From: Bacillota bacterium
GTDB lineage: Bacteria > Bacillota > Limnochordia > Darwinibacteriales > Darwinibacteriaceae
Length of the DNA stretch: 64,000 nucleotides
Direction of reading: 5' to 3'
Assembly: GCA_012837385.1 (NCBI GenBank)
Contig: DURH01000020.1
Coordinates: 129,972-193,971 of the forward strand
Shown: positions 1-64,000 of the stretch, piece after piece
Position numbering within the stretch: position 1 is the stretch's first letter
How the letters are laid out: each line of letters starts with the position of its first letter
Made by a program: the position numbers and the translations under genes
Notes under the pieces: model-generated
What the model was told of the DNA's origin: nothing
The model's input: the letters and a program-made list of their open reading frames with translations, nothing else
Databases searched by the model: none

Positions 1-2
1 AG

Positions 3-1988
3 GAGCTGTGCTCAAAATATGGCGTACTGACAATATTCGATGAAATCCAAACGGGTCTGGGGCGCACCGGGACTATGTTCGCCTGCGAACAGGAAGGAGT
101 CACCCCTGATGTAATGGTGGTGGCCAAAGCCCTCGGTGGCGGTCTGATACCCATTGGTGCCGCTTTGTGCACTGAGGATGTCTACACGGAAGACTTCGGG
201 CACAAACACTCCTCGACTTTTGCAGGAAACACCTTGGGTGCCAGGGCGGGACTTGCTGTCCTGGAACAGCTCACTAAGGACGGAGGCGCCTTACTCCAGG
301 CCGTGCAGGAAAAGGGAGCTAAGCTAAAGGCTGGCCTGGAAGAGGTAGCTCGGAAATATCCCCAGGTAGTGAAGGCCATTCGAGGACGGGGCCTAATGTT
401 GGGCATTGAGTTTGCCAACTCCCGCACTCCTTATCCTCACAGCCTATTGGGTGTGATGGCGGAACAAGAACTGCTCACCCCCATGGTGGCATCCTATCTG
501 CTGAACGTAGAGAAGGTGCGGGTGGCACCAACGCTAAACGGGGCCAGCGTAATCCGTATTGAGCCGCCTCTGACCATCGGAGATGCCGAAATCGAGCGGG
601 TGGTGGAGGCGGTGGAGAGGACGGTGCATAACCTGGCCTTGAGGAACACCGCGGCTTTTCTGGGACACCTGGTAAGCTATCAGCAGCCAGAACTGGAGAA
701 GGCCTCTCCGCAGCCGGTGGAGGTTTTCAAGGTGGAACCTCAGAGTGACGATGGACGCTTTGCCTTCCTGGTTCATCCTGTGGATCTGGGCAACTACACG
801 GAGTTTGACGAAAGCTTGGCGGCGCTTTCTGAAGAGCAGTTGGAGGACTTGAGCTCGCGCTGGAATGATCTGGTGGAACCCTTCGTGGTGAGCACTACCC
901 GCATTGTCGATAAGCGGGGAAGAAGCGCTTACGGAGATTTTATCTGTGTACCCAAGACTGCTGCTCAGCTCCTGGCCATGGATAGGGAACAGGCGCGAGC
1001 TGAAATTCTAGCCGCTATCGATCTGGCCGTGGAACGAGGGGCCAAGATCGTGGGCCTAGGCGCATACACTTCAGTGGTAACCATGGGGGGAAGACAGCTC
1101 CTGCCCTATGTGGATGTGGCGTTGACCACTGGCAACAGCTACACTGTTGTTTCTGGGGTGGAGGCCTTGGTGACAGCAGCAGAGCGCATTGGAGTAAACC
1201 TGAACACGGTGACCGGTGCAGTGGTGGGAGCCGGCGGAGCCATTGGTAAGGCCTCATCAATCCTCCTCTCTGAGCAGGTGCATTCCTTGATTTTGGTGGG
1301 CAACCCTGCTCGGCCAGAAAAGAGCGAGTACCGCATGCTTAAGGTGGCGGTGGAGATCATCCAGCATCTGCGCAGTCTCAGCCGTTCTGGCCGCAGTTTT
1401 ACACCAGGCAGTCTGGGGCATTTTGCCGCCCAGCTCAAGGATGTACCGCCCGCGGATGCCTCCCTGGGCACATGGGTTGACTATGTCCGGGACCTTCTGG
1501 CCCAGGGTGCTCCTTTGACGCTGACGGTGGACGGCGCAGCCCATCTGCCCCAAGCAGACCTGCTCATGGTAGCCACTAGCAGCCTAGACACTCTGATTAC
1601 GCCGGAGGTGCTCAAGCACGGTGCCGTGGTCTGTGATATGTCCAGGCCCAGTAACGTCAGTGCCAGAGTGCTGCAGGAGCGCAAGGATGTACTAGTCATC
1701 GACGGCGGAGTAATCGCCGTGCCCAACAGCCCAGATCTAGGCTGGAACTTCGGCTTTGAAAAGGGAACAGCCTTTGCCTGCATGTCCGAGACCATAATGC
1801 TGGCCTTAGAAAAGCGATATGAACACACCAGCATCGGAGCGGATCTCAATTTGGAGCAGCTGGAACTGATGCGGGACTTGGCCGTAGAGCACGGTTTTGC
1901 TCTGGCAGGATTTCGAGCCTTCGACAGGCCTTTGGAAACAGCTGTCTGGGAACAGGTTAGATCCTTTAGGAAACAAGAGACAGCCTAG
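3..1988 (+). CDS. Class III aminotransferase fused to an acyl-ACP-reductase-like NAD(P) domain (5' end missing)
   Basis: The gene begins upstream of the window; 661 residues are visible. The first part is the C-terminal half of a class III PLP-dependent aminotransferase: it has the DEIQTGLGRTG motif at once, then AKALGGG, whose lysine should hold PLP, and the small C-terminal domain to about residue 230. The second part (about residues 260-660) resembles the long-chain acyl-ACP reductase/COG5322 dehydrogenase family, with GLGAYTSVVTMGG and a Rossmann GAGGAIGKASS loop. A fused enzyme could couple transamination with reduction of an acyl or aldehyde intermediate, but the substrate cannot be told from sequence. 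A hairpin terminator follows. Domain calls are fairly sure; the function is inference. Confidence 0.75.
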   Translation, partial: ELCSKYGVLTIFDEIQTGLGRTGTMFACEQEGVTPDVMVVAKALGGGLIPIGAALCTEDVYTEDFGHKHSSTFAGNTLGARAGLAVLEQLTKDGGALLQAVQEKGAKLKAGLEEVARKYPQVVKAIRGRGLMLGIEFANSRTPYPHSLLGVMAEQELLTPMVASYLLNVEKVRVAPTLNGASVIRIEPPLTIGDAEIERVVEAVERTVHNLALRNTAAFLGHLVSYQQPELEKASPQPVEVFKVEPQSDDGRFAFLVHPVDLGNYTEFDESLAALSEEQLEDLSSRWNDLVEPFVVSTTRIVDKRGRSAYGDFICVPKTAAQLLAMDREQARAEILAAIDLAVERGAKIVGLGAYTSVVTMGGRQLLPYVDVALTTGNSYTVVSGVEALVTAAERIGVNLNTVTGAVVGAGGAIGKASSILLSEQVHSLILVGNPARPEKSEYRMLKVAVEIIQHLRSLSRSGRSFTPGSLGHFAAQLKDVPPADASLGTWVDYVRDLLAQGAPLTLTVDGAAHLPQADLLMVATSSLDTLITPEVLKHGAVVCDMSRPSNVSARVLQERKDVLVIDGGVIAVPNSPDLGWNFGFEKGTAFACMSETIMLALEKRYEHTSIGADLNLEQLELMRDLAVEHGFALAGFRAFDRPLETAVWEQVRSFRKQETA

Positions 1989-2007
1989 GCAGAATAGAGT
2001 ATAATAT

Positions 2008-2030
2008 GAGCCGGGGTATCCGGCTCTTTG
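2008..2030 (+). terminator. Hairpin terminator after the fusion gene
   Basis: GAGCCGG (2008-2014) pairs perfectly with CCGGCTC (2020-2026) over a 5-nt loop and is followed by a T-rich stretch. It lies between the fusion gene and the DegT-type gene, so it may end the upstream transcript. A TATAAT at 2000-2005 just before it is a possible -10 element with no good -35. Confidence 0.6.
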
Positions 2031-2084
2031 ATTTTCAGACAGGATTTATCTCAAAGCAGGAGAAAGACTATAGGAATCAGTTTG

Positions 2085-3359
2085 ATGGGAGTGATCACTG
2101 TGGACGAACTGGCTGTTCACGGAGGCCCACCCGTGCGGACTAAGCCGTGGGTATCTAAATACATGGGCAGTGAAGAGCTGGGCGCCGAGGAAAAAGCCAG
2201 AGTGATGAGGGTACTGGAAAAGAAGCGAATCTTTCGCTATCTGCCTACCGGCATAGAGTCCTCAGAGGCCAGTGCCCTGGAAGAGGAGTACAAAGCGTTC
2301 TTAGGCACGGATTACGCGCTGGCCGTCAACTCCGGCACTTCAGCTTTGATCTGTGCTTTGATAGCGGCAGGTGTAGGCCCAGGGCATGAAGTGATCATCC
2401 CCGCCTATACATGGGTGGCTACCGCGGCTGCTGCTGCCATTGTAGGGGCGGTGCCGGTTCTGGCGGAAGTGGACTCCAGCTTGACCCTGGATCCTCGGGA
2501 TGTGGAGGCCAAAATCACTCCCCGCACCAAGGCAGTAATTGTAGTGCACATGCGGGGCATCTCAGCGGACATGAACGAGATTATGTCAATTGCCAGCAGG
2601 CACAATTTGATGGTGATTGAAGATGTGGCACAGGCCAATGGAGGGACTTACCAAGGCAAGATGCTCGGTTCCATAGGCCATCTAGGCTGTTTCAGCCTCC
2701 AACAGTCCAAGGTTATTACCGCGGGCGAAGGCGGAATGCTGGTTACGAATTCCCAGGAACTCTGGGAGAGAGCTGCGCTCTACCATGATGGCGCCGGTTA
2801 TCAGTTCCGCTTTATGGAACGCACCATACCGGCTTTTCCAGGGCAGAACTACCGCCTAACGGAGCTGCAGGCGGCCCTGTCGTTGGGGCAGTTAGGGAAA
2901 ATGCCCGCTCTCCTAGAAAAGACCCGTCGCAACAAGCAGAAGCTGGTAGAGCGCTTGAAGAAGCAGCCCAAAATTGAGCTTTCCCCTGTGTTTGGCACTG
3001 AGCGGGACTTGGGTGTGAGCTTGGTCTTGTATGTGGAAAACGCGGAAAAAGCCAAAGCTGCAGCTCAGGCCTTGACCGCTGAAGGGATACAGGCCTTCCA
3101 AGTCTACGATGCTGAGTCCAAGGATCAGCATGTCTATGTGAATTGGGAGTTTCTCATGGCCAAGCGTGATCCCTGGGGCGGGAGTTACCCTTGGAGTCTA
3201 GCGGCGGAGAGCACCGTGGATTATTCGCCGGAGAGCTGTCCTTTTACCCTGGAGCTTTTGGGCAGGGCAGTGCAGATTCATCTCAATCACTTGGTTAACG
3301 ACGAAGACCTGAAGGATATTGAGGAGGCCCTAGACAAGGTTGCCTTCCACCTGCTGTAA
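2085..3359 (+). CDS. DegT/DnrJ/EryC1/StrS family PLP-dependent aminotransferase
   Basis: The 424-residue protein starts with VDELAVHGGPPVR, typical of the family, and has the NSGTSAL cofactor loop (about residues 87-93) and FSLQQSKVITAGEGG, whose lysine should bind PLP. Relatives aminate keto-sugars or cyclitols, or act as sugar dehydratases. The neighbours (an aminotransferase fusion and dapF) give no sugar-nucleotide context, so the substrate is unknown. A TTG at 2028 would lengthen the frame, but ATG 2085 fits the family N terminus better; GTG 2100 is another option. The stop overlaps the first possible ATG of the next frame, so translation may be coupled to dapF. Confidence 0.8.
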   Translation: MGVITVDELAVHGGPPVRTKPWVSKYMGSEELGAEEKARVMRVLEKKRIFRYLPTGIESSEASALEEEYKAFLGTDYALAVNSGTSALICALIAAGVGPGHEVIIPAYTWVATAAAAAIVGAVPVLAEVDSSLTLDPRDVEAKITPRTKAVIVVHMRGISADMNEIMSIASRHNLMVIEDVAQANGGTYQGKMLGSIGHLGCFSLQQSKVITAGEGGMLVTNSQELWERAALYHDGAGYQFRFMERTIPAFPGQNYRLTELQAALSLGQLGKMPALLEKTRRNKQKLVERLKKQPKIELSPVFGTERDLGVSLVLYVENAEKAKAAAQALTAEGIQAFQVYDAESKDQHVYVNWEFLMAKRDPWGGSYPWSLAAESTVDYSPESCPFTLELLGRAVQIHLNHLVNDEDLKDIEEALDKVAFHLL

Positions 3360-3376
3360 TGGGGAGGAACGCTGGT

Positions 3377-4192
3377 ATGGAACACAAATTCACGAAATAC
3401 CATGGGTTAGGCAATGATTTCATTTTCATGGAAGACTTAGGAGGAACTCTCCTGCCTGAAGGAGAAGAGTTGGCGAAGCTGCTCTGCCACCGCCATTTCG
3501 GGATAGGTGCAGACGGCCTGGTTCTGGTCACTGAGGAAGCTGGTCTATTTACCATGCGCATCTTCAATTCTGATGGTTCGGAAGCAGAGATATGCGGCAA
3601 TGCGGTGCGCTGCATGGCTGATTACCTGCTCAGCAAAGGCCTGGTCGAGGGCCCTGTACTGCAGATTCGAACCTTGGGTGGAACGAAAGAAATCCAGGCT
3701 ATAGGCGGATTGTACAAAGTGGATATGGGGGAACCAGACTTCTCGTTCGCGGGAGGCGGCCCTGTTAGCATTGGCTTTTCCGAACAGGAATGGATCTGTT
3801 ATCCGGTCTCCATGGGCAATCCCCATGCCGCTGTCTTCGTGGAGGATGTTGATGGGATAAACCTGGCCATGTGGGGACCCACTCTGGAGCATGATCCAAC
3901 TTGGCCCAACAGAGCCAATATTGAGTTTGTGCAAGTGGTGAGCAGGAACCAGATCAAGGTACGGGTCTGGGAGAGGGGTGCTGGGCCGACCCTAGCCTGC
4001 GGCACGGGAGCATGTGCCGCAGCGGTAACCGCGATTAAGCAGGGGTTTGTTCAGGGACCCGTCCAGGTTTCCTTACCAGGAGGAGACTTAACCATTGAGT
4101 GGAAACCAGGTGATCATGTCTTTATGTCAGGTCCAGCCGCAAAGGTTTTCACAGGGAGAATTAACCTAGAAGCAATAAAAAACGGGAGATGA
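3377..4192 (+). CDS. dapF: Diaminopimelate epimerase
   Basis: DapF converts LL- to meso-diaminopimelate for lysine and peptidoglycan synthesis in the cytoplasm. The 271-residue protein starts MEHKFTKYHGLGNDF and carries both catalytic-cysteine motifs: EICGNAVRC near residue 75 and ERGAGPTLACGTGAC near residue 215. ATG 3377 is chosen because GGGGAGG lies 9 nt upstream; the earlier ATG at 3359 overlaps the previous stop and has no ribosome-binding site. The end overlaps the start of the phosphodiesterase gene. Confidence 0.95.
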   Translation: MEHKFTKYHGLGNDFIFMEDLGGTLLPEGEELAKLLCHRHFGIGADGLVLVTEEAGLFTMRIFNSDGSEAEICGNAVRCMADYLLSKGLVEGPVLQIRTLGGTKEIQAIGGLYKVDMGEPDFSFAGGGPVSIGFSEQEWICYPVSMGNPHAAVFVEDVDGINLAMWGPTLEHDPTWPNRANIEFVQVVSRNQIKVRVWERGAGPTLACGTGACAAAVTAIKQGFVQGPVQVSLPGGDLTIEWKPGDHVFMSGPAAKVFTGRINLEAIKNGR

Positions 4193-4908
4193 TGAGTGTG
4201 ATCGTATTTGCACATCGGGGATATTCAGCCAAAGCGCCGGAGAACACTATGGCAGCCTTTGAACTGGCCCTGGAATTTGATGCAGATGGCATCGAGTTGG
4301 ATATTCACTTAACCAAGGATGGAGAGATAGTGGTGATCCATGATGACACCTTGGATCGCACCACTAATGGAACTGGCCTCGTAAGTACATATACCATGTC
4401 TGAGCTCAAGGCCTTTGATGCTGGCGCGTGGTTCTCACCGGAATTTGCTGGGGAGCAGATCCCTACTTTGAGGCGTGTCTTGGATCTGACTAAGGGCACG
4501 GATACTCTGCTCAACATTGAGATTAAGACCGGGTTGGGTTTTGAGCAGCTCAATGAGAAGCTCATACCGCTATTAGATAAGTATGATTGCTGGGAACGCA
4601 CCATAATATCATCATTTAACCACTATGCTCTGGCGCACCTGATCAGCCTTAAGCCACAAGCACGTACTGCAATTCTTTATTCGGCTGGCCTGGTGAATCC
4701 CTGGGTCTATGCCAAGAGCATCGGCGCTACTGCGCTGCATCCCTATCATCGTACCGTAATTCCTGAGATTGTGACCGCGGCACAGCAAAACGGAATGATG
4801 GTTAATGTATGGACAGTAGACAAAGAAGAAGACGTAGAGCGGATGAAGGTGTGCCGCGTAGATAGCGTTATCACCAACCAAGTGGAGAGAGTCTTAAGTC
4901 TGGTGTAA
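4189..4908 (+). CDS. Glycerophosphodiester phosphodiesterase
   Basis: This 239-residue, GDPD-family TIM-barrel protein hydrolyses glycerophosphodiesters to sn-glycerol-3-phosphate and an alcohol. The metal and catalytic motifs are in order: AHRGYSAKAPENT at the N terminus, then ELDIHLTKDGEIVVIHDD with the acidic ligands and catalytic histidine, and EIKTG. There is no signal peptide, so it is likely cytosolic. Two ATGs in a row (4189, 4192) overlap the dapF stop. A terminator follows. Confidence 0.9.
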   Translation: MMSVIVFAHRGYSAKAPENTMAAFELALEFDADGIELDIHLTKDGEIVVIHDDTLDRTTNGTGLVSTYTMSELKAFDAGAWFSPEFAGEQIPTLRRVLDLTKGTDTLLNIEIKTGLGFEQLNEKLIPLLDKYDCWERTIISSFNHYALAHLISLKPQARTAILYSAGLVNPWVYAKSIGATALHPYHRTVIPEIVTAAQQNGMMVNVWTVDKEEDVERMKVCRVDSVITNQVERVLSLV

Positions 4909-4940
4909 GCCGGACCAGATCGATGTAAATGCCTGACTAC

Positions 4941-4967
4941 AGTGCCCTTATTGCTAGGGCACTTTTC
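4941..4967 (+). terminator. Rho-independent terminator
   Basis: AGTGCCC (4941-4947) and GGGCACT (4957-4963) form a perfect 7-bp stem, with T's continuing past it. It closes the DegT-dapF-GDPD unit and precedes the ABC exporter. Confidence 0.75.
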
Positions 4968-4987
4968 GTTACAGGGAGGTTAGGACT

Positions 4988-5881
4988 ATGACGATTGTGC
5001 AGACAGTAGACTTGAGGAAGAGCTTCGGCTCTGTACAGGCTCTTAATGGATTGGACCTGGTTGTGCGCGGTGGCCAGATTCACGGCTTTATAGGGCCAAA
5101 TGGAGCGGGGAAAACTACCACCATCCGCATTCTGCTGGGGATGCTGAAACCTAGCTCGGGCCAGGCAAGCCTCTTCGGCAGGGATGCCTGGAGGGATGCC
5201 GTGGACATCCATCGGCGCACAGCCTATGTCCCTGGTGAAGTCAGCTTGTGGCCTAACTTGACTGGCGGTGAAGCCCTGGACCTGTTTGGACGGCTGCGGG
5301 GAAAGCAGGATCCGCGCCGCCGCGCGGAACTCATCGAGAGGTTTGACCTGGACCCCAGCAAGAAGTGTGGGACTTATTCCAAGGGGAACCGTCAGAAAGT
5401 AGCCCTTATTGCTGCTTTTGCCAGTGATGCCGAGCTGTTCATCCTTGATGAACCCACTTCAGGTCTGGATCCCCTTATGGAGCAGGTATTCCAGGACTAT
5501 GTGAGAGAGCTTAAGGTGCAGGGTAGGAGTGTGCTGCTTTCCAGCCACATTCTCTCTGAGGTGGAAAAGCTCTGCGATTTCGTGAGCATAATCAGGGAGG
5601 GAGTGATCATTGAAAGCGGCAGCTTGGAAGAGCTGAGGCATCTGACCAGCACCCATGTTGCGGTACAAACTAAGCGGCCTCTTTCAGGGCTGGAGCAGCT
5701 CCCTGGCGTGGAGGACGTGGTAGAGCGGGATGGCCTCGTTCATTTTTCAGTGGAGGCAGAGTATCTGGGATCGGTCATTACCCATCTAAGCGCTTTCGAT
5801 ATTGTCAAGTTGGAGAGCTCCCCTCCCACCCTAGAGGATCTCTTCATTCGCCACTACAGAGGGCAAGGTGAGGGAAGATGA
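4988..5881 (+). CDS. ABC transporter ATP-binding protein (drug/antibiotic exporter type)
   Basis: The 297-residue ATPase has Walker A GPNGAGKTTT near residue 37, Walker B LFILDEPTSGLDP near residue 155 and a downstream histidine switch (SSHILSE). The ABC signature is divergent (YSKGNRQKVALI). A C-terminal extension of about 80 residues is typical of the CcmA/DrrA-like exporter ATPases. AGGGAGG lies before ATG 4988. The stop overlaps the ATG of the permease gene by 4 nt, so the two form one transporter. Substrate unknown. Confidence 0.88.
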   Translation: MTIVQTVDLRKSFGSVQALNGLDLVVRGGQIHGFIGPNGAGKTTTIRILLGMLKPSSGQASLFGRDAWRDAVDIHRRTAYVPGEVSLWPNLTGGEALDLFGRLRGKQDPRRRAELIERFDLDPSKKCGTYSKGNRQKVALIAAFASDAELFILDEPTSGLDPLMEQVFQDYVRELKVQGRSVLLSSHILSEVEKLCDFVSIIREGVIIESGSLEELRHLTSTHVAVQTKRPLSGLEQLPGVEDVVERDGLVHFSVEAEYLGSVITHLSAFDIVKLESSPPTLEDLFIRHYRGQGEGR

Positions 5882-7479
5882 AGGACCTGTTTACCGGGGT
5901 TTTGCCCCTCTGCAGGTTTGTCTGGCGCCAAGAGCGCTGGCGGGTAATGCTGTGGTGCTGCATCATGATCATAGTCAATGTTCTGGTGGTGCTCACCTAT
6001 ACCGAGATATATCCCAGTGCGGTGGAACGGCAGGCTATGGCTCAAACGATGCGCAATCCAGCCATGACTTTTATGCTGGGCCCAGGTTACGGTTTGGACG
6101 ATTACACGATCGGGGCCATGGTGGGCCACGAGATGCTGCTTTTCACGGCCCTCGCTGCTGCGGCAATGAACATCCTCTTGGTCAATGTGCAGACCAGGAG
6201 TGCAGAGGAAGACGGCAGGCAGGAGCTGCTGCTCTCGCTACCCGTCGGACGCGTGAGCAATCTAAGCGCCCTTTTAGTGGTGTCTCTGCTGAGCAATCTC
6301 GGCCTGGCACTGCTTGCCGGAGTATCCATGGCCAGCTTAGGAGTGGAATCTGTCGATTTTACAAGCTCTCTCCTCTATGGCCTGCTGCTGGGTGTAACTG
6401 GCCTATTCTTTGCTGGGTTGACAGCCCTGTTGGCCCAAGCTGCCGAGAGCTCCCGGGGCAGCCTTGGTCTAGCTTTCTCTGTATTGGGCTTGATGTACCT
6501 AGTGAGGGGTCTGGGTGACTTGGGTAGGGAGTGGCTGGCTCTAGTTTCTCCCCTGGGGCTGATTCTACGTGCCCAGGTTTATGTAGGCAATATCTGGTGG
6601 CCTGTCTTCGTTATGCTGGTGGGGAGTGCAGTTTTGTGGTGGGGGGCTTTTTATTTCAGGCGAGAGCGGGATTTGGGAGCTGGACTGATTCCTTCCCGGC
6701 CGGGTAGGGAGAGTGCCTCACGGCTGCTCACCACCCCACTGGCCCTCGCATTTCGGCTGCAGCGTACCACCATTATCGGCTGGCTGTGTGCTCTCTTTCT
6801 CCTCGGGCTCGCCTACGGATCTGTTTTTGGAGATTTGGAGCTGTTTTTGGAAGGCAATGAGTTTCTGCGGGACCTGCTGCCAGCCGTCCAGGGATATACC
6901 CTAACCGAGGCGTTTCTGGGCATGGTCACTTTAGTTATGTCCATGATGGCAGTGATCCCCGCTCTTCTCACCGTACTCAGACTGCGCAGAGAGGAGAAGA
7001 GTGGGAGGCTGGAGAGCTTATTGGCTCTTCCGGTTAGTCGCGGAAAAGTGCTCCGCAGCTTTGTCCAGCTGAGCATCATGGTGGCCATCGTGGCGATGTT
7101 GGTATCCGGGTTGGGGCTCTGGTTGGCCGTGAACGCGGTACTGAAAGATGGGTATGGCTTCCTGCCAATGCTGGGTGCCAGTTTGGCCCAGCTCCCAGGA
7201 ATGTTGGGTATTGTGGCAGTGGCTGTGTTCTGTTTGGGGACGCAGCCCAAGTACACAGGCCTGGCCTGGGCGTATCTGGGCTATTCCTTCGTGGCAGTCT
7301 ACTTTGGAGGCTTAATTGGGCTGCCTGAGTGGACGGCCAAGCTTTCATCCTTTAGTTACAACCCCCAGATGCCCGCGGAACCATTCCGACCCCTGATCGC
7401 CGCCCTGGTTCTCGCTGTGTCACTGGTGCTTATGGCTGCCGGAGCGGTAGGTTACCGCAGACGGGATTTGGGGCTTTGA
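5878..7479 (+). CDS. ABC-2 type permease, polyketide-antibiotic exporter-like
   Basis: The 533-residue protein has about 12 hydrophobic segments in two similar halves. A soluble LRREEKSGRLESLLALP stretch in the second half mirrors SAEEDGRQELLLSLPVGR in the first, so it looks like a fused pair of six-helix ABC-2 permeases, as in the TnrB3/COG3559 group. It is translationally coupled to the ATPase before it. It probably exports a hydrophobic compound or gives self-resistance; the substrate is not visible. Confidence 0.82.
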   Translation: MKDLFTGVLPLCRFVWRQERWRVMLWCCIMIIVNVLVVLTYTEIYPSAVERQAMAQTMRNPAMTFMLGPGYGLDDYTIGAMVGHEMLLFTALAAAAMNILLVNVQTRSAEEDGRQELLLSLPVGRVSNLSALLVVSLLSNLGLALLAGVSMASLGVESVDFTSSLLYGLLLGVTGLFFAGLTALLAQAAESSRGSLGLAFSVLGLMYLVRGLGDLGREWLALVSPLGLILRAQVYVGNIWWPVFVMLVGSAVLWWGAFYFRRERDLGAGLIPSRPGRESASRLLTTPLALAFRLQRTTIIGWLCALFLLGLAYGSVFGDLELFLEGNEFLRDLLPAVQGYTLTEAFLGMVTLVMSMMAVIPALLTVLRLRREEKSGRLESLLALPVSRGKVLRSFVQLSIMVAIVAMLVSGLGLWLAVNAVLKDGYGFLPMLGASLAQLPGMLGIVAVAVFCLGTQPKYTGLAWAYLGYSFVAVYFGGLIGLPEWTAKLSSFSYNPQMPAEPFRPLIAALVLAVSLVLMAAGAVGYRRRDLGL

Positions 7480-7490
7480 TGCAAAGAAAG

Positions 7491-7523
7491 AAGGGCTGCC
7501 TTACAGCGGGTAAGGCAGCCCTT
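7491..7523. terminator. Bidirectional terminator between convergent genes
   Basis: A perfect 14-bp stem is formed by 7491-7504 and 7510-7523 around a 5-nt loop. It lies between the plus-strand permease gene and the minus-strand M42 genes and can serve both directions. Confidence 0.8.
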
Positions 7524-7539
7524 GGGAATCTTACCTAGT

Positions 7540-8538
7540 CTAGAATACTCCAGTAAGATCCTGGTTGGATACGGCCACGACAAGATCTATGCAGGCCTGC
7601 ACGTCTCTAATGTCCACCATCTCCGAAGGTGAGTGGACATAGCGGGTGGGAATGGAGATGGTTCCAGATGGCACTCCCGCCTTAGTGAGATGAATGGCGC
7701 CGGCATCGGTACCGCCAAACTCGAGAACTTCCATTTGGTAAGGGATGCCGTTGGTTTCGCACAGCTGCACCAGAAGTTCTTTTACTTTGGGATGGGCGAT
7801 GAGAGAGGAGTCCTTGACCTTAATGGCGGCTCCTTTGCCCAGGGACACATCCATTCGTCTAGCTTCTGGCATATCACCGGTGAGGGTCACGTCGAGGGCG
7901 ATGCCCAAATCGGGATCTAAACCAAAGGCTGCGGTGCGCGCACCCCGCAGGCCCACCTCTTCCTGAGTGGTGAACACGAAATAGAGAGTGTTGGTGGGCT
8001 TATCGATCTTCTTGAGGGCTTCGATGAGCACGGCACAGCCAATGCGGTCATCCATGCTCTTAGCGATCAGGCGGTTGCCTAGGTCGGCAAACTCCCGGTG
8101 GAAAATGCCGAACTCGCCTACGCGGACTTTGGTCAACGCCTCATCTTTGCTTTCAGCCCCAATATCGATGTACAGTTTATCAAGGGTGAGTTCTTTCCAA
8201 TCCCCCTTTTCTTGATAGATGACCCCGATGGTGCCATTGGCAAAGCGGACTCTGTTGCCCACTAAGGTAGCAACGCCAACCCCACCGATATTAGCGAACC
8301 GCAGGAAGCCCTTATCGTCGATATGGGTTACCACCACGCCGATTTCATCGGTATGGGCGGCGAACATCACCTTTTTCCCCTCTGGGGAGCCGTTTTTGAC
8401 CACGATGAGGTTGCCCAGCACATCTGTTCTAACTTCATCGGCATATCCTTCCACCATGCCCTTGATCATGTCTGTTACTTCAGTTTCATAGCCCGACGGG
8501 CCAAAAGCCTCTGTTAACTGCGCAATGATTTCTTTCAA
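7540..8538 (-). CDS. M42 family metallo-aminopeptidase (third of three)
   Basis: The 332-residue protein has the M42 dinuclear-metal motifs: AAHTDEIG (His ligand), SMDDRIGC (bridging Asp), TTQEEVGLRG (catalytic Glu pair), ALDVTLTGD, and a C-terminal HSPSEM histidine. M42 enzymes are large cytosolic tetrahedral aminopeptidases that trim peptides. It is the last gene of a minus-strand three-gene run and starts at a TTG that overlaps the upstream paralogue's stop. The three copies probably differ in N-terminal residue preference. Confidence 0.9.
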   Translation of the reverse strand: MKEIIAQLTEAFGPSGYETEVTDMIKGMVEGYADEVRTDVLGNLIVVKNGSPEGKKVMFAAHTDEIGVVVTHIDDKGFLRFANIGGVGVATLVGNRVRFANGTIGVIYQEKGDWKELTLDKLYIDIGAESKDEALTKVRVGEFGIFHREFADLGNRLIAKSMDDRIGCAVLIEALKKIDKPTNTLYFVFTTQEEVGLRGARTAAFGLDPDLGIALDVTLTGDMPEARRMDVSLGKGAAIKVKDSSLIAHPKVKELLVQLCETNGIPYQMEVLEFGGTDAGAIHLTKAGVPSGTISIPTRYVHSPSEMVDIRDVQACIDLVVAVSNQDLTGVF

Positions 8539-9560
8539 CGCGATCCCTCCCTTTCTTCCAGTCGTGCCAGGTAGCTTTTTACGAGCTCGTATGCTCCTTC
8601 AAAATCGTCTTTACTCATTACCGAAACCGGTGAATGTATGTAGCGGCAGGGTACGGCAATCACGGCCACCTTGACTCCTTCACGGGACAGCTGGATCTGT
8701 CCGGCATCCGTTCCGCCTGCAGTGTTGCGCCTAACCTGGACTTTGATACCTTTCTCCTCGGCCAGGGCAAAGAGCTCCTGAACCAGTTGGGGATGGGGGA
8801 TAACCGTACGATCCATTACCGTTATGGCTGGACCCTGCCCAACTGCGGTCGCGTGCTTGTGTTTGTCGGTCCCAGGCACGTCTGATGCAGTGGTTCCTTC
8901 CAGAATAAGTGCGAGATCTGGTTCAGCCTGATAAGCGGCTACTCCTGCACCCCTCAAACCTACTTCTTCTTGAACCGTAAAAGCGGCGATGAGAGGGAAG
9001 GAGACCTCCTCCTTCAGCAACCGGATGGCCAGTGCGCACCCTACTCGGTCGTCCAGGGCTTTAGCTTTCACTTTGTTTTGGCCGATCTCTTCATACTCGG
9101 TGGTGAAGTACGCGATTTCGCCCATCTTCACCAGCTTTTCTGCATCCTCTTTGCTCTTGGCCCCAATATCAATCACCATTTCCTGAATGGCAAAGGCCTT
9201 TTCCCGCTCTTCGGCTCTCTGCAGGTGGATGGGCTTGCTGCCGATCACTCCAGGAATCTTCTTCGCACCAACCGTTACAGTTTTCGCGACCAAGACTCTT
9301 GGATCGACACCCCCAATGGGGCGGAACTTCAGATAACCACTGCTGTCCACTCCCACGATCATCAGGGCCACTTCATCCATATGGGCGGCCAGCATAACCC
9401 TGGGGCCAGGGGCGTCTGGATTCTTGATGGCAATCAAGTTCCCCAAGGTATCCATTTTGAGTACATCCACATAAGGCTCGATTTCAGCGCGGATTAGGTC
9501 ACGCACCTCACCCTCCTGCCCAGGTGCGCCGTTGGCTTGGGTTAATCGGGCTAGAAGCAT
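8535..9560 (-). CDS. M42 family metallo-aminopeptidase (second of three)
   Basis: The 341-residue paralogue has the same ligand set: AAHMDEVALM, ALDDRVGCAL, TVQEEVGLRGAG and HSPVSVM. It overlaps both neighbours by a few bases, so all three are read from one message. The stretch between the Asp and Glu motifs is richest in insertions relative to the other two copies, which suggests a different substrate preference. The cellular role is presumably peptide turnover. Confidence 0.9.
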   Translation of the reverse strand: MLLARLTQANGAPGQEGEVRDLIRAEIEPYVDVLKMDTLGNLIAIKNPDAPGPRVMLAAHMDEVALMIVGVDSSGYLKFRPIGGVDPRVLVAKTVTVGAKKIPGVIGSKPIHLQRAEEREKAFAIQEMVIDIGAKSKEDAEKLVKMGEIAYFTTEYEEIGQNKVKAKALDDRVGCALAIRLLKEEVSFPLIAAFTVQEEVGLRGAGVAAYQAEPDLALILEGTTASDVPGTDKHKHATAVGQGPAITVMDRTVIPHPQLVQELFALAEEKGIKVQVRRNTAGGTDAGQIQLSREGVKVAVIAVPCRYIHSPVSVMSKDDFEGAYELVKSYLARLEEREGSR

Positions 9561-10606
9561 GTCAATCCCTCCACAAATTCATGATCGAGGCCTGCAATAA
9601 ACAAGGCCATGAGGCGCCCTGTGCGCTGGATGTCCTGGTAGTCCAGGGTCTCTACTGGAGTATGCATGTAACGCAGAGGGATGGAAAGCAAGATCGTGGC
9701 TGCTCCAGCTCTAGCCACCTGGATGGCATAGGCATCAGTTCCTCCCGGATTGGGGGTTGGATCAAGAGAATAGCTGATATTCCATTCCTGTGCGGTTTCC
9801 ACCATGCGCTCAAGCAGCTTGGGATGGACATGGGGTCCAATGCCAATGCCTGGGCCTTGGGACAGCTTGATGGTACCAGTGTCGGGCAGGCCAGCAGAAT
9901 CGCCGAAGCCTACATCAATGGCAATACCAATGTCTGGGGTAATGCCATAGGTACTGGTAACTGCTCCCCGTAAGCCCACCTCTTCCTGAACCGTGGCAAC
10001 TCCATAAACATCGGCTGTGTGCGTGATGGTGGATAACGCCTTGAAGCACTCCAAGATGGCTGCTACACCCGCCCGATCGTCGAAGGCTTTGCCAGCCATG
10101 AACGAGCCCTGCAGATCCGAAACACCGCGCTTAATGGTGACCAAATCGCCCACCTGCACTACCTGCCCAGCTTGCTCAGCACTGTCCAAGCCTATGTCAA
10201 TGAAGAGATCTTCCATCTTCACAGCTTTCCTCTGTTCTCCCTGGGTTTGGATGTGGGGCGGTTTTGCTCCAATAACGCCTGTGAGTTTTTGCTTCCCGTG
10301 AACTACTACCTCTTGAGCCAGCAAAACACGCTGATCAAAACCTCCAATGGTGCTGAAACGCAGGAAGCCGTCTTCTTCGATCTTAGTGACAATCAAACCG
10401 ATTTCGTCCATATGAGCGGCCAGCATAACTTTAGGCCGAGGCCCGGGGCTCTGGCCCTTTTTCAGCATGATCAGGTTGCCTAGCTTGTCTGTGCGCAGCT
10501 CGTCTGCCCAAGGGCAAGCTTCTTGGATATGCTGGGCCAGTTCGGCTTCGCAGCCTGACACTCCAGAGGCTTCGCTCAAGGTGCGAAACACTTGCTTTAT
10601 GTCCAC
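9551..10606 (-). CDS. M42 family metallo-aminopeptidase (first of three)
   Basis: The 351-residue protein has AAHMDEIGLIV, AFDDRAGVAA, TVQEEVGLRGA, AIDVGFGDS and a C-terminal MHTPVE. GTG at 10606 is preferred over the TTG one codon earlier because an AGGAGG sits 7 nt upstream of it. It is the promoter-proximal gene of the three-gene M42 run. No terminator is seen between the genes. Confidence 0.9.
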   Translation of the reverse strand: MDIKQVFRTLSEASGVSGCEAELAQHIQEACPWADELRTDKLGNLIMLKKGQSPGPRPKVMLAAHMDEIGLIVTKIEEDGFLRFSTIGGFDQRVLLAQEVVVHGKQKLTGVIGAKPPHIQTQGEQRKAVKMEDLFIDIGLDSAEQAGQVVQVGDLVTIKRGVSDLQGSFMAGKAFDDRAGVAAILECFKALSTITHTADVYGVATVQEEVGLRGAVTSTYGITPDIGIAIDVGFGDSAGLPDTGTIKLSQGPGIGIGPHVHPKLLERMVETAQEWNISYSLDPTPNPGGTDAYAIQVARAGAATILLSIPLRYMHTPVETLDYQDIQRTGRLMALFIAGLDHEFVEGLTCF

Positions 10607-10711
10607 CAATTCCCCTCCTATCCTTTGGTTTAACTGTATTATTTCTGGTTGCTAAAGGAAAAACCTGCATAAGCGAGAATTAAACTAGATTGAGCAGGAA
10701 GGAGTTGCGCC

Positions 10712-11167
10712 ATGGTCAACAAGGGCGTATATGTGCTCTGGCTCCACCTGCCCCACACCGCCGCTGTCACCGTGGGCAAGCTGGGAACTTATGTGTTTCC
10801 TCCAGGCGTTTACGCCTACGCAGGCAGTGCCCAGCGCAACCTGCGTCAGCGCATCGCCAGGCATTGGCGGCTGGACAAAAAGCTGCACTGGCATATCGAC
10901 TATCTGCGGGTGGAGGCGGAGCTCTTAGGAGCCGTTTTGCTGTTTAATGAGGAGAAAGAGGGCGAGTGCAGGTTTGTACAGAAGCTGCTGCACCTGCCCG
11001 AGGCGTGCCTCCCTGTCCCCGGTTTTGGCGCATCTGACTGCGGCTGTGGGGGACACCTGGTCTACCTGCCCAGCCTACCTCCAGATCTAGTATCGCTTGG
11101 CGATGCGATTCATGATATTGAGCTGGGTCCGGCAGAGTCGCTCGCATTCTTCTATGCTGGAGATTAG
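10712..11167 (+). CDS. DUF123 / GIY-YIG-like protein
   Basis: The 151-residue protein matches the DUF123 group, with KGVYVLWLHLP at the start, GVYAYAGSA in the middle, HWHIDYLR, and a cysteine-rich GFGASDCGCGGHL near the end. The family is related to GIY-YIG nucleases (the YVFPPGVYAYAG part), but its function is not established. GGAAGGAG lies 7 nt before ATG 10712. Its 3' end overlaps a small minus-strand frame by about 80 bp. Confidence 0.75.
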   Translation: MVNKGVYVLWLHLPHTAAVTVGKLGTYVFPPGVYAYAGSAQRNLRQRIARHWRLDKKLHWHIDYLRVEAELLGAVLLFNEEKEGECRFVQKLLHLPEACLPVPGFGASDCGCGGHLVYLPSLPPDLVSLGDAIHDIELGPAESLAFFYAGD

Positions 11168-11272
11168 GTCCATGTTCTTTTTGGGGTGAAGCTCATTGAT
11201 GCTTTCCTCGCAGAGAGACTGCAGCTCCGTGAGGCGCTCCCGCAGTCTCCAGATGATGTCACTTGGCAGCAT
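11087..11272 (-). CDS. Small predicted helical/coiled-coil protein, unknown function
   Basis: A 61-residue frame (start ATG 11272) rich in Leu, Glu and Arg (RLRERLTELQSLCEESINEL), with two cysteines in the second half. Not recognised. In its favour, AGGAAAGG lies 9 nt upstream of this ATG, and a TATAAT reads on the same strand at 11308-11313, about 36 nt upstream. Against it, the last 80 bp overlap the end of the DUF123 gene on the other strand. The product could be a small cytosolic coiled-coil protein. Confidence 0.45.
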   Translation of the reverse strand: MLPSDIIWRLRERLTELQSLCEESINELHPKKNMDLISSIEECERLCRTQLNIMNRIAKRY

Positions 11273-11307
11273 GAAAGACATCCTTTCCTAAATGGTTTAG
11301 CGTCACA

Positions 11308-11313
11308 ATTATA
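11308..11313 (-). promoter_or_regulatory. Possible -10 element for the small minus-strand gene
   Basis: The minus strand reads TGATATAAT here, with no convincing -35. It lies between the divergent small gene and tldD. Confidence 0.35.
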
Positions 11314-11336
11314 TCACACAACCGGGAGGGTTTTAC

Positions 11337-12728
11337 TTGCTATCAGAACAGGTAGTTACAGACGTGCTTTGGGCAGCCCTGTCCACCGGCGGCGATTTTG
11401 CCGAGATTTTCATGGAAGATACCTTTAACACCCAGATTCGCATGCTGGACGGTGCTGTGGAAGAGGCGGTGAGCGGACGGGATTATGGTGTGGGCATCCG
11501 GATCTTCCAAGGCTTGAGAAGTGTCTATGCCTACACCAATGACACAAGTAGGGAAAGCCTGATGAAGGCTGCACGGGAGGCAGCCGCCGCTCTGCCAGGT
11601 GCTCCAGCTGGGAAGACAGTGGTTTTGGCTCGCCTGGCAGTGGAAAAGTTCAATCCTGTGCGCTTAGAGCCCAGGCAGGTCACGCATCTTGACAAGGTCG
11701 AGGTGATGAAGCAAGCTCACTCTGCTGCAGCGGGCTTCCACGAACAGATCAGCCAAGTGGCCATTGTGTACACGGATGTGGATCAAAGCGTCTTCATCGC
11801 CAACTCAGAGGGCTTGATGGTAGACGACCGTAGAGTCAGGACTCGGCTGGGTATCAACGCTGTTGCCACCAAGGGGGCAGAGAAGCAGTCGGCTTTCCGC
11901 GGCCCAGGCCGCCATATGGGCTTTGAGCTCTTCGAGAAAATCGATGTAGGCGAGATCGCTAGAGATGCCGCCCACAGCGCGGTAACCATGGTAAACGCCG
12001 ACTATGCCCCAAGCGGGAAATATCCTGTGATCATCGACAACGAGTTTGGTGGCGTCATTTTCCACGAGGCCTGCGGCCACAGCTTGGAGGCCACCAGTGT
12101 GGCCAAGGGCGTGTCGGAGTTCAGCGGCAAGCTGGGGGAGAGAATCGCCAGTGAACTGGTGACTGCCGTGGATGACGGCAGCATTCCCAATGCCTGGGGC
12201 TCTCAAAATATCGATGATGAGGGTACTAAGACCAGAAGGAACGTGCTTATCGAGAACGGGATTCTAAAAGGGTACATGATCGATAAACTCAATGCCCGGC
12301 GCATGGGGATGGAACCCACTGGCAATGCCCGGCGTCAGTCCTACAAGTTTGCGCCCACTTCGCGCATGACCAACACCTTTATCTGTGCCGGTGATTCGAC
12401 GCGGGACGAGATCATTGCCAACACGGAATATGCACTCTACGCCAAGAGGATGGGAGGAGGCTCGGTAAATCCAGCCACGGGTGAGTTCAACTTCGCGGTG
12501 AGTGAAGGTTACATTGTGCGTGGTGGTAAGATAGAAGAGCCGGTGCGCGGGGCCACTCTCATCGGCAGAGGGTCAGAGATTCTGCAGCAGATTGATATGG
12601 TTGCCTCCAACCTTGCCACAGGCCAGGGTATGTGCGGTTCAGTGAGCGGGTCCATCCCCGCGGATGTGGGTCAACCCACGATCAGGGTGAAGGAGATAAC
12701 GGTAGGCGGAAGGAAGGGGGCTAACTAA
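11337..12728 (+). CDS. tldD: TldD metalloprotease subunit
   Basis: The 463-residue TldD is the zinc-bearing half of the TldD/TldE heterodimer, which degrades unfolded peptides and in some bacteria matures peptide antibiotics. The metal motif HEACGH is present near residue 245, followed by a conserved glycine-rich stretch. The start is a TTG with GGGAGGG 7 nt upstream. The TAA stop overlaps the ATG of tldE (TAATG), so the subunits are translationally coupled. Confidence 0.93.
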   Translation: MLSEQVVTDVLWAALSTGGDFAEIFMEDTFNTQIRMLDGAVEEAVSGRDYGVGIRIFQGLRSVYAYTNDTSRESLMKAAREAAAALPGAPAGKTVVLARLAVEKFNPVRLEPRQVTHLDKVEVMKQAHSAAAGFHEQISQVAIVYTDVDQSVFIANSEGLMVDDRRVRTRLGINAVATKGAEKQSAFRGPGRHMGFELFEKIDVGEIARDAAHSAVTMVNADYAPSGKYPVIIDNEFGGVIFHEACGHSLEATSVAKGVSEFSGKLGERIASELVTAVDDGSIPNAWGSQNIDDEGTKTRRNVLIENGILKGYMIDKLNARRMGMEPTGNARRQSYKFAPTSRMTNTFICAGDSTRDEIIANTEYALYAKRMGGGSVNPATGEFNFAVSEGYIVRGGKIEEPVRGATLIGRGSEILQQIDMVASNLATGQGMCGSVSGSIPADVGQPTIRVKEITVGGRKGAN

Positions 12729-14083
12729 TGAATTTCCAGGAGTTCAAAGAGCGTGTGTTTGCCGCAGGTAGGGCTGCTGGCCTTGGAGATATGGAGATTT
12801 ATGTCACCCGATCACAGCGCTTGCGGATCAGGGTTTTTGAAGCAGAAGTAGATGACTATGCAGCAAGCCTGGAGCGGGGTATAGGTTTTCGAGCCCGTTT
12901 CGGGGGCAAAGTAGGGTATGCCTATGTTGAGGCGCTGGATGAGGAGGCCGTGGAGTACCTGGTCCAAGGCGCCAAAGCCAATGCTCAGATCATTGAATCC
13001 AGTGATGATGTCGAATTCTATGCAGGTTCAGAGAGTTATCCCCAGGTTCTCAGCTACAATGACAGTTTGGCTGCAGTCTCCGCAGAGGAAAGAGTGTCTT
13101 TCTGCTTGGATTTGGAGAAGGCTGCCTTTGCACTAGACGAAAGGGTTGCCAAGGTACCCTATGCTTTGATGGGCTATGGGGATACTGAAGTATACATTGC
13201 CAACACCCTTGGCCTGGAGCAGGGCTTTACGTCCAACGGCGCTTTCAGTTACATCAGTGCCCTGGTGCGTGACAATGGACAGGTAAAGACCGGGTCTAAG
13301 CTCCATTATGGGAGCGACTGGTCCACTTTTTGCGCCGAGTCGCTGGCCCGGGAGGCAGTGAATGAGGCGGTATCGCTGTTGGGGGCTTCCAGCGTCCCTT
13401 CAGGGGATTACCGGATTCTGCTCCGCAATGACGTGGCCAGGGAGATTCTGTCCACTTTTGCCCCTGTGTTTTCGGCAGAATCGGTACAGAAGGGTTTGTC
13501 CCTCCTCCAGGGAAAACTGGGCCAGTCCATCGCCAACTCCCGGGTTACTTTGATCGATGATCCCCTGCTGAAAAACGGCGCTGCCTCAGCCCCGTTTGAT
13601 GGAGAGGGAGTGGCCGCGCGCACCAAGAAAGTGATTGAAAGTGGGCGCCTGGTGACTTATCTGCACAATCTGAAGACAGCCAAAAAAGATGGCGTGCAGT
13701 CCACAGGCAACGCTTCTCGCCCTTCATTTAAGTCCCCTGTGGGCATATCCCCAACCAACTTCTTCATTGAGCCCGGGCAGGCTGCCTATGGGGATCTGGT
13801 GAAGACCTTGGATGATGGTCTGATTATCATCAGTGTCCAGGGTACTCACTCTGGAGCCAATCCAGTTTCTGGCGACTTCTCCTTAGGAGCATATGGTTAC
13901 CTGGTAAAGAACGGCAGCATTGCTCGGCCTGTAGAACAGATCACCATCGCCGGAAACTTCTTTAAGCTGCTGGAAACTGTGGAAGAAATTGGATCGGACT
14001 TGGAGTTTAGTGGGCCTGACTTCGGAGGGAATGTGGGCTCACCCTCGCTGATTATCAGTAATCTGGCTGTTGCAGGCATGTAG
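12728..14083 (+). CDS. tldE: TldE/PmbA protease partner subunit
   Basis: The 451-residue paralogue of TldD lacks the HExxxH motif, as expected for the TldE/PmbA half. It keeps the family's C-terminal layout (SGANPVSGDFSLGAYGYLVKNG). It probably shapes the peptide tunnel around the TldD zinc. It is directly coupled to tldD and followed after 12 nt by a transporter component. Confidence 0.93.
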   Translation: MNFQEFKERVFAAGRAAGLGDMEIYVTRSQRLRIRVFEAEVDDYAASLERGIGFRARFGGKVGYAYVEALDEEAVEYLVQGAKANAQIIESSDDVEFYAGSESYPQVLSYNDSLAAVSAEERVSFCLDLEKAAFALDERVAKVPYALMGYGDTEVYIANTLGLEQGFTSNGAFSYISALVRDNGQVKTGSKLHYGSDWSTFCAESLAREAVNEAVSLLGASSVPSGDYRILLRNDVAREILSTFAPVFSAESVQKGLSLLQGKLGQSIANSRVTLIDDPLLKNGAASAPFDGEGVAARTKKVIESGRLVTYLHNLKTAKKDGVQSTGNASRPSFKSPVGISPTNFFIEPGQAAYGDLVKTLDDGLIIISVQGTHSGANPVSGDFSLGAYGYLVKNGSIARPVEQITIAGNFFKLLETVEEIGSDLEFSGPDFGGNVGSPSLIISNLAVAGM

Positions 14084-14095
14084 GAGGAGTAAGAG

Positions 14096-14626
14096 ATGCA
14101 GCTAAGGGCGAGAGTGGCGGCCAATTTGGGTCTGCTCACCGCGGTGTCCATAGTGCTCACCCGGGTGCTGGGCTTTGTGGTGCCCATTGCAGGGGTGGGA
14201 GCTCTTCGGCTGAGTTTCGGGGAAGTCCCCATCATGCTGGCGGGGGTGCTTTTTGGCCCCGCAGGGGGTGCCCTGACTGGCCTGGCAGCGGATCTGATAG
14301 GCTATGTTATCAACACCCACGGGGGGCCGTTTTTCCCGGGATTTACCCTGAGTGCGGCCCTGACTGGGCTCATTCCAGGGCTCCTGCTGTATAGGAAGCG
14401 GAGCAAGTTGTCAGTGCTTCAAGTGGGAGCCGCTGTCTTGTTCACGGATCTGATCACAGGTGTGCTCCTGAACACTCTGTGGCTCACCATCATGTTCAGC
14501 CAGGGCTTCTTTGTGCTGCTGCCCATGAGGCTATTGGCTAGGTTGGTGACGCTGCCTCTGTACACCATCACGGTGGTCTGGGTCAGCAGGGCCTACCAGG
14601 CCTACCTGGGTGGGCAGGAGATGTGA
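14096..14626 (+). CDS. ECF transporter S component, FolT-like
   Basis: The 176-residue membrane protein has about six hydrophobic helices. It starts with an LTAVSIVLTRVLG helix, followed by LRLSFGEVPIMLAGVLFGP, the pattern of the folate-type substrate-binding subunit of energy-coupling-factor transporters. It would capture a vitamin and work with EcfA/A'/T subunits encoded elsewhere. TAGGAGGAG precedes ATG 14096. Folate as substrate is inferred from the family pattern only. A terminator follows. Confidence 0.78.
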   Translation: MQLRARVAANLGLLTAVSIVLTRVLGFVVPIAGVGALRLSFGEVPIMLAGVLFGPAGGALTGLAADLIGYVINTHGGPFFPGFTLSAALTGLIPGLLLYRKRSKLSVLQVGAAVLFTDLITGVLLNTLWLTIMFSQGFFVLLPMRLLARLVTLPLYTITVVWVSRAYQAYLGGQEM

Positions 14627-14646
14627 CAAGATCTTGCGAATTTCGT

Positions 14647-14688
14647 ACCCGGCCTGCCTGGGGGCGGTGTTGAAGGGCTGGGTTTTTT
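14647..14688 (+). terminator. Rho-independent terminator
   Basis: ACCCGGCC (14647-14654) pairs with GGCTGGGT (14676-14683) with one G-U, followed by six T's. It ends the tldD-tldE-ECF unit. Confidence 0.7.
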
Positions 14689-14724
14689 GTGATATCATAT
14701 GCTCAAATATTTTACTGATGGAGT

Positions 14725-14964
14725 GTGACGTTCCGTATGGAGATTGACCCGCCTAAACGGTGGAAGATGTTCAAACTGCAGCTGATGGTGCGCTGGCCTG
14801 AAGAGTCGCGTAAGAAGATCAAAAAGCTGCTCAGATTGGGGGATGACTACCAGAGCAGTGGTGAGTATGAGCTCGCCAAGCACTGCTACAATCTCTCGAG
14901 AGAGCTTGCCCAAGAGGCCGGCGCGGTGCACCTTCTCAAGAAAATTGACCAAAGAGTGCGATAA
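14725..14964 (+). CDS. Small basic/helical protein of unknown function
   Basis: A 79-residue protein, rich in Lys/Arg and predicted helical, with a TPR-like middle (SGEYELAKHCYNLSRELA). Not recognised. The start may be GTG 14725 or ATG 14737; neither has an ideal ribosome-binding site (a GGAG lies at 14720-14723). It is monocistronic, between a terminator and the promoter of the ArsR-type gene. Confidence 0.55.
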   Translation: MTFRMEIDPPKRWKMFKLQLMVRWPEESRKKIKKLLRLGDDYQSSGEYELAKHCYNLSRELAQEAGAVHLLKKIDQRVR

Positions 14965-14991
14965 ATTATCACCTGCACCCCTTACCTGTGC

Positions 14992-15020
14992 TTGATTTAC
15001 TCCTTCAACTAGGTTACAAT
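14992..15020 (+). promoter_or_regulatory. Sigma-A-type promoter before the ArsR-family gene
   Basis: TTGATT (14992-14997) and TACAAT (15015-15020) are separated by exactly 17 nt, about 35 nt upstream of the start codon. Proximity suggests the ArsR-like product could regulate its own gene here. Confidence 0.65.
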
Positions 15021-15054
15021 GAAATTATGAAATCTTTCACAAGGGGGTCGGGTG

Positions 15055-15342
15055 ATGGAGCGAATAAAAAAATCCGCCCAGCGTTTTCATGTGCTTGCGG
15101 ACCCGATTCGACTGCAGATACTCCTCTTGCTTCAGGAGCAGGAAATGTGTGTGGGGCACTTAGCTGAAGTACTCGGAGTGAACCAGCCCACCGTATCCTA
15201 TCATTTGAAACGGCTGCACAGGGCCGGGTTGGTGGGAAGGCGTACTGAGAATACCTGGTGCTACTATTCCTTGTGCACAGATCTGCGCAGCTGGGTAAAT
15301 GACGAGATTGATCTGCTGCTCAAGGTCGAACCCACGGCCTAG
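15055..15342 (+). CDS. ArsR/SmtB-family transcriptional regulator
   Basis: The protein of about 95 residues is a winged-helix repressor. FHVLADPIRLQILLLL leads into the HTH (MCVGHLAEVLGVNQPTVSYH), then a wing ending in ENTWCYYSL. One cysteine sits in the EMCVGHL segment where ArsR has two (ELCVCDL), so metal sensing by the classic site is doubtful. ATG 15055 follows a GTG at 15052 and has AAGGGGG upstream. A second small gene follows after 15 nt. Confidence 0.85.
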   Translation: MERIKKSAQRFHVLADPIRLQILLLLQEQEMCVGHLAEVLGVNQPTVSYHLKRLHRAGLVGRRTENTWCYYSLCTDLRSWVNDEIDLLLKVEPTA

Positions 15343-15357
15343 GCAAGGGGGTTATTG

Positions 15358-15678
15358 GTGAAAGATTTAAAGGCGTTGACCAAGGCATCGTCCTTTTGGA
15401 AGGCGGTTACCATGGTCTGGCAGGCGGGATTAGACTCCTTCGAGCAGGGAACACGGATTGCCCAGCTCAAGGAGGATGTAGAACGGCTCCAGCAGGAGCT
15501 GCTCACCGTGTCCCGGCTGGTCCATGATTACGAAACAAAGATCCATAACGATGTTCGCGAAACCAAGGAGCTTATCCAGGCGAAAAAGGAGTTAGAGTGG
15601 GGGTATCGAGCCCTGCTCCTGGAAAACAAGATGCTCAAGGAAGAGATCTTTAAGCTCAAGGGTAAGCCACTGAAGTGA
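15358..15678 (+). CDS. Coiled-coil protein of unknown function
   Basis: About 106 residues. After a short N-terminal segment (FWKAVTMVWQAGLDSF) almost all of the protein is a predicted coiled coil (AQLKEDVERLQQELL). GTG 15358 has AAGGGGG 7 nt upstream; TTG 15355 is possible. It probably shares the ArsR-gene promoter and ends at a strong terminator. No family recognised. Confidence 0.6.
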   Translation: MKDLKALTKASSFWKAVTMVWQAGLDSFEQGTRIAQLKEDVERLQQELLTVSRLVHDYETKIHNDVRETKELIQAKKELEWGYRALLLENKMLKEEIFKLKGKPLK

Positions 15679-15683
15679 GTGCG

Positions 15684-15715
15684 GAGGGAGTCAGGTATGG
15701 ACTCCCTCTTTTTTT
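15684..15715 (+). terminator. Rho-independent terminator
   Basis: GAGGGAGTC (15684-15692) and GACTCCCTC (15700-15708) form a perfect 9-bp stem followed by seven T's. It isolates the ArsR unit from sigK. Confidence 0.85.
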
Positions 15716-15825
15716 GGCGATCCTCACAAAGGAGCCTCTGCAATGAATGGTTGCCCGTCTCTGCACCACTGCAGAAATATCTGAAGTGGTAGGGGGCTGA
15801 ACAGGCACGCTTTAGAGGTGCAGGT

Positions 15826-15833
15826 CATAAGAT
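15826..15833 (+). promoter_or_regulatory. Weak candidate mother-cell (sigma-K/sigma-E) -10 for sigK
   Basis: CATAAGAT resembles the CATA-type -10 of sigma-E/sigma-K promoters, and an AC (15807-15808) lies 17 nt upstream as a sigma-K -35 would. It sits about 40 nt before the sigK start. The match is partial and no better candidate was found in 15716-15869. Confidence 0.3.
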
Positions 15834-15869
15834 TAGAAGCGTGAGTGTGTGGAGAAGGGGGTACTGCCT

Positions 15870-16301
15870 GTGTTTCCCTCGTTACTCAGTGCTTTGGGCT
15901 TGTGGTTGATGGAAGGCCTGTGGTTCCTCACAGGGTTTATCACTAGTGGGGGCGCGTTCCCCAAACCTCTGCGCCCGGAAGAGGAGCGCGAACTGTTAAT
16001 CCAAAAAGCGGCAGGAGACGAAGGTGCCCGCAACATCTTGATTGAACGGAACCTTCGTCTCGTGGCACATATCGTCAAAAAGTTTGACAACACCGGTGAA
16101 GACACTGAAGATCTGATCTCCATCGGAGTAATCGGCCTGATCAAGGCCATCAACACTTTTGATCCCTCGAAAAACACCAGACTGGCTACCTATGCGGCTA
16201 GATGCATTGAAAATGAGAGTTCAATGTCAAATGGCAGCCCGAACCTCGCTATCAGCATCCACCGCATAGTTCTGACCGTGGATTGCCAGTTCACACCGTG
16301 A
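15870..16301 (+). CDS. sigK: Pro-sigma-K, N-terminal half (interrupted gene)
   Basis: This half encodes the pro-sequence and sigma region 2 of the late mother-cell sigma factor. A hydrophobic leader (about 28 residues, [15 protein letters not shown]) precedes AFPKPL, as in B. subtilis pro-sigma-K, where SpoIVFB removes it. Then come [33 protein letters not shown] and [12 protein letters not shown]. Identity with sigma-K is lost right after ENE; the frame then runs on 28 unrelated codons to 16301. GTG 15870 has GGAGAAGGGGG about 8 nt upstream and is preferred over GTG 15849. The other half lies at 20220-20576. Unrearranged, the product lacks regions 3 and 4 and should be inactive. Confidence 0.93.
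16205..16226. other. Left recombination site (attL) of the sigK element
   Basis: CATTGAA (16205-16211) and TTCAATG (16220-16226) form a perfect 7-bp dyad whose centre falls between 16215 and 16216. This is inside the GAGA core (16215-16218) shared with the right site. A dyad around a 2-bp crossover is the usual layout of serine-recombinase sites. The left arm is sigK, the right arm the element. Confidence 0.75.
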
Positions 16302-18548
16302 GCCTCCGATTTGGCTGATTGCCACTTCGTCTGCAGTTACCGTCACTTTGAGTCTATGGCCCCTAAAGAGTAGGGCGAAGGAAAAGCTCTTCCACTGATC
16401 AGGTAAGAAAGGCCTCAGGGTGAGCCGTCCGTTCTCCAGGCGCAGTCCGGCGAATCCGTACACAATGGCCATCCAGGTACCGGCCATACTGGTGATGTGT
16501 AGACCATCATCGGTGTCATTATTATAGTTTTCCAAGTCTAAGCGTGCCGTACGCAGATAGAGCTCATACGCTTTTTCACGGTAGCCGATCTCAGCCGCGA
16601 TAATGGAATACACACAAGGCGACAGCGACGATTCATGAACAGTCATGGGTTCATAGAAATCGAAGTTGCGCTTTTTTGTTTCCAGATCGTAGAGGTGGCC
16701 CAAGAAAAACAGCCCCTGCAGTACATCCGCCTGCTTAATAAAGCAGGAGCGCAGGATGCGGTCCCAGGACCAGTTTTGGTTGAGAGGCAGTTCTGCCTGG
16801 GGTATGGCTTCCACAGGGAGCAGTTCTTTGTCCATAAAGCCATCCTGCTGTTCGAAGACACCCAGCTCCTCTACGACGGGGTAATACATCTTGTCAATAA
16901 TGTCTGCCCATTGTTCGAGCTCTCCCTTGGTCACCTGGAAGCGGTCGATAAGATCATGGTATTTATCCCTATTCTTGGCGCTCAGGTGATCCAGGACTTC
17001 CAAAGTGTATTCCAGGCACCAGGATGCGATGCGGTTGGTGTACCAATTATTGTTCACATTGTTCTCGTACTCATTGGGGCCCGTCACTCCCAGGATCATG
17101 TACACCCCTTTTCTGGGCTGGAAGGTTACTCTGCTGGCCCAGAAACGGCAGATTTCCACTAGGACTTCCAAACCGTAGTCCTCTAGGTACTGCTCATCAC
17201 CTGTATAGCGCACATAGTTGAAAATGGCATAGGCTATGGCGCCGTTGCGGTGGATTTCTTCAAAGGTGATCTCCCATTCGTTGTGGCACTCTTCACCGGT
17301 CATGGTGACCATGGGGTAGAGTGCTCCCTTGAGGCCCAATTTCTCCGCATTCTCCTTGGCCTTTTCCAAATGATGGTAACGGTAGAGCAGCAGGTTGCGG
17401 GGAATCTGGGGATCGCTGGTGCTCAGGTAAAAGGGCAGGCAGTAGGCTTCAGTATCCCAATAGGTGCTGCCTCCGTACTTCTCTCCAGTGAATCCTTTTG
17501 GCCCGATGTTGAGCCGGGGATCTTCCCCTGTGTAGGTCTGGTGCAGATGAAAGATATTGAAACGAATACCCTGCTGGGCAGCGGAGTCTCCTTCGATTAC
17601 GATATCGCTGTCTCTCCAGGTTTGGTGCCAGGCTTCTGAATGGTCTTGAAAAAGGTCGCTGTATCTGAAAGATGCCCGCTCCTGCAGCATTTCCAGAGCG
17701 CGCCGGGATACTTCGGCATCCCTATGGTCGCGGTTGGTGGTCACAGCAACGGTCTTTTCCACAGTTAAGGTCTCACCGGCCTGGAGCACAGTTTCAACTT
17801 CCGCAGCGGCAAAGCGAGGGTGCACCGTCAAACTGCGCTCCAACTCTGCCAATTCCCTGTCACCCAGGAATACCCTGAAGGAGCTGGCTGCCGCCACCCT
17901 AAAGTGTGATTTCTTTGTTTCCATGGTCACCAGTTGATGGCTTTCTGTGGAGGACTCCTCACAGCGCAGCCAAAAGTCTTCACCATAATTGGCGTCTTCG
18001 TTTCGTACATCCCCGTCCAGGTACGGCCTGAAGGTCACTTCGGCACCTTGTCCCATGGGATCTTCGTCCAAAGAGATGCTGTAGCTGATGCAGGCGATTT
18101 CCCGCTGAGCCTTACTCACGAACCTCTTGGCCTGGATGGAGAAGAGGCGGCCAGCCTCGTCCCGCACCTGGAAAGTGCGGACAAGTTCTCCGTTTTTCAT
18201 GTCTAGGATACGCTGGAAGTTCCGGGGAGCCCAGGTGTGCAGATTAAGTTCTTTTCCAGCCAGCTTGACGTCTATGCCTATGAAGTTGACGGCATTCAAC
18301 ACTTTGGCGAAGTACTCAGGGTAACCGACTTTCCACCATCCAACCACCGTGCGGTCAGGGTAGTAGACGCCGGCAATATAAGTGCCCTGCAGGCTGTCTC
18401 CAGAATACCTCTCCTCGAAGTTCCCCCGCAGTCCCATGTAGCCATTGCCTAAGCTGGTAATGCTCTCCAGAACCCGATTGCGCTCTGGGTGGAAGCCTTC
18501 CTCTGTGATGCACCATTCATCAGTTGCCGATATGAGTTTCAGAATCAT
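16227..18548 (-). CDS. GH65 maltose phosphorylase
   Basis: The 773-residue protein has usual length and layout for GH65: N-terminal beta-sandwich (to about 270), linker, (alpha/alpha)6 barrel, C-terminal sheet. [19 protein letters not shown] near residue 480 holds the catalytic acid Glu and is the form seen in maltose phosphorylases; the phosphate-binding HESSLSPC follows near 620. Reaction: maltose + phosphate to glucose + beta-glucose-1-phosphate, in the cytoplasm. The next-door beta-phosphoglucomutase supports this. The start is unsure: GAGGAG lies only 2 nt before ATG 18548. Its stop lies about 10 bp from the sigK crossover. Trehalose or kojibiose phosphorylase is less likely. Confidence 0.88.
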
Positions 18549-18653
18549 CACTCCTCAACGCTGGCTTAACCTTATTCTAACCCACTTTCCACACCTTGGC
18601 AATCGTTTGCACAGAAGGACGTCAAAAAGGGCCTGGAGCTGACCAAGTTGTGC

Positions 18654-19316
18654 TTACAAGCCGAGTACCTTCAGCATTTGGGCCAGATCAAAGCTTTCGA
18701 AACCAGGTATGACGTGGTGGGCATTCTGGAGGATGCCAGGTGAACCCACTCCGATTGCTTTCATGCCAGCCCTGAGCGCTGCTTCAATTCCGGCTTGGGC
18801 ATCTTCAAAAACCACTGCAGCCTCAGGAGCAATGCCCAGGAGCTCTGCTCCCAAAGTGAATACTTCAGGATCGGGCTTGGCTTTGGTCACCAAATTGCCA
18901 TCTACGATAGCGTCAAAAAAGGCGGCGATCCCCAGGCGGTTTAGAATGGTGGGGGCGTTTTTGCTGGCTGATCCCAAAGCGATCTTGATGTTATTATCCT
19001 TCAATTCCTGCAAAAAGGGCAGCACTCCTGGGAGGATCTCCGAAGCATCCATCTGCATTATGTACTCCACATACCAGGTATTCTTGCGGTTGGCCAGTTC
19101 TTGCTTTTCGGCTGCCGTTTTCTGCTTTCCGCCAATCTCTAAGATGATCTCTAAGGAGCGCATCCTGCTCACGCCCTTTAGCCGCTCATTGTCGCGCTCG
19201 GTGAAATGGATCCCCAGTTCATCCGCTAAACGTTTCCAGGCTAAGAAATGGTATTTGGCGGTATCAACAATTACTCCATCTAAATCGAAAATGGCTAACT
19301 GCAGTTGCTTTTCCAT
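18654..19316 (-). CDS. pgmB: Beta-phosphoglucomutase
   Basis: The 220-residue HAD-superfamily enzyme turns beta-glucose-1-phosphate into glucose-6-phosphate. It has FDLDGVIVDTAKYH (nucleophile and general-acid aspartates), the cap-domain GVSR loop, GSASKNAP, a KPDPEVF lysine and EDAQAGIEAA. It is first in the minus-strand operon, 105 bp before the phosphorylase, so together they form a full maltose-phosphorolysis step. ATG 19316 is chosen because AGGAGG sits 6 nt upstream; the AGGAGG is itself inside a longer frame starting at 19331. Confidence 0.93.
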   Translation of the reverse strand: MEKQLQLAIFDLDGVIVDTAKYHFLAWKRLADELGIHFTERDNERLKGVSRMRSLEIILEIGGKQKTAAEKQELANRKNTWYVEYIMQMDASEILPGVLPFLQELKDNNIKIALGSASKNAPTILNRLGIAAFFDAIVDGNLVTKAKPDPEVFTLGAELLGIAPEAAVVFEDAQAGIEAALRAGMKAIGVGSPGILQNAHHVIPGFESFDLAQMLKVLGL

Positions 19317-19339
19317 ATTCAACCTCCTCATCGTTCTCC

Positions 19340-19366
19340 ATTATATCATTGTTGTTCAGTTGTCAA
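19340..19366 (-). promoter_or_regulatory. Sigma-A-type promoter for the cargo operon
   Basis: On the minus strand, TTGACA (19366-19361) and TATAAT (19345-19340) are separated by 15 nt, a little short but with near-consensus hexamers. The TTGACA lies inside a GTTGACAAC palindrome (19359-19367), a possible operator. The region is the 70-bp gap between the divergent pgmB and recombinase genes. The cargo is thus likely expressed in vegetative cells. Confidence 0.6.
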
Positions 19367-19386
19367 CATAGATCAACACCAGGGAG

Positions 19387-20229
19387 GTGAGGGCCCTGAT
19401 TGCCATCTATGCCCGTGTAAGCACGGAAGAACAGGCCAAGCACGGATTCAGCATCGCAGCCCAGATCAGGGAATGCCGGAGGCTGGCTGGCGGAGCTGAG
19501 GCCCTGGTTTTTACCGATGAGGGAGTTTCCGGCGAGACTCTGGCTAGGCCTGCTTTGGAGGAGCTGAGGAAGCGCATCGAGGCCGGTGAGGTTCAAGAAG
19601 TGGTTTGCTTGGATCCCGATCGCCTATCTCGCAAACTTCTGCATCAACTGCTGCTTACCGAGGAATGGGATCGCCTGGGAGTGCGCCTCGTCTTTGTCAA
19701 TGGGGACTACAGCAGGACGCCTGAGGGCAATCTCTTCTATGCCCTGCGTGGGGCCATTTCCGAGTTCGAAAAAGCCAAGATCAACGAGAGGATGTGCAGA
19801 GGTAGGCGGGAAAAGGCCAGGCAGGGCAGGGTGCTGCGGGATTTTCAAATCTACGGTTACGACTTTGATCCCAACACTGAACAACTGGTGGTGAATGAGG
19901 AGGAAGCGGAGGTAGTGAGGCGGATCTTCAAGTGGTTTCTGCAGCCGCCTCCAGGCATCACAGGTATGGCGGGTATTGCCAGAGCCTTAACCGAGGCTCA
20001 GGTGCCCACGAAGCGCGGAGCTGCCAAATGGCATAGGCAGGTGGTACGCCAGATTCTCAGTAACCGCACATATCTCGGTGAATTCTACCAAAATAAATGG
20101 GACACATCTGGGGGCAGAGTGAGGCTGAGACCGCAGCAGGAGTGGATTCTCATACCCTGCCCACCTATTATCTCACCGGAAATGTTCACAGCAGTTCAGC
20201 TGCGTCTGTCAGTTAATTCGAGATCTTGA
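19387..20229 (+). CDS. Short SpoIVCA-like large-serine recombinase
   Basis: The 280-residue protein starts IAIYARVSTEEQAKHGFSI, where Ser12 should be the nucleophile, followed by the resolvase core (LDPDRLSR, EFEKAKINER) to about 145 and a recombinase DNA-binding domain (about 160-260, ending PPIISPEMF). SpoIVCA proteins have about 500 residues; the zinc-ribbon and coiled-coil parts are missing. Its stop lies 6 bp beyond the GAGA core, so the last codons are read through the right att site into sigK. In an excised circle the frame would run on about 16 codons. GTG 19387 overlaps the AGGGAGGTGA ribosome-binding site; CTG 19396 has better spacing. It should catalyse excision. Confidence 0.88.
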   Translation: MRALIAIYARVSTEEQAKHGFSIAAQIRECRRLAGGAEALVFTDEGVSGETLARPALEELRKRIEAGEVQEVVCLDPDRLSRKLLHQLLLTEEWDRLGVRLVFVNGDYSRTPEGNLFYALRGAISEFEKAKINERMCRGRREKARQGRVLRDFQIYGYDFDPNTEQLVVNEEEAEVVRRIFKWFLQPPPGITGMAGIARALTEAQVPTKRGAAKWHRQVVRQILSNRTYLGEFYQNKWDTSGGRVRLRPQQEWILIPCPPIISPEMFTAVQLRLSVNSRS

Positions 20230-20231
20230 TG
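20209..20231. other. Right recombination site (attR) of the sigK element
   Basis: The GAGA core at 20220-20223 matches the left core. To its right, sigK resumes with ATCTTGATG (codons I-L-M). Joining left sigK to this side gives AATGAGATC, which encodes the expected N-E-I. The arms are less symmetric than at attL. Confidence 0.72.
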
Positions 20232-20576
20232 CACCTGCGTACCACCAGGCGGATTCGTCAAGAAATCAAGCTCTATGATCCCATTGGCGCAGATCGGGAA
20301 GGCAATGAGATCAGCTTAATGGATATCCTCAGCTCCGACCAGGATGAAGTTTTAGATGCAGTGGTTCTGAACATTGACCGGGATCGCTTGGCTGAACGCT
20401 TTCACTGCCTTTCACCGCGGGAGCGCACAGTGCTGGAACTCAGGTTTGGCCTTGGTGAACAAGAGAAGCTGACCCAGAGGCAGATCGGCAGGAAGTTGGG
20501 TATTTCCCGCTCCTACGTCTCTCGCATTGAAAAACGAGCGCTGGGAAAACTACTCCATGAAATGGGCTCTTCGTAA
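20220..20576 (+). CDS. sigK: Pro-sigma-K, C-terminal half (interrupted gene)
   Basis: From the core on, the frame reads E-I-L-M-H-L-R and continues through KLYDPIGADREGNEISLMDIL (region 3) to region 4 with the HTH TQRQIGRKLGISRSYVSRIEKRAL. This half has no credible start of its own; a TTG-ATG at 20226 lacks a ribosome-binding site. It becomes functional only after the element is excised. The rejoined protein has 233 residues, close to the 241 of B. subtilis. A terminator overlaps its stop. Confidence 0.93.
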   Translation, partial: EILMHLRTTRRIRQEIKLYDPIGADREGNEISLMDILSSDQDEVLDAVVLNIDRDRLAERFHCLSPRERTVLELRFGLGEQEKLTQRQIGRKLGISRSYVSRIEKRALGKLLHEMGSS

Positions 20577-20600
20577 GGGAGAGCCCATTGCCTATTTTCT
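20562..20600 (+). terminator. Terminator of sigK
   Basis: ATGGGCTCT (20562-20570, inside the last codons) and AGAGCCCAT (20580-20588) form a 9-bp stem followed by a T-rich tract. The stop codon lies in the loop. Confidence 0.65.
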
Positions 20601-20618
20601 CTTTAAATGGGAGTGTGC

Positions 20619-20624
20619 TATAAT
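20619..20624 (+). promoter_or_regulatory. Extended -10 promoter before yqeG
   Basis: TGCTATAAT gives an extended -10 with consensus TATAAT at 20619-20624, about 35 nt before the yqeG start. No clear -35 is seen. Confidence 0.5.
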
Positions 20625-20658
20625 AAATGGACATTAGTTGAAGTGGAGTTGCTCGCGG

Positions 20659-21195
20659 ATGAGATTGCTTGTTCCCGATGTTGTATTCTCAAGTGTACTG
20701 GACATAGACTTAGCTGACCTAAAACGGCGTGGTATTGAAGGCCTCCTAATTGATATTGACAACACCCTGGTACCCTGGGGTGACCCCCGCATGGATCAAG
20801 CCTTCATCGATTGGGTGGAGAGCGCTAAGGAGAAGGGCTTTCAGGTCTGCCTGGTTTCCAATGCCCTTCCAGACAGGGCAAAGAGCTTTGCCGAACTGTT
20901 GGACATCCCCGCTGTGGGTCGAGCGATGAAGCCGCTGAGCCGGGCTTTTCGCCGGGGTATGAAGCTGCTCGGGCTCCAACCGAAGAAGGTAGCTGTAGTA
21001 GGGGATCAACTGTTTACTGATGTGTTTGGCGGCAACCGCCTAGGCATCTATACAGTGCTGGTTAGCCCCCTCAGCAAGACCGAGTTAGGTGCCACTAGAT
21101 TTATGCGCAGGCTGGAGCGGGGGGTATTGCGTAAGCTGGTACAGCGAGGACTGGTGAGCAGTGAATCCGTTAGATCGCGGTTGGGGAGAGAGTAA
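20659..21195 (+). CDS. yqeG: YqeG-family HAD-type phosphatase
   Basis: The 178-residue HAD IIIA phosphatase has LLIDIDNTLVPW (nucleophile aspartates), SNALPDRA and a KPLSRAFRRG lysine, then VVGDQLFTDVFGGNR. In Bacillota it sits with yqeH as here; the substrate is not well established. ATG 20659 is preferred over TTG 20638 because conserved family sequence (MRLLVPDVV) begins there. Its last bases abut yqeH. Confidence 0.88.
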   Translation: MRLLVPDVVFSSVLDIDLADLKRRGIEGLLIDIDNTLVPWGDPRMDQAFIDWVESAKEKGFQVCLVSNALPDRAKSFAELLDIPAVGRAMKPLSRAFRRGMKLLGLQPKKVAVVGDQLFTDVFGGNRLGIYTVLVSPLSKTELGATRFMRRLERGVLRKLVQRGLVSSESVRSRLGRE

Positions 21196-21196
21196 A

Positions 21197-22276
21197 ATGT
21201 CAGAAAGATATTGTCCGGGCTGTGGTGCCAAAATCCAAAGCGTGCATCCAGACCAATTCGGCTATGTTCCTGAACACCTTCTGGAACAGGACGCCATCAT
21301 TTGCCAGAGGTGTTTCCGCATTACCCACTATGGCCGCCCTGAACTAGGGGCGGTGAAAGCCCATGAAGCTCTGCAGGCCATTGAGGATGGATTGGCCTGG
21401 GCTTCTGGCGTTGTGGTAATCGTTGATGTGTTGGACTTTGACGCGGGGCTGCCCCAGGAATTTGTCAGCCTGCTGCGGGGACGGAACATGGTTTTGGCCG
21501 TGAACAAGGTGGACTTGCTCCCGGCACAGACACCACTAGAGGAAGTTCAAATCTGGGTGCGGCGCCGCTTGAAGGAGTATGCACTGCCCAAGGTGGAGGT
21601 ATGCCTGGTCAGTGCAGTCAACGGCTATGGGTTTCCCAAACTGGCGGATGCGGTGGAGGGTTTGGGCCAGCGCGTTCTGTTTGTGGGGGTTACCAATGTG
21701 GGCAAATCCAGCGTTCTGGAACGCCTTTTGACCATGCGCATTGGTGGAGGGAAGCGCCGGGGCATCAAGCCCACAGTCTCCCCATACCCAGGCACAACAG
21801 TGAGTGTTTCCCAATGGCAGTGCCCGGGAGCCACTTTTGCCGATTCCCCAGGCTTTGTTCCTGTGGGCAGGATAAGTGATTTGGTTAGTACAGAGCAGGC
21901 CGTGAAGATAATACCCCATCGCAGCCTCAGTTCCCATCTCTATCCTGTACAGACAGGTGACTTGGTTCTAATCGAAGGTTTATGCGCAGTAGAGTGTCTG
22001 CAGACAGGTCCAGAAGGACTGCTTCTGGGGTTTACTGGCTCTGGAGTGCGGTGGCAGAAGTCCACCCGCAAGCACTTGGAGAAATGGCTGAACAAGGAGC
22101 GTTCTGCGTTCGATCAATGGGAGGCGAGGCAGATGAAGCTGCGGGCAGGCCAGGATCTGGTGATCAGCGGTCTGGGTTGGGTGTCAGCCCGCAAGGCAGA
22201 CTTCCAGCTGCTGCTGCATATTCCCGCAGGCGTTAAGCATTTTATCCGCCCTAATCTCATCGGCCCGAAAAAATAA
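21197..22276 (+). CDS. yqeH: Circularly permuted GTPase YqeH
   Basis: The 359-residue GTPase for 30S ribosome assembly has an N-terminal treble-clef zinc finger (CPGC near residue 6, CQRC near 33). The G motifs are in permuted order: NKVD before GVTNVGKSS, then GTT and DSPG. ATG 21197 follows GGGGAGAG; an upstream in-frame ATG at 21161 lies inside yqeG and is less likely. It is directly downstream of yqeG, as in many Bacillota. Confidence 0.93.
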   Translation: MSERYCPGCGAKIQSVHPDQFGYVPEHLLEQDAIICQRCFRITHYGRPELGAVKAHEALQAIEDGLAWASGVVVIVDVLDFDAGLPQEFVSLLRGRNMVLAVNKVDLLPAQTPLEEVQIWVRRRLKEYALPKVEVCLVSAVNGYGFPKLADAVEGLGQRVLFVGVTNVGKSSVLERLLTMRIGGGKRRGIKPTVSPYPGTTVSVSQWQCPGATFADSPGFVPVGRISDLVSTEQAVKIIPHRSLSSHLYPVQTGDLVLIEGLCAVECLQTGPEGLLLGFTGSGVRWQKSTRKHLEKWLNKERSAFDQWEARQMKLRAGQDLVISGLGWVSARKADFQLLLHIPAGVKHFIRPNLIGPKK

Positions 22277-22350
22277 AAGGGATTTTATGCATAAAGCTTG
22301 TCCTTCCTGCACATACTGTAAATATCAAGTAGGTCAGGGAGGATGGCTAA

Positions 22351-22542
22351 ATGCAGTATCTGGTCTATGAGACAGCAGTGGAGTATGAGTCCAGCGGGCA
22401 GTTTCTGGGTGATATCCGCCAGGCTGTGCAGGATCTGAAGCGGGAGGATCCCCGCCTGCATCATTATTCTTTGGCAGACTTCTCGGTGCAGAAAGGCAAA
22501 CGGACAGTGAATGTCAAACTGTACTTTCAGCCCAAGAACTGA
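22351..22542 (+). CDS. Small conserved-looking protein, unknown function
   Basis: A 63-residue protein with a good ribosome-binding site (GGGAGGA 6 nt before ATG) and its own terminator. Pattern: a beta strand (YLVYETAVEY), an amphipathic helix (DIRQAVQDLKRED) and a strand pair ending VNVKLYFQPKN. It could be a small alpha/beta fold. No motif recognised. Confidence 0.65.
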   Translation: MQYLVYETAVEYESSGQFLGDIRQAVQDLKREDPRLHHYSLADFSVQKGKRTVNVKLYFQPKN

Positions 22543-22570
22543 AACCCCTATTCCAAAAGGGGTTTTTCTT
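22542..22570 (+). terminator. Rho-independent terminator
   Basis: AAACCCCT (22542-22549) pairs with AGGGGTTT (22558-22565), followed by T's. It begins at the stop codon of the small gene. Confidence 0.8.
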
Positions 22571-22650
22571 TTGCCTCACACTAAGTTAGGCAGGAGTTTC
22601 CATTCAGAGGATAGAAAAGACTGATATTACCGCTATTTAGGAGGTCGAGT

Positions 22651-23712
22651 ATGGAGCGAGTAACCCGAATTCGAGAGCGTCTGCAAGCAGAAGGAGCCGA
22701 TGTGTTCCTGATCTCTAACCCTGTGAACAGGCGCTACCTTACTGGCTTTACGGGTTCTGCAGGTTTGGTATGGATCTCCAGCACTAGGCAGGCTATCCTA
22801 ACCGATTTTCGCTATGTGGAACAGGTGAAAGCAGAGTGCCCTGGTTGGGACCTGATTCGAATTGAAAAATACGATGATACTCTGGAAGAGTTGATCACTG
22901 AGGATCAGGTTCAGACCCTGGTTTACGAAGAGGAGCATGTCACTGTTAAGCAGCTTCGGCAGTGGGAGGACAGGTTTTCCGCAAAGCTGCAGGGCAGCAG
23001 TGGTTGGGTAGAAGAGCTGCGCATGCGGAAGACTCAAAATGAGATCGAACAGATCCGCAGAGCTGCACAGATCGCCGATGAAGCCTTTGCTGAGCTGCTG
23101 CCCAACATTCGGTCTGGACGTACTGAACGTGAGATCGCCTTGGAATTGGAGTTTCTCATGCGGGAAAAGGGCGCCAGCGCAATGTCCTTTGCCCCCATCG
23201 TGGCTTCAGGTCCGCAGAGTGCACTGCCCCATGCCCGCCCAGGTGAGCGCATCTTCACATACGGCGATTTTGTCGTTTTTGATTTTGGTTGTGTAGTGAA
23301 TGGTTACTGCTCCGACATGACGAGAACCATAGTAATAGGGGAGCCAGAGGAACAGCATCTGCTCATTTACGATCTTGTGTTAAAGGCACAGCTGGAATCA
23401 CTGCAGGCTGTGGCAGCAGGACGGACTGGTGCCGAGGTTGACGCCGTTGCTCGGGATATCATTACCGCTGCAGGCTACGGTGATTACTTTGGGCATGGGT
23501 TGGGACACAGTGTGGGACTGGAGATCCACGAAAACCCACGTCTGTCCAAAGTCGACAACACTGTGTTACAGCCTGGCATGGTAGTCACTGTAGAACCAGG
23601 AGTGTACCTACCTGGTTTTGGCGGCGTACGCATCGAGGATCTGGTCGTGGTGACTGAAGACGGCTGCGAGGTTTTGACCTCCACCTTCAAAGAATTGTAT
23701 GTAGTGAAATAG
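22651..23712 (+). CDS. M24 family Xaa-Pro aminopeptidase
   Basis: The 353-residue protein removes N-terminal residues before proline. An N-terminal creatinase-like domain (to about 125) precedes the pita-bread domain with metal ligands in VVFDFGCVVNGYCSDMTRT, GHGLGHSVGLEIHE, VVTVEPGVYLPG and GVRIEDLVVV. AGGAGG lies 7 nt before the ATG. It sits 12 nt upstream of efp, an arrangement common in Bacillota. Confidence 0.93.
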   Translation: MERVTRIRERLQAEGADVFLISNPVNRRYLTGFTGSAGLVWISSTRQAILTDFRYVEQVKAECPGWDLIRIEKYDDTLEELITEDQVQTLVYEEEHVTVKQLRQWEDRFSAKLQGSSGWVEELRMRKTQNEIEQIRRAAQIADEAFAELLPNIRSGRTEREIALELEFLMREKGASAMSFAPIVASGPQSALPHARPGERIFTYGDFVVFDFGCVVNGYCSDMTRTIVIGEPEEQHLLIYDLVLKAQLESLQAVAAGRTGAEVDAVARDIITAAGYGDYFGHGLGHSVGLEIHENPRLSKVDNTVLQPGMVVTVEPGVYLPGFGGVRIEDLVVVTEDGCEVLTSTFKELYVVK

Positions 23713-23724
23713 GAGGAACAAGCA

Positions 23725-24282
23725 ATGATTTCCGTAAACGATTTACGCACCGGTTTGACGATTGAGGTTGATGGAGATATTTACAGCGTTGTAGACTTTC
23801 TCCATGTTAAGCCAGGGAAAGGCGCCGCCTTTGTGCGGACTAAGCTCAAGAATCTGCGCACGGGGAGCAGCGTAGAAAAGACGTTTAGGGCTGGTGAACG
23901 AGTAGCCCGGGCCCATATTGAGCTTAAGGAAATGCAATTCATGTACAGTACCGGAGACGAGTATTTCTTCATGGATATGGAAACCTATGATCAGATCTCT
24001 CTGACCAAAGACGATCTGGGTGATGCTCCCAAGTATCTGCTGGAGAACATGACCATCGGCATTCAGTTTTACCAGAATCAGGCGGTGGGTGTTGAACTGC
24101 CCACTACTGTGATTCTAGAAGTAGTACATACCGAGCCAGGCTTCAAGGGTGATACCGCCCAAGGTGCCACTAAGCCGGCTACTCTGCAGACCGGTATCAC
24201 TATCCAGGTCCCGCTCTTTGTGGAACAGGGAGAGATGGTGAAGGTGGACACCAGGACAGGGGAGTATCTCTCCCGGGCCTAG
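23725..24282 (+). CDS. efp: Translation elongation factor P
   Basis: The 185-residue EF-P relieves ribosome stalling at polyproline. It shows the three beta-barrel domains: the KOW-like start with the modified-loop region [17 protein letters not shown] (lysine at the tip), a middle OB domain, and a C-terminal OB domain with [19 protein letters not shown] precedes the start. The modification enzyme is not encoded nearby. Confidence 0.97.
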
Positions 24283-24307
24283 GCAGGCAGAAAATTAGGA
24301 GGTGGAT

Positions 24308-24775
24308 GTGTTGGAGACCATTGGTGAGAAGATTGCGTACTTGCGCGGTATAGTGGATGGCGATTCTTCATTGGAGGACAGTCGGAGCGCTTTTCTCTTC
24401 TCCAGAATTCTTCAGGTTCTTGAAGAACTGGCAAGAGAAGTGGATGAGCTGAAGCGTGGGCAGGACGAACTGGACGAGTATCTACAGGAAGTGGATTTCG
24501 ACCTAGCCTATCTAGAAGACGAGTTCTTCGGAGATGACGACGATGATGACTACGACTATTATCCCGATGAGTGGGATGACGATGATGAGGAGTCGTTCGC
24601 CGAAGCCCAATGCCCCCAATGCGGGCATGTGATGAGGTTTGACGAGGCCTTCTTGTTCGATGAGGGAGTTCAAATTCGCTGCCAGCGCTGCAATGCCGTG
24701 GTATTCGAAACAGATGATTTCGACGAACTAGAAAAGGTCTTCGACACAGAAACCGAACCTGATGATGAAGAGTAA
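24308..24775 (+). CDS. Very acidic zinc-ribbon protein, CD1247-like
   Basis: About 155 residues. The N terminus (ETIGEKIAYLRGIVDG) resembles the CD1247 N-terminal-domain family of Clostridia. A coiled-coil segment follows, then an extreme run of aspartates and glutamates (about residues 75-100), and a zinc ribbon CPQC...CQRC. Function unknown. AGGAGG at 24297-24302 makes GTG 24308 or TTG 24311 better starts than GTG 24302. It probably shares a transcript with efp and ends at a terminator. Confidence 0.72.
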   Translation: MLETIGEKIAYLRGIVDGDSSLEDSRSAFLFSRILQVLEELAREVDELKRGQDELDEYLQEVDFDLAYLEDEFFGDDDDDDYDYYPDEWDDDDEESFAEAQCPQCGHVMRFDEAFLFDEGVQIRCQRCNAVVFETDDFDELEKVFDTETEPDDEE

Positions 24776-24790
24776 ATAGCATGATTTTCC

Positions 24791-24821
24791 GAGGCTGTCC
24801 TTTGGGGCAGTCTCTTTTTTT
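24791..24821 (+). terminator. Rho-independent terminator
   Basis: GAGGCTGTCC (24791-24800) pairs with GGGCAGTCTC (24805-24814) with G-U pairs, followed by seven T's. It separates the efp unit from spoIIIA. Confidence 0.75.
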
Positions 24822-24822
24822 G

Positions 24823-24851
24823 TCATAACTTGTCCTCCTTGCTCATATAGT
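24823..24851 (+). promoter_or_regulatory. Sigma-E promoter of the spoIIIA operon
   Basis: TCATAAC (24823-24829) matches the sigma-E -35 (KMATATT) at five of seven positions, and CATATAGT (24844-24851) matches the -10 (CATACAAT) at six of eight. The 14-nt spacer is the expected length. It lies about 19 nt before spoIIIAA, placing the operon under mother-cell control as in B. subtilis. Confidence 0.7.
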
Positions 24852-24869
24852 GGTAGCGAGGTGGGGCAT

Positions 24870-25766
24870 ATGCAAAGCTACTTAGCGCCCCGTGTGCGGG
24901 AGGTGATCAGCCGCGCGTCGCTGTCAGCCCTGGAAGAGATCCGCCTGCGTCTGTGGCGTCCCCTGATGGTAAGAGACAGCCGCGGCTGTCTCTACCTCTC
25001 GGCTCAGGGGCAGCTTGTCCAGCCCAGTGAGGCTTACTGTGTGACCCAGGATGATCTGGATCGCACTCTGCAGCTGATCACCCAGAATTCCTGGTACGCC
25101 TGGGAGCAGGAAATCCTAGGAGGATATCTCACTCTGCCTGGGGGCCATCGGGTGGGTATTGCGGGACAAGCGGTGTATTCCGGCGGGCACTTAAAGACTA
25201 TCCGGCATATCTCCGCACTGAATTTTCGGAAGTCCCGAGCAGTACTGGGTGCGGCCGATGCCATTATTCAACAGGTTGTACCTCGATCCAGTTCTCAGAT
25301 TCTCTCTACCTTGATCGTCTCTCCTCCGGGCTGTGGCAAGACCACCCTGCTCAGGGATCTCACCCGCCAACTGGCTGATCTGGGGTTTCAGATCGTGGTA
25401 ATCGATGAGCGCTCGGAAATCGCCTCTTCCTATCGAGGAGTCCCGCAGTTGGACGTGGGAGCCCAGACTGATGTGCTGGACGGCTATACCAAGGATATCG
25501 GCGTGCAGCACGCCCTCAGGGCACTTTCACCGCAGGTGGTGGTGACAGACGAGATCGGTCAACAAAGCGATGGCTGGATATTGGCTGAGCTGGCCAGGAG
25601 TGGAGTAAAGGTGATTGCCACCTGTCACGGGGACAGCTGGGACCAGGTGAGAAAGCGGAGCTGGATCAAAGACAGCTTAGGTGTGTTCCAACTAGTTGTG
25701 GTTTTATCCCGCCGCTTGGGCCCAGGGACCATCGAAGCGGTTCTAAGAATAGGTCAGCAGTCATAA
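24870..25766 (+). CDS. spoIIIAA: Stage III sporulation protein AA
   Basis: The 298-residue secretion-type ATPase has Walker A SPPGCGKTTLLRD near residue 152 and Walker B VVIDERSEI. It is thought to drive the SpoIIIA-SpoIIQ channel between mother cell and forespore. ATG 24870 has GAGG 8 nt upstream; GTG 24861 is the longer option. First gene of the eight-gene operon behind the sigma-E promoter. Confidence 0.95.
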   Translation: MQSYLAPRVREVISRASLSALEEIRLRLWRPLMVRDSRGCLYLSAQGQLVQPSEAYCVTQDDLDRTLQLITQNSWYAWEQEILGGYLTLPGGHRVGIAGQAVYSGGHLKTIRHISALNFRKSRAVLGAADAIIQQVVPRSSSQILSTLIVSPPGCGKTTLLRDLTRQLADLGFQIVVIDERSEIASSYRGVPQLDVGAQTDVLDGYTKDIGVQHALRALSPQVVVTDEIGQQSDGWILAELARSGVKVIATCHGDSWDQVRKRSWIKDSLGVFQLVVVLSRRLGPGTIEAVLRIGQQS

Positions 25767-25792
25767 GCATATTAGGACAGGGGTGTGGGGAC

Positions 25793-26305
25793 GTGAAGCT
25801 CTTCGCGGCAGGCCTGATCATCTGCTCTTGCGGGGCTATGGGGCTCCTTGTGGCCAGCAGTTACACCATGCGGGTGCGTAATCTCAAACAACTTATGAAT
25901 TTCATGCAGGTTTTGGAATCAGAAATCCACTTTGCCCGTACCACCCTGCCCGATCTAATTGCGCAGCAAGCGCCGCAATTCTCCGGCGCGGTTGGCAGGT
26001 TTCTGGCTGTTCTCCGCGACCAGCTGGAGGACGGTGCAGGAGAAAGCTTTTCTGCAGTATGGGACCAGGGGCTGACCAGCCTATCCTCTAACGGCCTGCC
26101 CCCGAGCGTACTGGAAGATCTGAGGGCCTGCGGTAACGCCTTGGGGCGCAGTGATGCCGCTGAGCAGAGCAAGCATGTCCAGCAGCTGATCTTCAGGCTG
26201 GAGCAGGCGCTGGGCACAGCAGAAAGGGATCGGGAACAGCATGTGCGTTTGTGGCAGTACCTCGGGTTTTGCGCAGGCCTGCTCATTGTGCTGCTCTTGT
26301 TTTAG
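25793..26305 (+). CDS. spoIIIAB: Stage III sporulation protein AB
   Basis: The 170-residue protein has an N-terminal membrane helix, a central helical domain (RNLKQLMNFMQVLESEIHF and TTLPDL are the family pattern) and a C-terminal membrane helix (LGFCAGLLIVLLLF). It resembles type II secretion GspF-like proteins and is part of the feeding-tube complex. GTG start with GGGGAC just upstream. Confidence 0.92.
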   Translation: MKLFAAGLIICSCGAMGLLVASSYTMRVRNLKQLMNFMQVLESEIHFARTTLPDLIAQQAPQFSGAVGRFLAVLRDQLEDGAGESFSAVWDQGLTSLSSNGLPPSVLEDLRACGNALGRSDAAEQSKHVQQLIFRLEQALGTAERDREQHVRLWQYLGFCAGLLIVLLLF

Positions 26306-26310
26306 GAGGG

Positions 26311-26514
26311 ATGGGAGTGACTGACTTATCTCCGATCTACCGCATCGCGGGACTGGGTATCTTAGTTGCCGTGCTGAACATTTTCCTCGTCCAGGCTGAT
26401 CGCAAAGAACAGGCTCAGATGCTCAGTCTAGCAGGCGTGATCATTGTGCTCTTGTGGTTGGTTCAGATGGTGGGCCAGCTCTTTTCCAACGTGGAAGCAG
26501 TCTTTAGGTGGTGA
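26311..26514 (+). CDS. spoIIIAC: Stage III sporulation protein AC
   Basis: The 67-residue protein has two membrane helices, matching the family's usual size (68 in B. subtilis) and pattern (IYRIAGLGILVAVLN). ATG 26311 lies very close to GGAGG; GTG 26317 is better spaced but gives a shorter N terminus than the B. subtilis protein. The stop overlaps spoIIIAD (TGATG). Confidence 0.9.
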   Translation: MGVTDLSPIYRIAGLGILVAVLNIFLVQADRKEQAQMLSLAGVIIVLLWLVQMVGQLFSNVEAVFRW

Positions 26515-26912
26515 TGAGCATGCTCTGGCTCCCCCTTGTAGTTGGGATGGGAATTGCCATTACTGTTTTTCAGGCCCAATTCAGGGAGGAACAGCCGTCT
26601 TGGGCTGTATTAATAGCCGTGGCATTTGTGGCTGTGGTGTTTGTAGTCCTCATCCCAGAGGCTGCTAGTGTGATCCAATCCCTCACTGTCTTGGCCCGAG
26701 AGGGGGCGGTGGGATCCTTCTATCTCAATCCCGTTCTCAAAACGATAGGAGTCGCCTATGTTACTTCCTTTGGTGTTCAGATCTGTCAAGAAGCAGGGGA
26801 AGACGCCATCGCTTCCGTCCTTGAACTCGCGGGGAAGCTGGTTATCCTGTTTATCGGCCTGCCGCTTCTACAGGCCATCGTGCACACCCTGTTCGGCATC
26901 CTCGGCCTCTAG
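26514..26912 (+). CDS. spoIIIAD: Stage III sporulation protein AD
   Basis: The 132-residue, multi-helix membrane protein has the family pattern LKTIGVAYVTSFGVQICQEAGEDAIAS followed by LAGKLVILF, split here by helix boundaries. ATG 26514 overlaps the previous stop; ATG 26520, 8 nt from AGGTGG, is also possible. Part of the SpoIIIA channel. Confidence 0.92.
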   Translation: MSMLWLPLVVGMGIAITVFQAQFREEQPSWAVLIAVAFVAVVFVVLIPEAASVIQSLTVLAREGAVGSFYLNPVLKTIGVAYVTSFGVQICQEAGEDAIASVLELAGKLVILFIGLPLLQAIVHTLFGILGL

Positions 26913-26943
26913 AACGTGGAGCGCAGCGACAACCTTCACCGTC

Positions 26944-28095
26944 TTGCTGTTGGTGTTGCTGTGGACGAGTGTCTGTAGGGCTCAGGGAGAGGGCGTTTGG
27001 AACACCCAGCCCTTTCAGGACTCCATCCAAGCCCAGCTGGAAGCACTGGATCTGGGACAGCTGCTGGAGTTTACTGAAGTACTTGAGGAGGGGTACCAGG
27101 AACTTCTGCCGAGCCTAAACCTGAAAGACCTGGTTTCCGGGACTCCAGACGCCCACTCCGCAGCAGATCTCCTCACGCTTTTGGCCCGCAGTTTCTTCGG
27201 TGAGTTGTATGTCAGTCTATCCCTTCTGCGACAGCTTGTGGTTATCGGCATCTTAGCTGCTGTGCTGCAGAGGCTCAGTGTTTCCTTTGGCAGCCGCATG
27301 GTGGTAGATCTAGCGTTTGCAGTTTGCTTTTTGGTGCTGGCCCTGGTCGGGCTTCAGAGTTTCAAGATTGCTGCAGGCGTGGCCCAGGATTCTGTACAGA
27401 CCATGGTAGATTTCATGCACTCACTGCTGCCCATGCTCTCTACACTCTTGGTGGCCGTGGGGGGGATCACCTCGGCAGCCGTTTTTCACCCGCTCCTCTG
27501 GGCCCTGGTAGGTAGCATCGCCAGCCTTGTGCAGAGGCTGCTTCTGCCCTTGATCCTGCTTAGCACAGCCTTCTCACTGGTGAGCCAGTTCAGCAGCGAG
27601 CTTGCCTTTCCTAAGCTAGGCGGCCTGCTCCGGCAGGTTGTGATCACCATTTTGGGTGTCACATTTATTGTCTTTTCCGGATTTATGGTGGTGCGTGGAG
27701 CCATTGCACCCATTGCCGACGGGATCTCGCTGAGAACCGCCAAGTACCTGACCCGGACTATCATCCCAATTGCAGGCGGTATGTTCGCCGACACCTTGGA
27801 GGTTGTGGTGGGTGGCTCGCTTTTGATCAAAAATGCCGTGGGGATCTTTGGCCTCGTGATGATTCTCTGCCTGGTGGCAGCTCCCTTGATCAAGGTTGTG
27901 GCAATGGTTTTTATCTATAAGCTGGTGGGCGCCGTCTTAGAACCGCTCTGCGACAAGCGGATGGTTCAATCATTGGAGATTATGGAGAGTTCGCTGATCT
28001 TGGTAATCATTGCTTTGGCAACAGTAGCCTTGATGTTCTTCCTAGCCATTACCATCTTAGTTGGTATCGGCAACTTAGCTGTGTTTATGAGGTGA
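26944..28095 (+). CDS. spoIIIAE: Stage III sporulation protein AE (start uncertain)
   Basis: About 383 residues with a hydrophobic leader ending near TSVCRAQG, an extracellular-type N-terminal part and seven or more membrane helices. The frame is open back to 26758 inside spoIIIAD, but that part is a shadow. No good start exists at the natural place: the leader offers TTG 26944, CTG 26947, TTG 26950 and GTG 26953, without a Shine-Dalgarno, and the usual positive residues (R at 26911) lie before them. The coding call is solid, the start is not. Confidence 0.88.
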   Translation: MLLVLLWTSVCRAQGEGVWNTQPFQDSIQAQLEALDLGQLLEFTEVLEEGYQELLPSLNLKDLVSGTPDAHSAADLLTLLARSFFGELYVSLSLLRQLVVIGILAAVLQRLSVSFGSRMVVDLAFAVCFLVLALVGLQSFKIAAGVAQDSVQTMVDFMHSLLPMLSTLLVAVGGITSAAVFHPLLWALVGSIASLVQRLLLPLILLSTAFSLVSQFSSELAFPKLGGLLRQVVITILGVTFIVFSGFMVVRGAIAPIADGISLRTAKYLTRTIIPIAGGMFADTLEVVVGGSLLIKNAVGIFGLVMILCLVAAPLIKVVAMVFIYKLVGAVLEPLCDKRMVQSLEIMESSLILVIIALATVALMFFLAITILVGIGNLAVFMR

Positions 28096-28100
28096 AGAAG

Positions 28101-28592
28101 ATGTACTGGAAACAGTGGCTGCAGACTCTTTTAACACTGGTCGTGCTCTTGGGCGTCTTGGAACTTCTGCTGCCCTCAGGTGAACTGGCTAGGTTTTCCA
28201 AACTCGTTTTGGGCCTCAGCCTCATGCTGGCGGTGCTCCAGCCCCTGGTGCTGCTCTTCAGCCCAGAAATGCTTGGGGTGGATCTAACCTGGAGCGGGGA
28301 GTATGCCCCTGATCTGCAGCTTAAGGCTGAGCGGCTGCAGATCGCTGCAGCTCGTCCCCTTTTGGAGCAGAACGAAGCCAGCCTCACTGTGCAGCTGGAA
28401 GAGGCTTTAGCAGACCTAGACGGTGTGGAGAACGTACAGGTTCAGCTTCTTGAGGGTGTTAGCGGAGAGGAACAAGTGCAGATTTACCTGGAACCCTTTA
28501 ACGCCGAGCTGCGTCTTGAGGCCGCTCGTCTGGCAGCGGCCCTGCTCAATCTTCCTGTGCGGTACATCGCTGTACTGCCCTGGACGGAGTAA
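28101..28592 (+). CDS. spoIIIAF: Stage III sporulation protein AF
   Basis: The 163-residue protein has two N-terminal membrane helices (LQTLLTLVVLLGVLELLLP and the following LMLAVLQPLVLLF), then a ring-building domain facing the intermembrane space. ATG 28101 is 9 nt from GAGG; GTG 28092, overlapping the previous stop, adds three residues. Confidence 0.9.
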   Translation: MYWKQWLQTLLTLVVLLGVLELLLPSGELARFSKLVLGLSLMLAVLQPLVLLFSPEMLGVDLTWSGEYAPDLQLKAERLQIAAARPLLEQNEASLTVQLEEALADLDGVENVQVQLLEGVSGEEQVQIYLEPFNAELRLEAARLAAALLNLPVRYIAVLPWTE

Positions 28593-28604
28593 AGGAGGTG
28601 GGGT

Positions 28605-29141
28605 ATGGGGGAGCTTTGGAAGCGCTTGACTGAACGGCAGAAGAAAATCTTCCCTTGGTTGGCTGCAATTCTGATGGTGGGAGCAGGAATCCTCTTGCTG
28701 CAGCCCACTGCTCAACCAGAACTGGCTAGTCTCCCTCGGCAACAGCCGGTGGAAGTTCCTGTTAGTTCGGTTGAGGAGTCTCTGAAGAGGGAGCTTGCGG
28801 AAATTCTCAATGCGATGCTGGGAGCCAAGCGCTGTTCAGTGTTCTTAACCATGGACAGTGGATCTAAACTGACTCTTGCTTACAGCGTGACTGAAGAAGA
28901 ACGCACCAGCCCCGAAGGGCTCAAGGAAAGGAGGCTCACCTCCGCTCCAGTCATCCTCCGCAATGATGGGGAGCGCAAGGAAGCGCCCCTGGTCATTGAG
29001 GAGCTTGAGCCCCAGGTCCGTGGTGTGTTGGTGGTGGTGGATGAGGAACCCAGCGCTGAGTTGAGGTTGGCCGTGGCCCAGGCGGTGGCAACTGCTCTTC
29101 AGCTGCCTATGTATCGCATTGAGGTTGCGTTCAAAAAATAG
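28605..29141 (+). CDS. spoIIIAG: Stage III sporulation protein AG
   Basis: The 178-residue, single-pass protein (helix at about 18-37) has a soluble ring-building domain; SpoIIIAG forms a large ring in the intermembrane space. The family segment LAEILNAMLGAKRCSVFLTMDSG is recognisable in pieces, as is GVLVVVDE. AAAGGAGGTGG precedes the ATG. Confidence 0.92.
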   Translation: MGELWKRLTERQKKIFPWLAAILMVGAGILLLQPTAQPELASLPRQQPVEVPVSSVEESLKRELAEILNAMLGAKRCSVFLTMDSGSKLTLAYSVTEEERTSPEGLKERRLTSAPVILRNDGERKEAPLVIEELEPQVRGVLVVVDEEPSAELRLAVAQAVATALQLPMYRIEVAFKK

Positions 29142-29153
29142 GAGGGATGGAGA

Positions 29154-29693
29154 ATGGCAAAGTTTTATGTTGTCCGAGGCAGAAAAGCTTTGTGGAACTT
29201 GTTCATCATAGTACTTGTCCTCGCAGCCTTAGTCTACATTTTCCGAGTGGAGAGCGAGCTGCCTGAAGAGGAAATGACGGTGGAGCCCAGCCGGATAGAA
29301 CAGGTCGTGGTAGTGGAGCCCGTGACGGTACGTACTATTCCCACCAAGTTTTCGGAGTACAAACTAGAAAGAGAACGCATGCGCAGCAGGCAGATCGAAC
29401 TTCTGCAGAACGTCGCCTATGATCTTCACACCCAGGGCGAACGCAGAGAGGAGGCTCAAATCCAGCTGCAGCAGCTCATCGACAGGATCACCAGGGAAAC
29501 AGAAATTGAAAACCTACTTAAGGCCAAAGGCTACCTAGATGCCTTAGTTCTCCTGGATACCGAAGCTGTCACGGTGGTGGTCCCTGTTACCTTGACCCGT
29601 GATGAAGCAGCGCGCATTGGCGAACTCGTGCAGCGCCTAACTGGCCTAGGGCTGGAGAAGATCACCATCGTGGATGAACCAAGGGCTGTATAA
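29154..29693 (+). CDS. spoIIIAH: Stage III sporulation protein AH
   Basis: The 179-residue, single-pass protein has a YscJ/FliF-like C-terminal domain. SpoIIIAH binds forespore SpoIIQ across the engulfment gap. One N-terminal membrane helix (residues 15-30) is followed by a long helical stretch with RERMRSRQIELLQNVA. Last gene of the operon. Confidence 0.93.
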   Translation: MAKFYVVRGRKALWNLFIIVLVLAALVYIFRVESELPEEEMTVEPSRIEQVVVVEPVTVRTIPTKFSEYKLERERMRSRQIELLQNVAYDLHTQGERREEAQIQLQQLIDRITRETEIENLLKAKGYLDALVLLDTEAVTVVVPVTLTRDEAARIGELVQRLTGLGLEKITIVDEPRAV

Positions 29694-29799
29694 GAAACAC
29701 TGCCTTCGGTCTCCGGCTCTCGAGTCTGAGACTTCTTTGTCTGGAGGAGAATTGCAGCAGCCGCCGAACTTGATAATACGCCAAGAAACGAGGTGCCCT

Positions 29800-30237
29800 A
29801 TGGAATTCAAGGATATCAAGGAACTGATCCTGCTCGTGAACGCTACGGAGATAACTGACTTTGAGATGGAAGCGGGAGACCTGCGGATCTGTATTCGTAA
29901 AGGCCAAGGGGATACAGCCCCAATCCAAGTCTCTCCTCAGGACCCAGCGCTTGCCTTTTCCGACGTGGGGCCAGCCTCAAAGGGCAGCCTCGGTTTGGAG
30001 GCAGTTGTGGCGCCCATGGTGGGAACTTTTTACCGTGCCCCAGCCCAAGATGCGCCCCCGTTCGTCGAGGAAGGGGATGTGGTTGCTCCTGGCCAGGTTC
30101 TGTTTATCATTGAGGCCATGAAGATGATGAACGAAATCGAGGCTGAGTTTGGCGGCGTGGTAGAGAAAATCCTAGTGGCTAACGGAGAACCTGTGGAGTA
30201 CGGGCAGCCCCTTATGCTGGTTCGGAGACAAGGGTAG
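29800..30237 (+). CDS. accB: Acetyl-CoA carboxylase biotin carboxyl carrier protein
   Basis: The 145-residue BCCP has a C-terminal biotinyl domain with [20 protein letters not shown], whose lysine carries biotin, followed by MMNE. The N-terminal part starts [13 protein letters not shown], typical of AccB. An in-frame extension to 29674 overlaps spoIIIAH and is discounted; GAGG lies before ATG 29800. accC follows 8 nt downstream. Confidence 0.95.
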
Positions 30238-30245
30238 GGTTGGCC

Positions 30246-31592
30246 GTGCGCAGGATTTTGGTTGCCAACAGGGGAGAAATCGCGCTGCGGATCATCCGCG
30301 CCTGTCGGGAACTGAATATTGAAACCATCGCGGTCTATTCAGAAGCAGACCGTGATTCACTCCACGTTAGGTGGGCGGATTACGCAGTCTGTATAGGACC
30401 TCCGCCATCGCGGCTGAGTTACCTCAGTGTGCAGAACATTTTGGCTGCTGCCCAGACATACCATGCTGATGCGATTCACCCTGGATATGGCTACCTCAGT
30501 GAGAATGCTCTGTTTGCTGAAATGTGTGCGGCCCACGGTTTGATTTTCATCGGCCCCTCAGCTGAACAGATTGACCTGCTGGGAGATAAAGCCCGGGCTA
30601 AGGACACCATGGAGAAGGCTGGCGTACCAGTTATCCCAGGCAGTGGAGTGATCTCCAATCAGGATGAAGTGGTGGAGGCAGCTGAGGGTTTGGGGTATCC
30701 GGTGATCATCAAGGCCAGGGCCGGTGGTGGGGGGAAGGGCATGCGGTTGGCCAGAGACCGGACGGAGCTGCTCAGGGGCTTTGACACGGCTCGCGCCGAG
30801 GCTTTGGCTGCCTTCCGGGATGATGGAGTTTATCTAGAGAAATTCATCCCAGCGGCCAGGCATATTGAGGTGCAGGTTTTAGGGGATAATTACGGCAGTG
30901 TAGTGCATTTAGGGGAAAGGGAGTGCTCGCTGCAGCGCAGGCATCAGAAGCTGATTGAGGAGTGCCCTTCACCGGCAGTAGATGCTGAACTGCGGACGAA
31001 CATAGGCGCAGCTGCAGTGCAGGGAGTCCAGGCGGTGAAGTACCGCAGCGCGGGAACTATGGAGTTCCTGCTGGACGATGAAGGGAACTTCTACTTCATC
31101 GAAATGAACACCCGCATTCAAGTGGAACACCCCATCACAGAGATGGTGTACGGGGTGGATTTGATTAAGGAGCAGATCCGCCTGGCAAGCGGCGAGGAAC
31201 TGGGACTTAGCCAAACAGAGCTGATACCCAGGGGACATGCCGTGGAGTGCCGCATCAACACCGAAGATATCCGCGCCAACTTCCGCCCCTGCCCAGGTAC
31301 AGTTGGAGAACTCTACGTTCCTGGAGGGTTGGGGGTACGCTGGGACAGCCATGTCTACCAGGGTTACGCGATTCCACCCTATTATGATTCCATGTTGGGG
31401 AAACTGATAGCTTGGGGAAAGGACCGAGACGAGGCGGTGCGGCGCATGATTCGAGCCCTAGATGAGCTGGTGGTGATGGGCGTTGAAACCACCATACCTT
31501 TTCACCAGGCGGTACTCAGGGATCCCCGTTTTCGGGCAGGGGATTACTCCACGCACTTTGTGGATCGGTGGCTGAAAGAAACGAAATTGTAG
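30246..31592 (+). CDS. accC: Acetyl-CoA carboxylase, biotin carboxylase subunit
   Basis: The 448-residue ATP-grasp enzyme carboxylates biotin on AccB for fatty-acid synthesis. It starts [19 protein letters not shown], has [13 protein letters not shown] (ATP-binding loop), [15 protein letters not shown] and [16 protein letters not shown] 30246 is chosen; TTG 30240 adds two residues. The carboxyltransferase subunits are not in the window. Confidence 0.95.
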
Positions 31593-31615
31593 GATCAGGA
31601 ATAGTCTGGTATAAT
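31587..31615 (+). promoter_or_regulatory. Sigma-A-type promoter before asp23
   Basis: TTGTAG (31587-31592) and TATAAT (31610-31615) are separated by 17 nt, just before AAAGGAGGTG and the ATG. It likely drives the asp23-amaP-DUF2273-nusB run. Confidence 0.65.
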
Positions 31616-31636
31616 AGCCCAAAGGAGGTGTAGACA

Positions 31637-32047
31637 ATGTCAGAAAGCGAACGCCGTTATGAGTTGGGTGATCTGAAGATCGCCAACGATGTAGTAGGAA
31701 TTATCGCTGGTCTAGCTGCCACCGAGGTACCAGGTGTGGCAGGGATGAGCGGCGGGATCGCCGGCGGCATTGCCGAAATGCTGGGGCACCGCAATTTGTC
31801 TAAGGGCGTCAAAGTTGACGTTGGAGCGCACGAATGTGTGGTTGATTTATTCGTGATAATTGAGTACGGTTACAGCATTCCAGAGGTTGCAGCCCAGATT
31901 CAGGAGAACGTGAAGAGAACCATCGAAGTAATGACTGGCCTAGATGTTATGGAAGTCAACCTTCATGTTTTGGGCGTGCATTTTCCCCAGGAGAAGAAGG
32001 GAGAAGAAGAACCACAACCACAACCGCCCGCGGCTAGGGGGAAGTAA
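31637..32047 (+). CDS. Asp23/Gls24 family envelope stress protein
   Basis: The 136-residue protein has the family core (GDLKIANDVVGIIAGLAATE, split by conserved Gly/Ala) and VEVNLHVLGVHF-like end. Asp23 proteins gather under the membrane through AmaP. The C terminus is a short charged tail rich in Glu and Pro. Next gene is the AmaP-like anchor. Confidence 0.88.
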   Translation: MSESERRYELGDLKIANDVVGIIAGLAATEVPGVAGMSGGIAGGIAEMLGHRNLSKGVKVDVGAHECVVDLFVIIEYGYSIPEVAAQIQENVKRTIEVMTGLDVMEVNLHVLGVHFPQEKKGEEEPQPQPPAARGK

Positions 32048-32048
32048 G

Positions 32049-32576
32049 ATGACACCGCTTGATCGCGTGTTCTTGGGAATCTGTGCTATAGTGTTGGTGG
32101 TTTTGGCTGGGTTTATCATCGCCGCTGTGCTGGGCAGTGCTGTGCTGCTGGAGTGGTTGAGTTCGCCCAGCCTTGGGTTTGACGGCTCGATCTTGGCCAT
32201 CATTCTCCTGCTTTTGGCTGTGTACTTGGTGGTTGTGGCCGTCCGGTTCGATCACAAGAAGTACATCGTCTACGCCAGGGATCTGGGTTCAGTACGCATC
32301 AGCGCCGAGTGTGTGGAAAGCCTTATTGTGGAGGCAGCCAGTCAGATTATCGGTGTGGAACAGGTGCGGGCTTCGTTCAGTGATGTTGTGGACCCGAAGG
32401 TGACCCTGAAAGTGACTGCTTATCCCGACCACAACCTCGGGGAACTATCTGAGGAAGTTCAGGAAACCGTGAAAGCATATGTGGAGAAGACAGTGGGAGT
32501 TGTGATCCAAGAGATCGATGTTTTCGTTGTGGGAATCTCCAAGAAAACTGACACCGATCTCCATGAAATCGCTTAG
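32049..32576 (+). CDS. amaP: Alkaline-shock membrane anchor protein (AmaP)
   Basis: The 175-residue protein has two membrane helices (to about residue 75) followed by an Asp23-like soluble domain (VRISAECVESLIVEAASQII). AmaP recruits Asp23 to the membrane in Staphylococcus. ATG 32049 follows GGGGGAAGTAAG; a longer frame from 31944 overlaps asp23 and is discounted. Confidence 0.85.
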   Translation: MTPLDRVFLGICAIVLVVLAGFIIAAVLGSAVLLEWLSSPSLGFDGSILAIILLLLAVYLVVVAVRFDHKKYIVYARDLGSVRISAECVESLIVEAASQIIGVEQVRASFSDVVDPKVTLKVTAYPDHNLGELSEEVQETVKAYVEKTVGVVIQEIDVFVVGISKKTDTDLHEIA

Positions 32577-32588
32577 AGGGGTGTGAGC

Positions 32589-32801
32589 GTGATGAAGGAG
32601 AGGCTTGCTGCCATACTCGCTGCCCACATGGGGAAGATCTTTGGTTCGCTGCTCGGCCTCATTCTAGGCTGGATAATCATTACTTACGGGATATTGAAAG
32701 GCTTGTTCGTGGTGCTGTGTGTAGTGGCTGGGATGTTATTCGGTGCTGGCCTGGATTCTCCCGAAGCATCGGACAGGTTTTTTGGCCGATTTTTGAGGTG
32801 A
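32589..32801 (+). CDS. DUF2273 small membrane protein
   Basis: About 70 residues with a glycine-rich membrane hairpin (GSLLGLILGWIIITYGILKG). DUF2273 proteins regularly accompany Asp23/AmaP; the role is unknown. GAGGGG lies 7 nt before GTG 32589. Confidence 0.82.
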   Translation: MMKERLAAILAAHMGKIFGSLLGLILGWIIITYGILKGLFVVLCVVAGMLFGAGLDSPEASDRFFGRFLR

Positions 32802-32807
32802 TTGTGG

Positions 32808-33215
32808 TTGAGTAGACGACTGGCACGCCAAGTAGCATTTCAGACTCTGTTCCAAATCGATCTAAGTCAGAGCGATGTGGAGTCTACCTTGAGGCAGAGG
32901 CTGGAAGATGTTGAACTTGAGGCGGATAATCGAGAGTACGTGTATAGATTAGTGCGGGGAGTAATGCAGCAGCTGCCAGCCCTTGATGCGCAGATCTCTG
33001 CCATTTCCAAAGGTTGGGAAGTGCATCGGCTTGCCTTTGTGGACCGCAGCATCCTGCGCCTCGCCATCTTCGAGATTGTTTTTATGGATGAGATCCCTGT
33101 TCGCGTCACTGTCAACGAGGCAGTTGAGCTGGCCAAGATCTTTGGTGATGATGAGTCTCCCAGGTTCATCAACGGCCTGCTTGGTACCGTGGTGAGGGAC
33201 GGGGGCTTCGAATGA
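32808..33215 (+). CDS. nusB: Transcription antitermination factor NusB
   Basis: The 135-residue, all-helical RNA-binding protein acts in rRNA transcription antitermination with NusE. It starts SRRLARQVAFQTLFQIDLS and ends with the NEAVELAKIFGDDESPRFING pattern (conserved Glu-Ala-Val-Glu, Lys, Gly). TTG 32808 has GAGGTG 7 nt upstream; TTG 32802 is the alternative. Confidence 0.93.
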   Translation: MSRRLARQVAFQTLFQIDLSQSDVESTLRQRLEDVELEADNREYVYRLVRGVMQQLPALDAQISAISKGWEVHRLAFVDRSILRLAIFEIVFMDEIPVRVTVNEAVELAKIFGDDESPRFINGLLGTVVRDGGFE

Positions 33216-34165
33216 GGGTCTTTCTAGGTATTGACACAAGCAGCTACACTTCTTCCATGTGCTTGGTGGGAGAAGATGGAAGCGTCATAGCTGATGAACG
33301 CATTGTTCTGCACGTGGCTTCTGGTTCGCGGGGATTGCGCCAATCAGAAGCTTTGTTTCAGCATGTTAAGAACTTACCGCAGCTCAGTTCCGTCCTGCAG
33401 CCGGTTTTAGCGAAGCACACCCTGGCAGCGTTGGGGGTCTCGGTGCAGCCGCGTCCGCAGGACGATTCTTATATGCCCGTCTTTCTGCCAGGCTGGGGGT
33501 TGGCTAAGAGCACAGCCAGCTTTTTGAATGTCCCCTGCCATGAGCTCTCGCACCAAGAGACCCATATCTGGAGCGGCATCGCCAGCGCTCCGGGTCCCGC
33601 GTCGCAGGAATTCCTGGCTATCCATCTGTCTGGAGGAACCACGGAGTTGGCACATGTACAGAGGGACAAGCGTTCCTACCGGTTGAGCATTGATTTGTGG
33701 GGTGGCACTCTAGATCTCCACGCCGGCCAATTTGTAGATCGCATCGGGGTGCAGCTCGGCCTTCCTTTCCCAGCCGGTCCCGCCTTGGAGCAACTGGCCC
33801 AGAGAAGTGCAGAGGCGCTGCCTATTCCCACTTTTCATAGCTCAGGCATGGTGAGCTTTTCTGGACCCCTGACTGCCTTAGAGCGCCTGATTGGTGAGGT
33901 AAAGCCGGAGGTCGGCGCTAGATCCTGCCTGCTCGCCGTTGCTCGAACGTTGGTGAAGTGGATCCGTTGGGCGGAAGCCAAAACGCCATGCCGCGATCTG
34001 CTTATTGTAGGCGGAGTAGCGGCAAATTTGCTGATCCGCAGCGAGCTGCAGAGAAGACTACCCCACTGGAGATTGTATTTTGCGGCGCCACGCTACAGCG
34101 TAGATAATGCCTATGGTGCCGCCTATTTCAGCGCCTTGCGGGAAGGGGCCATCACACTTCCTTAG
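33212..34165 (+). CDS. TsaD-like (Kae1-domain) protein, paralogue
   Basis: The 317-residue protein has the Kae1/Qri7 fold: GIDTSSYTSS at the start, SHQETHIW (the His ligand pair of TsaD, NHxEGH), LHLSGGTTEL-type loop (AIHLSGGTTEL) and GGVAANLLIR near the end. True TsaD proteins are about 335 residues and more conserved; this shorter version sits between nusB and xseA in several Clostridia. It may not make the t6A modification. Function open. Confidence 0.75.
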   Translation: MRVFLGIDTSSYTSSMCLVGEDGSVIADERIVLHVASGSRGLRQSEALFQHVKNLPQLSSVLQPVLAKHTLAALGVSVQPRPQDDSYMPVFLPGWGLAKSTASFLNVPCHELSHQETHIWSGIASAPGPASQEFLAIHLSGGTTELAHVQRDKRSYRLSIDLWGGTLDLHAGQFVDRIGVQLGLPFPAGPALEQLAQRSAEALPIPTFHSSGMVSFSGPLTALERLIGEVKPEVGARSCLLAVARTLVKWIRWAEAKTPCRDLLIVGGVAANLLIRSELQRRLPHWRLYFAAPRYSVDNAYGAAYFSALREGAITLP

Positions 34166-34186
34166 GCATGGGAGAGGAGGAACGCG

Positions 34187-35395
34187 GTGCATCCCATAAC
34201 AGTTAGCGAGCTCACCAAGCAGATCAGCTCTGCCCTTTCTGAGCCTCAATTCCAGAACCTAGCCATTGTAGGGGAGGTCTCGAACTTCGTCCACCACTCC
34301 TCCGGCCACATGTACTTTTCCTTGAAAGACGCTTCCAGCAGGATCAGGGCTGTGATGTTCCGCAGCCGCAATCAGCGCCTGGGCTTTCTCCCCAAAAATG
34401 GTGATACCCTTATTGCTGTAGGTTCCTTGGGAGTGTACGAGCCCAATGGGGAATACCAGCTTTATGTGGACATGCTTCTCCCCAAGGGAGAAGGTGATCT
34501 TCACCGGGCCTTTGAGGAGCTTAAGGCTAAACTAGAGAGAGAAGGGCTCTTCGACCCTGCCCTAAAAAGGCCGCTGCCTCTGCTTCCTGAGAGAGTAGGC
34601 GTGATTACCTCGCCGTCGGGGGCGGCCCTCCAGGATATTCTCCGTGTGCTCACTAGGCGCTTCCCTGGTGTGCAGGTGTTGGTTTTTCCTGCCCTCGTCC
34701 AGGGTGACGGAGCGCCTGAGAGCCTGGTCAAAGCCCTGCTCGCAGCACAGCATACTGATTGCGACGTACTTATTATGGGCAGAGGCGGAGGTTCCTTCGA
34801 GGAGCTGGCTGCCTTCAACGATGAAAGCCTGGCTAGGGCCATAGCTCAATCGGCCATCCCAGTGGTGTCTGCTGTGGGACACGAGACAGACTTCACCATA
34901 GCCGATTTTGTGGCTGATCTCAGGGCTCCCACACCTTCAGCGGCCGCGGAGTTAGTAGTGCCTCTCCAGGAAGAACTGCAGGATGCAGTGTATTCCTGGC
35001 AGGACCGCATGGTTGGTGCCCTGCAGAGAAGAATTCTCTCGGAGCGGCGCTTTTTGCAGCAGCTACGCGGCAGCGCCGTGCTGCAGCGGCCAGATTATCG
35101 CCTTAACCAAATGCGCCAGAAGCTTGATGATTTTCTCACCTCGCTGACTACCCACAGTACTCATAGACTTGCTCTAAGCAGAGGAGAACTAGGTAAGCTA
35201 GCGGGGAAGCTGGAGACACTCAGCCCTTTGAAAACCCTGGCAAGAGGCTACGCCATTTGCTGCGATGATCAGGGACAAGTTCTGCGGGAGGCGGATCAAG
35301 TGGGAGAAGGAGAAACGGTCAATGTGCTGCTCAATCGGGGGCGTTTACTGTGTACAGTAGAAGGGAGAGTTCTAAATGGGCGAGCTGAGGTTTGA
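34187..35395 (+). CDS. xseA: Exonuclease VII large subunit
   Basis: The 402-residue XseA has an N-terminal OB domain (EPQFQNLAIVGEVSNF, SGHMYFSLKD) and the central catalytic domain (ITSPSGAALQDI, GRGGGSFEELAAFNDE, SAVGHETDFTI). It degrades single-stranded DNA with XseB. GTG start at 34187 with AGGAGG upstream. It overlaps xseB by about 20 bp. Confidence 0.95.
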   Translation: MHPITVSELTKQISSALSEPQFQNLAIVGEVSNFVHHSSGHMYFSLKDASSRIRAVMFRSRNQRLGFLPKNGDTLIAVGSLGVYEPNGEYQLYVDMLLPKGEGDLHRAFEELKAKLEREGLFDPALKRPLPLLPERVGVITSPSGAALQDILRVLTRRFPGVQVLVFPALVQGDGAPESLVKALLAAQHTDCDVLIMGRGGGSFEELAAFNDESLARAIAQSAIPVVSAVGHETDFTIADFVADLRAPTPSAAAELVVPLQEELQDAVYSWQDRMVGALQRRILSERRFLQQLRGSAVLQRPDYRLNQMRQKLDDFLTSLTTHSTHRLALSRGELGKLAGKLETLSPLKTLARGYAICCDDQGQVLREADQVGEGETVNVLLNRGRLLCTVEGRVLNGRAEV

Positions 35396-35594
35396 GGAGG
35401 CCATGATCCGTTTGCAGGAAATCGTGAGGCTCTTGGAACAGGGAGATACCACCTTGGACGAAGCTTTAGCGCTGTTCGAAGAAGGGGTGAAGCTGGCTCG
35501 CTTCTGCAATGATAAGCTGGATGAAGCAGAGGCAAGGATTGAGATCATGATGCAAGAAGGACGCCTGGAGCCGCTGGAGGTGAGGGAAGAGTGA
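35376..35594 (+). CDS. xseB: Exonuclease VII small subunit
   Basis: The 72-residue helical protein starts LRFEEAMIRLQEIVRLLEQG and continues LDEALALFEEGVKLA, the family pattern. Its start lies inside xseA and its end overlaps ispA by 4 bp, so the three are coupled. Confidence 0.93.
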   Translation: MGELRFEEAMIRLQEIVRLLEQGDTTLDEALALFEEGVKLARFCNDKLDEAEARIEIMMQEGRLEPLEVREE

Positions 35595-36484
35595 ACGATC
35601 TGCCTAAACAGTGGGCCGATTATGTTCAACAAGTGGAGCAGATTTTGGATCAGGCTTTACCGGCTGTCCACATACAGCCCAGTGTGCTCCATGAAGCTAT
35701 GCGCTATTCCACATTAGGTGGAGGAAAACGCCTGCGCGCCCTTTTGGTACTAGGTGCCTGCGCTGCAGTTGGGGGAGATGTGAGCAAGACTGCTGGGCTG
35801 GCTGCCGCAGTGGAGATGGTCCACGCCTATTCTCTGATTCATGATGATCTACCCTGCCTAGATGATGATGATTTCAGGCGCGGCAAACCTGCTAACCACA
35901 TTGTATACGGCGAAGCCGTCGCCGTACTGGCTGGCGATGCCCTGCTTACAGAAGCTTTTGCGGAACTGGCCAGGATGCCTGAAAAGTATGGCACCGCTCC
36001 CGAAGTTGCCGTGCGTCTTGTGGGAGAGCTGGCCCAGGGCGCGGGTTCTAGGGGACTAGTGGGCGGCCAGGTGGTGGACATAACAAGCGCAGAGCAGCGG
36101 CCAGATGCGGACACCCTGCACTACATCCACACCCGGAAAACGGGAGCCTTGTTTAAGGCGGCGCTTCGCTGCGGAGCCCTAGTTGGAGGAGCTGATGAGG
36201 AACAGCTCCAGGCCATAACTCGCTACGGTGAGAACTTCGGATTGGCTTTCCAGATCACCGATGACATCTTGGATGAGGTGGGTGAGGCGAACCAACTGGG
36301 CAAGCAGACTGGACGCGATCGCTCCCTGGGAAAACAGACCTATCCCAGGCTCTATGGTTTGGAAAAATCCCAGGAGCTGGCCAGGGAATGCGTCAAGAAC
36401 TGCCTGGATTCCTTGAGCGGTTTTCCCGAGGAAGCTTGGCTCCTCAGGGAACTTGCCTTCTTCGTGCTCCAGCGCAGCCACTAG
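35591..36484 (+). CDS. ispA: Farnesyl diphosphate synthase
   Basis: The 297-residue prenyltransferase has the first aspartate-rich motif HDDLPCLDDDDFRRGK near residue 84 and the second, FQITDDILD, near 222. The four-residue insert between the first-motif aspartates is the type I short-chain pattern. It makes FPP from IPP and DMAPP. dxs lies 1.3 kb on, with the OLE RNA and oapA between, the classical OLE neighbourhood. Confidence 0.95.
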   Translation: MNDLPKQWADYVQQVEQILDQALPAVHIQPSVLHEAMRYSTLGGGKRLRALLVLGACAAVGGDVSKTAGLAAAVEMVHAYSLIHDDLPCLDDDDFRRGKPANHIVYGEAVAVLAGDALLTEAFAELARMPEKYGTAPEVAVRLVGELAQGAGSRGLVGGQVVDITSAEQRPDADTLHYIHTRKTGALFKAALRCGALVGGADEEQLQAITRYGENFGLAFQITDDILDEVGEANQLGKQTGRDRSLGKQTYPRLYGLEKSQELARECVKNCLDSLSGFPEEAWLLRELAFFVLQRSH

Positions 36485-36546
36485 GGTGGGGAATTTGTGG
36501 AGACAATGGCGAAAAGGCATAGAATTGTGCAAGTTCTTACAGTACC

Positions 36547-36576
36547 TTGCCCAAACCGCGGAGGGTATGCTATAAT
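36547..36576 (+). promoter_or_regulatory. Extended -10 promoter of the OLE RNA
   Basis: TTGCCC (36547-36552), an 18-nt spacer, then TGCTATAAT with TATAAT at 36571-36576. The predicted start (about 36583) falls just before the 12-bp terminal stem of the RNA. So OLE can be made independently of the ispA operon. Confidence 0.72.
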
Positions 36577-36582
36577 GATATC

Positions 36583-37222
36583 ACCCTAGAGATGAATGGC
36601 GCAGTATTCTAGTCGCCTACCTTGTCTTTGAACACGGGCCTAAAAATCCGTTACTGGCACATCGATGAAGTCTCTGGTGGCGGCTTCTAACGCCCAGTTG
36701 GGGGCTGCTGCTGGGGGTTAAGGTTGGAGGGCGATCTGCAAGGGCATGCAGGCGTTGACCCTCCTTCCACGGAGACCCAACCTCGTGGAGACACGGAGTA
36801 CGTGTGTTTACGGCTTGGGATTGAACCTGCACGCGATACGCAATTACAGCTTGTTCGTACATCAGTGTTGGGTGCAGCGTAGCCTGTCTTGAGTGGTGAT
36901 CGGGGGATAGTGGTTGTGGGTGAAGATCCCCTGGCCAGGGAGCTTGATCCTTCGCCTTGAGCGAAAGACCCTTGAAACCATCACTGCAAAAGAGACTAGA
37001 AGATAAGGGTGGCGTCGAGGAAAACTCCTAGACTGTTTCTCAACGAGATGGTGAACTGGGGATTACGGTGTGGTCTAAGTGGCAATCCAGCCTCAGCTTT
37101 GGTGACAAGCGAAAAGATCGGAAAGGGGAAACCGCCAGTCACGGTGACGGACTGGAGGATCTTTGGGAAAACCTGCTGGACCTAAGCCACAATCTTTACT
37201 CAGCTCACTGCCATTCATCTCA
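36583..37222 (+). ncRNA. ole: OLE RNA (ornate large extremophilic RNA)
   Basis: A 640-nt stretch without a coding frame between ispA and an OapA-type membrane-protein gene upstream of dxs; known OLE RNAs are about 600 nt and occur in this neighbourhood. GAGATGAATGGC (36589-36600) is perfectly complementary to GCCATTCATCTC (37210-37221), closing the RNA into one terminal 12-bp stem. Smaller hairpins are visible inside (e.g. ACACG/CGTGT about 36794-36808). OLE forms a membrane ribonucleoprotein with OapA and is linked to alcohol, cold and magnesium stress in Alkalihalobacillus halodurans. The call rests on context, size and end pairing; no covariance model was run. Confidence 0.86.
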
Positions 37223-37253
37223 GTATACATAAGAAAGAGGTTTATGGTAAGTA

Positions 37254-37820
37254 ATGCAGAGTCGATGGAAGGCAGTACTTACTCTTACTTTAGCGACATT
37301 TGTAGTGTCCATAACACTTAATCTGGGTAGTAACAGCGTTCTGGCGGTCGTGCCGGTCACGGTAAGCATGGTGTTACTACTTTTTATTATTCTTATCGGC
37401 GTAATTTTTGACATTTTGGGCGTCTCTGCCGCCGCTGGGGAAGAGGCCCCGTTTCATGCCATGGCCTCGAACCGTGTTCCAGGAGCCAAGCAGGCAATTT
37501 GGTTGGTGCGCCACGCCGATGGTGTTTCCACAGTCTGCAACGACCTAATAGGCGACGTGGTAGGTACCTTGAGCGGCGCCCTTGGCGTAGCCATTCTGCT
37601 GCAGCTGCGCGGTTCTGCGCCGAAGCTCAGCGAGGCCTTGGCCAACACGCTGATGGTGGCCTTGATTGCTGCAATCACAGTTGGCGGTAAGGCCTTGGGG
37701 AAGAACGTGGCCATCTCCAAGTCCACCACCATTCTCCTGGTAGCGGGCAAGATCTTGTATTCCATGGAGAAAATAGGGGCGAGATTCCGCTCCCAGGCGG
37801 CAAAGAATAAAAAGAGGTAG
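37254..37820 (+). CDS. oapA: OLE-associated membrane protein OapA
   Basis: The 188-residue protein has about four hydrophobic segments (LTLATFVVSITLNLG, VTVSMVLLLFIILIGVIFDI, GTLSGALGVAILLQL, TLMVALIAAITVG) and a very basic tail (RFRSQAAKNKKR), fitting an RNA-binding membrane protein. It lies 32 nt after the OLE RNA and 6 nt before dxs. The AAAGAGG ribosome-binding site is 13 nt from ATG 37254, rather far; a nearer ATG at 37244 is in a different, short frame. Known OapA dimers bind OLE and hold it at the membrane. Confidence 0.87.
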   Translation: MQSRWKAVLTLTLATFVVSITLNLGSNSVLAVVPVTVSMVLLLFIILIGVIFDILGVSAAAGEEAPFHAMASNRVPGAKQAIWLVRHADGVSTVCNDLIGDVVGTLSGALGVAILLQLRGSAPKLSEALANTLMVALIAAITVGGKALGKNVAISKSTTILLVAGKILYSMEKIGARFRSQAAKNKKR

Positions 37821-37825
37821 GGATT

Positions 37826-39721
37826 ATGCGCGAAGAGCTGCTGGCACAGATCAACTCTCCTGAGGACCTTAAGAAATTGGATGTACGCAGCTTGGAACAG
37901 CTGGCCAAGGAGATTCGAGACTGCATCGTTGCCACCGTGGAGAAGACAGGTGGCCATCTCGGTGCCAATCTAGGAGTTGTGGAACTCACCCTTGCACTGC
38001 ACTCCGTGCTTTCGACGCCGCGGGATAAGATTATCTGGGATGTAGGGCATCAGTGCTATGCACACAAGCTCATTACCGGACGCAGGGATCGTTTTCACAC
38101 TTTAAGGCAGTGGGGAGGGCTCTCTGGCTTCCCAGTTCCGAGGGAGAGCGAGCATGACCATTTTGGGGTAGGACACAGCTCTACCTCAATTTCTGCTGCC
38201 GCGGGAATGGTGATCGCCCGCGATTTGAAGGGCCAAGACTTCAAGGTGGTCGCGGTAATCGGCGATGGAGCCCTAACTGGGGGCATGGCCTTTGAGGGCC
38301 TTAACCATATCGGATCCCTGGGCAGGGATATTATTGTGGTCCTCAACGACAATGAGATGTCCATCACCAGCAATGTGGGTGCCCTCAGCGACTACTTGGG
38401 CAGGATTCGTTCCCACAGCTTTCTTTACCAGGCTAGGGAAGGCTTGGCAGCCTTTCTGCGCAGGATTCCCTTAGTGGGACAGCCCTTGGCCAAGATTGCC
38501 CATAGGCTCAAAATCACCCTTAAGCAGATGCTGCCGGGCCAGTTTTTTGAAGAACTGGGGTTTGCCTATTTGGGACCCTTCGACGGGCACAACATTGGTG
38601 AACTGCAGAGGGCAATTCGGGCTGGATTGGCACGCCGCGGCCCGGTGCTGATCCATGTTTATACCCAGAAAGGCAGGGGGCACGCCTTGGCGGAAGAGAG
38701 TCCGCACCGCTACCACGGCGTTAGCCCCAGTAATGGCGCGCCTCCATCCACGGCACCCTCGTTCAGCGATGTGTTTGGTGAGTCCCTGGTGAGGTTGGCT
38801 GAGGACAATGGGAACATTGTGGCCATCACTGCCGCCATGCGGGATGGGACAGGCTTGGGCCCCTTTGCCAAGGCTTTTCCAGAGCGGTTTTTTGACGTGG
38901 GAATTGCCGAGCAGCACGCCTTGACATTGGCGGCAGGCATGGCTAAGGAAGGACTTCGCCCGGTTGTGGCCATCTATTCCACCTTTCTGCAGCGGGGTTA
39001 TGACCAGATTATCCACGATTTGGCACTGCAGAAACTCCCGGTGGTGATCTGCGTGGATCGGGCTGGAGTGGTGGGTGATGACGGCGCCACACACCAGGGT
39101 GTTTTCGACATCAGTTTCCTGCGAGCGGTACCAGGCCTGACTATCCTGGCGCCACGCACCGCCAGTGAGCTCCAGGCTATGCTGGAGTGGGCGCTGCAGC
39201 AAGAGGGTCCAGTAGCCATCCGCTACCCCCGGGGTGAGGCGGCAGCTCTAGAACCATGCCCTCGTTTTCCGACTGCCCACAGCATTCCTCCTGTGGAAGT
39301 GAAGCAGGGGCGAGACGGGGTGATGTTCGCAGTGGGTCCCATGGTGGAGGTGGCATTGGCAGCTGCGGAACTGTTAGAACCAGAGATCAGCTTTGCTGTG
39401 GTCAATATGAGGGCGCTGAAACCCCTAGACTCTTCGTTCGTTAAGCAAGTTGTTGAAGGGAAGAAATGCGTGGTTACGCTGGAAGATCATGTGCTGGCTG
39501 GAGGGTTTGGCAGCAGCATCCTCGAAGTACTTCAAGGAATGGGCGGCAGTGCAGCTCAGTGCAGGGTAGTGCGCCTTGGCTATCCCGATGCGTTTATCCC
39601 CCATGGCCCCATTGAACGACTGCATGAGGAGTATGGCTTAACCGCACCGCAGGTGGCAGAAGTTCTGAGGCAAGGTTTATCTGGGCATAATCTGCAAGTT
39701 TTAGTGGGTAGGGATGTCTAG
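37826..39721 (+). CDS. dxs: 1-deoxy-D-xylulose-5-phosphate synthase
   Basis: The 631-residue thiamine-diphosphate enzyme makes DXP from pyruvate and glyceraldehyde-3-phosphate, the first step of the MEP isoprenoid route. HLGANLGVVELTLALH near residue 48, GDGALTGGMAFEGLNH (ThDP motif) near 150, and DVGIAEQHALTLAAGMA in the pyrimidine domain are visible. Its stop overlaps the tlyA start. Confidence 0.96.
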   Translation: MREELLAQINSPEDLKKLDVRSLEQLAKEIRDCIVATVEKTGGHLGANLGVVELTLALHSVLSTPRDKIIWDVGHQCYAHKLITGRRDRFHTLRQWGGLSGFPVPRESEHDHFGVGHSSTSISAAAGMVIARDLKGQDFKVVAVIGDGALTGGMAFEGLNHIGSLGRDIIVVLNDNEMSITSNVGALSDYLGRIRSHSFLYQAREGLAAFLRRIPLVGQPLAKIAHRLKITLKQMLPGQFFEELGFAYLGPFDGHNIGELQRAIRAGLARRGPVLIHVYTQKGRGHALAEESPHRYHGVSPSNGAPPSTAPSFSDVFGESLVRLAEDNGNIVAITAAMRDGTGLGPFAKAFPERFFDVGIAEQHALTLAAGMAKEGLRPVVAIYSTFLQRGYDQIIHDLALQKLPVVICVDRAGVVGDDGATHQGVFDISFLRAVPGLTILAPRTASELQAMLEWALQQEGPVAIRYPRGEAAALEPCPRFPTAHSIPPVEVKQGRDGVMFAVGPMVEVALAAAELLEPEISFAVVNMRALKPLDSSFVKQVVEGKKCVVTLEDHVLAGGFGSSILEVLQGMGGSAAQCRVVRLGYPDAFIPHGPIERLHEEYGLTAPQVAEVLRQGLSGHNLQVLVGRDV

Positions 39722-40530
39722 TGCGGAGGCTGGACCAGGTTCTAGTGGAGCGCAGGTTTGCTCCATCGAGGCAGCGCGCCAAAGAGTTAATAATTAGCGG
39801 TCAGGTTCTAGTGGGGGGAGAGAAAAGCAGCAAGCCTGGTGTACGCGTCCCGGCGGATGCTGATATCGAGGTTTTGGGGCAACCGCTTCCCTATCCCAGC
39901 CGTGCAGGGCTGAAACTGGAAAAAGGACTGCGGGTGTTTGATGTCCAGGTCAGAGGTAAGACTGCTCTGGATGTGGGAGCATCCACCGGTGGTTTCACCA
40001 GCTGCCTGCTGCAGGCAGGTGCCCATACTGTCTATGCGGTGGATGTGGGCCAAGACCAGTTGGTGCCCGAGCTGCGGGAAGACCCAAGGGTTCATGTCTT
40101 TGAGAAGACCAATATCCGGGATCTAACCCCTGAGAAGCTTCCGTCCTTGGTGGATGTGGCCACCATAGATGTGTCTTTTATCTCATTGACCAAGGTTTTT
40201 CCCCATGTCCGGGACTTATTGAACCCGCAAGCAGATGTGATCGCCCTGATCAAACCTCAATTTGAGACAGAGGGCGTGGGCCTCAGCAAGCACGGAGTTA
40301 TTCTGGATCGAGAAGTTCATTTAGCTTTCCTTCCGCCCTTAGTAAACCGATTGCAGGGAGAGGACTTGGGCCTTTTGGGTTTTGACATTTCTCCCATCAG
40401 CGGCGCCAAAGGCAACCTGGAGTTTTTAGCCCACTTCAGGGTGGGAGCAGAAGTGCGGGATGCCACCGCTTTGGTTTCCAGGGTTATTCGAGCGGGATGG
40501 GACCTAGAGCAGGGAAAGGATGAGTGCTGA
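39721..40530 (+). CDS. tlyA: TlyA family rRNA 2'-O-methyltransferase / haemolysin-like
   Basis: The 269-residue protein has an N-terminal S4 RNA-binding domain (RLDQVLVERRFAPSRQRAKE) and an FtsJ-type SAM methyltransferase domain (ALDVGASTGGFTSCLL, AVDVGQDQL). TlyA 2'-O-methylates rRNA in mycobacteria. GTG 39721 overlaps the dxs stop; the stop overlaps nadK. Confidence 0.92.
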   Translation: MRRLDQVLVERRFAPSRQRAKELIISGQVLVGGEKSSKPGVRVPADADIEVLGQPLPYPSRAGLKLEKGLRVFDVQVRGKTALDVGASTGGFTSCLLQAGAHTVYAVDVGQDQLVPELREDPRVHVFEKTNIRDLTPEKLPSLVDVATIDVSFISLTKVFPHVRDLLNPQADVIALIKPQFETEGVGLSKHGVILDREVHLAFLPPLVNRLQGEDLGLLGFDISPISGAKGNLEFLAHFRVGAEVRDATALVSRVIRAGWDLEQGKDEC

Positions 40531-41381
40531 TGAGGATTGGCATTGTACCTCACACAGGAAAACCAGTCGCCTTGGAGTTAAGTAGGAAACTCGCAGATTA
40601 TTTGGACCAGCGTGAAGTGGGCTGGGAGATGATTCTTTCCCCTCGAGAGGCGGAGCTGGCCGATCTAGACCTCGTTGTCGTTTTGGGCGGAGATGGAACC
40701 CTGCTCAACGCAGCCCGGCTGGCCAGCGATAGCCAGGTACCTGTGTTTGGGGTGAATGTGGGCCATCTGGGCTTCCTGACCGAAGTGGAAACCGATGGGC
40801 TCATGCCAGCCATGGAGAGGCTTTTGGCAAGAGATTACACCATTGAGAAGAGAATGCTGATCGGTGCTTCCGTGAATCGTCAGGGCCGAGAGGTATCAAG
40901 GCACGTGGCTCTAAACGATTTCGTTATTACCAGGGGTACCTTTGCCCGCATCATCGAACTGAGCATTTTCGCCGATGGACAGCATGTTACTGATTATGTG
41001 GCCGATGGAGTGATCATTTCTACCCCCACGGGATCCACTGCCTATTCCTTAGCTGCAGGAGGCCCCATCATCGAACCTCTCCTGGATTCCATCTGCATTA
41101 CTCCCATCTGTGCCCACTCTCTGGCAGCCCGCTCCGTTGTGACCAGGCCTGAAGTAGAGGTCCAGGTGCGTTTGAATCGTGCTGGTGAGCCAGTAATGCT
41201 GACCATCGATGGTCAAGATGGTTTTTCCCTGCTTACAGGCGATCGAGTAACGATCCAGAAGGCAGAAAAACCAGCACTATTTGTAAGATTAGGTGACAGA
41301 GGGTTCTTCCAGGTACTTCATTCCCGGATGAAAATGCCTCAGATGGGGGGTGGGATCCGTGAAGCAGAGGCGTCAGAATAA
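40530..41381 (+). CDS. nadK: NAD kinase
   Basis: The 283-residue enzyme phosphorylates NAD to NADP. It has the GGDGTLLNAAR motif near residue 52, NVGHLGFLTEV, and STPTGSTAYSLAAGGPI. ATG 40530 overlaps the tlyA stop (TGATG). It is upstream of argR, as usual in Bacillota. Confidence 0.95.
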   Translation: MRIGIVPHTGKPVALELSRKLADYLDQREVGWEMILSPREAELADLDLVVVLGGDGTLLNAARLASDSQVPVFGVNVGHLGFLTEVETDGLMPAMERLLARDYTIEKRMLIGASVNRQGREVSRHVALNDFVITRGTFARIIELSIFADGQHVTDYVADGVIISTPTGSTAYSLAAGGPIIEPLLDSICITPICAHSLAARSVVTRPEVEVQVRLNRAGEPVMLTIDGQDGFSLLTGDRVTIQKAEKPALFVRLGDRGFFQVLHSRMKMPQMGGGIREAEASE

Positions 41382-41838
41382 GCTGTTGGAAATCGTGAGA
41401 GAGCAGAACGTGGAAACGCAGGAAGCCCTTATGGAGCTTCTGCATGACCATGGTTTCAAGGTGACCCAGGCTACCGTTTCCAGAGACATTAAGGAACTGC
41501 GCTTAGTTAAAGTCCCCGATGGCCAGGGAGGCTATAAGTACTCTCTGCCTGCAGCTGTCACCATGGGTGATCTGCTCAGGCGTGCCAGGCGTACCTTCAG
41601 GGACTATGTACGCGGTGTGGATTTCAGCGGACCCTTCATTATGATCAAAACCTATCCCGGTGGAGCACATGCCGTAGCCGCCATTATCGATGAGTTGGAT
41701 TGGCCTGAGATGGTGGGCAGCATCGCTGGTGATGACTCGATCCTGGTGTTGTCTCGCGATCCTGAACGTAAAGAGAATCGACCACAGGGCCCTGCTGGCA
41801 AACTGTACGCGCGCATCCAAGAATTGGTGGAGGGATGA
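41359..41838 (+). CDS. argR: Arginine repressor ArgR
   Basis: The 159-residue protein has an N-terminal winged HTH (KQRRQNKLLEIVREQN, TQATVSRDIKELRLVKV with TVSRD) and a C-terminal arginine-binding/hexamer domain (GAHAVAAIIDELDWPEMVGSIAGDD). GTG 41359, with GGGGGG upstream, starts at the usual place; GTG 41350 would extend it by three. It overlaps nadK by 23 bp. Confidence 0.94.
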   Translation: MKQRRQNKLLEIVREQNVETQEALMELLHDHGFKVTQATVSRDIKELRLVKVPDGQGGYKYSLPAAVTMGDLLRRARRTFRDYVRGVDFSGPFIMIKTYPGGAHAVAAIIDELDWPEMVGSIAGDDSILVLSRDPERKENRPQGPAGKLYARIQELVEG

Positions 41839-41842
41839 GTGC

Positions 41843-43528
41843 ATGCTCAAGGAGCTGCAGATAAGAGACTTTGCCTTAATCGAGGACTTGGAATTATCTT
41901 TTTATTCTGGTTTTAGCGTACTCAGCGGAGAGACGGGTGCGGGAAAATCCATCATTATTGACGCTCTCAGTCTGCTCGCAGGCGCGAGGGCGTCCAGTGA
42001 GGTAATTCGCAGCGGCGCCGAGTGTGCCCTTGTATCTGGCAGCTTCACCATCAGCCCTGGGGCAGCCGAACTACTCCAGGAGTGGGGTATGCTGGAGGAA
42101 GATGAGCTGATCATCGCCAGGGAAATCAACATGAGCGGACGCAATAAGTGCTGGATCAATGGTCGGTTGGCCACCGTTAATCAGCTCGCTTCCCTAGGTG
42201 CCCTGTTAGTGGATATTGTGGGCCAGCATGACAGCACAAGCCTGCTCAGTCCGCAAAGCCATGTGCAGCTGTTGGACAACTATGGAGGCGCAGGCCATGG
42301 CAGAATCCTAGCTCAGGCCGACCAGCTGGCCAATAGGTGGCTGGCCCTCAAGGCAGAACAGACTCGGCTGCAGCGGGATGACCGGGAGAGAAACAGGCGG
42401 ATTGATCTGCTTTCCTACCAAATAGACGAGATCGTCTCTGCCGATCTGCAGCCCGGGGAGGATGACCGCCTGGAGCAGGAAAGGTCGAGGCTGGCCAACC
42501 TAGACCGCATTCGCCAAGCTGTAGAGTTTGCGGTGGGGCTCATGGGCGACAGCTATGATGAGCGGGAGTCTCTGCTCCATACTCTTTCCTCCATCGAAGG
42601 CGAACTAACTAGGGCTGCTAGCTTGGATACTGTTCTCGAGCCTTTAAGCCAGCGCTATGTGGAGCTATCTCTGAACCTCCACGAGCTCTATCGTGATCTC
42701 CGGGACTACCTAGAAGATCTGCCGGCGGATCCAGGCAGGCTGAACCAGATTGAGGCCCGCCTTGACGTCATTGACAGCCTGAAGCGTAAGTACGGAGGTA
42801 CCGTGGAGGAGATCCTTGGTTATGCCGAGCAGGCCCAAGCAGAGCTGGAACTGCTGGAAAACGCTGCAGTGAGGGCGGATGATCTAGAGGCAGAGTGTGT
42901 ACGCCTCCAGGATCAGTGGCTGGTTTGGGCTGAAAAGCTGACCGCGAGCCGCCTGGAGCTGGCTCGGCGGCTGGAGCAGCAGATTATGGCAGAGCTGCAG
43001 GATCTGGCCATGGAGGGCACGAGATTTGAGGTGAAGTTCACTCCCCAGGAGGCAGACCACCCCGTCGTTGGTGGACGGGAGCTGGTGGAATTCATGATGG
43101 CGGCCAATGTGGGGGAAGATCTAAAACCCCTGGCCAAGATCGCTTCTGGCGGAGAGCTCTCCAGAGTGATGCTGGCCATTAAGGCCATTTTGGTGGAAGC
43201 TGAACAGATTCCCACTATTGTTTTTGATGAGATTGATGCAGGTATCGGGGGACGCACCGCCGTCAATCTGGGGAAAAAGCTGAGAGCTCTAGGCGAAGTG
43301 CGCCAAGTGCTCTGCGTCACACACCTGCCAGTGGTAGCCAGTTTCGGCAGCCACCACTATTCTGTGCAGAAAGAAGCCAGCAGCAATCGGACCGTAGTAA
43401 AGGTAACCCTGTTGGCAGCGGAAGAGCGCGTCCACGAGCTCACCCGTATGTTGGGAGGCACTGCCGATGAGGGAGTGACCAGTGAGCATGCTAGGCAGCT
43501 GCTACATCGAACGCAGTCCGTCACCTAA
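41843..43528 (+). CDS. recN: DNA repair protein RecN
   Basis: The 561-residue SMC-like ATPase for double-strand-break repair has Walker A SGETGAGKSIIIDAL near residue 30, a long coiled coil, and the ABC signature LKPLAKIASGGELSRVMLA with Walker B IVFDEIDAGIGG. ATG 41843 starts the family sequence LKELQIRDFALI; the open frame extends back into argR but that part is a shadow. Confidence 0.96.
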   Translation: MLKELQIRDFALIEDLELSFYSGFSVLSGETGAGKSIIIDALSLLAGARASSEVIRSGAECALVSGSFTISPGAAELLQEWGMLEEDELIIAREINMSGRNKCWINGRLATVNQLASLGALLVDIVGQHDSTSLLSPQSHVQLLDNYGGAGHGRILAQADQLANRWLALKAEQTRLQRDDRERNRRIDLLSYQIDEIVSADLQPGEDDRLEQERSRLANLDRIRQAVEFAVGLMGDSYDERESLLHTLSSIEGELTRAASLDTVLEPLSQRYVELSLNLHELYRDLRDYLEDLPADPGRLNQIEARLDVIDSLKRKYGGTVEEILGYAEQAQAELELLENAAVRADDLEAECVRLQDQWLVWAEKLTASRLELARRLEQQIMAELQDLAMEGTRFEVKFTPQEADHPVVGGRELVEFMMAANVGEDLKPLAKIASGGELSRVMLAIKAILVEAEQIPTIVFDEIDAGIGGRTAVNLGKKLRALGEVRQVLCVTHLPVVASFGSHHYSVQKEASSNRTVVKVTLLAAEERVHELTRMLGGTADEGVTSEHARQLLHRTQSVT

Positions 43529-43622
43529 CACATTCCAGCTTGGCAGCTAGTTCCTTCAATATCAGGCTGCCGGCACGGGCAACCTACACCCATGAACGGA
43601 AAGCGAGGGGGTAGGTGGCTTT

Positions 43623-44930
43623 GTGAGGAAAATCCTGTTCAGGGTAGTACTGACCGTGATGTTAGCCTGTGTGCTGCTGCTTTCCACCGTTCCCTATTGG
43701 GTGTCTGCAGTGGGGATCCCCAGTGAACTCAAGGTGTTCCCAGGGATGGAGCTGTCTTTGGACCTTCGGCCGCCTTTGCGCATCCATAGTCAAGATGGGC
43801 TGGAAGTAACGGGTCTGCTGGACACTGAAAACCTGGGGAGCAGAGTGTATAGGGTGAGCTTGTTCGGGTGGCTGCCCCTCACCAAGGTGGTGGTGGATGT
43901 GGTCCCCTTGGTGGAGGTCTACCCCGGGGGGCAGTCCATTGGAGTTCTGCTCAGCGCAGAAGGGTTGGTAATTAGTGAACTAGGGGCAGTTGTAGATCTG
44001 GAGGGGAGAGAACGCTATCCAGCTCGAGATGCCGGCATTAGGCCAGGAGATATTCTACTCTCCATTGAAGGGCACCCCACACGCCGTCCTGAACTAGTCA
44101 GCCAGCTGGTGAACAGCTTGGCTCCTGAGAAGAGGTTCTTGAACCTTGAAGTGAAAAGGGATGATCGCATCCTGACCCTTACCGTGGAGCCGGCTAAGGC
44201 CCTGCAGACCAGCATTTTCGGGCAGAGCTCCTACCAGTATCTTTTGGGTATCCTTTTGGAGGATCCTGCTGCGGGTGTGGGTACCCTCAGCTTTTTTGAT
44301 CCGAAGACGGGACGGTTTGGGGCTTTGGGCCACACCATTACGGATAGCCTCGGGCGGCCAGTAACGATCAGTAAGGGAACGATAGTAGAAGCGGCTATCA
44401 ACTCCATTCGGTATGGGAGCCGGGGTGCTCCTGGAGAGAAGATCGGGTTCTTCCACGGCGAGCAGAATATTCTGGGGACTATTGATTCCAACAGCAGCTT
44501 AGGGATTTATGGCCAGTTAGTCGGTTCATTGGCCAAAAGTGCCTTCACCGAGCCTGTCCCAGTCGCCTTTGCCCACCAGGTGAGGACAGGGCCAGCAGAG
44601 ATGTACACAGTGCTGGAAGGCACTAACATCGAAAGGTTTTCTGTGGAGATAGTCAAAGTAGTCAACCAGACCAGGCCAGGAGAAAAGGGTATGGTCGTGG
44701 AGGTTACCGACGAAAGGCTGCTGAAAGAGACAGGCGGAATTATTCAAGGTATGTCTGGAAGCCCGCTCATTCAAAACGGTATGTTGGTGGGCGCCATAAC
44801 CCACGTCTTTGTGAACAATCCAACAAGGGGCTATGCCAGCTTCGCAGAGTGGATGATCTATGAAGCAGGCTTAGGTTTGACGGAAGAATTTCCCGCGAAA
44901 CAGTCGAGTTCGCGGGAGGTTTTTTTTTGA
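43623..44930 (+). CDS. spoIVB: SpoIVB S55 serine peptidase
   Basis: The 435-residue forespore signalling protease triggers pro-sigma-K processing in the mother cell. It has an N-terminal membrane anchor (VVLTVMLACVLLLSTVPY), a PDZ domain (ARDAGIRPGDILLSIEG), and the catalytic histidine in GALGHTITD and serine in GMSGSPLIQNG. Its target pathway includes the split sigK of this window. A terminator overlaps its last codons. The usual downstream neighbour spo0A is displaced 8 kb. Confidence 0.95.
   Translation: MRKILFRVVLTVMLACVLLLSTVPYWVSAVGIPSELKVFPGMELSLDLRPPLRIHSQDGLEVTGLLDTENLGSRVYRVSLFGWLPLTKVVVDVVPLVEVYPGGQSIGVLLSAEGLVISELGAVVDLEGRERYPARDAGIRPGDILLSIEGHPTRRPELVSQLVNSLAPEKRFLNLEVKRDDRILTLTVEPAKALQTSIFGQSSYQYLLGILLEDPAAGVGTLSFFDPKTGRFGALGHTITDSLGRPVTISKGTIVEAAINSIRYGSRGAPGEKIGFFHGEQNILGTIDSNSSLGIYGQLVGSLAKSAFTEPVPVAFAHQVRTGPAEMYTVLEGTNIERFSVEIVKVVNQTRPGEKGMVVEVTDERLLKETGGIIQGMSGSPLIQNGMLVGAITHVFVNNPTRGYASFAEWMIYEAGLGLTEEFPAKQSSSREVFF
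44892..44927 (+). terminator. Terminator overlapping the end of spoIVB
   Basis: CCCGCGAA (44892-44899) and TTCGCGGG (44909-44916) form a perfect 8-bp stem followed by AGG and a run of nine T's. It lies within the last codons of spoIVB. Confidence 0.8.
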
Positions 44931-44977
44931 CCATAGAGAAGAGTGTGCGTAGTACACTGTAATGGGGAGAGAGGCGT

Positions 44978-45388
44978 ATGGAGGCAAAAACACTTGTCCT
45001 AGGCGTGATAGGTGCTGACGTACACGCCGTAGGCAACAAAATTCTGGAGATAGCTTTCACTGAAGCAGGATTCAACGTAGTTAATCTAGGGGTATTGGTT
45101 TCGCAAAAGGAATTTGTGGAAGCAGCCCTCGAAACTGATGCAGACGCTATAATGGTCTCGTCCCTATACGGTCATGGAGAAATCGATGTACGTGGTTTGC
45201 GTGAGGCACTCATCGAGGCGGGTATCGGTGATATCCTCATGTACATTGGTGGTTACTTAGTGGTGGGAAATCAGGATTGGCCAGAAGTCGAGGCCAAATT
45301 CAAAGAACTGGGATTTGATCGGGTCTATCCTCCAAGTACATTGCCAGAAGATGTCATTCCCACTTTGCGGAAAGATCTCGGTATGTAA
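44978..45388 (+). CDS. glmS: Glutamate mutase sigma subunit (B12-binding)
   Basis: The 136-residue cobalamin-binding Rossmann protein has the base-off signature GADVHAVG (DxHxxG), SLYGHGE and YIGGYLVVG. With GlmE it converts L-glutamate to (2S,3S)-3-methylaspartate. ATG 44978 follows GGGGAGAGAGG. This is glutamate mutase, not glucosamine-6-phosphate synthase of the same name. First gene of the methylaspartate cluster. Confidence 0.94.
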
Positions 45389-45402
45389 CTGGGGGGTTTT
45401 TG

Positions 45403-46803
45403 ATGAGCACCATGATGATCTTGGTTGACATTGGCAGTACCTTTACTAAGGTGACAGCGGTAGACACCGGCCAAGCTTCGATCCTTGCCCAGTCCAGCGC
45501 ACCCACCACTATCCAAGATGTGAGCATGGGCTTGCATACTGCACTGTGGGGGCTGGGTTTCAGTGAGGAAGAGCTGCAGCAGGCCAGGAAGTTAGCCTGT
45601 TCAAGCGCTGCCGGCGGCTTGCGCATGGTGGCCATTGGCCTGGTGCAGGATCTCACTGCCAAGGCAGCTAAGCTGGCGGCATTGGGGGCGGGGGCCAGGG
45701 TGCTAAACACCTATTCCTTCCAGCTCACTGAGGCTGATCGCGAGGAGATTGCTGAGCTGAAACCAGATATCATTCTTCTGGCGGGCGGGACGGACGGAGG
45801 AAACACGGAGAATATTCTCCACAATGCCAAAGTCCTGGCCAGCCTGCCTGATCCTGTGCCTGTGGTCATTGCAGGCAACCGTTCTGTGGCCAGCGAAGTG
45901 GCCTCTTGTTTCCCGGAAGCATTTAGTACTTACATCGCTCCGAATGTGATGCCGCAGATTGGCAAGCTGCAAGTGGATCCGGCGCGGGAAGTGATCCGCA
46001 AAGTCTTTATGGAAAAGATCATCCATGCTAAGGGTTTGGACAAGGCAGAGCGCTGGATCGATGGGATCTTTATGCCAACGCCCGCGGCGGTGCTCCATGC
46101 CGGGCAGCTTTTGAGCCAGGGGACCGCGAAGCAAAAGGGCTGGGGAGACCTGCTCATTGTTGATGTGGGGGGTGCCACCACTGATGTCCATTCTCTAGGC
46201 CGCGGTCTACCGACGCAGGCTGGTGTTGTGGTGCGAGGGCTGCCGGAGCCCTTCGCCAAACGCACCGTGGAGGGGGATTTAGGGGTGAGAGTGAGCGTGC
46301 TTTCCCTGCTTGAGGCAGTTGGTACGGCCGTCCTATCCCAAGAGACCAATTGGCCGGAGGTCGAGGTGGAGGCGCGAGCTGAGCTTTTGCACAACCAGCC
46401 TGACACACTGCCCCAGAGCCGCGAAGAGGCCCTTTTTGATCAGGTTTTGGCCCGCCAAGCGGTAAAACACGGCGTGAGCAGGCATGTTGGCAGCCTCTCA
46501 GAGCTTTATACGCCAGCCGGATTGGTGTGGGTGCAGGAAGGCAAGGATCTTTCCAAGGTCCAGACAGTGATCGGTACAGGGGGAGTGTTGGTCAAGGGAG
46601 CCGATCCTCTGGCCGTACTGGAAGGGGCAGGACGCCAAAACGATGCCCCTTTGGAGTTGAGGCCCCAAGCCCCTAATTACTATCTTGATGGTGATTACAT
46701 AATGGCAGCTGCGGGTCTGCTTTCCCGAGAAGAGCCCGAGGCTGCGTTTACCATTTTGACGAACTCATTGAGCAGTCATAAGCTTGTAGGGAGGGATCAG
46801 TAG
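45403..46803 (+). CDS. glmL: GlmL/MutL reactivation ATPase
   Basis: The 466-residue actin-like ATPase has phosphate loops LVDIGSTFTKVTAVD and LLIVDVGGATTDVHS, and GTGGVLVKG near the end. MutL proteins sit between glmS and glmE and are thought to reactivate or chaperone the mutase. ATG 45403 is chosen over TTG 45400. glmE follows directly. Confidence 0.93.
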   Translation: MSTMMILVDIGSTFTKVTAVDTGQASILAQSSAPTTIQDVSMGLHTALWGLGFSEEELQQARKLACSSAAGGLRMVAIGLVQDLTAKAAKLAALGAGARVLNTYSFQLTEADREEIAELKPDIILLAGGTDGGNTENILHNAKVLASLPDPVPVVIAGNRSVASEVASCFPEAFSTYIAPNVMPQIGKLQVDPAREVIRKVFMEKIIHAKGLDKAERWIDGIFMPTPAAVLHAGQLLSQGTAKQKGWGDLLIVDVGGATTDVHSLGRGLPTQAGVVVRGLPEPFAKRTVEGDLGVRVSVLSLLEAVGTAVLSQETNWPEVEVEARAELLHNQPDTLPQSREEALFDQVLARQAVKHGVSRHVGSLSELYTPAGLVWVQEGKDLSKVQTVIGTGGVLVKGADPLAVLEGAGRQNDAPLELRPQAPNYYLDGDYIMAAAGLLSREEPEAAFTILTNSLSSHKLVGRDQ

Positions 46804-48261
46804 GTGGGTGAGCAGCTCAACCACGGCAAACTAGACTGGACTGAACTGAACGAAGAGAGACAACGGGTTTTGGCAGGATGGCCTACTGGGCAGGAAGTGG
46901 ACCTAGATGAGGCCCTAGCGTTTCATCGGCAGCTGCCGGAGGAACTCAATTTTGGGAAAGCCTTAATCCGAGCTAAGGAAGAGGGTAGCACACTGGCTCA
47001 GCCCCGGGCGGGGGTGGCAGAACTCAACAGCCACATCGAACTTTTGCTGTTCCTCCAAGATGAGGGTGGCGCCGATCTCTTGCCTACTACTATTGATTCT
47101 TACACCAGGCAGAACCGCTATGAGGAGGCGGAAAAGGCCTTAGCGGAGAGTGTACGTGAAGGGAGATCACTGCTCAACGGTTTTCCAGCCGTAAACCACG
47201 GGGTGGCCAGCTGCCGGCGCTTGGTGGAAAGCCTCTCGCGCCCCGTCCAAGTCCGCCACGGTACCCCCGATGCCCGATTGCTGGCTGAAATCACTCTCGC
47301 TGCAGGTTTCACCGCCTTTGAAGGCGGAGGCATTTCCTACAATATCCCCTATGCCAAGCGAGTACCCTTGGAGGAAAGCATCCGCCATTGGCAGTACGTG
47401 GATCGCCTTGTAGGCTTCTATGAAGAACAAGGGATCAGTATTAACCGTGAACCCTTTGGGCCTCTCACAGGCACTTTAGTATCACCCTGCGTTTCACACA
47501 GCGTCGCGGTGATTGAGGGTATCCTAGCAGCGAAGCAGGGCGTAAAGAACATCACCCTGGGCTATGGTCAATGCGGCAACATTACCCAGGACGTGGCTGC
47601 CCTCCAGACTCTGACCATCCTGGCTGAAGAATACCTGCATGCCGAGGGTATTGATGATGTGGAGATCACCACAGTGTTCCATCAATGGATGGGAGGCTTC
47701 CCGAAGGACGAGGCGCAGGCCTATGGAGTGATTGCTCTGGGCGGCATGACCGCCTCTTTAGGCCAAGCCACTAAGGTCATTGTCAAGACTACCCATGAGG
47801 CCCTGGGAATACCAACGAAAGAGGCAAATGCCCAGGGTATTAGGGCTACCAAGCAGGTTCTAAACATGCTGCAGGATCAGGTATACCCGGAGAACTCCCT
47901 CTTGGCAGAGGAAAGGGAGATTATCCTTCAGGAAACCCGCTCCATTTTGGATAGGACCTTAGAACTGGGTGAGGGTGATTGGGCTCTCGGCGCTGTGCGG
48001 GCGTTTGCTGCTGGCGTGATTGATGTTCCTTTCGCACCCAGTACCTTCAATTTGGGAAGGACCATGCCTGCCCGGGATAACCAAGGGGCAGTTCGCTTTC
48101 TCCAGTGGGGCAACCTGCCTTTCCCCAAGGAGATTCAGGAATTCCACCGTTCTAAGTTGGCAGAGCGGGGTAAAGCGGAACAGCGTTCCCCCAGTTTTCA
48201 GATGGTGATCGATGATATCTATGCGGTCGGCCACGGCAGATTGGTTGGACGACCCCGTTAG
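46804..48261 (+). CDS. glmE: Glutamate mutase epsilon subunit
   Basis: The 485-residue TIM-barrel subunit (483 in C. cochlearium) holds the substrate and coenzyme B12 interface. Visible family segments are [28 protein letters not shown] and [18 protein letters not shown] start directly after glmL. With glmS it forms the complete mutase, which needs adenosylcobalamin. Confidence 0.95.
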
Positions 48262-48273
48262 GAGAGATGAGAG

Positions 48274-49623
48274 TTGAGCGAACTGAGAATTCTATCCCCA
48301 ACAGCCATCTTAGGTTATGGCTTTCCCTTGGCGTCGTTTCAAGCTGGTTTGGAACGGGATCCCCATGTGATTGCAGTGGATGCTGGTTCCACTGACCCAG
48401 GCCCCTATTACTTAGGTGCCGGTAAGTCCTTCACCGGGCGCGCCCCGGTGAAGAGAGACCTGCAGTACTTAATAGCAGCCGCACTTGAACGAGGGATCCC
48501 TCTAATTATCGGCACTGCAGGTGGTTCTGGGGCCAAACCGCATGTGGACTGGAATGTGGAGATAGTCCGGGAGGTCCTCCAGGAACTGAATGCTACCGCT
48601 AAGGTCGCGGTGATCTACAGTGATGTGGATCGGGAGCTGCTCCGCCAGGAACTCAGCCGGGGCAGGATCCAGCCGCTGGGCCCAGTGAGCCACCTCACTG
48701 AGGAAGAGATCATGGCAAGTTCCCAGATTGTGGCCCAGATGGGCCTGGAGCCGATTATGCAGGCTCTAGAGGAGGGCGCGCAGATCATTGTGGCTGGCCG
48801 AGCCTATGACCCCACCGTTTTTGCTGCGCTACCGGTAATGCAGGGGTACGACCTTGCTCTGGCCCTGCATATGGGGAAAATCCTGGAATGTGCAGCCATC
48901 GCAGCTACGCCTGGCAGCGGAAGTGACTGCCTGTTTGGGTACTTGCGATCAGACTCTTTTGTGCTGGAGGCCCTAAATCCTGAGCGCTCCTGTACCAAAC
49001 TATCTGTGGCCGCCCACACCCTCTATGAAAAGAGCGATCCCTACTCTCTGCCGGGACCAGGGGGCAGGCTCGATTTGAGGCAGACCACCTTTGAGGAACT
49101 CCCTGGAGGAAAGGTTAAGGTATCGGGGACGCAGTTTATACCAACGGAGAAATACTTTCTCAAGCTGGAAGGGGCGCGCCTGGTTGGCTACCGCACCATC
49201 AGCATCGCTGGAGTGCGCGATCCCATCATGATCAGCCAGATTGACGAGATAATATCCGCGGTGAAGGCGCGGGTGGCTGATAACTTCCAGGATCTGCGGG
49301 ATTACCACCTCCATGTGCACTGCTATGGCAAGAATGGAGTTATGGGCAGCCTAGAGCCCTATGGCCAGCCCTCCCATGAGCTGGGGCTGGTTATCGAGGC
49401 AGTAGCTCCTACGCAGGATATCGCCGATACCATCTGCGGCTTTTTCCGTTCCACCCTGCTGCATTACGGGTATCCCGGGCGTAAGTCTACAGCGGGCAAT
49501 TTGGCCTTCCCGTATTCGCCTTCAGATACCTCTACGGGAGCCGTGTACAAGTTCAACATTTACCATCTCCTTGAGGTGGATGATCCCAAGAGCTTGTTTA
49601 CTATATCAATAGGGGAGGAGTGA
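48274..49623 (+). CDS. AtuA-like protein (DUF1446)
   Basis: The 449-residue protein belongs to the family named for AtuA of acyclic-terpene utilisation. It has DAGSTDPGPYYLGAGKSF at the N terminus, GTAGGSGAKPHVDW, and ECAAIAATPGSGSDCLFG. The enzymatic role is not established. Here it lies between the glutamate mutase and methylaspartase genes with a DUF4387 protein, a pairing seen in other glutamate-fermentation clusters. TTG start with GGAGAGATGAGAG upstream. Confidence 0.8.
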   Translation: MSELRILSPTAILGYGFPLASFQAGLERDPHVIAVDAGSTDPGPYYLGAGKSFTGRAPVKRDLQYLIAAALERGIPLIIGTAGGSGAKPHVDWNVEIVREVLQELNATAKVAVIYSDVDRELLRQELSRGRIQPLGPVSHLTEEEIMASSQIVAQMGLEPIMQALEEGAQIIVAGRAYDPTVFAALPVMQGYDLALALHMGKILECAAIAATPGSGSDCLFGYLRSDSFVLEALNPERSCTKLSVAAHTLYEKSDPYSLPGPGGRLDLRQTTFEELPGGKVKVSGTQFIPTEKYFLKLEGARLVGYRTISIAGVRDPIMISQIDEIISAVKARVADNFQDLRDYHLHVHCYGKNGVMGSLEPYGQPSHELGLVIEAVAPTQDIADTICGFFRSTLLHYGYPGRKSTAGNLAFPYSPSDTSTGAVYKFNIYHLLEVDDPKSLFTISIGEE

Positions 49624-49626
49624 GCT

Positions 49627-49929
49627 ATGCGGTACGTAAAAGATGTGGCTTCAGTGATTCGCAGTAAGAACGCTGGTCCTTACGAACTGACCTTTGACCT
49701 CATGTTCCCAGACGCAGAAACCTATGACCAAGTTAGACATGCCATAACTAAGGAAAAAATCGCATCCCTCTATCAGATCGAGGAGAGTCAGGTGTTGTCC
49801 ATCGTTCATTTTGCCCCTGCACATGCCGTTAAGATAACCATTGAACGGCCAAGGGCCTCCGGAGACCTGGGAGAGACGGATGTCTACGGAGCTCAACAGC
49901 ATGCACCATTATTTGACTTGACTTACTAA
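49627..49929 (+). CDS. DUF4387 protein
   Basis: The 100-residue protein has the family pattern SKNAGPYELTFDLMFPD-like (RSKNAGPYELTFDLMF) and FAPAHAVKITIERPRASGD near the end. It is always small and usually follows the AtuA-like gene, as here (3 nt apart), so the two may work as one complex. Function unknown. Confidence 0.82.
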   Translation: MRYVKDVASVIRSKNAGPYELTFDLMFPDAETYDQVRHAITKEKIASLYQIEESQVLSIVHFAPAHAVKITIERPRASGDLGETDVYGAQQHAPLFDLTY

Positions 49930-49942
49930 GAGGAGTGTTCGA

Positions 49943-51190
49943 ATGATTATAAAAGATGTCGTGTTGTCAAAAGGACTTACCGGCTTTTATTTCGATGATC
50001 AGCAGGCGATTCGCCTGGGAAATTATACCGAAAATGGGCTGTCATACGACGGCGAACCGGTGACCCCTGGTTTTGTGAAGATTCGCCAAGCCGGTGAGAG
50101 TGTTTCAGTACAGTTGATTTTGGAGGATGGCCAGGTTGCCTTTGGAGACTGCGCCGCGGTGCAGTACTCCGGAGCAGGCGGGCGCGATCCACTTTTCCTG
50201 GCTGATGAGTATATTCCCCAGATCGAGGAGTATGTTCTTCCCAAATTGATCGGCCGCAAGCTGACCACTTTCCGGGAGCTGGCAGCGGAGATCGATGGTC
50301 TGAAAAATGGGAACGGCAGGCCCCTGCATACCGCTATTCGCTATGGGGTTACCCAAGCCATCTTGGATGCAGTGGCAAAAAGCAGGCATTTGACCATGGC
50401 TGAAGTGATCGTGGACGAGTACGGATTGGAGCTCATCGCGGAACCCGTGCGGATTTTCTCCCAGAGTGGAGATGAGCGCAAGCTCAACGCGGATCGCATG
50501 ATTATCAAACATGTTGATGTGCTTCCCCATGGCCTGTTTAACAACATCAAGAAGCTGGGTAGGCAGGGTGAACATCTGAGAGACTATCTGATCTGGCTGA
50601 AAAACCGGGTTCAGGAACTCAGGGTGGATCCCGATTATCTACCTGACTTCCAGGTTGACGTGTATGGCACCATTGGCCAGGCTTTTGACAATGATCCTGT
50701 GAAGATCGGCGAGTATGTGAAGGAACTTGCTGAATTGGTGGCTCCCCATGCCCTAGTTATTGAAGGGCCAGTGGACTGCGGTTCCCGGGAAGAGCAGATT
50801 GAGCTCATGGCCAAGCTGCGGGAGTACGTCGATGAGCATAATATTCCTGTGAAGTATGTGGCAGACGAGTGGTGCAATACTCTCGAGGATATTAAAGACT
50901 TTGTCCAGGCCAAGGCCGGGCATATGATTCAGATTAAGGCGCCTGATCTCGGCGGCATCAATAATAGCGTGGAAGCGGTGTTGTACTGCCACGAGCACGA
51001 CATGATCCCCTATCTCGGGGGAACCTGCAACGAGACCGAGCGCTCTGCCCAGATCACTGTGCAGATGGCCGTGGCCACTCGGCCAAGGCAGATCCTTTCC
51101 AAGCCTGGCATGGGAGTGGACGAAGCGTTAGCCATCTGTACAAATGAGATGAATCGCTTGGTTGCGCTGCTGAAAAGAAAAACAAGGTAG
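49943..51190 (+). CDS. mal: Methylaspartate ammonia-lyase
   Basis: The 415-residue enolase-superfamily enzyme deaminates 3-methylaspartate to mesaconate. It starts with IIKDVVLSKGLTGFYFDDQ, has VDVYGTIGQAFD and QIKAPDLGGINNS, whose lysine is the catalytic base in C. tetanomorphum, and GGTCNETERSAQI. It has the usual length (413). Magnesium ligands Asp/Glu are present (VDVYG, IEGPVD, ADEWC). It follows the two unknown genes. Confidence 0.95.
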   Translation: MIIKDVVLSKGLTGFYFDDQQAIRLGNYTENGLSYDGEPVTPGFVKIRQAGESVSVQLILEDGQVAFGDCAAVQYSGAGGRDPLFLADEYIPQIEEYVLPKLIGRKLTTFRELAAEIDGLKNGNGRPLHTAIRYGVTQAILDAVAKSRHLTMAEVIVDEYGLELIAEPVRIFSQSGDERKLNADRMIIKHVDVLPHGLFNNIKKLGRQGEHLRDYLIWLKNRVQELRVDPDYLPDFQVDVYGTIGQAFDNDPVKIGEYVKELAELVAPHALVIEGPVDCGSREEQIELMAKLREYVDEHNIPVKYVADEWCNTLEDIKDFVQAKAGHMIQIKAPDLGGINNSVEAVLYCHEHDMIPYLGGTCNETERSAQITVQMAVATRPRQILSKPGMGVDEALAICTNEMNRLVALLKRKTR

Positions 51191-51200
51191 GCGATGAATA

Positions 51201-52043
51201 TTGAGAGTCATTAGGTACGAAGACATCGTTGCCCAGGTGAAAGAACTCTGTTTGGACGCCAACTGCACCCTACCCATGGATGTCTTTGAGGCCCTCGTGG
51301 AAGCTCAGAAGAAAGAGGAATCTCCCCTGGGGCAGAATGTCTTAGACGCTATTCTGGAGAACGCCAAAATCGCTAAGGAAAAGAAAATGCCCCTCTGCCA
51401 GGACACTGGCCTGGTGGTTGTTTTTGCCGAGGTAGGCCAGGATGTCCGCATTGAAGGTGGTTTGCTCAGCGAGGCTGTCGATGAAGGAGTGCGGCAAGCG
51501 TACCAAGAAGGCTATTTTCGCATGAGCGTTGTGGGGGATCCCCTGGAAAGGGTGAACACCAAAGATAACACCCCCGCCGTGCTCCATGTCTCCCTGGTAG
51601 CAGGTGACAAATTGCGCTTGCAGGTTGCTCCCAAGGGCTTCGGTAGTGAAAACATGTCTGCCCTGAAGATGCTGAAACCAGCGGATGGGGTGCAGGGTAT
51701 CAAAGACTTCGTGGTCAAGGCCGTGAGTGAAGCAGGCGGCAACCCTTGTCCGCCCATCATTATCGGGGTGGGTATTGGTGGTACCATGGAAAAGGCTGCA
51801 CTTCTGGCGAAGAGGGCTCTCTTGCGCGAAGTTGGCTCGCGGCATCCCAAGCCGCATGTTGCCAGGCTGGAAGAAGAACTGTTGGAGTTGGTTAACAAGA
51901 CGGGAGTGGGGCCCCAAGGCTTTGGTGGAACCCAGACTGCTTTAGAGCTGTTTGTGGAAGTCTATCCTACTCATATTGCCGGGCTGCCTGTGGCGGTCAA
52001 CATCAACTGCCATGTGGCGCGCCACGGTGAGGCGGTGCTGTAA
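51201..52043 (+). CDS. Class I fumarase/mesaconase alpha subunit
   Basis: The 280-residue alpha subunit of an iron-sulphur hydro-lyase. Three cysteines for the [4Fe-4S] cluster are in PLCQDTG, NPCPPIIIGVGIGG and NINCHVARH. In the mesaconate route it would hydrate mesaconate to citramalate. The beta subunit, normally the next gene, is absent: a P-loop gene overlaps its stop instead. TTG start with a weak ribosome-binding site. Confidence 0.9.
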   Translation: MRVIRYEDIVAQVKELCLDANCTLPMDVFEALVEAQKKEESPLGQNVLDAILENAKIAKEKKMPLCQDTGLVVVFAEVGQDVRIEGGLLSEAVDEGVRQAYQEGYFRMSVVGDPLERVNTKDNTPAVLHVSLVAGDKLRLQVAPKGFGSENMSALKMLKPADGVQGIKDFVVKAVSEAGGNPCPPIIIGVGIGGTMEKAALLAKRALLREVGSRHPKPHVARLEEELLELVNKTGVGPQGFGGTQTALELFVEVYPTHIAGLPVAVNINCHVARHGEAVL

Positions 52044-52909
52044 TGTACTATACCACCCTGGTTAAAGCGGCGTATTACGCTCCTCGGGGGCGTAAGCGCC
52101 TCATGAATCTTGGGCAGATCATAGCCCAGCGATATCTGAATGCGGAGGCCCTGCTCATCGGGGTGATCGGCGACGCCGGTGCGGGTAAATCTCTCATTAT
52201 CCGGGGGATGTTCCCGGGTTTGGTTCTCACCAATGATGATGACGGTGTAAATGTGCGTCCTCTGCCTGTGCTGGAGGACGCACAGGCAGATTATTTCCGA
52301 ACCCATACCTACCACCTTGATATCCGTTTTGAAATGGCGTTTACGCCCCTCTGGGAGCTGGCAGATGCAGTGAAGAAGGCCATTTCCGCCGGGCGCCGCG
52401 TTGTGGTGGAGCATTTCGAGCTCCTGTACCCGCTGCTCAACGTGAACGCAGAGGTGCTCATTGGCATTGGCGAGGAGGTTGTAGTCACCATCCCCACTCT
52501 CTTTGGGCCATTTCCCGCGGAGATAGCGGAAGAGGCGTATGAATCGCTGGTGTACAGAAAAATGGCCCACAGTGCAGAAGACCTAACAGGGATCGTCTTA
52601 GAGCAGATGGGGATTGAGCCTCCTACCATTCATAGTGATGTGAGGCGGGGATTCGTTGTGGAGTTTGCGCGCAAACCAGAGGTGGATCTGGATGAAGTGG
52701 AGAGGCGGGTGTTGGATTACATCGCACAAGACCTGCCCATAAGTGTGTACAACGATCACACGATTGTAATCGGCCAGGAGAAGCTGGAGTGCTCGGGTCC
52801 GCGCATTCATATGACATCAACGGGGAAGATCACCAGTTTCCGTTTAGACAAGAATTTCCACTATTCACCCATCTCCAAAACCTTTCTCTTGGCTGGCCGC
52901 GTCGGATAG
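52043..52909 (+). CDS. P-loop protein of the methylaspartate cluster
   Basis: The 288-residue protein has a Walker A GVIGDAGAGKSLIIRG near residue 47, a histidine-rich middle and a C-terminal part with LDYIAQDLPISVYNDHTIVIG. It resembles the proteins called 'alanine-tRNA synthetase second additional domain-containing', which I recall next to glutamate-mutase genes in Clostridia. Function unknown. ATG overlaps the fumarase stop (TAATG), so it is coupled to that gene. Confidence 0.65.
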   Translation: MYYTTLVKAAYYAPRGRKRLMNLGQIIAQRYLNAEALLIGVIGDAGAGKSLIIRGMFPGLVLTNDDDGVNVRPLPVLEDAQADYFRTHTYHLDIRFEMAFTPLWELADAVKKAISAGRRVVVEHFELLYPLLNVNAEVLIGIGEEVVVTIPTLFGPFPAEIAEEAYESLVYRKMAHSAEDLTGIVLEQMGIEPPTIHSDVRRGFVVEFARKPEVDLDEVERRVLDYIAQDLPISVYNDHTIVIGQEKLECSGPRIHMTSTGKITSFRLDKNFHYSPISKTFLLAGRVG

Positions 52910-52924
52910 AAGGGGGAGCTCGGG

Positions 52925-53674
52925 TTGATCCGTGTCCTGCAGCTTGATCGCGACCAAGAGTTCCGGAGCGAGGTTGCTGCCTACTTTGGCAGGCTGAACG
53001 ACTTGCAGTACCGGGGCCTGGACAGTGAGGCGGAATTGGAGGCAGTCTTAAACGGGGACAAACCGGATGTCATTCTTCTGGACATGGGTTTGGAGCCCGA
53101 ATCAAGCTTGGCCGTTTTGGCTAGAATCAGAGCAAGATGGAAGATGGTCAAGCTGATTATGGTGTCCAGAACGCCCCCAGGCGAGCAGATTTTGGCCCAG
53201 GCCGCTGAATATGGAGCTGACTATTTCCTGCTGCGCCCCGTGGATCTAGTGGTCCTGGAAAAGCGCATCAGGCAGCTGTTAAACCCAGCTGCTTCCGCCT
53301 ACCGCGGGGAGTTTACCCGCAGGCAGGTCCAGGATGTGTGCACATCCTACTTCGAGCGGATGGGGGTGCCCCCACATTACAAAGGGTACCGCTATCTCGT
53401 GGAAGCCATTTGGCTGGCTGCCCTGCACCCCGATTGGTTGAGCTCTGTGACCCAAAATCTCTATCCCGCGGTGGGACAGCGTTTCGGCGTGAGTGCAGCC
53501 CAGGTGGAGAGGGATATGCGTTACGCCCTGGAGGTTACTTGGGAGAAAGGGGACATGGATCAGCTCTATCAGGTCTTCCCCTTTATCCCCGAGGACAAAG
53601 GTAAACCCACCAACTCCGCTTTCATCAGCAAAATGGTGGATCTGGTAGGTTTAGAACTGCAGGCCAGGGGCTAA
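52925..53674 (+). CDS. spo0A: Spo0A sporulation regulator with a divergent receiver
   Basis: The 249-residue protein is Spo0A by its C-terminal DNA-binding domain: GVPPHYKGYRYLVEAI, QRFGVSAAQVERDMRYALEV and KPTNSAFISKMVD match the family closely. The N-terminal receiver keeps the phospho-acceptor (VILLDMG) but the acidic pair is LDRD instead of DD, the conserved Thr is Ser (MVSRT) and the conserved Lys is Arg (LLRPVD). TTG start with GGGGAG 7 nt upstream. It normally follows spoIVB, which here lies 8 kb upstream. Confidence 0.9.
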   Translation: MIRVLQLDRDQEFRSEVAAYFGRLNDLQYRGLDSEAELEAVLNGDKPDVILLDMGLEPESSLAVLARIRARWKMVKLIMVSRTPPGEQILAQAAEYGADYFLLRPVDLVVLEKRIRQLLNPAASAYRGEFTRRQVQDVCTSYFERMGVPPHYKGYRYLVEAIWLAALHPDWLSSVTQNLYPAVGQRFGVSAAQVERDMRYALEVTWEKGDMDQLYQVFPFIPEDKGKPTNSAFISKMVDLVGLELQARG

Positions 53675-53697
53675 AGCTAGGGGCAAGAGAACATACT

Positions 53698-53726
53698 AAG
53701 AAACGGTAGGAACCGTTTCTTTTTTT
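53698..53726 (+). terminator. Terminator of spo0A
   Basis: AAGAAACGGT (53698-53707) and ACCGTTTCTT (53712-53721) form a perfect 10-bp stem with a 4-nt loop, running into T's. Confidence 0.88.
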
Positions 53727-53747
53727 GTTTTTGCGGGGGGTGCCGAG

Positions 53748-54863
53748 ATGCGGGGCAGAGTGAGGCTGGGCAGGCGGACCAAGGAGCTGGCAGCAAAACT
53801 GCAGCCGCAAGAGATTGCGGTTATTGCCCACGAAGACCTGGACGCGGTTGGTGCCGCCGGCCTGGTGGAAGCGGGGGCTGTGGCAGTGATCAATGCTTTT
53901 TCTTCTTTAACCTGCCGCTATCCCAATTTGGGACCGCGGCTTTTGCACAATTGCGGAGTCCCGCTTCTGGACAATGTGGGCGAAGCCATTTTCGACCGTC
54001 TTCAGGACGGTGACGTTGTAGTTATCGACGGCCGCAAAGTCTTGAGAAATGGACAGGTGATCGCCGTGGGTACGGTGGTGACCAAGCACATGATTGAAAT
54101 GCGGGAGAGTTTCGCCCAGCTCAATCTGCCCGCGGAACTAGAACGTTTCGTCAGCAACACTTTGGAGTATGCCTCCCGGGAAAAGGATGTGATCTTAGGG
54201 CAGATCCAATTTCCGCCGCTGCGCATTCAGTGCAGAGGGAAGACGGTAGTGGTGGTTGTGCGCGGTATGGGCTATCGGGAAGACCTAGAGGTTCTGGCTC
54301 CCTTTATTCAAGAAGCAGGCCCCATCCTGGTGGGGGTGGACGGAGGGGCAGATGCCCTGCTTCAGGCGGGTTACAAGCCTCATATCATCATCGGAGACAT
54401 GGACAGTGTTACCGACTCTGCCCTGCGCTGTGGAGCTCAGCTAATCGCCCATGCCTATCCTGAGGGCCGCTGTCCTGGTGCCCAGCGCTTGGACAGCCTT
54501 GGGTTGCAATTCCATGCGGTTCCTGCACCTGGCACCAGTGAAGATTTGGCTCTGCTCTTGGCCCATGACAATGGCGCTGAACTCATTGTGTTGGTTGGTT
54601 CCCACTCCAACATGATTGATTTCTTGGAGAAGGGGCGCGCAGGGATGGCCTCGACCTTCCTGACCCGTTTGAAGATCGGCCCCATCTTGTTAGACGCAAA
54701 AAAGATGAGTGAGCTGTACCGCCCCACATCTGCTTACGGCGCTTTACCAGTTGTGTTAGCAGCTTTAATACCAATTCTGATCTTTATGGGGTTGGCTTCT
54801 CCCTGGCGCCACTATCTACGCCTTTTTTGGCTGCAGCTGCGCCTGATCGCGGGGTGGTTGTAG
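53748..54863 (+). CDS. steA: SteA-like protein
   Basis: The 371-residue protein has a domain related to thiamin pyrophosphokinase (ILVGVDGGADALLQAGYKP, IIIGDMDSV) and one C-terminal membrane helix (VVLAALIPILIFMGL). The SteA/SteB pair affects cytokinesis and cell-wall assembly in Corynebacterium. Here too a SteB-type gene follows directly (overlapping stop/start). No enzymatic substrate is known. Confidence 0.82.
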   Translation: MRGRVRLGRRTKELAAKLQPQEIAVIAHEDLDAVGAAGLVEAGAVAVINAFSSLTCRYPNLGPRLLHNCGVPLLDNVGEAIFDRLQDGDVVVIDGRKVLRNGQVIAVGTVVTKHMIEMRESFAQLNLPAELERFVSNTLEYASREKDVILGQIQFPPLRIQCRGKTVVVVVRGMGYREDLEVLAPFIQEAGPILVGVDGGADALLQAGYKPHIIIGDMDSVTDSALRCGAQLIAHAYPEGRCPGAQRLDSLGLQFHAVPAPGTSEDLALLLAHDNGAELIVLVGSHSNMIDFLEKGRAGMASTFLTRLKIGPILLDAKKMSELYRPTSAYGALPVVLAALIPILIFMGLASPWRHYLRLFWLQLRLIAGWL

Positions 54864-55498
54864 TGAACATGGGCTTCCGTTACCATGTTGCTTCGCTGCT
54901 GGCCGTGTTTTTTAGTTTGATTCTGGGTATCCTGATCGGAGGTGCCCTCTTTCCAGACCATGCCCTTGTTGAGGAGCAGGCACTACTCATCGCTGAATTG
55001 GAGGAGCGCTTTCGGGAGACCAATGCCAAACTCGGCGCACTCCAAGCTGAGCTGGATTTCTCCGTTCAGGCCTGGTCCCAGCTCCGGGACAGCATAGCTA
55101 GAGATCGCCTGTCTGACCGGGCGGTGGTTTTGGTTGGAGCAGGGGGGAGTCCTTTGGAGGCATTCTTGGAGCAGGCAGGCGCACAGCTAGAGCACATAGA
55201 CTGGGACGGCCTGGCGCAGATCGCTCCTGAAAAGGGCCTGACCATTGTGTTTCCTTTGGGAACAGAAAGGCTGTCCAGCGAGCAGCTGGGGCTTGTGCAG
55301 AACTTAGCTGCTGTTGGCGCCAACCTGAGCTTTGTGTGGGAGACGGGCTTGGAACCTGTTCTGATGGAGCTTCCCCCCAGCCTTCAGGTGGACAGCATTG
55401 ATACCAGTGTGGGGGAAATAGCGTTTCTCTTGGGTTTGGCTTCCAATGCCCAGGGGCACTACGGCCTCCACAAAGACGCCCAGGGGCTGTTCCCATGA
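54863..55498 (+). CDS. steB: SteB/MctB-type membrane protein
   Basis: The 211-residue protein has one N-terminal membrane helix (HVASLLAVFFSLILGILIGGAL), a coiled coil and an external domain. The family is often labelled copper transporter (MctB), but there are no obvious copper motifs. GTG 54863 overlaps the steA stop; ATG 54869 is possible. Confidence 0.8.
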   Translation: MNMGFRYHVASLLAVFFSLILGILIGGALFPDHALVEEQALLIAELEERFRETNAKLGALQAELDFSVQAWSQLRDSIARDRLSDRAVVLVGAGGSPLEAFLEQAGAQLEHIDWDGLAQIAPEKGLTIVFPLGTERLSSEQLGLVQNLAAVGANLSFVWETGLEPVLMELPPSLQVDSIDTSVGEIAFLLGLASNAQGHYGLHKDAQGLFP

Positions 55499-56202
55499 AA
55501 GTGGTGGCCCTGATCGCCGCCTATAACGAAGAGCAGTACATAGGCAAGACTCTAGAGGCGGTATCCTCTGTGGAGTTGGTGGATGAGATTTTGGTGATCA
55601 ACGATGGATCCACGGATGGTACCCAAGCAGTAGTGGAAGAGTATGTTCAGCTGGCCCCTGGTCGCTTCGGGATCTTGAGTCTGTCCACAAACAGTGGTAA
55701 AGGCAGTGCACTGCGCCAGGGTGTGAACGCGGTTCAGGGTGATATTTACCTGTTCCTAGATGCGGATCTGGGCAGTACCGCCTGTTATGCCAGGGATCTC
55801 TTGGAGCCCGTGTTGAGTTCAGAGGCGGATATGACGATAGCCCGTTTTTCCGAAGGTCAATCCTTGGGGGGAGAACGGATGGGTTTCGGCTTGGTGCGCC
55901 GCCTTGCTGCCTTAGGTGTGAGGCTGCTAACTGGAACCAGAGTGCAGAGTCCCCTGTCTGGACAGAGGGCTGTTAAGGCAGAAGTGCTGCAGCGCGTAGG
56001 AGGTCTGGCCCAGGGTTTCGGCGTGGAGGTGAGCCTCACAATTGGGGCGTTGTACCATGGTTTTACCCTGAGGGAGGTGCCTGTGCCCATGAAGCATCGA
56101 GCCTATGGCCGGAGCATCAAGGGATTCTTGCACCGCGGCCGTCAGCTCATCCACGTTGTGAAGGCGCTGATGTACTGCTGGCGGAGGGGGTGGCATGGTT
56201 GA
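55495..56202 (+). CDS. Family 2 glycosyltransferase
   Basis: The 235-residue GT-A enzyme starts VVALIAAYNEEQYIGKTLEAV, has INDGSTDGT and the metal-binding FLDADLG. No membrane helices are present, so it may act on a lipid-linked acceptor at the inner face. It overlaps steB by 4 bp and the next gene by 4 bp, forming a steA-steB-GT-phosphotransferase unit. Confidence 0.88.
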   Translation: MKVVALIAAYNEEQYIGKTLEAVSSVELVDEILVINDGSTDGTQAVVEEYVQLAPGRFGILSLSTNSGKGSALRQGVNAVQGDIYLFLDADLGSTACYARDLLEPVLSSEADMTIARFSEGQSLGGERMGFGLVRRLAALGVRLLTGTRVQSPLSGQRAVKAEVLQRVGGLAQGFGVEVSLTIGALYHGFTLREVPVPMKHRAYGRSIKGFLHRGRQLIHVVKALMYCWRRGWHG

Positions 56203-56963
56203 TCTGGACATTGGCAGCGGGGGTCTTTTCTTATCTATCAGTTGCTGCCCTTCTTCCCATTTATCAAAGGCAGAGGGCTGAGAACTATCTTGGTGAATCG
56301 GTGCCCAGTGGCCTGGGTTACGCCTTCCTACTGCCAGCCGTTCTTGCTATGCTGCTCCGCGCGGGGGCGTCCGCCCAAACGCTTCTTTTTGCCTCCACGC
56401 TCCTGCTCTTCGCAGCCTTGGGTGCCATAGATGATTCTCTGGGGGATTCCAGACGCAAGGGCTTCAGAGCCCATTTGAGCGTTCAAGCGCTCTCCACAGG
56501 CGCCCTTAAAGCTTGGGGTGGAGCGACAAGTGCCTTGGTGGCGGCCTGGTTGCTGGATGGCAGCTGGTTGGAAGTGGTGCTAAATGCCGGCCTCACAGCT
56601 TTAGGGGCCAACTTCCTCAATCTACTGGATTTGAGGCCGGGACGGGCAGGCAAGGCTTTTCTCCTCTTGGCGCTGCCCCTTAATTTTCTGCCAGGGGGTC
56701 ACGTAGTGCCCCTGCGGGTTTTGTCTGCATCCCTTCTGGGGTACCTACCCTGGGATCTTAAGAGACGGGCCATGATGGGTGACACTGGTGCCAACCCCCT
56801 TGGGGCCGCTCTTGGCTTAGCGGCGTCTGGACTGCCCCGGGCACTGAAAATGCTCGTTCTCGTGGTTCTAGCAGTGTTGAACTTGGCTGCGGAGAAGGTT
56901 TCGTTCTCGAAGATTATCGAAAGCAATCGCGTCCTACATTTTCTGGATCAGTTGGGGCGCTGA
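56199..56963 (+). CDS. MraY/WecA-like glycosyl-phosphate transferase (divergent)
   Basis: About 254 residues with many membrane helices and parts of the MraY pattern: GAIDDSLGD (catalytic Asp pair), LNLLDLRPGR and MMGDTGANPLGAALG. It is shorter than MraY (about 320). Probably moves a sugar phosphate onto a lipid carrier for the neighbouring glycosyltransferase. TTG 56199 is chosen because GGAGGGGG lies about 8 nt upstream; GTG 56190 abuts that site. Confidence 0.75.
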   Translation: MIWTLAAGVFSYLSVAALLPIYQRQRAENYLGESVPSGLGYAFLLPAVLAMLLRAGASAQTLLFASTLLLFAALGAIDDSLGDSRRKGFRAHLSVQALSTGALKAWGGATSALVAAWLLDGSWLEVVLNAGLTALGANFLNLLDLRPGRAGKAFLLLALPLNFLPGGHVVPLRVLSASLLGYLPWDLKRRAMMGDTGANPLGAALGLAASGLPRALKMLVLVVLAVLNLAAEKVSFSKIIESNRVLHFLDQLGR

Positions 56964-57021
56964 AGGAATGGCAGGTATGATGTGGAATTAGGATCACAAC
57001 TACGCCTTAAGGAGAGAGATG

Positions 57022-57642
57022 ATGCGCATTTTTCTGTTGATAATGGCTGGCCTCCTCACCACCTTCTGCATGGTCAATGCGGAGACCGGCTCGGTTTACA
57101 CAGTACAGCCAGGAGATACTCTGTGGGATATCGCTTTAGCACATGGTACTTCGTGGCAGGAGCTAGCTGCTCTGAACAGGATTAATGATCCCACCACGCT
57201 GCAGGTCGGTGCCAGGCTCCGCCTTCCATCGCAATCTGGATCAAGTGCCAAGCTGGTGCTGCACGATGGGACAACGGTGGTGGTCACATCTGAAGAACAG
57301 GATCTGCTGGCCCGCGTTGTCTATGCTGAAGCAAATGGCGAGCCCATGGAGGGGAAGGTGGCAGTAGCCGCTGTAATCTTCAATAGGGTGAAATCCGCCA
57401 AGTATCCCAACTCAGTGTGGGAGGTGCTCCACCAAGAGGGGCAGTTCACCCCTGTGCAGGAGGGTAGGGTGCCTACTAAGGCAGATGCCAGCTGTGTGGA
57501 TGCGGTTAAAAGGGCCTTGGCTGGGGAGGACCCCACTGGCGGAGCTTTGTTCTTCTATAATCCCAACACGACTCGTGCAGCTGACTACTGGGCCACCAAA
57601 CAGGTGATCAAAAGGATCGGGAATCATAACTTTGCCCTCTAG
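57022..57642 (+). CDS. SleB/CwlJ-type cell-wall hydrolase with LysM
   Basis: The 206-residue secreted protein has a signal peptide (FLLIMAGLLTTFCMVNA), a LysM domain (YTVQPGDTLWDIALAHG) and a hydrolase_2 domain with the catalytic Glu in VVYAEANGEPMEGKVAVAAV and FNRV. Family members degrade spore cortex at germination. ATG 57022 is chosen over 57019 for spacing to GGAGAG. It begins the spore-wall cluster. Confidence 0.88.
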   Translation: MRIFLLIMAGLLTTFCMVNAETGSVYTVQPGDTLWDIALAHGTSWQELAALNRINDPTTLQVGARLRLPSQSGSSAKLVLHDGTTVVVTSEEQDLLARVVYAEANGEPMEGKVAVAAVIFNRVKSAKYPNSVWEVLHQEGQFTPVQEGRVPTKADASCVDAVKRALAGEDPTGGALFFYNPNTTRAADYWATKQVIKRIGNHNFAL

Positions 57643-57670
57643 GTGAATAGATTTACCTAGAGGTGATGTC

Positions 57671-58441
57671 ATGCGTGTTTACGTCCTTAAGGTAAAGTGG
57701 TGGTACTTGTTCTTAATTCTCCTGCTGGCCTTTCTGAGCATTGTCCCGCAGGTGAGGACTCCCCTGATTATGTCGGTTCTGTCCAGGGGACGGCTTGTTC
57801 CCATCTATGACGTAAAGACAGCAGAAAAGAAGCTGGCCATCTCTTTCGACGCCACGTGGGGTACGGACTTAACCGATGAGATCCTTGGCATCCTGGCGGA
57901 GCACGACATCAAGACCACGTTCTTTTTAGCTGGATACTGGGTCGACAAGCATCCCGAGTATGTAGTCAAGATTGCCGCGGCAGGGCATGAGATCGGCAAT
58001 CACAGCTATTCCCATCCCCACATGAATACCCTCAACGAGCAGGGCATTGCCTTTGAACTCCAGAAAAACGAGCATCTGATTAGGGATTTGACGGGGCAGC
58101 AGACCACTCTGTTTCGCCCGCCTTTCGGAGAGTACAACAATCAGGTGATCTCAGTTGCCACTTCTTTGGGTTACCATACCATCCAGTGGTCTGTGGACTC
58201 TTTGGATTGGAAGAACCTAACGAGCGCTCAGATCTATGAGCGGGTTATGAGCCAGGTTAAGCCCGGTTCCATAGTGCTGTTCCACAACGCAGCCCCAGGT
58301 ACTCCCGGGGCTATTCGGCGTTTGATCCCAGATCTGCTCAGCCAGGGCTATGCCATAGTACCCATTTCGGAACTGCTGCATAAAGGAGAGTACTATATCG
58401 ACCATGCCGGAACCCAGCATCCTGGAAAAGGAGGCAGTTAG
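57671..58441 (+). CDS. pdaB: PdaB-like polysaccharide deacetylase
   Basis: The 256-residue NodB-fold enzyme is membrane-anchored (WWYLFLILLLAFLSIVP). Its motifs are intact: SFDATWGTD (catalytic base Asp), NHSYSHPHM (metal His pair), RPPFGEYN and FHNAAPGT. The FDATWG form is typical of PdaB, needed for spore maintenance. The next gene is a degenerate relative. Confidence 0.9.
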   Translation: MRVYVLKVKWWYLFLILLLAFLSIVPQVRTPLIMSVLSRGRLVPIYDVKTAEKKLAISFDATWGTDLTDEILGILAEHDIKTTFFLAGYWVDKHPEYVVKIAAAGHEIGNHSYSHPHMNTLNEQGIAFELQKNEHLIRDLTGQQTTLFRPPFGEYNNQVISVATSLGYHTIQWSVDSLDWKNLTSAQIYERVMSQVKPGSIVLFHNAAPGTPGAIRRLIPDLLSQGYAIVPISELLHKGEYYIDHAGTQHPGKGGS

Positions 58442-58443
58442 GC

Positions 58444-59412
58444 ATGATCATCACTAAGAAAGCAATTCTCATGGGTGTGGGCGCTGCCGTGCTGATTGCG
58501 CTCCTGTTTACCGCACCTGGGCTGTATGAGGCTGCCCAGAGGACTCTATATGGGGTGAAGACTGGAGTAACCTTAGAAGGCCAGCTGGTGGAAGGTCTTT
58601 TGGAGGAAGAGCTCTATGATGTGGTGGCCAGCTTGGCGGAAAGCTTCTACGTAGAGGCGAGCAATGCCAGCTGGGATTGGCAGACAGGCGAAATCACTCC
58701 CGAGGTTGTGGGGCAGATTGTGGACGTGCAGAGTACTGTGGCAGCCCTCTTGGAGGCCCCAGCCCATTCCAGCGTGCACTTGGTGACAGTGCTTGTTCTG
58801 CCTTCTATTACTCAAGCCCATTTTCAGCCGCACTATCGGGGGCCGTCCAGCGAACCCCGGGTTGCCCTGATGTTTAACGTGGATTGGGGAGATGAGTACA
58901 TCCCAGGAATTTTGGAGGTGTTGGACCAAGCAGATGCCTCCGCCACCTGGTTTCTCACCGGACGCTGGGCCCAGCATGCGCCTGAGCTGGCCCGGGCCAT
59001 TGCTGAAGCAGGTCATGAACTTGGGAATCATGGAGGTTGGCACGGTCTGCCTAGTGAGATGAGCCGCGGCGAAGTGACACGGCTCATCCAAGAAGGCGAA
59101 GATTTGATTCTAGAGGCGACGGGCCAGCGACCCCAGGCCTTCGCTCCACCCGCGGGAGATTTCAATGAGGAGACGGTGGCGATGGCCGCGGAGATGGGCT
59201 ACAAGACGGTGCTGTGGACGGTAGACACTGTGGACTGGCAAAGGCCTGCTCCCACCAAGATCATTGATCGGGTACTGGGCGGACTGGTCAATGGAGCCTT
59301 GATTTTGATGCACCCAACGCAGCCCACTCTGGAAGCACTGCCCGTTATCCTCGATCACTTGGCTGCCCGGGGTTACCAGTGTGTAACGGTGAGCGAGCTC
59401 CTAGCCGACTAG
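58444..59412 (+). CDS. Polysaccharide deacetylase-like protein, changed active site
   Basis: The 322-residue NodB-fold protein has an N-terminal anchor, then a roughly 100-residue region of its own, then the deacetylase domain from about 140. The metal histidines remain (NHGGWH), but the catalytic base Asp of motif 1 is Asn (MFNVDWGD), and the Arg of motif 3 is Ala (APPAGDFN). It starts 2 nt after the PdaB-like gene and its stop overlaps a convergent gene. It may bind rather than deacetylate. Confidence 0.82.
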   Translation: MIITKKAILMGVGAAVLIALLFTAPGLYEAAQRTLYGVKTGVTLEGQLVEGLLEEELYDVVASLAESFYVEASNASWDWQTGEITPEVVGQIVDVQSTVAALLEAPAHSSVHLVTVLVLPSITQAHFQPHYRGPSSEPRVALMFNVDWGDEYIPGILEVLDQADASATWFLTGRWAQHAPELARAIAEAGHELGNHGGWHGLPSEMSRGEVTRLIQEGEDLILEATGQRPQAFAPPAGDFNEETVAMAAEMGYKTVLWTVDTVDWQRPAPTKIIDRVLGGLVNGALILMHPTQPTLEALPVILDHLAARGYQCVTVSELLAD

Positions 59413-60627
59413 AAGGTCTTCTACGCTGTTCCACAGCTCGGGGTCCTCTTGGCCCAAATTGGCCAGAGCTGCACCGCCCAACTGGTATTTGGCGACCAAT
59501 TCCAGTTTGTGCTTGAGACTGTAGCGGTTTTCAAACCAGACTTCCCCGCCGTTTCCGTAGTGGAAATATGGTGTCATGGAGACGGGATCCCAGCGCACTT
59601 TGGCACCTTGTTGGGCGGCGAGTTCCAGTACTTCTCCATGGCTGAGCACTTGAGCGCTGCCCGTTCTCGACCAGTCTAGGGCAGAGGTGCTCAGGGCTAG
59701 GATGATTTTCCGGGAATCGATAGCTTGGGTGATGGCGCTTAACTGGCTTTCCAGTTCTGGTAAGGCAGCCAGCGGGCCTGGACCGTCTTTCTGGAGGGCG
59801 CTGTACAGCACTACATAATCCACGGATCCGCTAGCTGCCTGGTAGTCGATGTCCGCACTTAGTGGAAGCCCCACCAGTGTGCGCAGCCCCTTGGCTTGAA
59901 GTTCAGCGCTTAAGCTTTCTAGAAATGCGAAGAGCTCAGGCTGTTCGGCTCCGGGAACATAGGCGATGTTGAGGAGAATACCTTTTAGTCCCCACTCTTC
60001 TACAGTGCTCACTAGTTGGCTTATGGTGTTCTGCTTCAGATAGGAGCTGGTCAAAAGGCGCGTAGGGTGGGAGGCCACCTGGACGTGGGCGAAGGTTTCT
60101 AGTTCCTGATTCCCCGCGAAGTATAGGCTTCTGCCCATTTCCTGAGGGTCGAAATCTGCGCTGAGTCCGCCATAGCTATCCAGCGTCCAGCCAAGGGGGG
60201 CCGCTGCTGTTAGTTTTGTAGAGTGTTCCAGCATGCTTCCGTAGGCTTGTTCGCCTGGGATATAGTAACCCAAGATCACCCGATCCAAGTCTTTAGGCAG
60301 CACGGGGGTGATGGTCAAGGCGTAGTCAGGGACCCATCCTGTAGGGCCTGAGCTGGGACGGATCTTGTACCACCCATCCTGCTTGTCCAGGATGATCACC
60401 CCTTGGTTAGTGCTCCTGACCACTCCGAGCGCGGCTGCCTCAGGTGAGGGAGCGCTGCGTACAGTTACCGTGTCAGCAACGATTCGGGCGGTTTGCCCTA
60501 GGACAGAATAGGACTGCTGTTGGGCAGGGGGCGCAATAGGCTCCACTGGCTGGGCTGGCTGTCCCCCGAGCAGAGTAGTGAAGTAAAATAAAACAGATAA
60601 GGCGGCGACAATGACACCCTGGTCCAT
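59401..60627 (-). CDS. SH3-domain plus GH18-like protein, catalytic Glu missing
   Basis: The 408-residue secreted protein has a hydrophobic N terminus (VIVAALSVLFYFTTLLG), a proline-rich linker, an SH3b domain (about 45-105, VRSAPSPEAAALGVV) and a C-terminal GH18-type TIM barrel like the YaaH/YdhD spore proteins. The catalytic DxxDxDxE strand is replaced: GILLNIAYV stands where GVNIDIEYV-type sequence is expected. Real start is ATG 60627 after GGGGGGTAG. It converges on the deacetylase-like gene with a 12-bp overlap. Confidence 0.8.
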   Translation of the reverse strand: MDQGVIVAALSVLFYFTTLLGGQPAQPVEPIAPPAQQQSYSVLGQTARIVADTVTVRSAPSPEAAALGVVRSTNQGVIILDKQDGWYKIRPSSGPTGWVPDYALTITPVLPKDLDRVILGYYIPGEQAYGSMLEHSTKLTAAAPLGWTLDSYGGLSADFDPQEMGRSLYFAGNQELETFAHVQVASHPTRLLTSSYLKQNTISQLVSTVEEWGLKGILLNIAYVPGAEQPELFAFLESLSAELQAKGLRTLVGLPLSADIDYQAASGSVDYVVLYSALQKDGPGPLAALPELESQLSAITQAIDSRKIILALSTSALDWSRTGSAQVLSHGEVLELAAQQGAKVRWDPVSMTPYFHYGNGGEVWFENRYSLKHKLELVAKYQLGGAALANLGQEDPELWNSVEDLLVG

Positions 60628-60740
60628 ATCTACCCCCCCTTTCTGATGTACTGAATCTATGGTATCATATTCATATCGCAAATTTCAGTGGAAAGAAGAG
60701 CACATGCTGGGTAGAACAGCCAGTTGTGCGGAGGTAAGTT

Positions 60741-61997
60741 ATGTACCAAAGGACAGTACTGCCCAATGGGATTAGGATAATCACAGAGAGCCTGCCGCAT
60801 GTCCGCTCAGTCACTCTGGGGGCTTGGTTTGAGGTGGGCAGCCGACACGAGCAGCCCCAGGACTGGGGCATGTCACACTTCGTCGAGCACATGATGTTTA
60901 AGGGAACCAGCACCTATTTGGCCCGGGATATCGCGGAAATTATGGATCAGCGAGGTGGGCACCTTAACGCCTTTACCGAGAAAGAGCAGACCTGCTACTA
61001 TTTCAAGGTGTTGGACGAGCACTTCGAAACAGCGGCCGATCTTCTCCAAGATATGCTGCTCGATTCCCTCTTCCTGCCGGAAGAAGTGGAGAAGGAGAAA
61101 AACGTAGTTCTGGAAGAGCTGCGAATGTACGAGGACTCCCCTGAAGACTTTGTGCATGATCTCTATTCAGATGTCTTGTGGCCCCACCATGCTTTGGGCA
61201 AGAACATCTTGGGCACCGAGTCTACCATCGAGGGCTTTACCTCGGAGCGGCTAAAGGATTATGTGGCTGAGCACTACACGGCTGATCGTTTGGTCATCTC
61301 TTGTGTAGGAAACATCAGCCATGACCAGGTGGTGGAGGCCTTTGCGCAAGCCTTCGCGACCCTGCCCAGAGGAGCAAAGGGGACTGTCTGCCAACCGCAG
61401 TATGTCGCGGGGAGCTGTCGTTTTCACGATCGCGATATCGAACAGGTCCATCTCTGCCTAGGTGCCCCGGCTTTGTCCCGTCGGGATGAGGCTAGATATG
61501 CCCTGCATCTGCTGGATACCATGATCGGTGGGGGAGTGAGTTCTCTCCTCTTCCAGCAGCTGCGGGAGGAGTTGGGGCTAGTGTACAGCACCTATTCGTT
61601 CAACTCTCTGTACAGTGATGTGGGATTCTACGGAATCTACGGAGGTTTCTTTCCTGGGAACTGGGAAAAGGTGTGGGACAGGCTCTGCGCCATGTTCAGC
61701 GAGCTGCCTCAGCTGCTGACGGAGGAGATGTTGGTGCGGGCAAAGCAGCAGGTGCGCAGCAGCTTGGTGCTGTCCTTGGAAAGCACCAGCAGCCGCATGT
61801 TCAGGCTGGCCAGAGGAGAAATCGATGAAGGGGGGCCCTTGGCTCCAGAAGCAGTGTTGAGCCGCATCGAGGCAGTGAGCGTCGAGCAGGTCTGGGAACT
61901 GGCGGAGCAGATCTACAATCCCCAACGCTGGAGTTGGGCGGCAGTGGGCCCCAGCCGTTTGGTAAGGGAGGATATACTATGTCGAAAGATATGCTGA
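60741..61997 (+). CDS. M16 family zinc peptidase (MlpA/YmxG-type)
   Basis: The 418-residue peptidase has the inverted zinc motif HFVEHMMFKGT near residue 48 and a downstream Glu ligand in EKNVVLEELRMYED. Relatives next to ymxH are called MlpA/YmxG in B. subtilis. It is divergent from the GH18-like gene and overlaps the next gene by 19 bp. Confidence 0.93.
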   Translation: MYQRTVLPNGIRIITESLPHVRSVTLGAWFEVGSRHEQPQDWGMSHFVEHMMFKGTSTYLARDIAEIMDQRGGHLNAFTEKEQTCYYFKVLDEHFETAADLLQDMLLDSLFLPEEVEKEKNVVLEELRMYEDSPEDFVHDLYSDVLWPHHALGKNILGTESTIEGFTSERLKDYVAEHYTADRLVISCVGNISHDQVVEAFAQAFATLPRGAKGTVCQPQYVAGSCRFHDRDIEQVHLCLGAPALSRRDEARYALHLLDTMIGGGVSSLLFQQLREELGLVYSTYSFNSLYSDVGFYGIYGGFFPGNWEKVWDRLCAMFSELPQLLTEEMLVRAKQQVRSSLVLSLESTSSRMFRLARGEIDEGGPLAPEAVLSRIEAVSVEQVWELAEQIYNPQRWSWAAVGPSRLVREDILCRKIC

Positions 61998-62344
61998 GAG
62001 AGATCTTCCGGCTGCAGGAACGCTTTGATCAGGCGGTGGTGGAACACAGAAGTCTCCAGTACAGCAAGGAAGTGTGGATTCAAAAAGAAGTGCTTGCCAT
62101 TATCTCGGAACTTGGCGAGATTCTGGACGAGGTGAACTTCAAGTGGTGGAAGGATACCCAAGAGATCGATCATGAACGCCTCAAGGAAGAAATCGTTGAT
62201 GTTCTACACTTCTTCGTCAGCATGTGCCTGAAGGCTGGTATCGGGCCGGATGAGCTGTACCAGGCCTATGTGCGAAAGAATGAAGAGAACTTCGCTCGCC
62301 AGGAAGGCAGAACCGAGCGGGAAGGTTATGCTTGGAAGAAATAG
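61979..62344 (+). CDS. Dimeric dUTPase/MazG-like nucleotide pyrophosphohydrolase
   Basis: The 121-residue, all-alpha protein has the metal-binding helices EVLAIISELGEILDEVNFKWWK (Glu residues) and EEIVDVLHFFVSMCLKAG (Glu-Glu-x-x-Asp), typical of dimeric dUTPases. It probably clears dUTP or a damaged nucleotide. ATG 61979 follows GGGAGG; it overlaps the M16 gene. Confidence 0.8.
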   Translation: MSKDMLREIFRLQERFDQAVVEHRSLQYSKEVWIQKEVLAIISELGEILDEVNFKWWKDTQEIDHERLKEEIVDVLHFFVSMCLKAGIGPDELYQAYVRKNEENFARQEGRTEREGYAWKK

Positions 62345-62360
62345 AAGGTTGTGGTATAAT
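62332..62360 (+). promoter_or_regulatory. Sigma-A-type promoter before the barrel-like gene
   Basis: TTGGAA (62332-62337) and TATAAT (62355-62360) have a 17-nt spacer. The -35 lies inside the end of the dUTPase-like gene. Confidence 0.7.
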
Positions 62361-62404
62361 AATTATACTCCGCGCCCAGGGAGATGTCCAAAGGAGTGCA
62401 TTCT

Positions 62405-63631
62405 TTGAACATGCGCGGAGTTTTTTTGATCCTGCTCTGCCTGGCAGTGAGCGCAAGGCCTGCGGCTGCTGAGTTCAGCGGAGAGTTCAAAGGTTCCCTG
62501 GGCTCCGACGGTGTGGTGCAGGAACTTAGTCTGCAGCTGGAAAGGGAGATAGCTTCCCTGCATCTTCTTGCGGCAGTGGATTGTGAATATGCGTGGGGCC
62601 AGGGCCTGCAGCTTACTCCCCGCTGGCAGGTGCGGGCTGCTAAGCAGAGTCCGTGGTCATTACGGGCTGGACAGAATGTAGACCACTACACTTCCTCTGA
62701 GTTGTTTCGTCTGATCAACAAGAATCACCGTACAGTGGAAACAGCCTTTGCGGTCCTAGAGAGTGAGCAGTCTGTCTTGGGCTTTCTGCATCGAGTACCG
62801 CTGGACAGTGAGGACTTGGTTGATGTGGTGTTCGCTGACAATAGGTTTACCTTGGGGGACATGTCTCTACGGGGGCTGCAGCTGCAGTTTTCTGGGCGTC
62901 AGAGTGGCTCAGCAGCGGTAGTGCAGGCGGAGGCTGGAATGGCGCCTTTGGCAGTGGCCGCAGCCGCCGGCTGGATGAAGGTCCAAGGGGTTGAGCACCG
63001 AGGCAGAGTCGTTGAGGTTAGCCATGAGAGCCCGCATTTTCAGGGCAGTTTCACTTGGCAGAGCGTTGATCCAGGCTTTCGCAGCATTCTGGCTAAGACG
63101 AACAGATATCAGCCTAATCGCAGGGGCTGGCAGCTGGACCTGGCGCTTCCCCTGGGCCAAGGCGAAGTAGGCGTGGCCATGAGGCGTCACACCAATCAAG
63201 AGGGTACGCGGGAGTACAACAGGTTGGCTTGGACAGCAAAGTTTGGAGAACGGTTCAGGGTGGAGTGGCGCTTCCAGCCTACCAAATCCCTGATCCTGCG
63301 CCATACGGCAGACGGTTCCCTTTGGCAGTTTGATGCTGTTAACTATGTACTGCGCCATGACCGCGAACTGGGATCAGGCAGTTGGAGCGTACGGGGAGAC
63401 TTCAAACGCAGGATCGGCCGCCTGGAAGTGCAGTGGTCCACCGGCTTGGAGTGGCGTTTGGTGCTCAAATATGATTTCCTCAGAAAGCTGGCCCACTGCT
63501 TTCTCAGGGTACGGTATGGAGGCGATAACCTGCATGCGCAGTTAGAGTTGGGGCACTATGATGGAGGAAACCTCACGTCTTCTTTCAGCAGGCCACCCCG
63601 CCTCAGTCTAGCTTGGGGGTGGCGGTTCTAG
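62405..63631 (+). CDS. Secreted beta-rich protein, possible outer-membrane beta-barrel
   Basis: The 408-residue protein has a signal peptide (GVFLILLCLAVSARPAAA) and then only short alternating polar/hydrophobic strands (e.g. FRVEWRFQPTKSLILRHTA, LRLSLAWGWRF-type end) with many aromatic residues and few helices. It ends in WGWRF, a terminal Phe as in outer-membrane barrels. No domain is recognised. TTG 62405 (8 nt after AAAGGAG) is preferred over ATG 62384. If it is a barrel, the organism would be diderm. Confidence 0.6.
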   Translation: MNMRGVFLILLCLAVSARPAAAEFSGEFKGSLGSDGVVQELSLQLEREIASLHLLAAVDCEYAWGQGLQLTPRWQVRAAKQSPWSLRAGQNVDHYTSSELFRLINKNHRTVETAFAVLESEQSVLGFLHRVPLDSEDLVDVVFADNRFTLGDMSLRGLQLQFSGRQSGSAAVVQAEAGMAPLAVAAAAGWMKVQGVEHRGRVVEVSHESPHFQGSFTWQSVDPGFRSILAKTNRYQPNRRGWQLDLALPLGQGEVGVAMRRHTNQEGTREYNRLAWTAKFGERFRVEWRFQPTKSLILRHTADGSLWQFDAVNYVLRHDRELGSGSWSVRGDFKRRIGRLEVQWSTGLEWRLVLKYDFLRKLAHCFLRVRYGGDNLHAQLELGHYDGGNLTSSFSRPPRLSLAWGWRF

Positions 63632-63670
63632 GATACTGGGGGTTCACATAAGCTAAGCCGAGGTGATGGT

Positions 63671-63970
63671 ATGCGGTACTCCGAACTCGCGGGGAAGGAG
63701 ATCATCTGCATCGACGAAGGGATTCGACTCGGCGTAGTGGATCAGACTGACTTGATCATTGATTTGAGGACTGGCGAGGTCAAATCCATGATCATCCCCT
63801 ATGGAAGCCGCTGGTTTCGCCCTAAGCTCATCGTAATCCCCTGGAGGGGTATCAACAAGATTGGGCGCGATCTGATCATTGTTGATCTAACCACAGCAGA
63901 AGATTACGCTGCAGTGATGAAGAAAATTCAGGAAGTACCTAGGTGGAATAAGCCCCCTTTTTTTGGGTAA
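63671..63970 (+). CDS. YlmC/YmxH family sporulation protein (PRC barrel)
   Basis: The 99-residue PRC-barrel protein starts RYSELAGKEIICIDEG and has GVVDQTDLIIDLRTGEVKS and IPWRGINKIGRDLIIVD, the family pattern. In B. subtilis ymxH follows the M16-peptidase gene; here two genes intervene. GAGGTG precedes the ATG. Confidence 0.9.
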   Translation: MRYSELAGKEIICIDEGIRLGVVDQTDLIIDLRTGEVKSMIIPYGSRWFRPKLIVIPWRGINKIGRDLIIVDLTTAEDYAAVMKKIQEVPRWNKPPFFG

Positions 63971-63998
63971 GCTAGAGCCAAGACACAGAAAAAGGGGG
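63953..63998 (+). repeat. Inverted repeat at the window end, terminator-like
   Basis: CCCCCTTTTT (63953-63962, inside the last ymxH codons) is complementary to AAAAAGGGGG (63989-63998). It could end the ymxH transcript; any downstream T run is outside the window. Confidence 0.45.
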
Positions 63999-64000
63999 TA

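Follow-up and report, generated by a model that had tools for sequence, protein, structure and literature searches.

The 64-kb stretch of DNA analysed here (the window) belongs to a draft genome assembly of an uncultured bacterium. On its forward strand, a noncoding stretch of 640 nt is found between ispA and oapA, and the gene order reads ispA, OLE, oapA, dxs, tlyA, nadK, argR and then a recN-like ORF, the last assigned by eye. The argR gene (41350-41838) shares a gene cluster with OLE; its product is an unpublished candidate OLE partner according to the OLE literature (PMC12265935). The main features of the locus are:

35591..36484, + strand: ispA, farnesyl diphosphate synthase, upstream neighbour (NCBIfam NF045485)
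36547..36576, + strand: OLE promoter, TTGCCC - 18 nt - TATAAT with a TG extension (TGCTATAAT, 36568-36576), found by consensus scan and kept in relatives
36580..37230, + strand: OLE RNA (RF01071, model 1-616); likely transcript ~36583 to ~37222
37254..37820, + strand: oapA, OLE-associated membrane protein, 188 aa (alignment, hydrophobic segments, predicted fold)
37826..39721, + strand: dxs, downstream neighbour (NCBIfam TIGR00204)

Identity, fold and transcription of the RNA

When the whole window was searched against every Rfam family, OLE (RF01071) was identified at 36580-37230 on the + strand, covering model positions 1-616 of 616 with 459 bits (E 1.6e-131; the gathering cut-off of the family is 50 bits). 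No other Rfam family, riboswitch families included, was matched in the 64-kb window. The alignment to the model was unbroken from 1 to 616, with insertions and a few single-base gaps only, and the P7, P8, P9 and P13 regions were all there, which assigns the RNA to the full-length type. The host genome has one copy of OLE, and no OLE-like DNA was found in phages. These data bear out the original prediction, which had named the stretch as OLE RNA and proposed running the OLE covariance model on 36580-37230; synteny (ispA-OLE-oapA-dxs), the partner proteins and covariation all agree with the model match. The bounds it had given, 36583-37222, were correct to a few bases, and the 640 nt were rightly described as noncoding: the longest ORF contained in them, on the minus strand, is 81 aa long, and no ORF there resembles a gene. 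We put the probability that the stretch encodes a full-length OLE, the RNA on which a membrane ribonucleoprotein is assembled, at about 0.97. It is a further record of a known RNA class, not a new kind; OLE is a large stress RNA that associates with the membrane and is known from many Bacillota.

The two ends of the RNA had been predicted to pair perfectly over 12 bp, as is the case for the following arms:

36589..36600, + strand: P1, 5' arm GAGATGAATGGC, 12 perfect pairs with 37210-37221
37210..37221, + strand: P1, 3' arm GCCATTCATCTC, 12 perfect pairs with 36589-36600

About 0.01 occurrences of such a 12-mer would be expected by chance in the 64-kb window. Among 25 OLE RNAs of the host's order, nine of the 12 pairs showed two-sided changes and 94.7% of cells were paired, a value that fell to 32-49% when the partner was shifted by 1-3 columns as a control. 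This end helix is the known P1 of the published model (named in PMC12265935), and it is left unpaired in the Rfam RF01071 consensus structure. In the folded OLE, P1 closes the ends of the RNA.

The folding energy of the 640-nt stretch was 5 sd lower than that of shuffles, and 140 of the 158 model pairs were canonical in the window RNA, many of the 18 non-canonical ones falling within the variable outer P9. When the RF01071 structure was projected on the same 25 RNAs, 88.7% of cells were paired over the 158 model pairs, and 67 pairs had two-sided changes, compared with 39.7 in shuffles. An RNAalifold structure of the P9 segment was dropped, as it was without covariation support.

The original prediction of a promoter of the extended -10 type belonging to OLE itself was also upheld. 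The sequence TTGCCC (36547-36552) is followed by TATAAT (36571-36576) with TG one base ahead, giving 10 of 12 consensus letters. The consensus scan found four promoter-like sites in the OLE region where 1.1 were expected; however, TTGC...TG-N-TATAAT recurs upstream of OLE throughout the host's family at approximately the same distance, and because of this conservation the element is more than a chance match. OLE is most likely transcribed from this promoter at 36547-36576. Since no terminator-like site was seen between OLE and oapA in a sequence scan of the region, OLE is probably co-transcribed with oapA-dxs; the transcript would run on into oapA and dxs, and the OLE 3' end would then be trimmed.

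Such co-transcription is also what would be expected if the stretch were a long leader of the oapA-dxs mRNA, i.e., a riboswitch or other cis-regulator, and not a free-standing OLE. We consider this reading very improbable, because the match is to the full OLE model and to no riboswitch family, and because the covarying P1 joins both ends as in a self-contained RNA. In addition, another genome of the order (G034, see below) has a second OLE that is distant from oapA and dxs and carries a promoter of its own, and the OLE of H. halodurans is abundant and works within a particle (PMC12265935).

Partner proteins and their expected sites

The original prediction of an adjoining OapA-type gene was confirmed. 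The encoded protein aligned along its length with 14 OapA proteins (38-80% identity), of which one is from Carboxydothermus islandicus and another from Oceanobacillus; the CND..GD, FD and GK motifs were invariant. Several of the aligned genes were checked, Carboxydothermus and Oceanobacillus among them, and were preceded by a full OLE RNA. The protein contains four hydrophobic segments as well as a basic tail, and its predicted structure (mean pLDDT 78) had CNNM magnesium transporters as its best PDB matches (probability 1.00, E 5e-3). A relation between OapA and MpfA has been published (PMC11332333). In keeping with that relation the predicted fold is closest to CNNM, and in some relatives OapA scores above the Pfam cut-off for CNNM; unlike CNNM/MpfA, however, OapA does not have the length to hold CBS or CorC domains, and it is tied to OLE. 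Searches of Pfam and NCBIfam gave no match to the window OapA, and both libraries appear to be without an OapA model.

The genes of the other known partners were found in the host genome. A KOW Pfam search for OapB returned NusG, L24 and an unrelated membrane protein, and the gene was instead located by its usual position between map and infA, its product having OLE-associated protein B as best PDB match (E 1.8e-9). The OapC/YbxF gene is upstream of rpsL, with YbxF as best match, and bS21 is encoded elsewhere on the window's contig. No match to a CNNM/MpfA gene was found in the host genome. OapB, OapC/YbxF and bS21 without CNNM/MpfA is the published signature of OLE-using species.

A decayed, functionless OLE relic, to which some non-canonical pairs in outer P9 might point, is likewise very improbable, as the RNA is full length with intact conserved blocks, 67 pairs covary across relatives, the partner gene set is complete and the promoter is conserved.

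The window RNA carries, in its sequence, the loops and protein sites that have been described in other species. The helix names used below are our own assignments, based on the text of PMC12286853, PMC12265935, PMC9723947 and PMC12054373, and the sites were placed by sequence:

36639..36649, + strand: A-rich hairpin loop CCTAAAAATCC, P4 loop; five A invariant in 25 sequences
36660..36671, + strand: conserved joining segment CATCGATGAAGT, with almost no variation among 25 sequences; expected to be the kink-turn side of the OapC site
36690..36698, + strand: P5 loop ACGCCCAGT; its GCCC is able to pair with the GGGC that a second RNA has in its P6.1 loop
36739..36748, + strand: P6.1 loop CAAGGGCATG
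36760..36765, + strand: CCTCCT (CCUCCU) in P6, which mimics the 16S anti-Shine-Dalgarno; expected bS21 site
36931..36938, + strand: P9 kissing loop, GGCC palindrome; GGCC invariant in 25 sequences, stem covaries
36951..36965, + strand: extra hairpin TTCGC-CTTGA-GCGAA directly after the P9 kissing arm; an insertion in the cmscan alignment, missing from the Rfam model
37101..37148, + strand: GGTGAC loops (37101, 37143) in the P12.2/P13 region, expected OapB site

The A-rich P4 loop is said to make an A-A dimer bridge (PMC12286853, PMC12265935), the P5 and P6.1 loops have a loop-loop role between two RNAs (PMC12265935) and the P9 GGCC has a kissing-loop role (PMC12286853). The kink-turn segment has a role in the OapC site and the P12.2/P13 region is bound by OapB (PMC9723947), and the anti-Shine-Dalgarno mimic has been described as the bS21 site (PMC12054373). 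Both dimerisation loops, the A-rich P4 loop and the P9 GGCC palindrome, are present in the window RNA. By analogy with the published work on other species, two OLE copies would dimerise via their A-rich P4 loops, their P5/P6 loops and the P9 palindrome, OapB, OapC and bS21 would bind their OLE sites, and OapA, the product of the next gene, would anchor the dimer in the membrane. The resulting particle would help the cell withstand stress, such as cold, alcohols, magnesium and a poor carbon source.

The window OLE resembles the full-length OLEs (RF01071) of Halalkalibacterium halodurans, Clostridium acetobutylicum and Carboxydothermus in model length, P1 and conserved blocks, and shares with them both the GGCC kissing loop and the A-rich P4 loop, as well as the anti-Shine-Dalgarno mimic, an oapA gene immediately downstream and isoprenoid genes as neighbours. 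It differs in having the extra hairpin at 36951-36965 and in its host, an uncultured lineage. OLE variants 1 (TANB77) and 2 (RF39) belong to the same RNA class (PMC11332333); in these P7-P8 is shortened or missing and the hosts are mostly without OapB and OapC, and variant 1 is often without the P13 OapB site (PMC11332333). The window OLE, in contrast, keeps the P7, P8 and P13 regions, and its host encodes both OapB and OapC.

OLE among relatives of the host

Within the order, 33 of 37 genomes have OLE, and within the class 64 of 73; the full-length form is the norm in the host's lineage. Among 61 relatives, OapA was present in 53 of 54 that have OLE and in none of the seven that lack it. CNNM genes showed the opposite trend (20/54 OLE-positive versus 6/7 OLE-negative relatives; Fisher p 0.035, uncorrected for kinship), and the tendency of OLE hosts to lack MpfA is seen in the host genome as well as in the relatives. 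The spread of OLE in the class and the partner/CNNM pattern agree with the published GTDB survey, which counted 2,822 Bacillota genomes with OLE (PMC11332333).

The original prediction had valued the RNA as coming from a new lineage that would help define the fold. The newness is weak, since nearly all relatives have OLE. Covariation in the relatives' alignment is strong both for P1 and for the domain left unresolved by cryo-EM, which aids modelling of the domain 2 fold. The locus adds a well-supported OLE with a full partner set from an uncultured lineage, together with about two dozen aligned relatives. A little is new beyond this: a family-specific hairpin, a duplicated OLE in G034 and an OLE without OapA in G038, the last two resting on draft assemblies.

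The extra hairpin is limited to the host's family and is a gap in the order's other families. Its stem is TTCGC/GCGAA in the window and TCCGC/GCGGA, TCCAC/GTGGA or CTATC/GATAG in family relatives. Taken singly the stems are weakly unusual, with shuffles matching them in 2-36% of trials in a per-sequence test, and for this reason the support for the hairpin is its recurrence with changing sequence.

The draft assembly of G034 has two full-length OLEs but only one OapA; the two copies share 89% identity, and each is the nearest sequence to the other. Each copy has a TTGCCG-17-TATAAT/TATACT promoter and its own, separately compensated P1 pairing. The second copy (L100 8354-8992, - strand, on G034:C52, also L084) scored 472 bits and has no adjoining oapA or dxs. 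Next to it are genes for a CDF cation transporter and a flippase-like protein, and a CNNM/CBS gene that is broken; a pairing of OLE with MpfA at this locus was set aside, the CNNM gene being split into two frames with a piece missing. In G038, a 99% complete draft, a full OLE (L086, G038:C36, ~1527-2200, 475 bits) lies between ispA and dxs (dxs from 2326), and a profile search of this draft genome detected no OapA, at the OLE locus or elsewhere. If confirmed in finished genomes, the duplicate in G034 and the OapA-less G038 would bear on whether OLE can act without a one-to-one tie to OapA.

A bolder combination of these findings would be that the extra hairpin is an added arm of the P9 arch that docks a partner absent from the studied species, and also that the order has OLEs working apart from a neighbouring OapA (the second copy of G034 and the OLE of G038). 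We regard this joint proposal as unlikely; if it were true, the OLE class would be more modular than the picture of one OLE with one OapA.

Draft contigs often break within OLE (L082; G021, G033, G044, G062, G063, G072), probably due to the conservation of OLE between co-occurring species, and a partial OLE at a contig end is therefore not to be taken as a variant. A 295-nt "short OLE" of G019 was rejected as a minimal variant because its contig stops inside the RNA, and the partial OLEs of G033, G044, G062, G063 and G072, most of which start or stop at a contig end, were read as assembly breaks. At another locus (L085, G044:C48), oapA is convergent to OLE, the two being on opposite strands and tail to tail, followed by tlyA and without dxs. 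A short contig with OLE and oapA (L058) is binned as Acetobacteraceae (Pseudomonadota), probably through a binning error.
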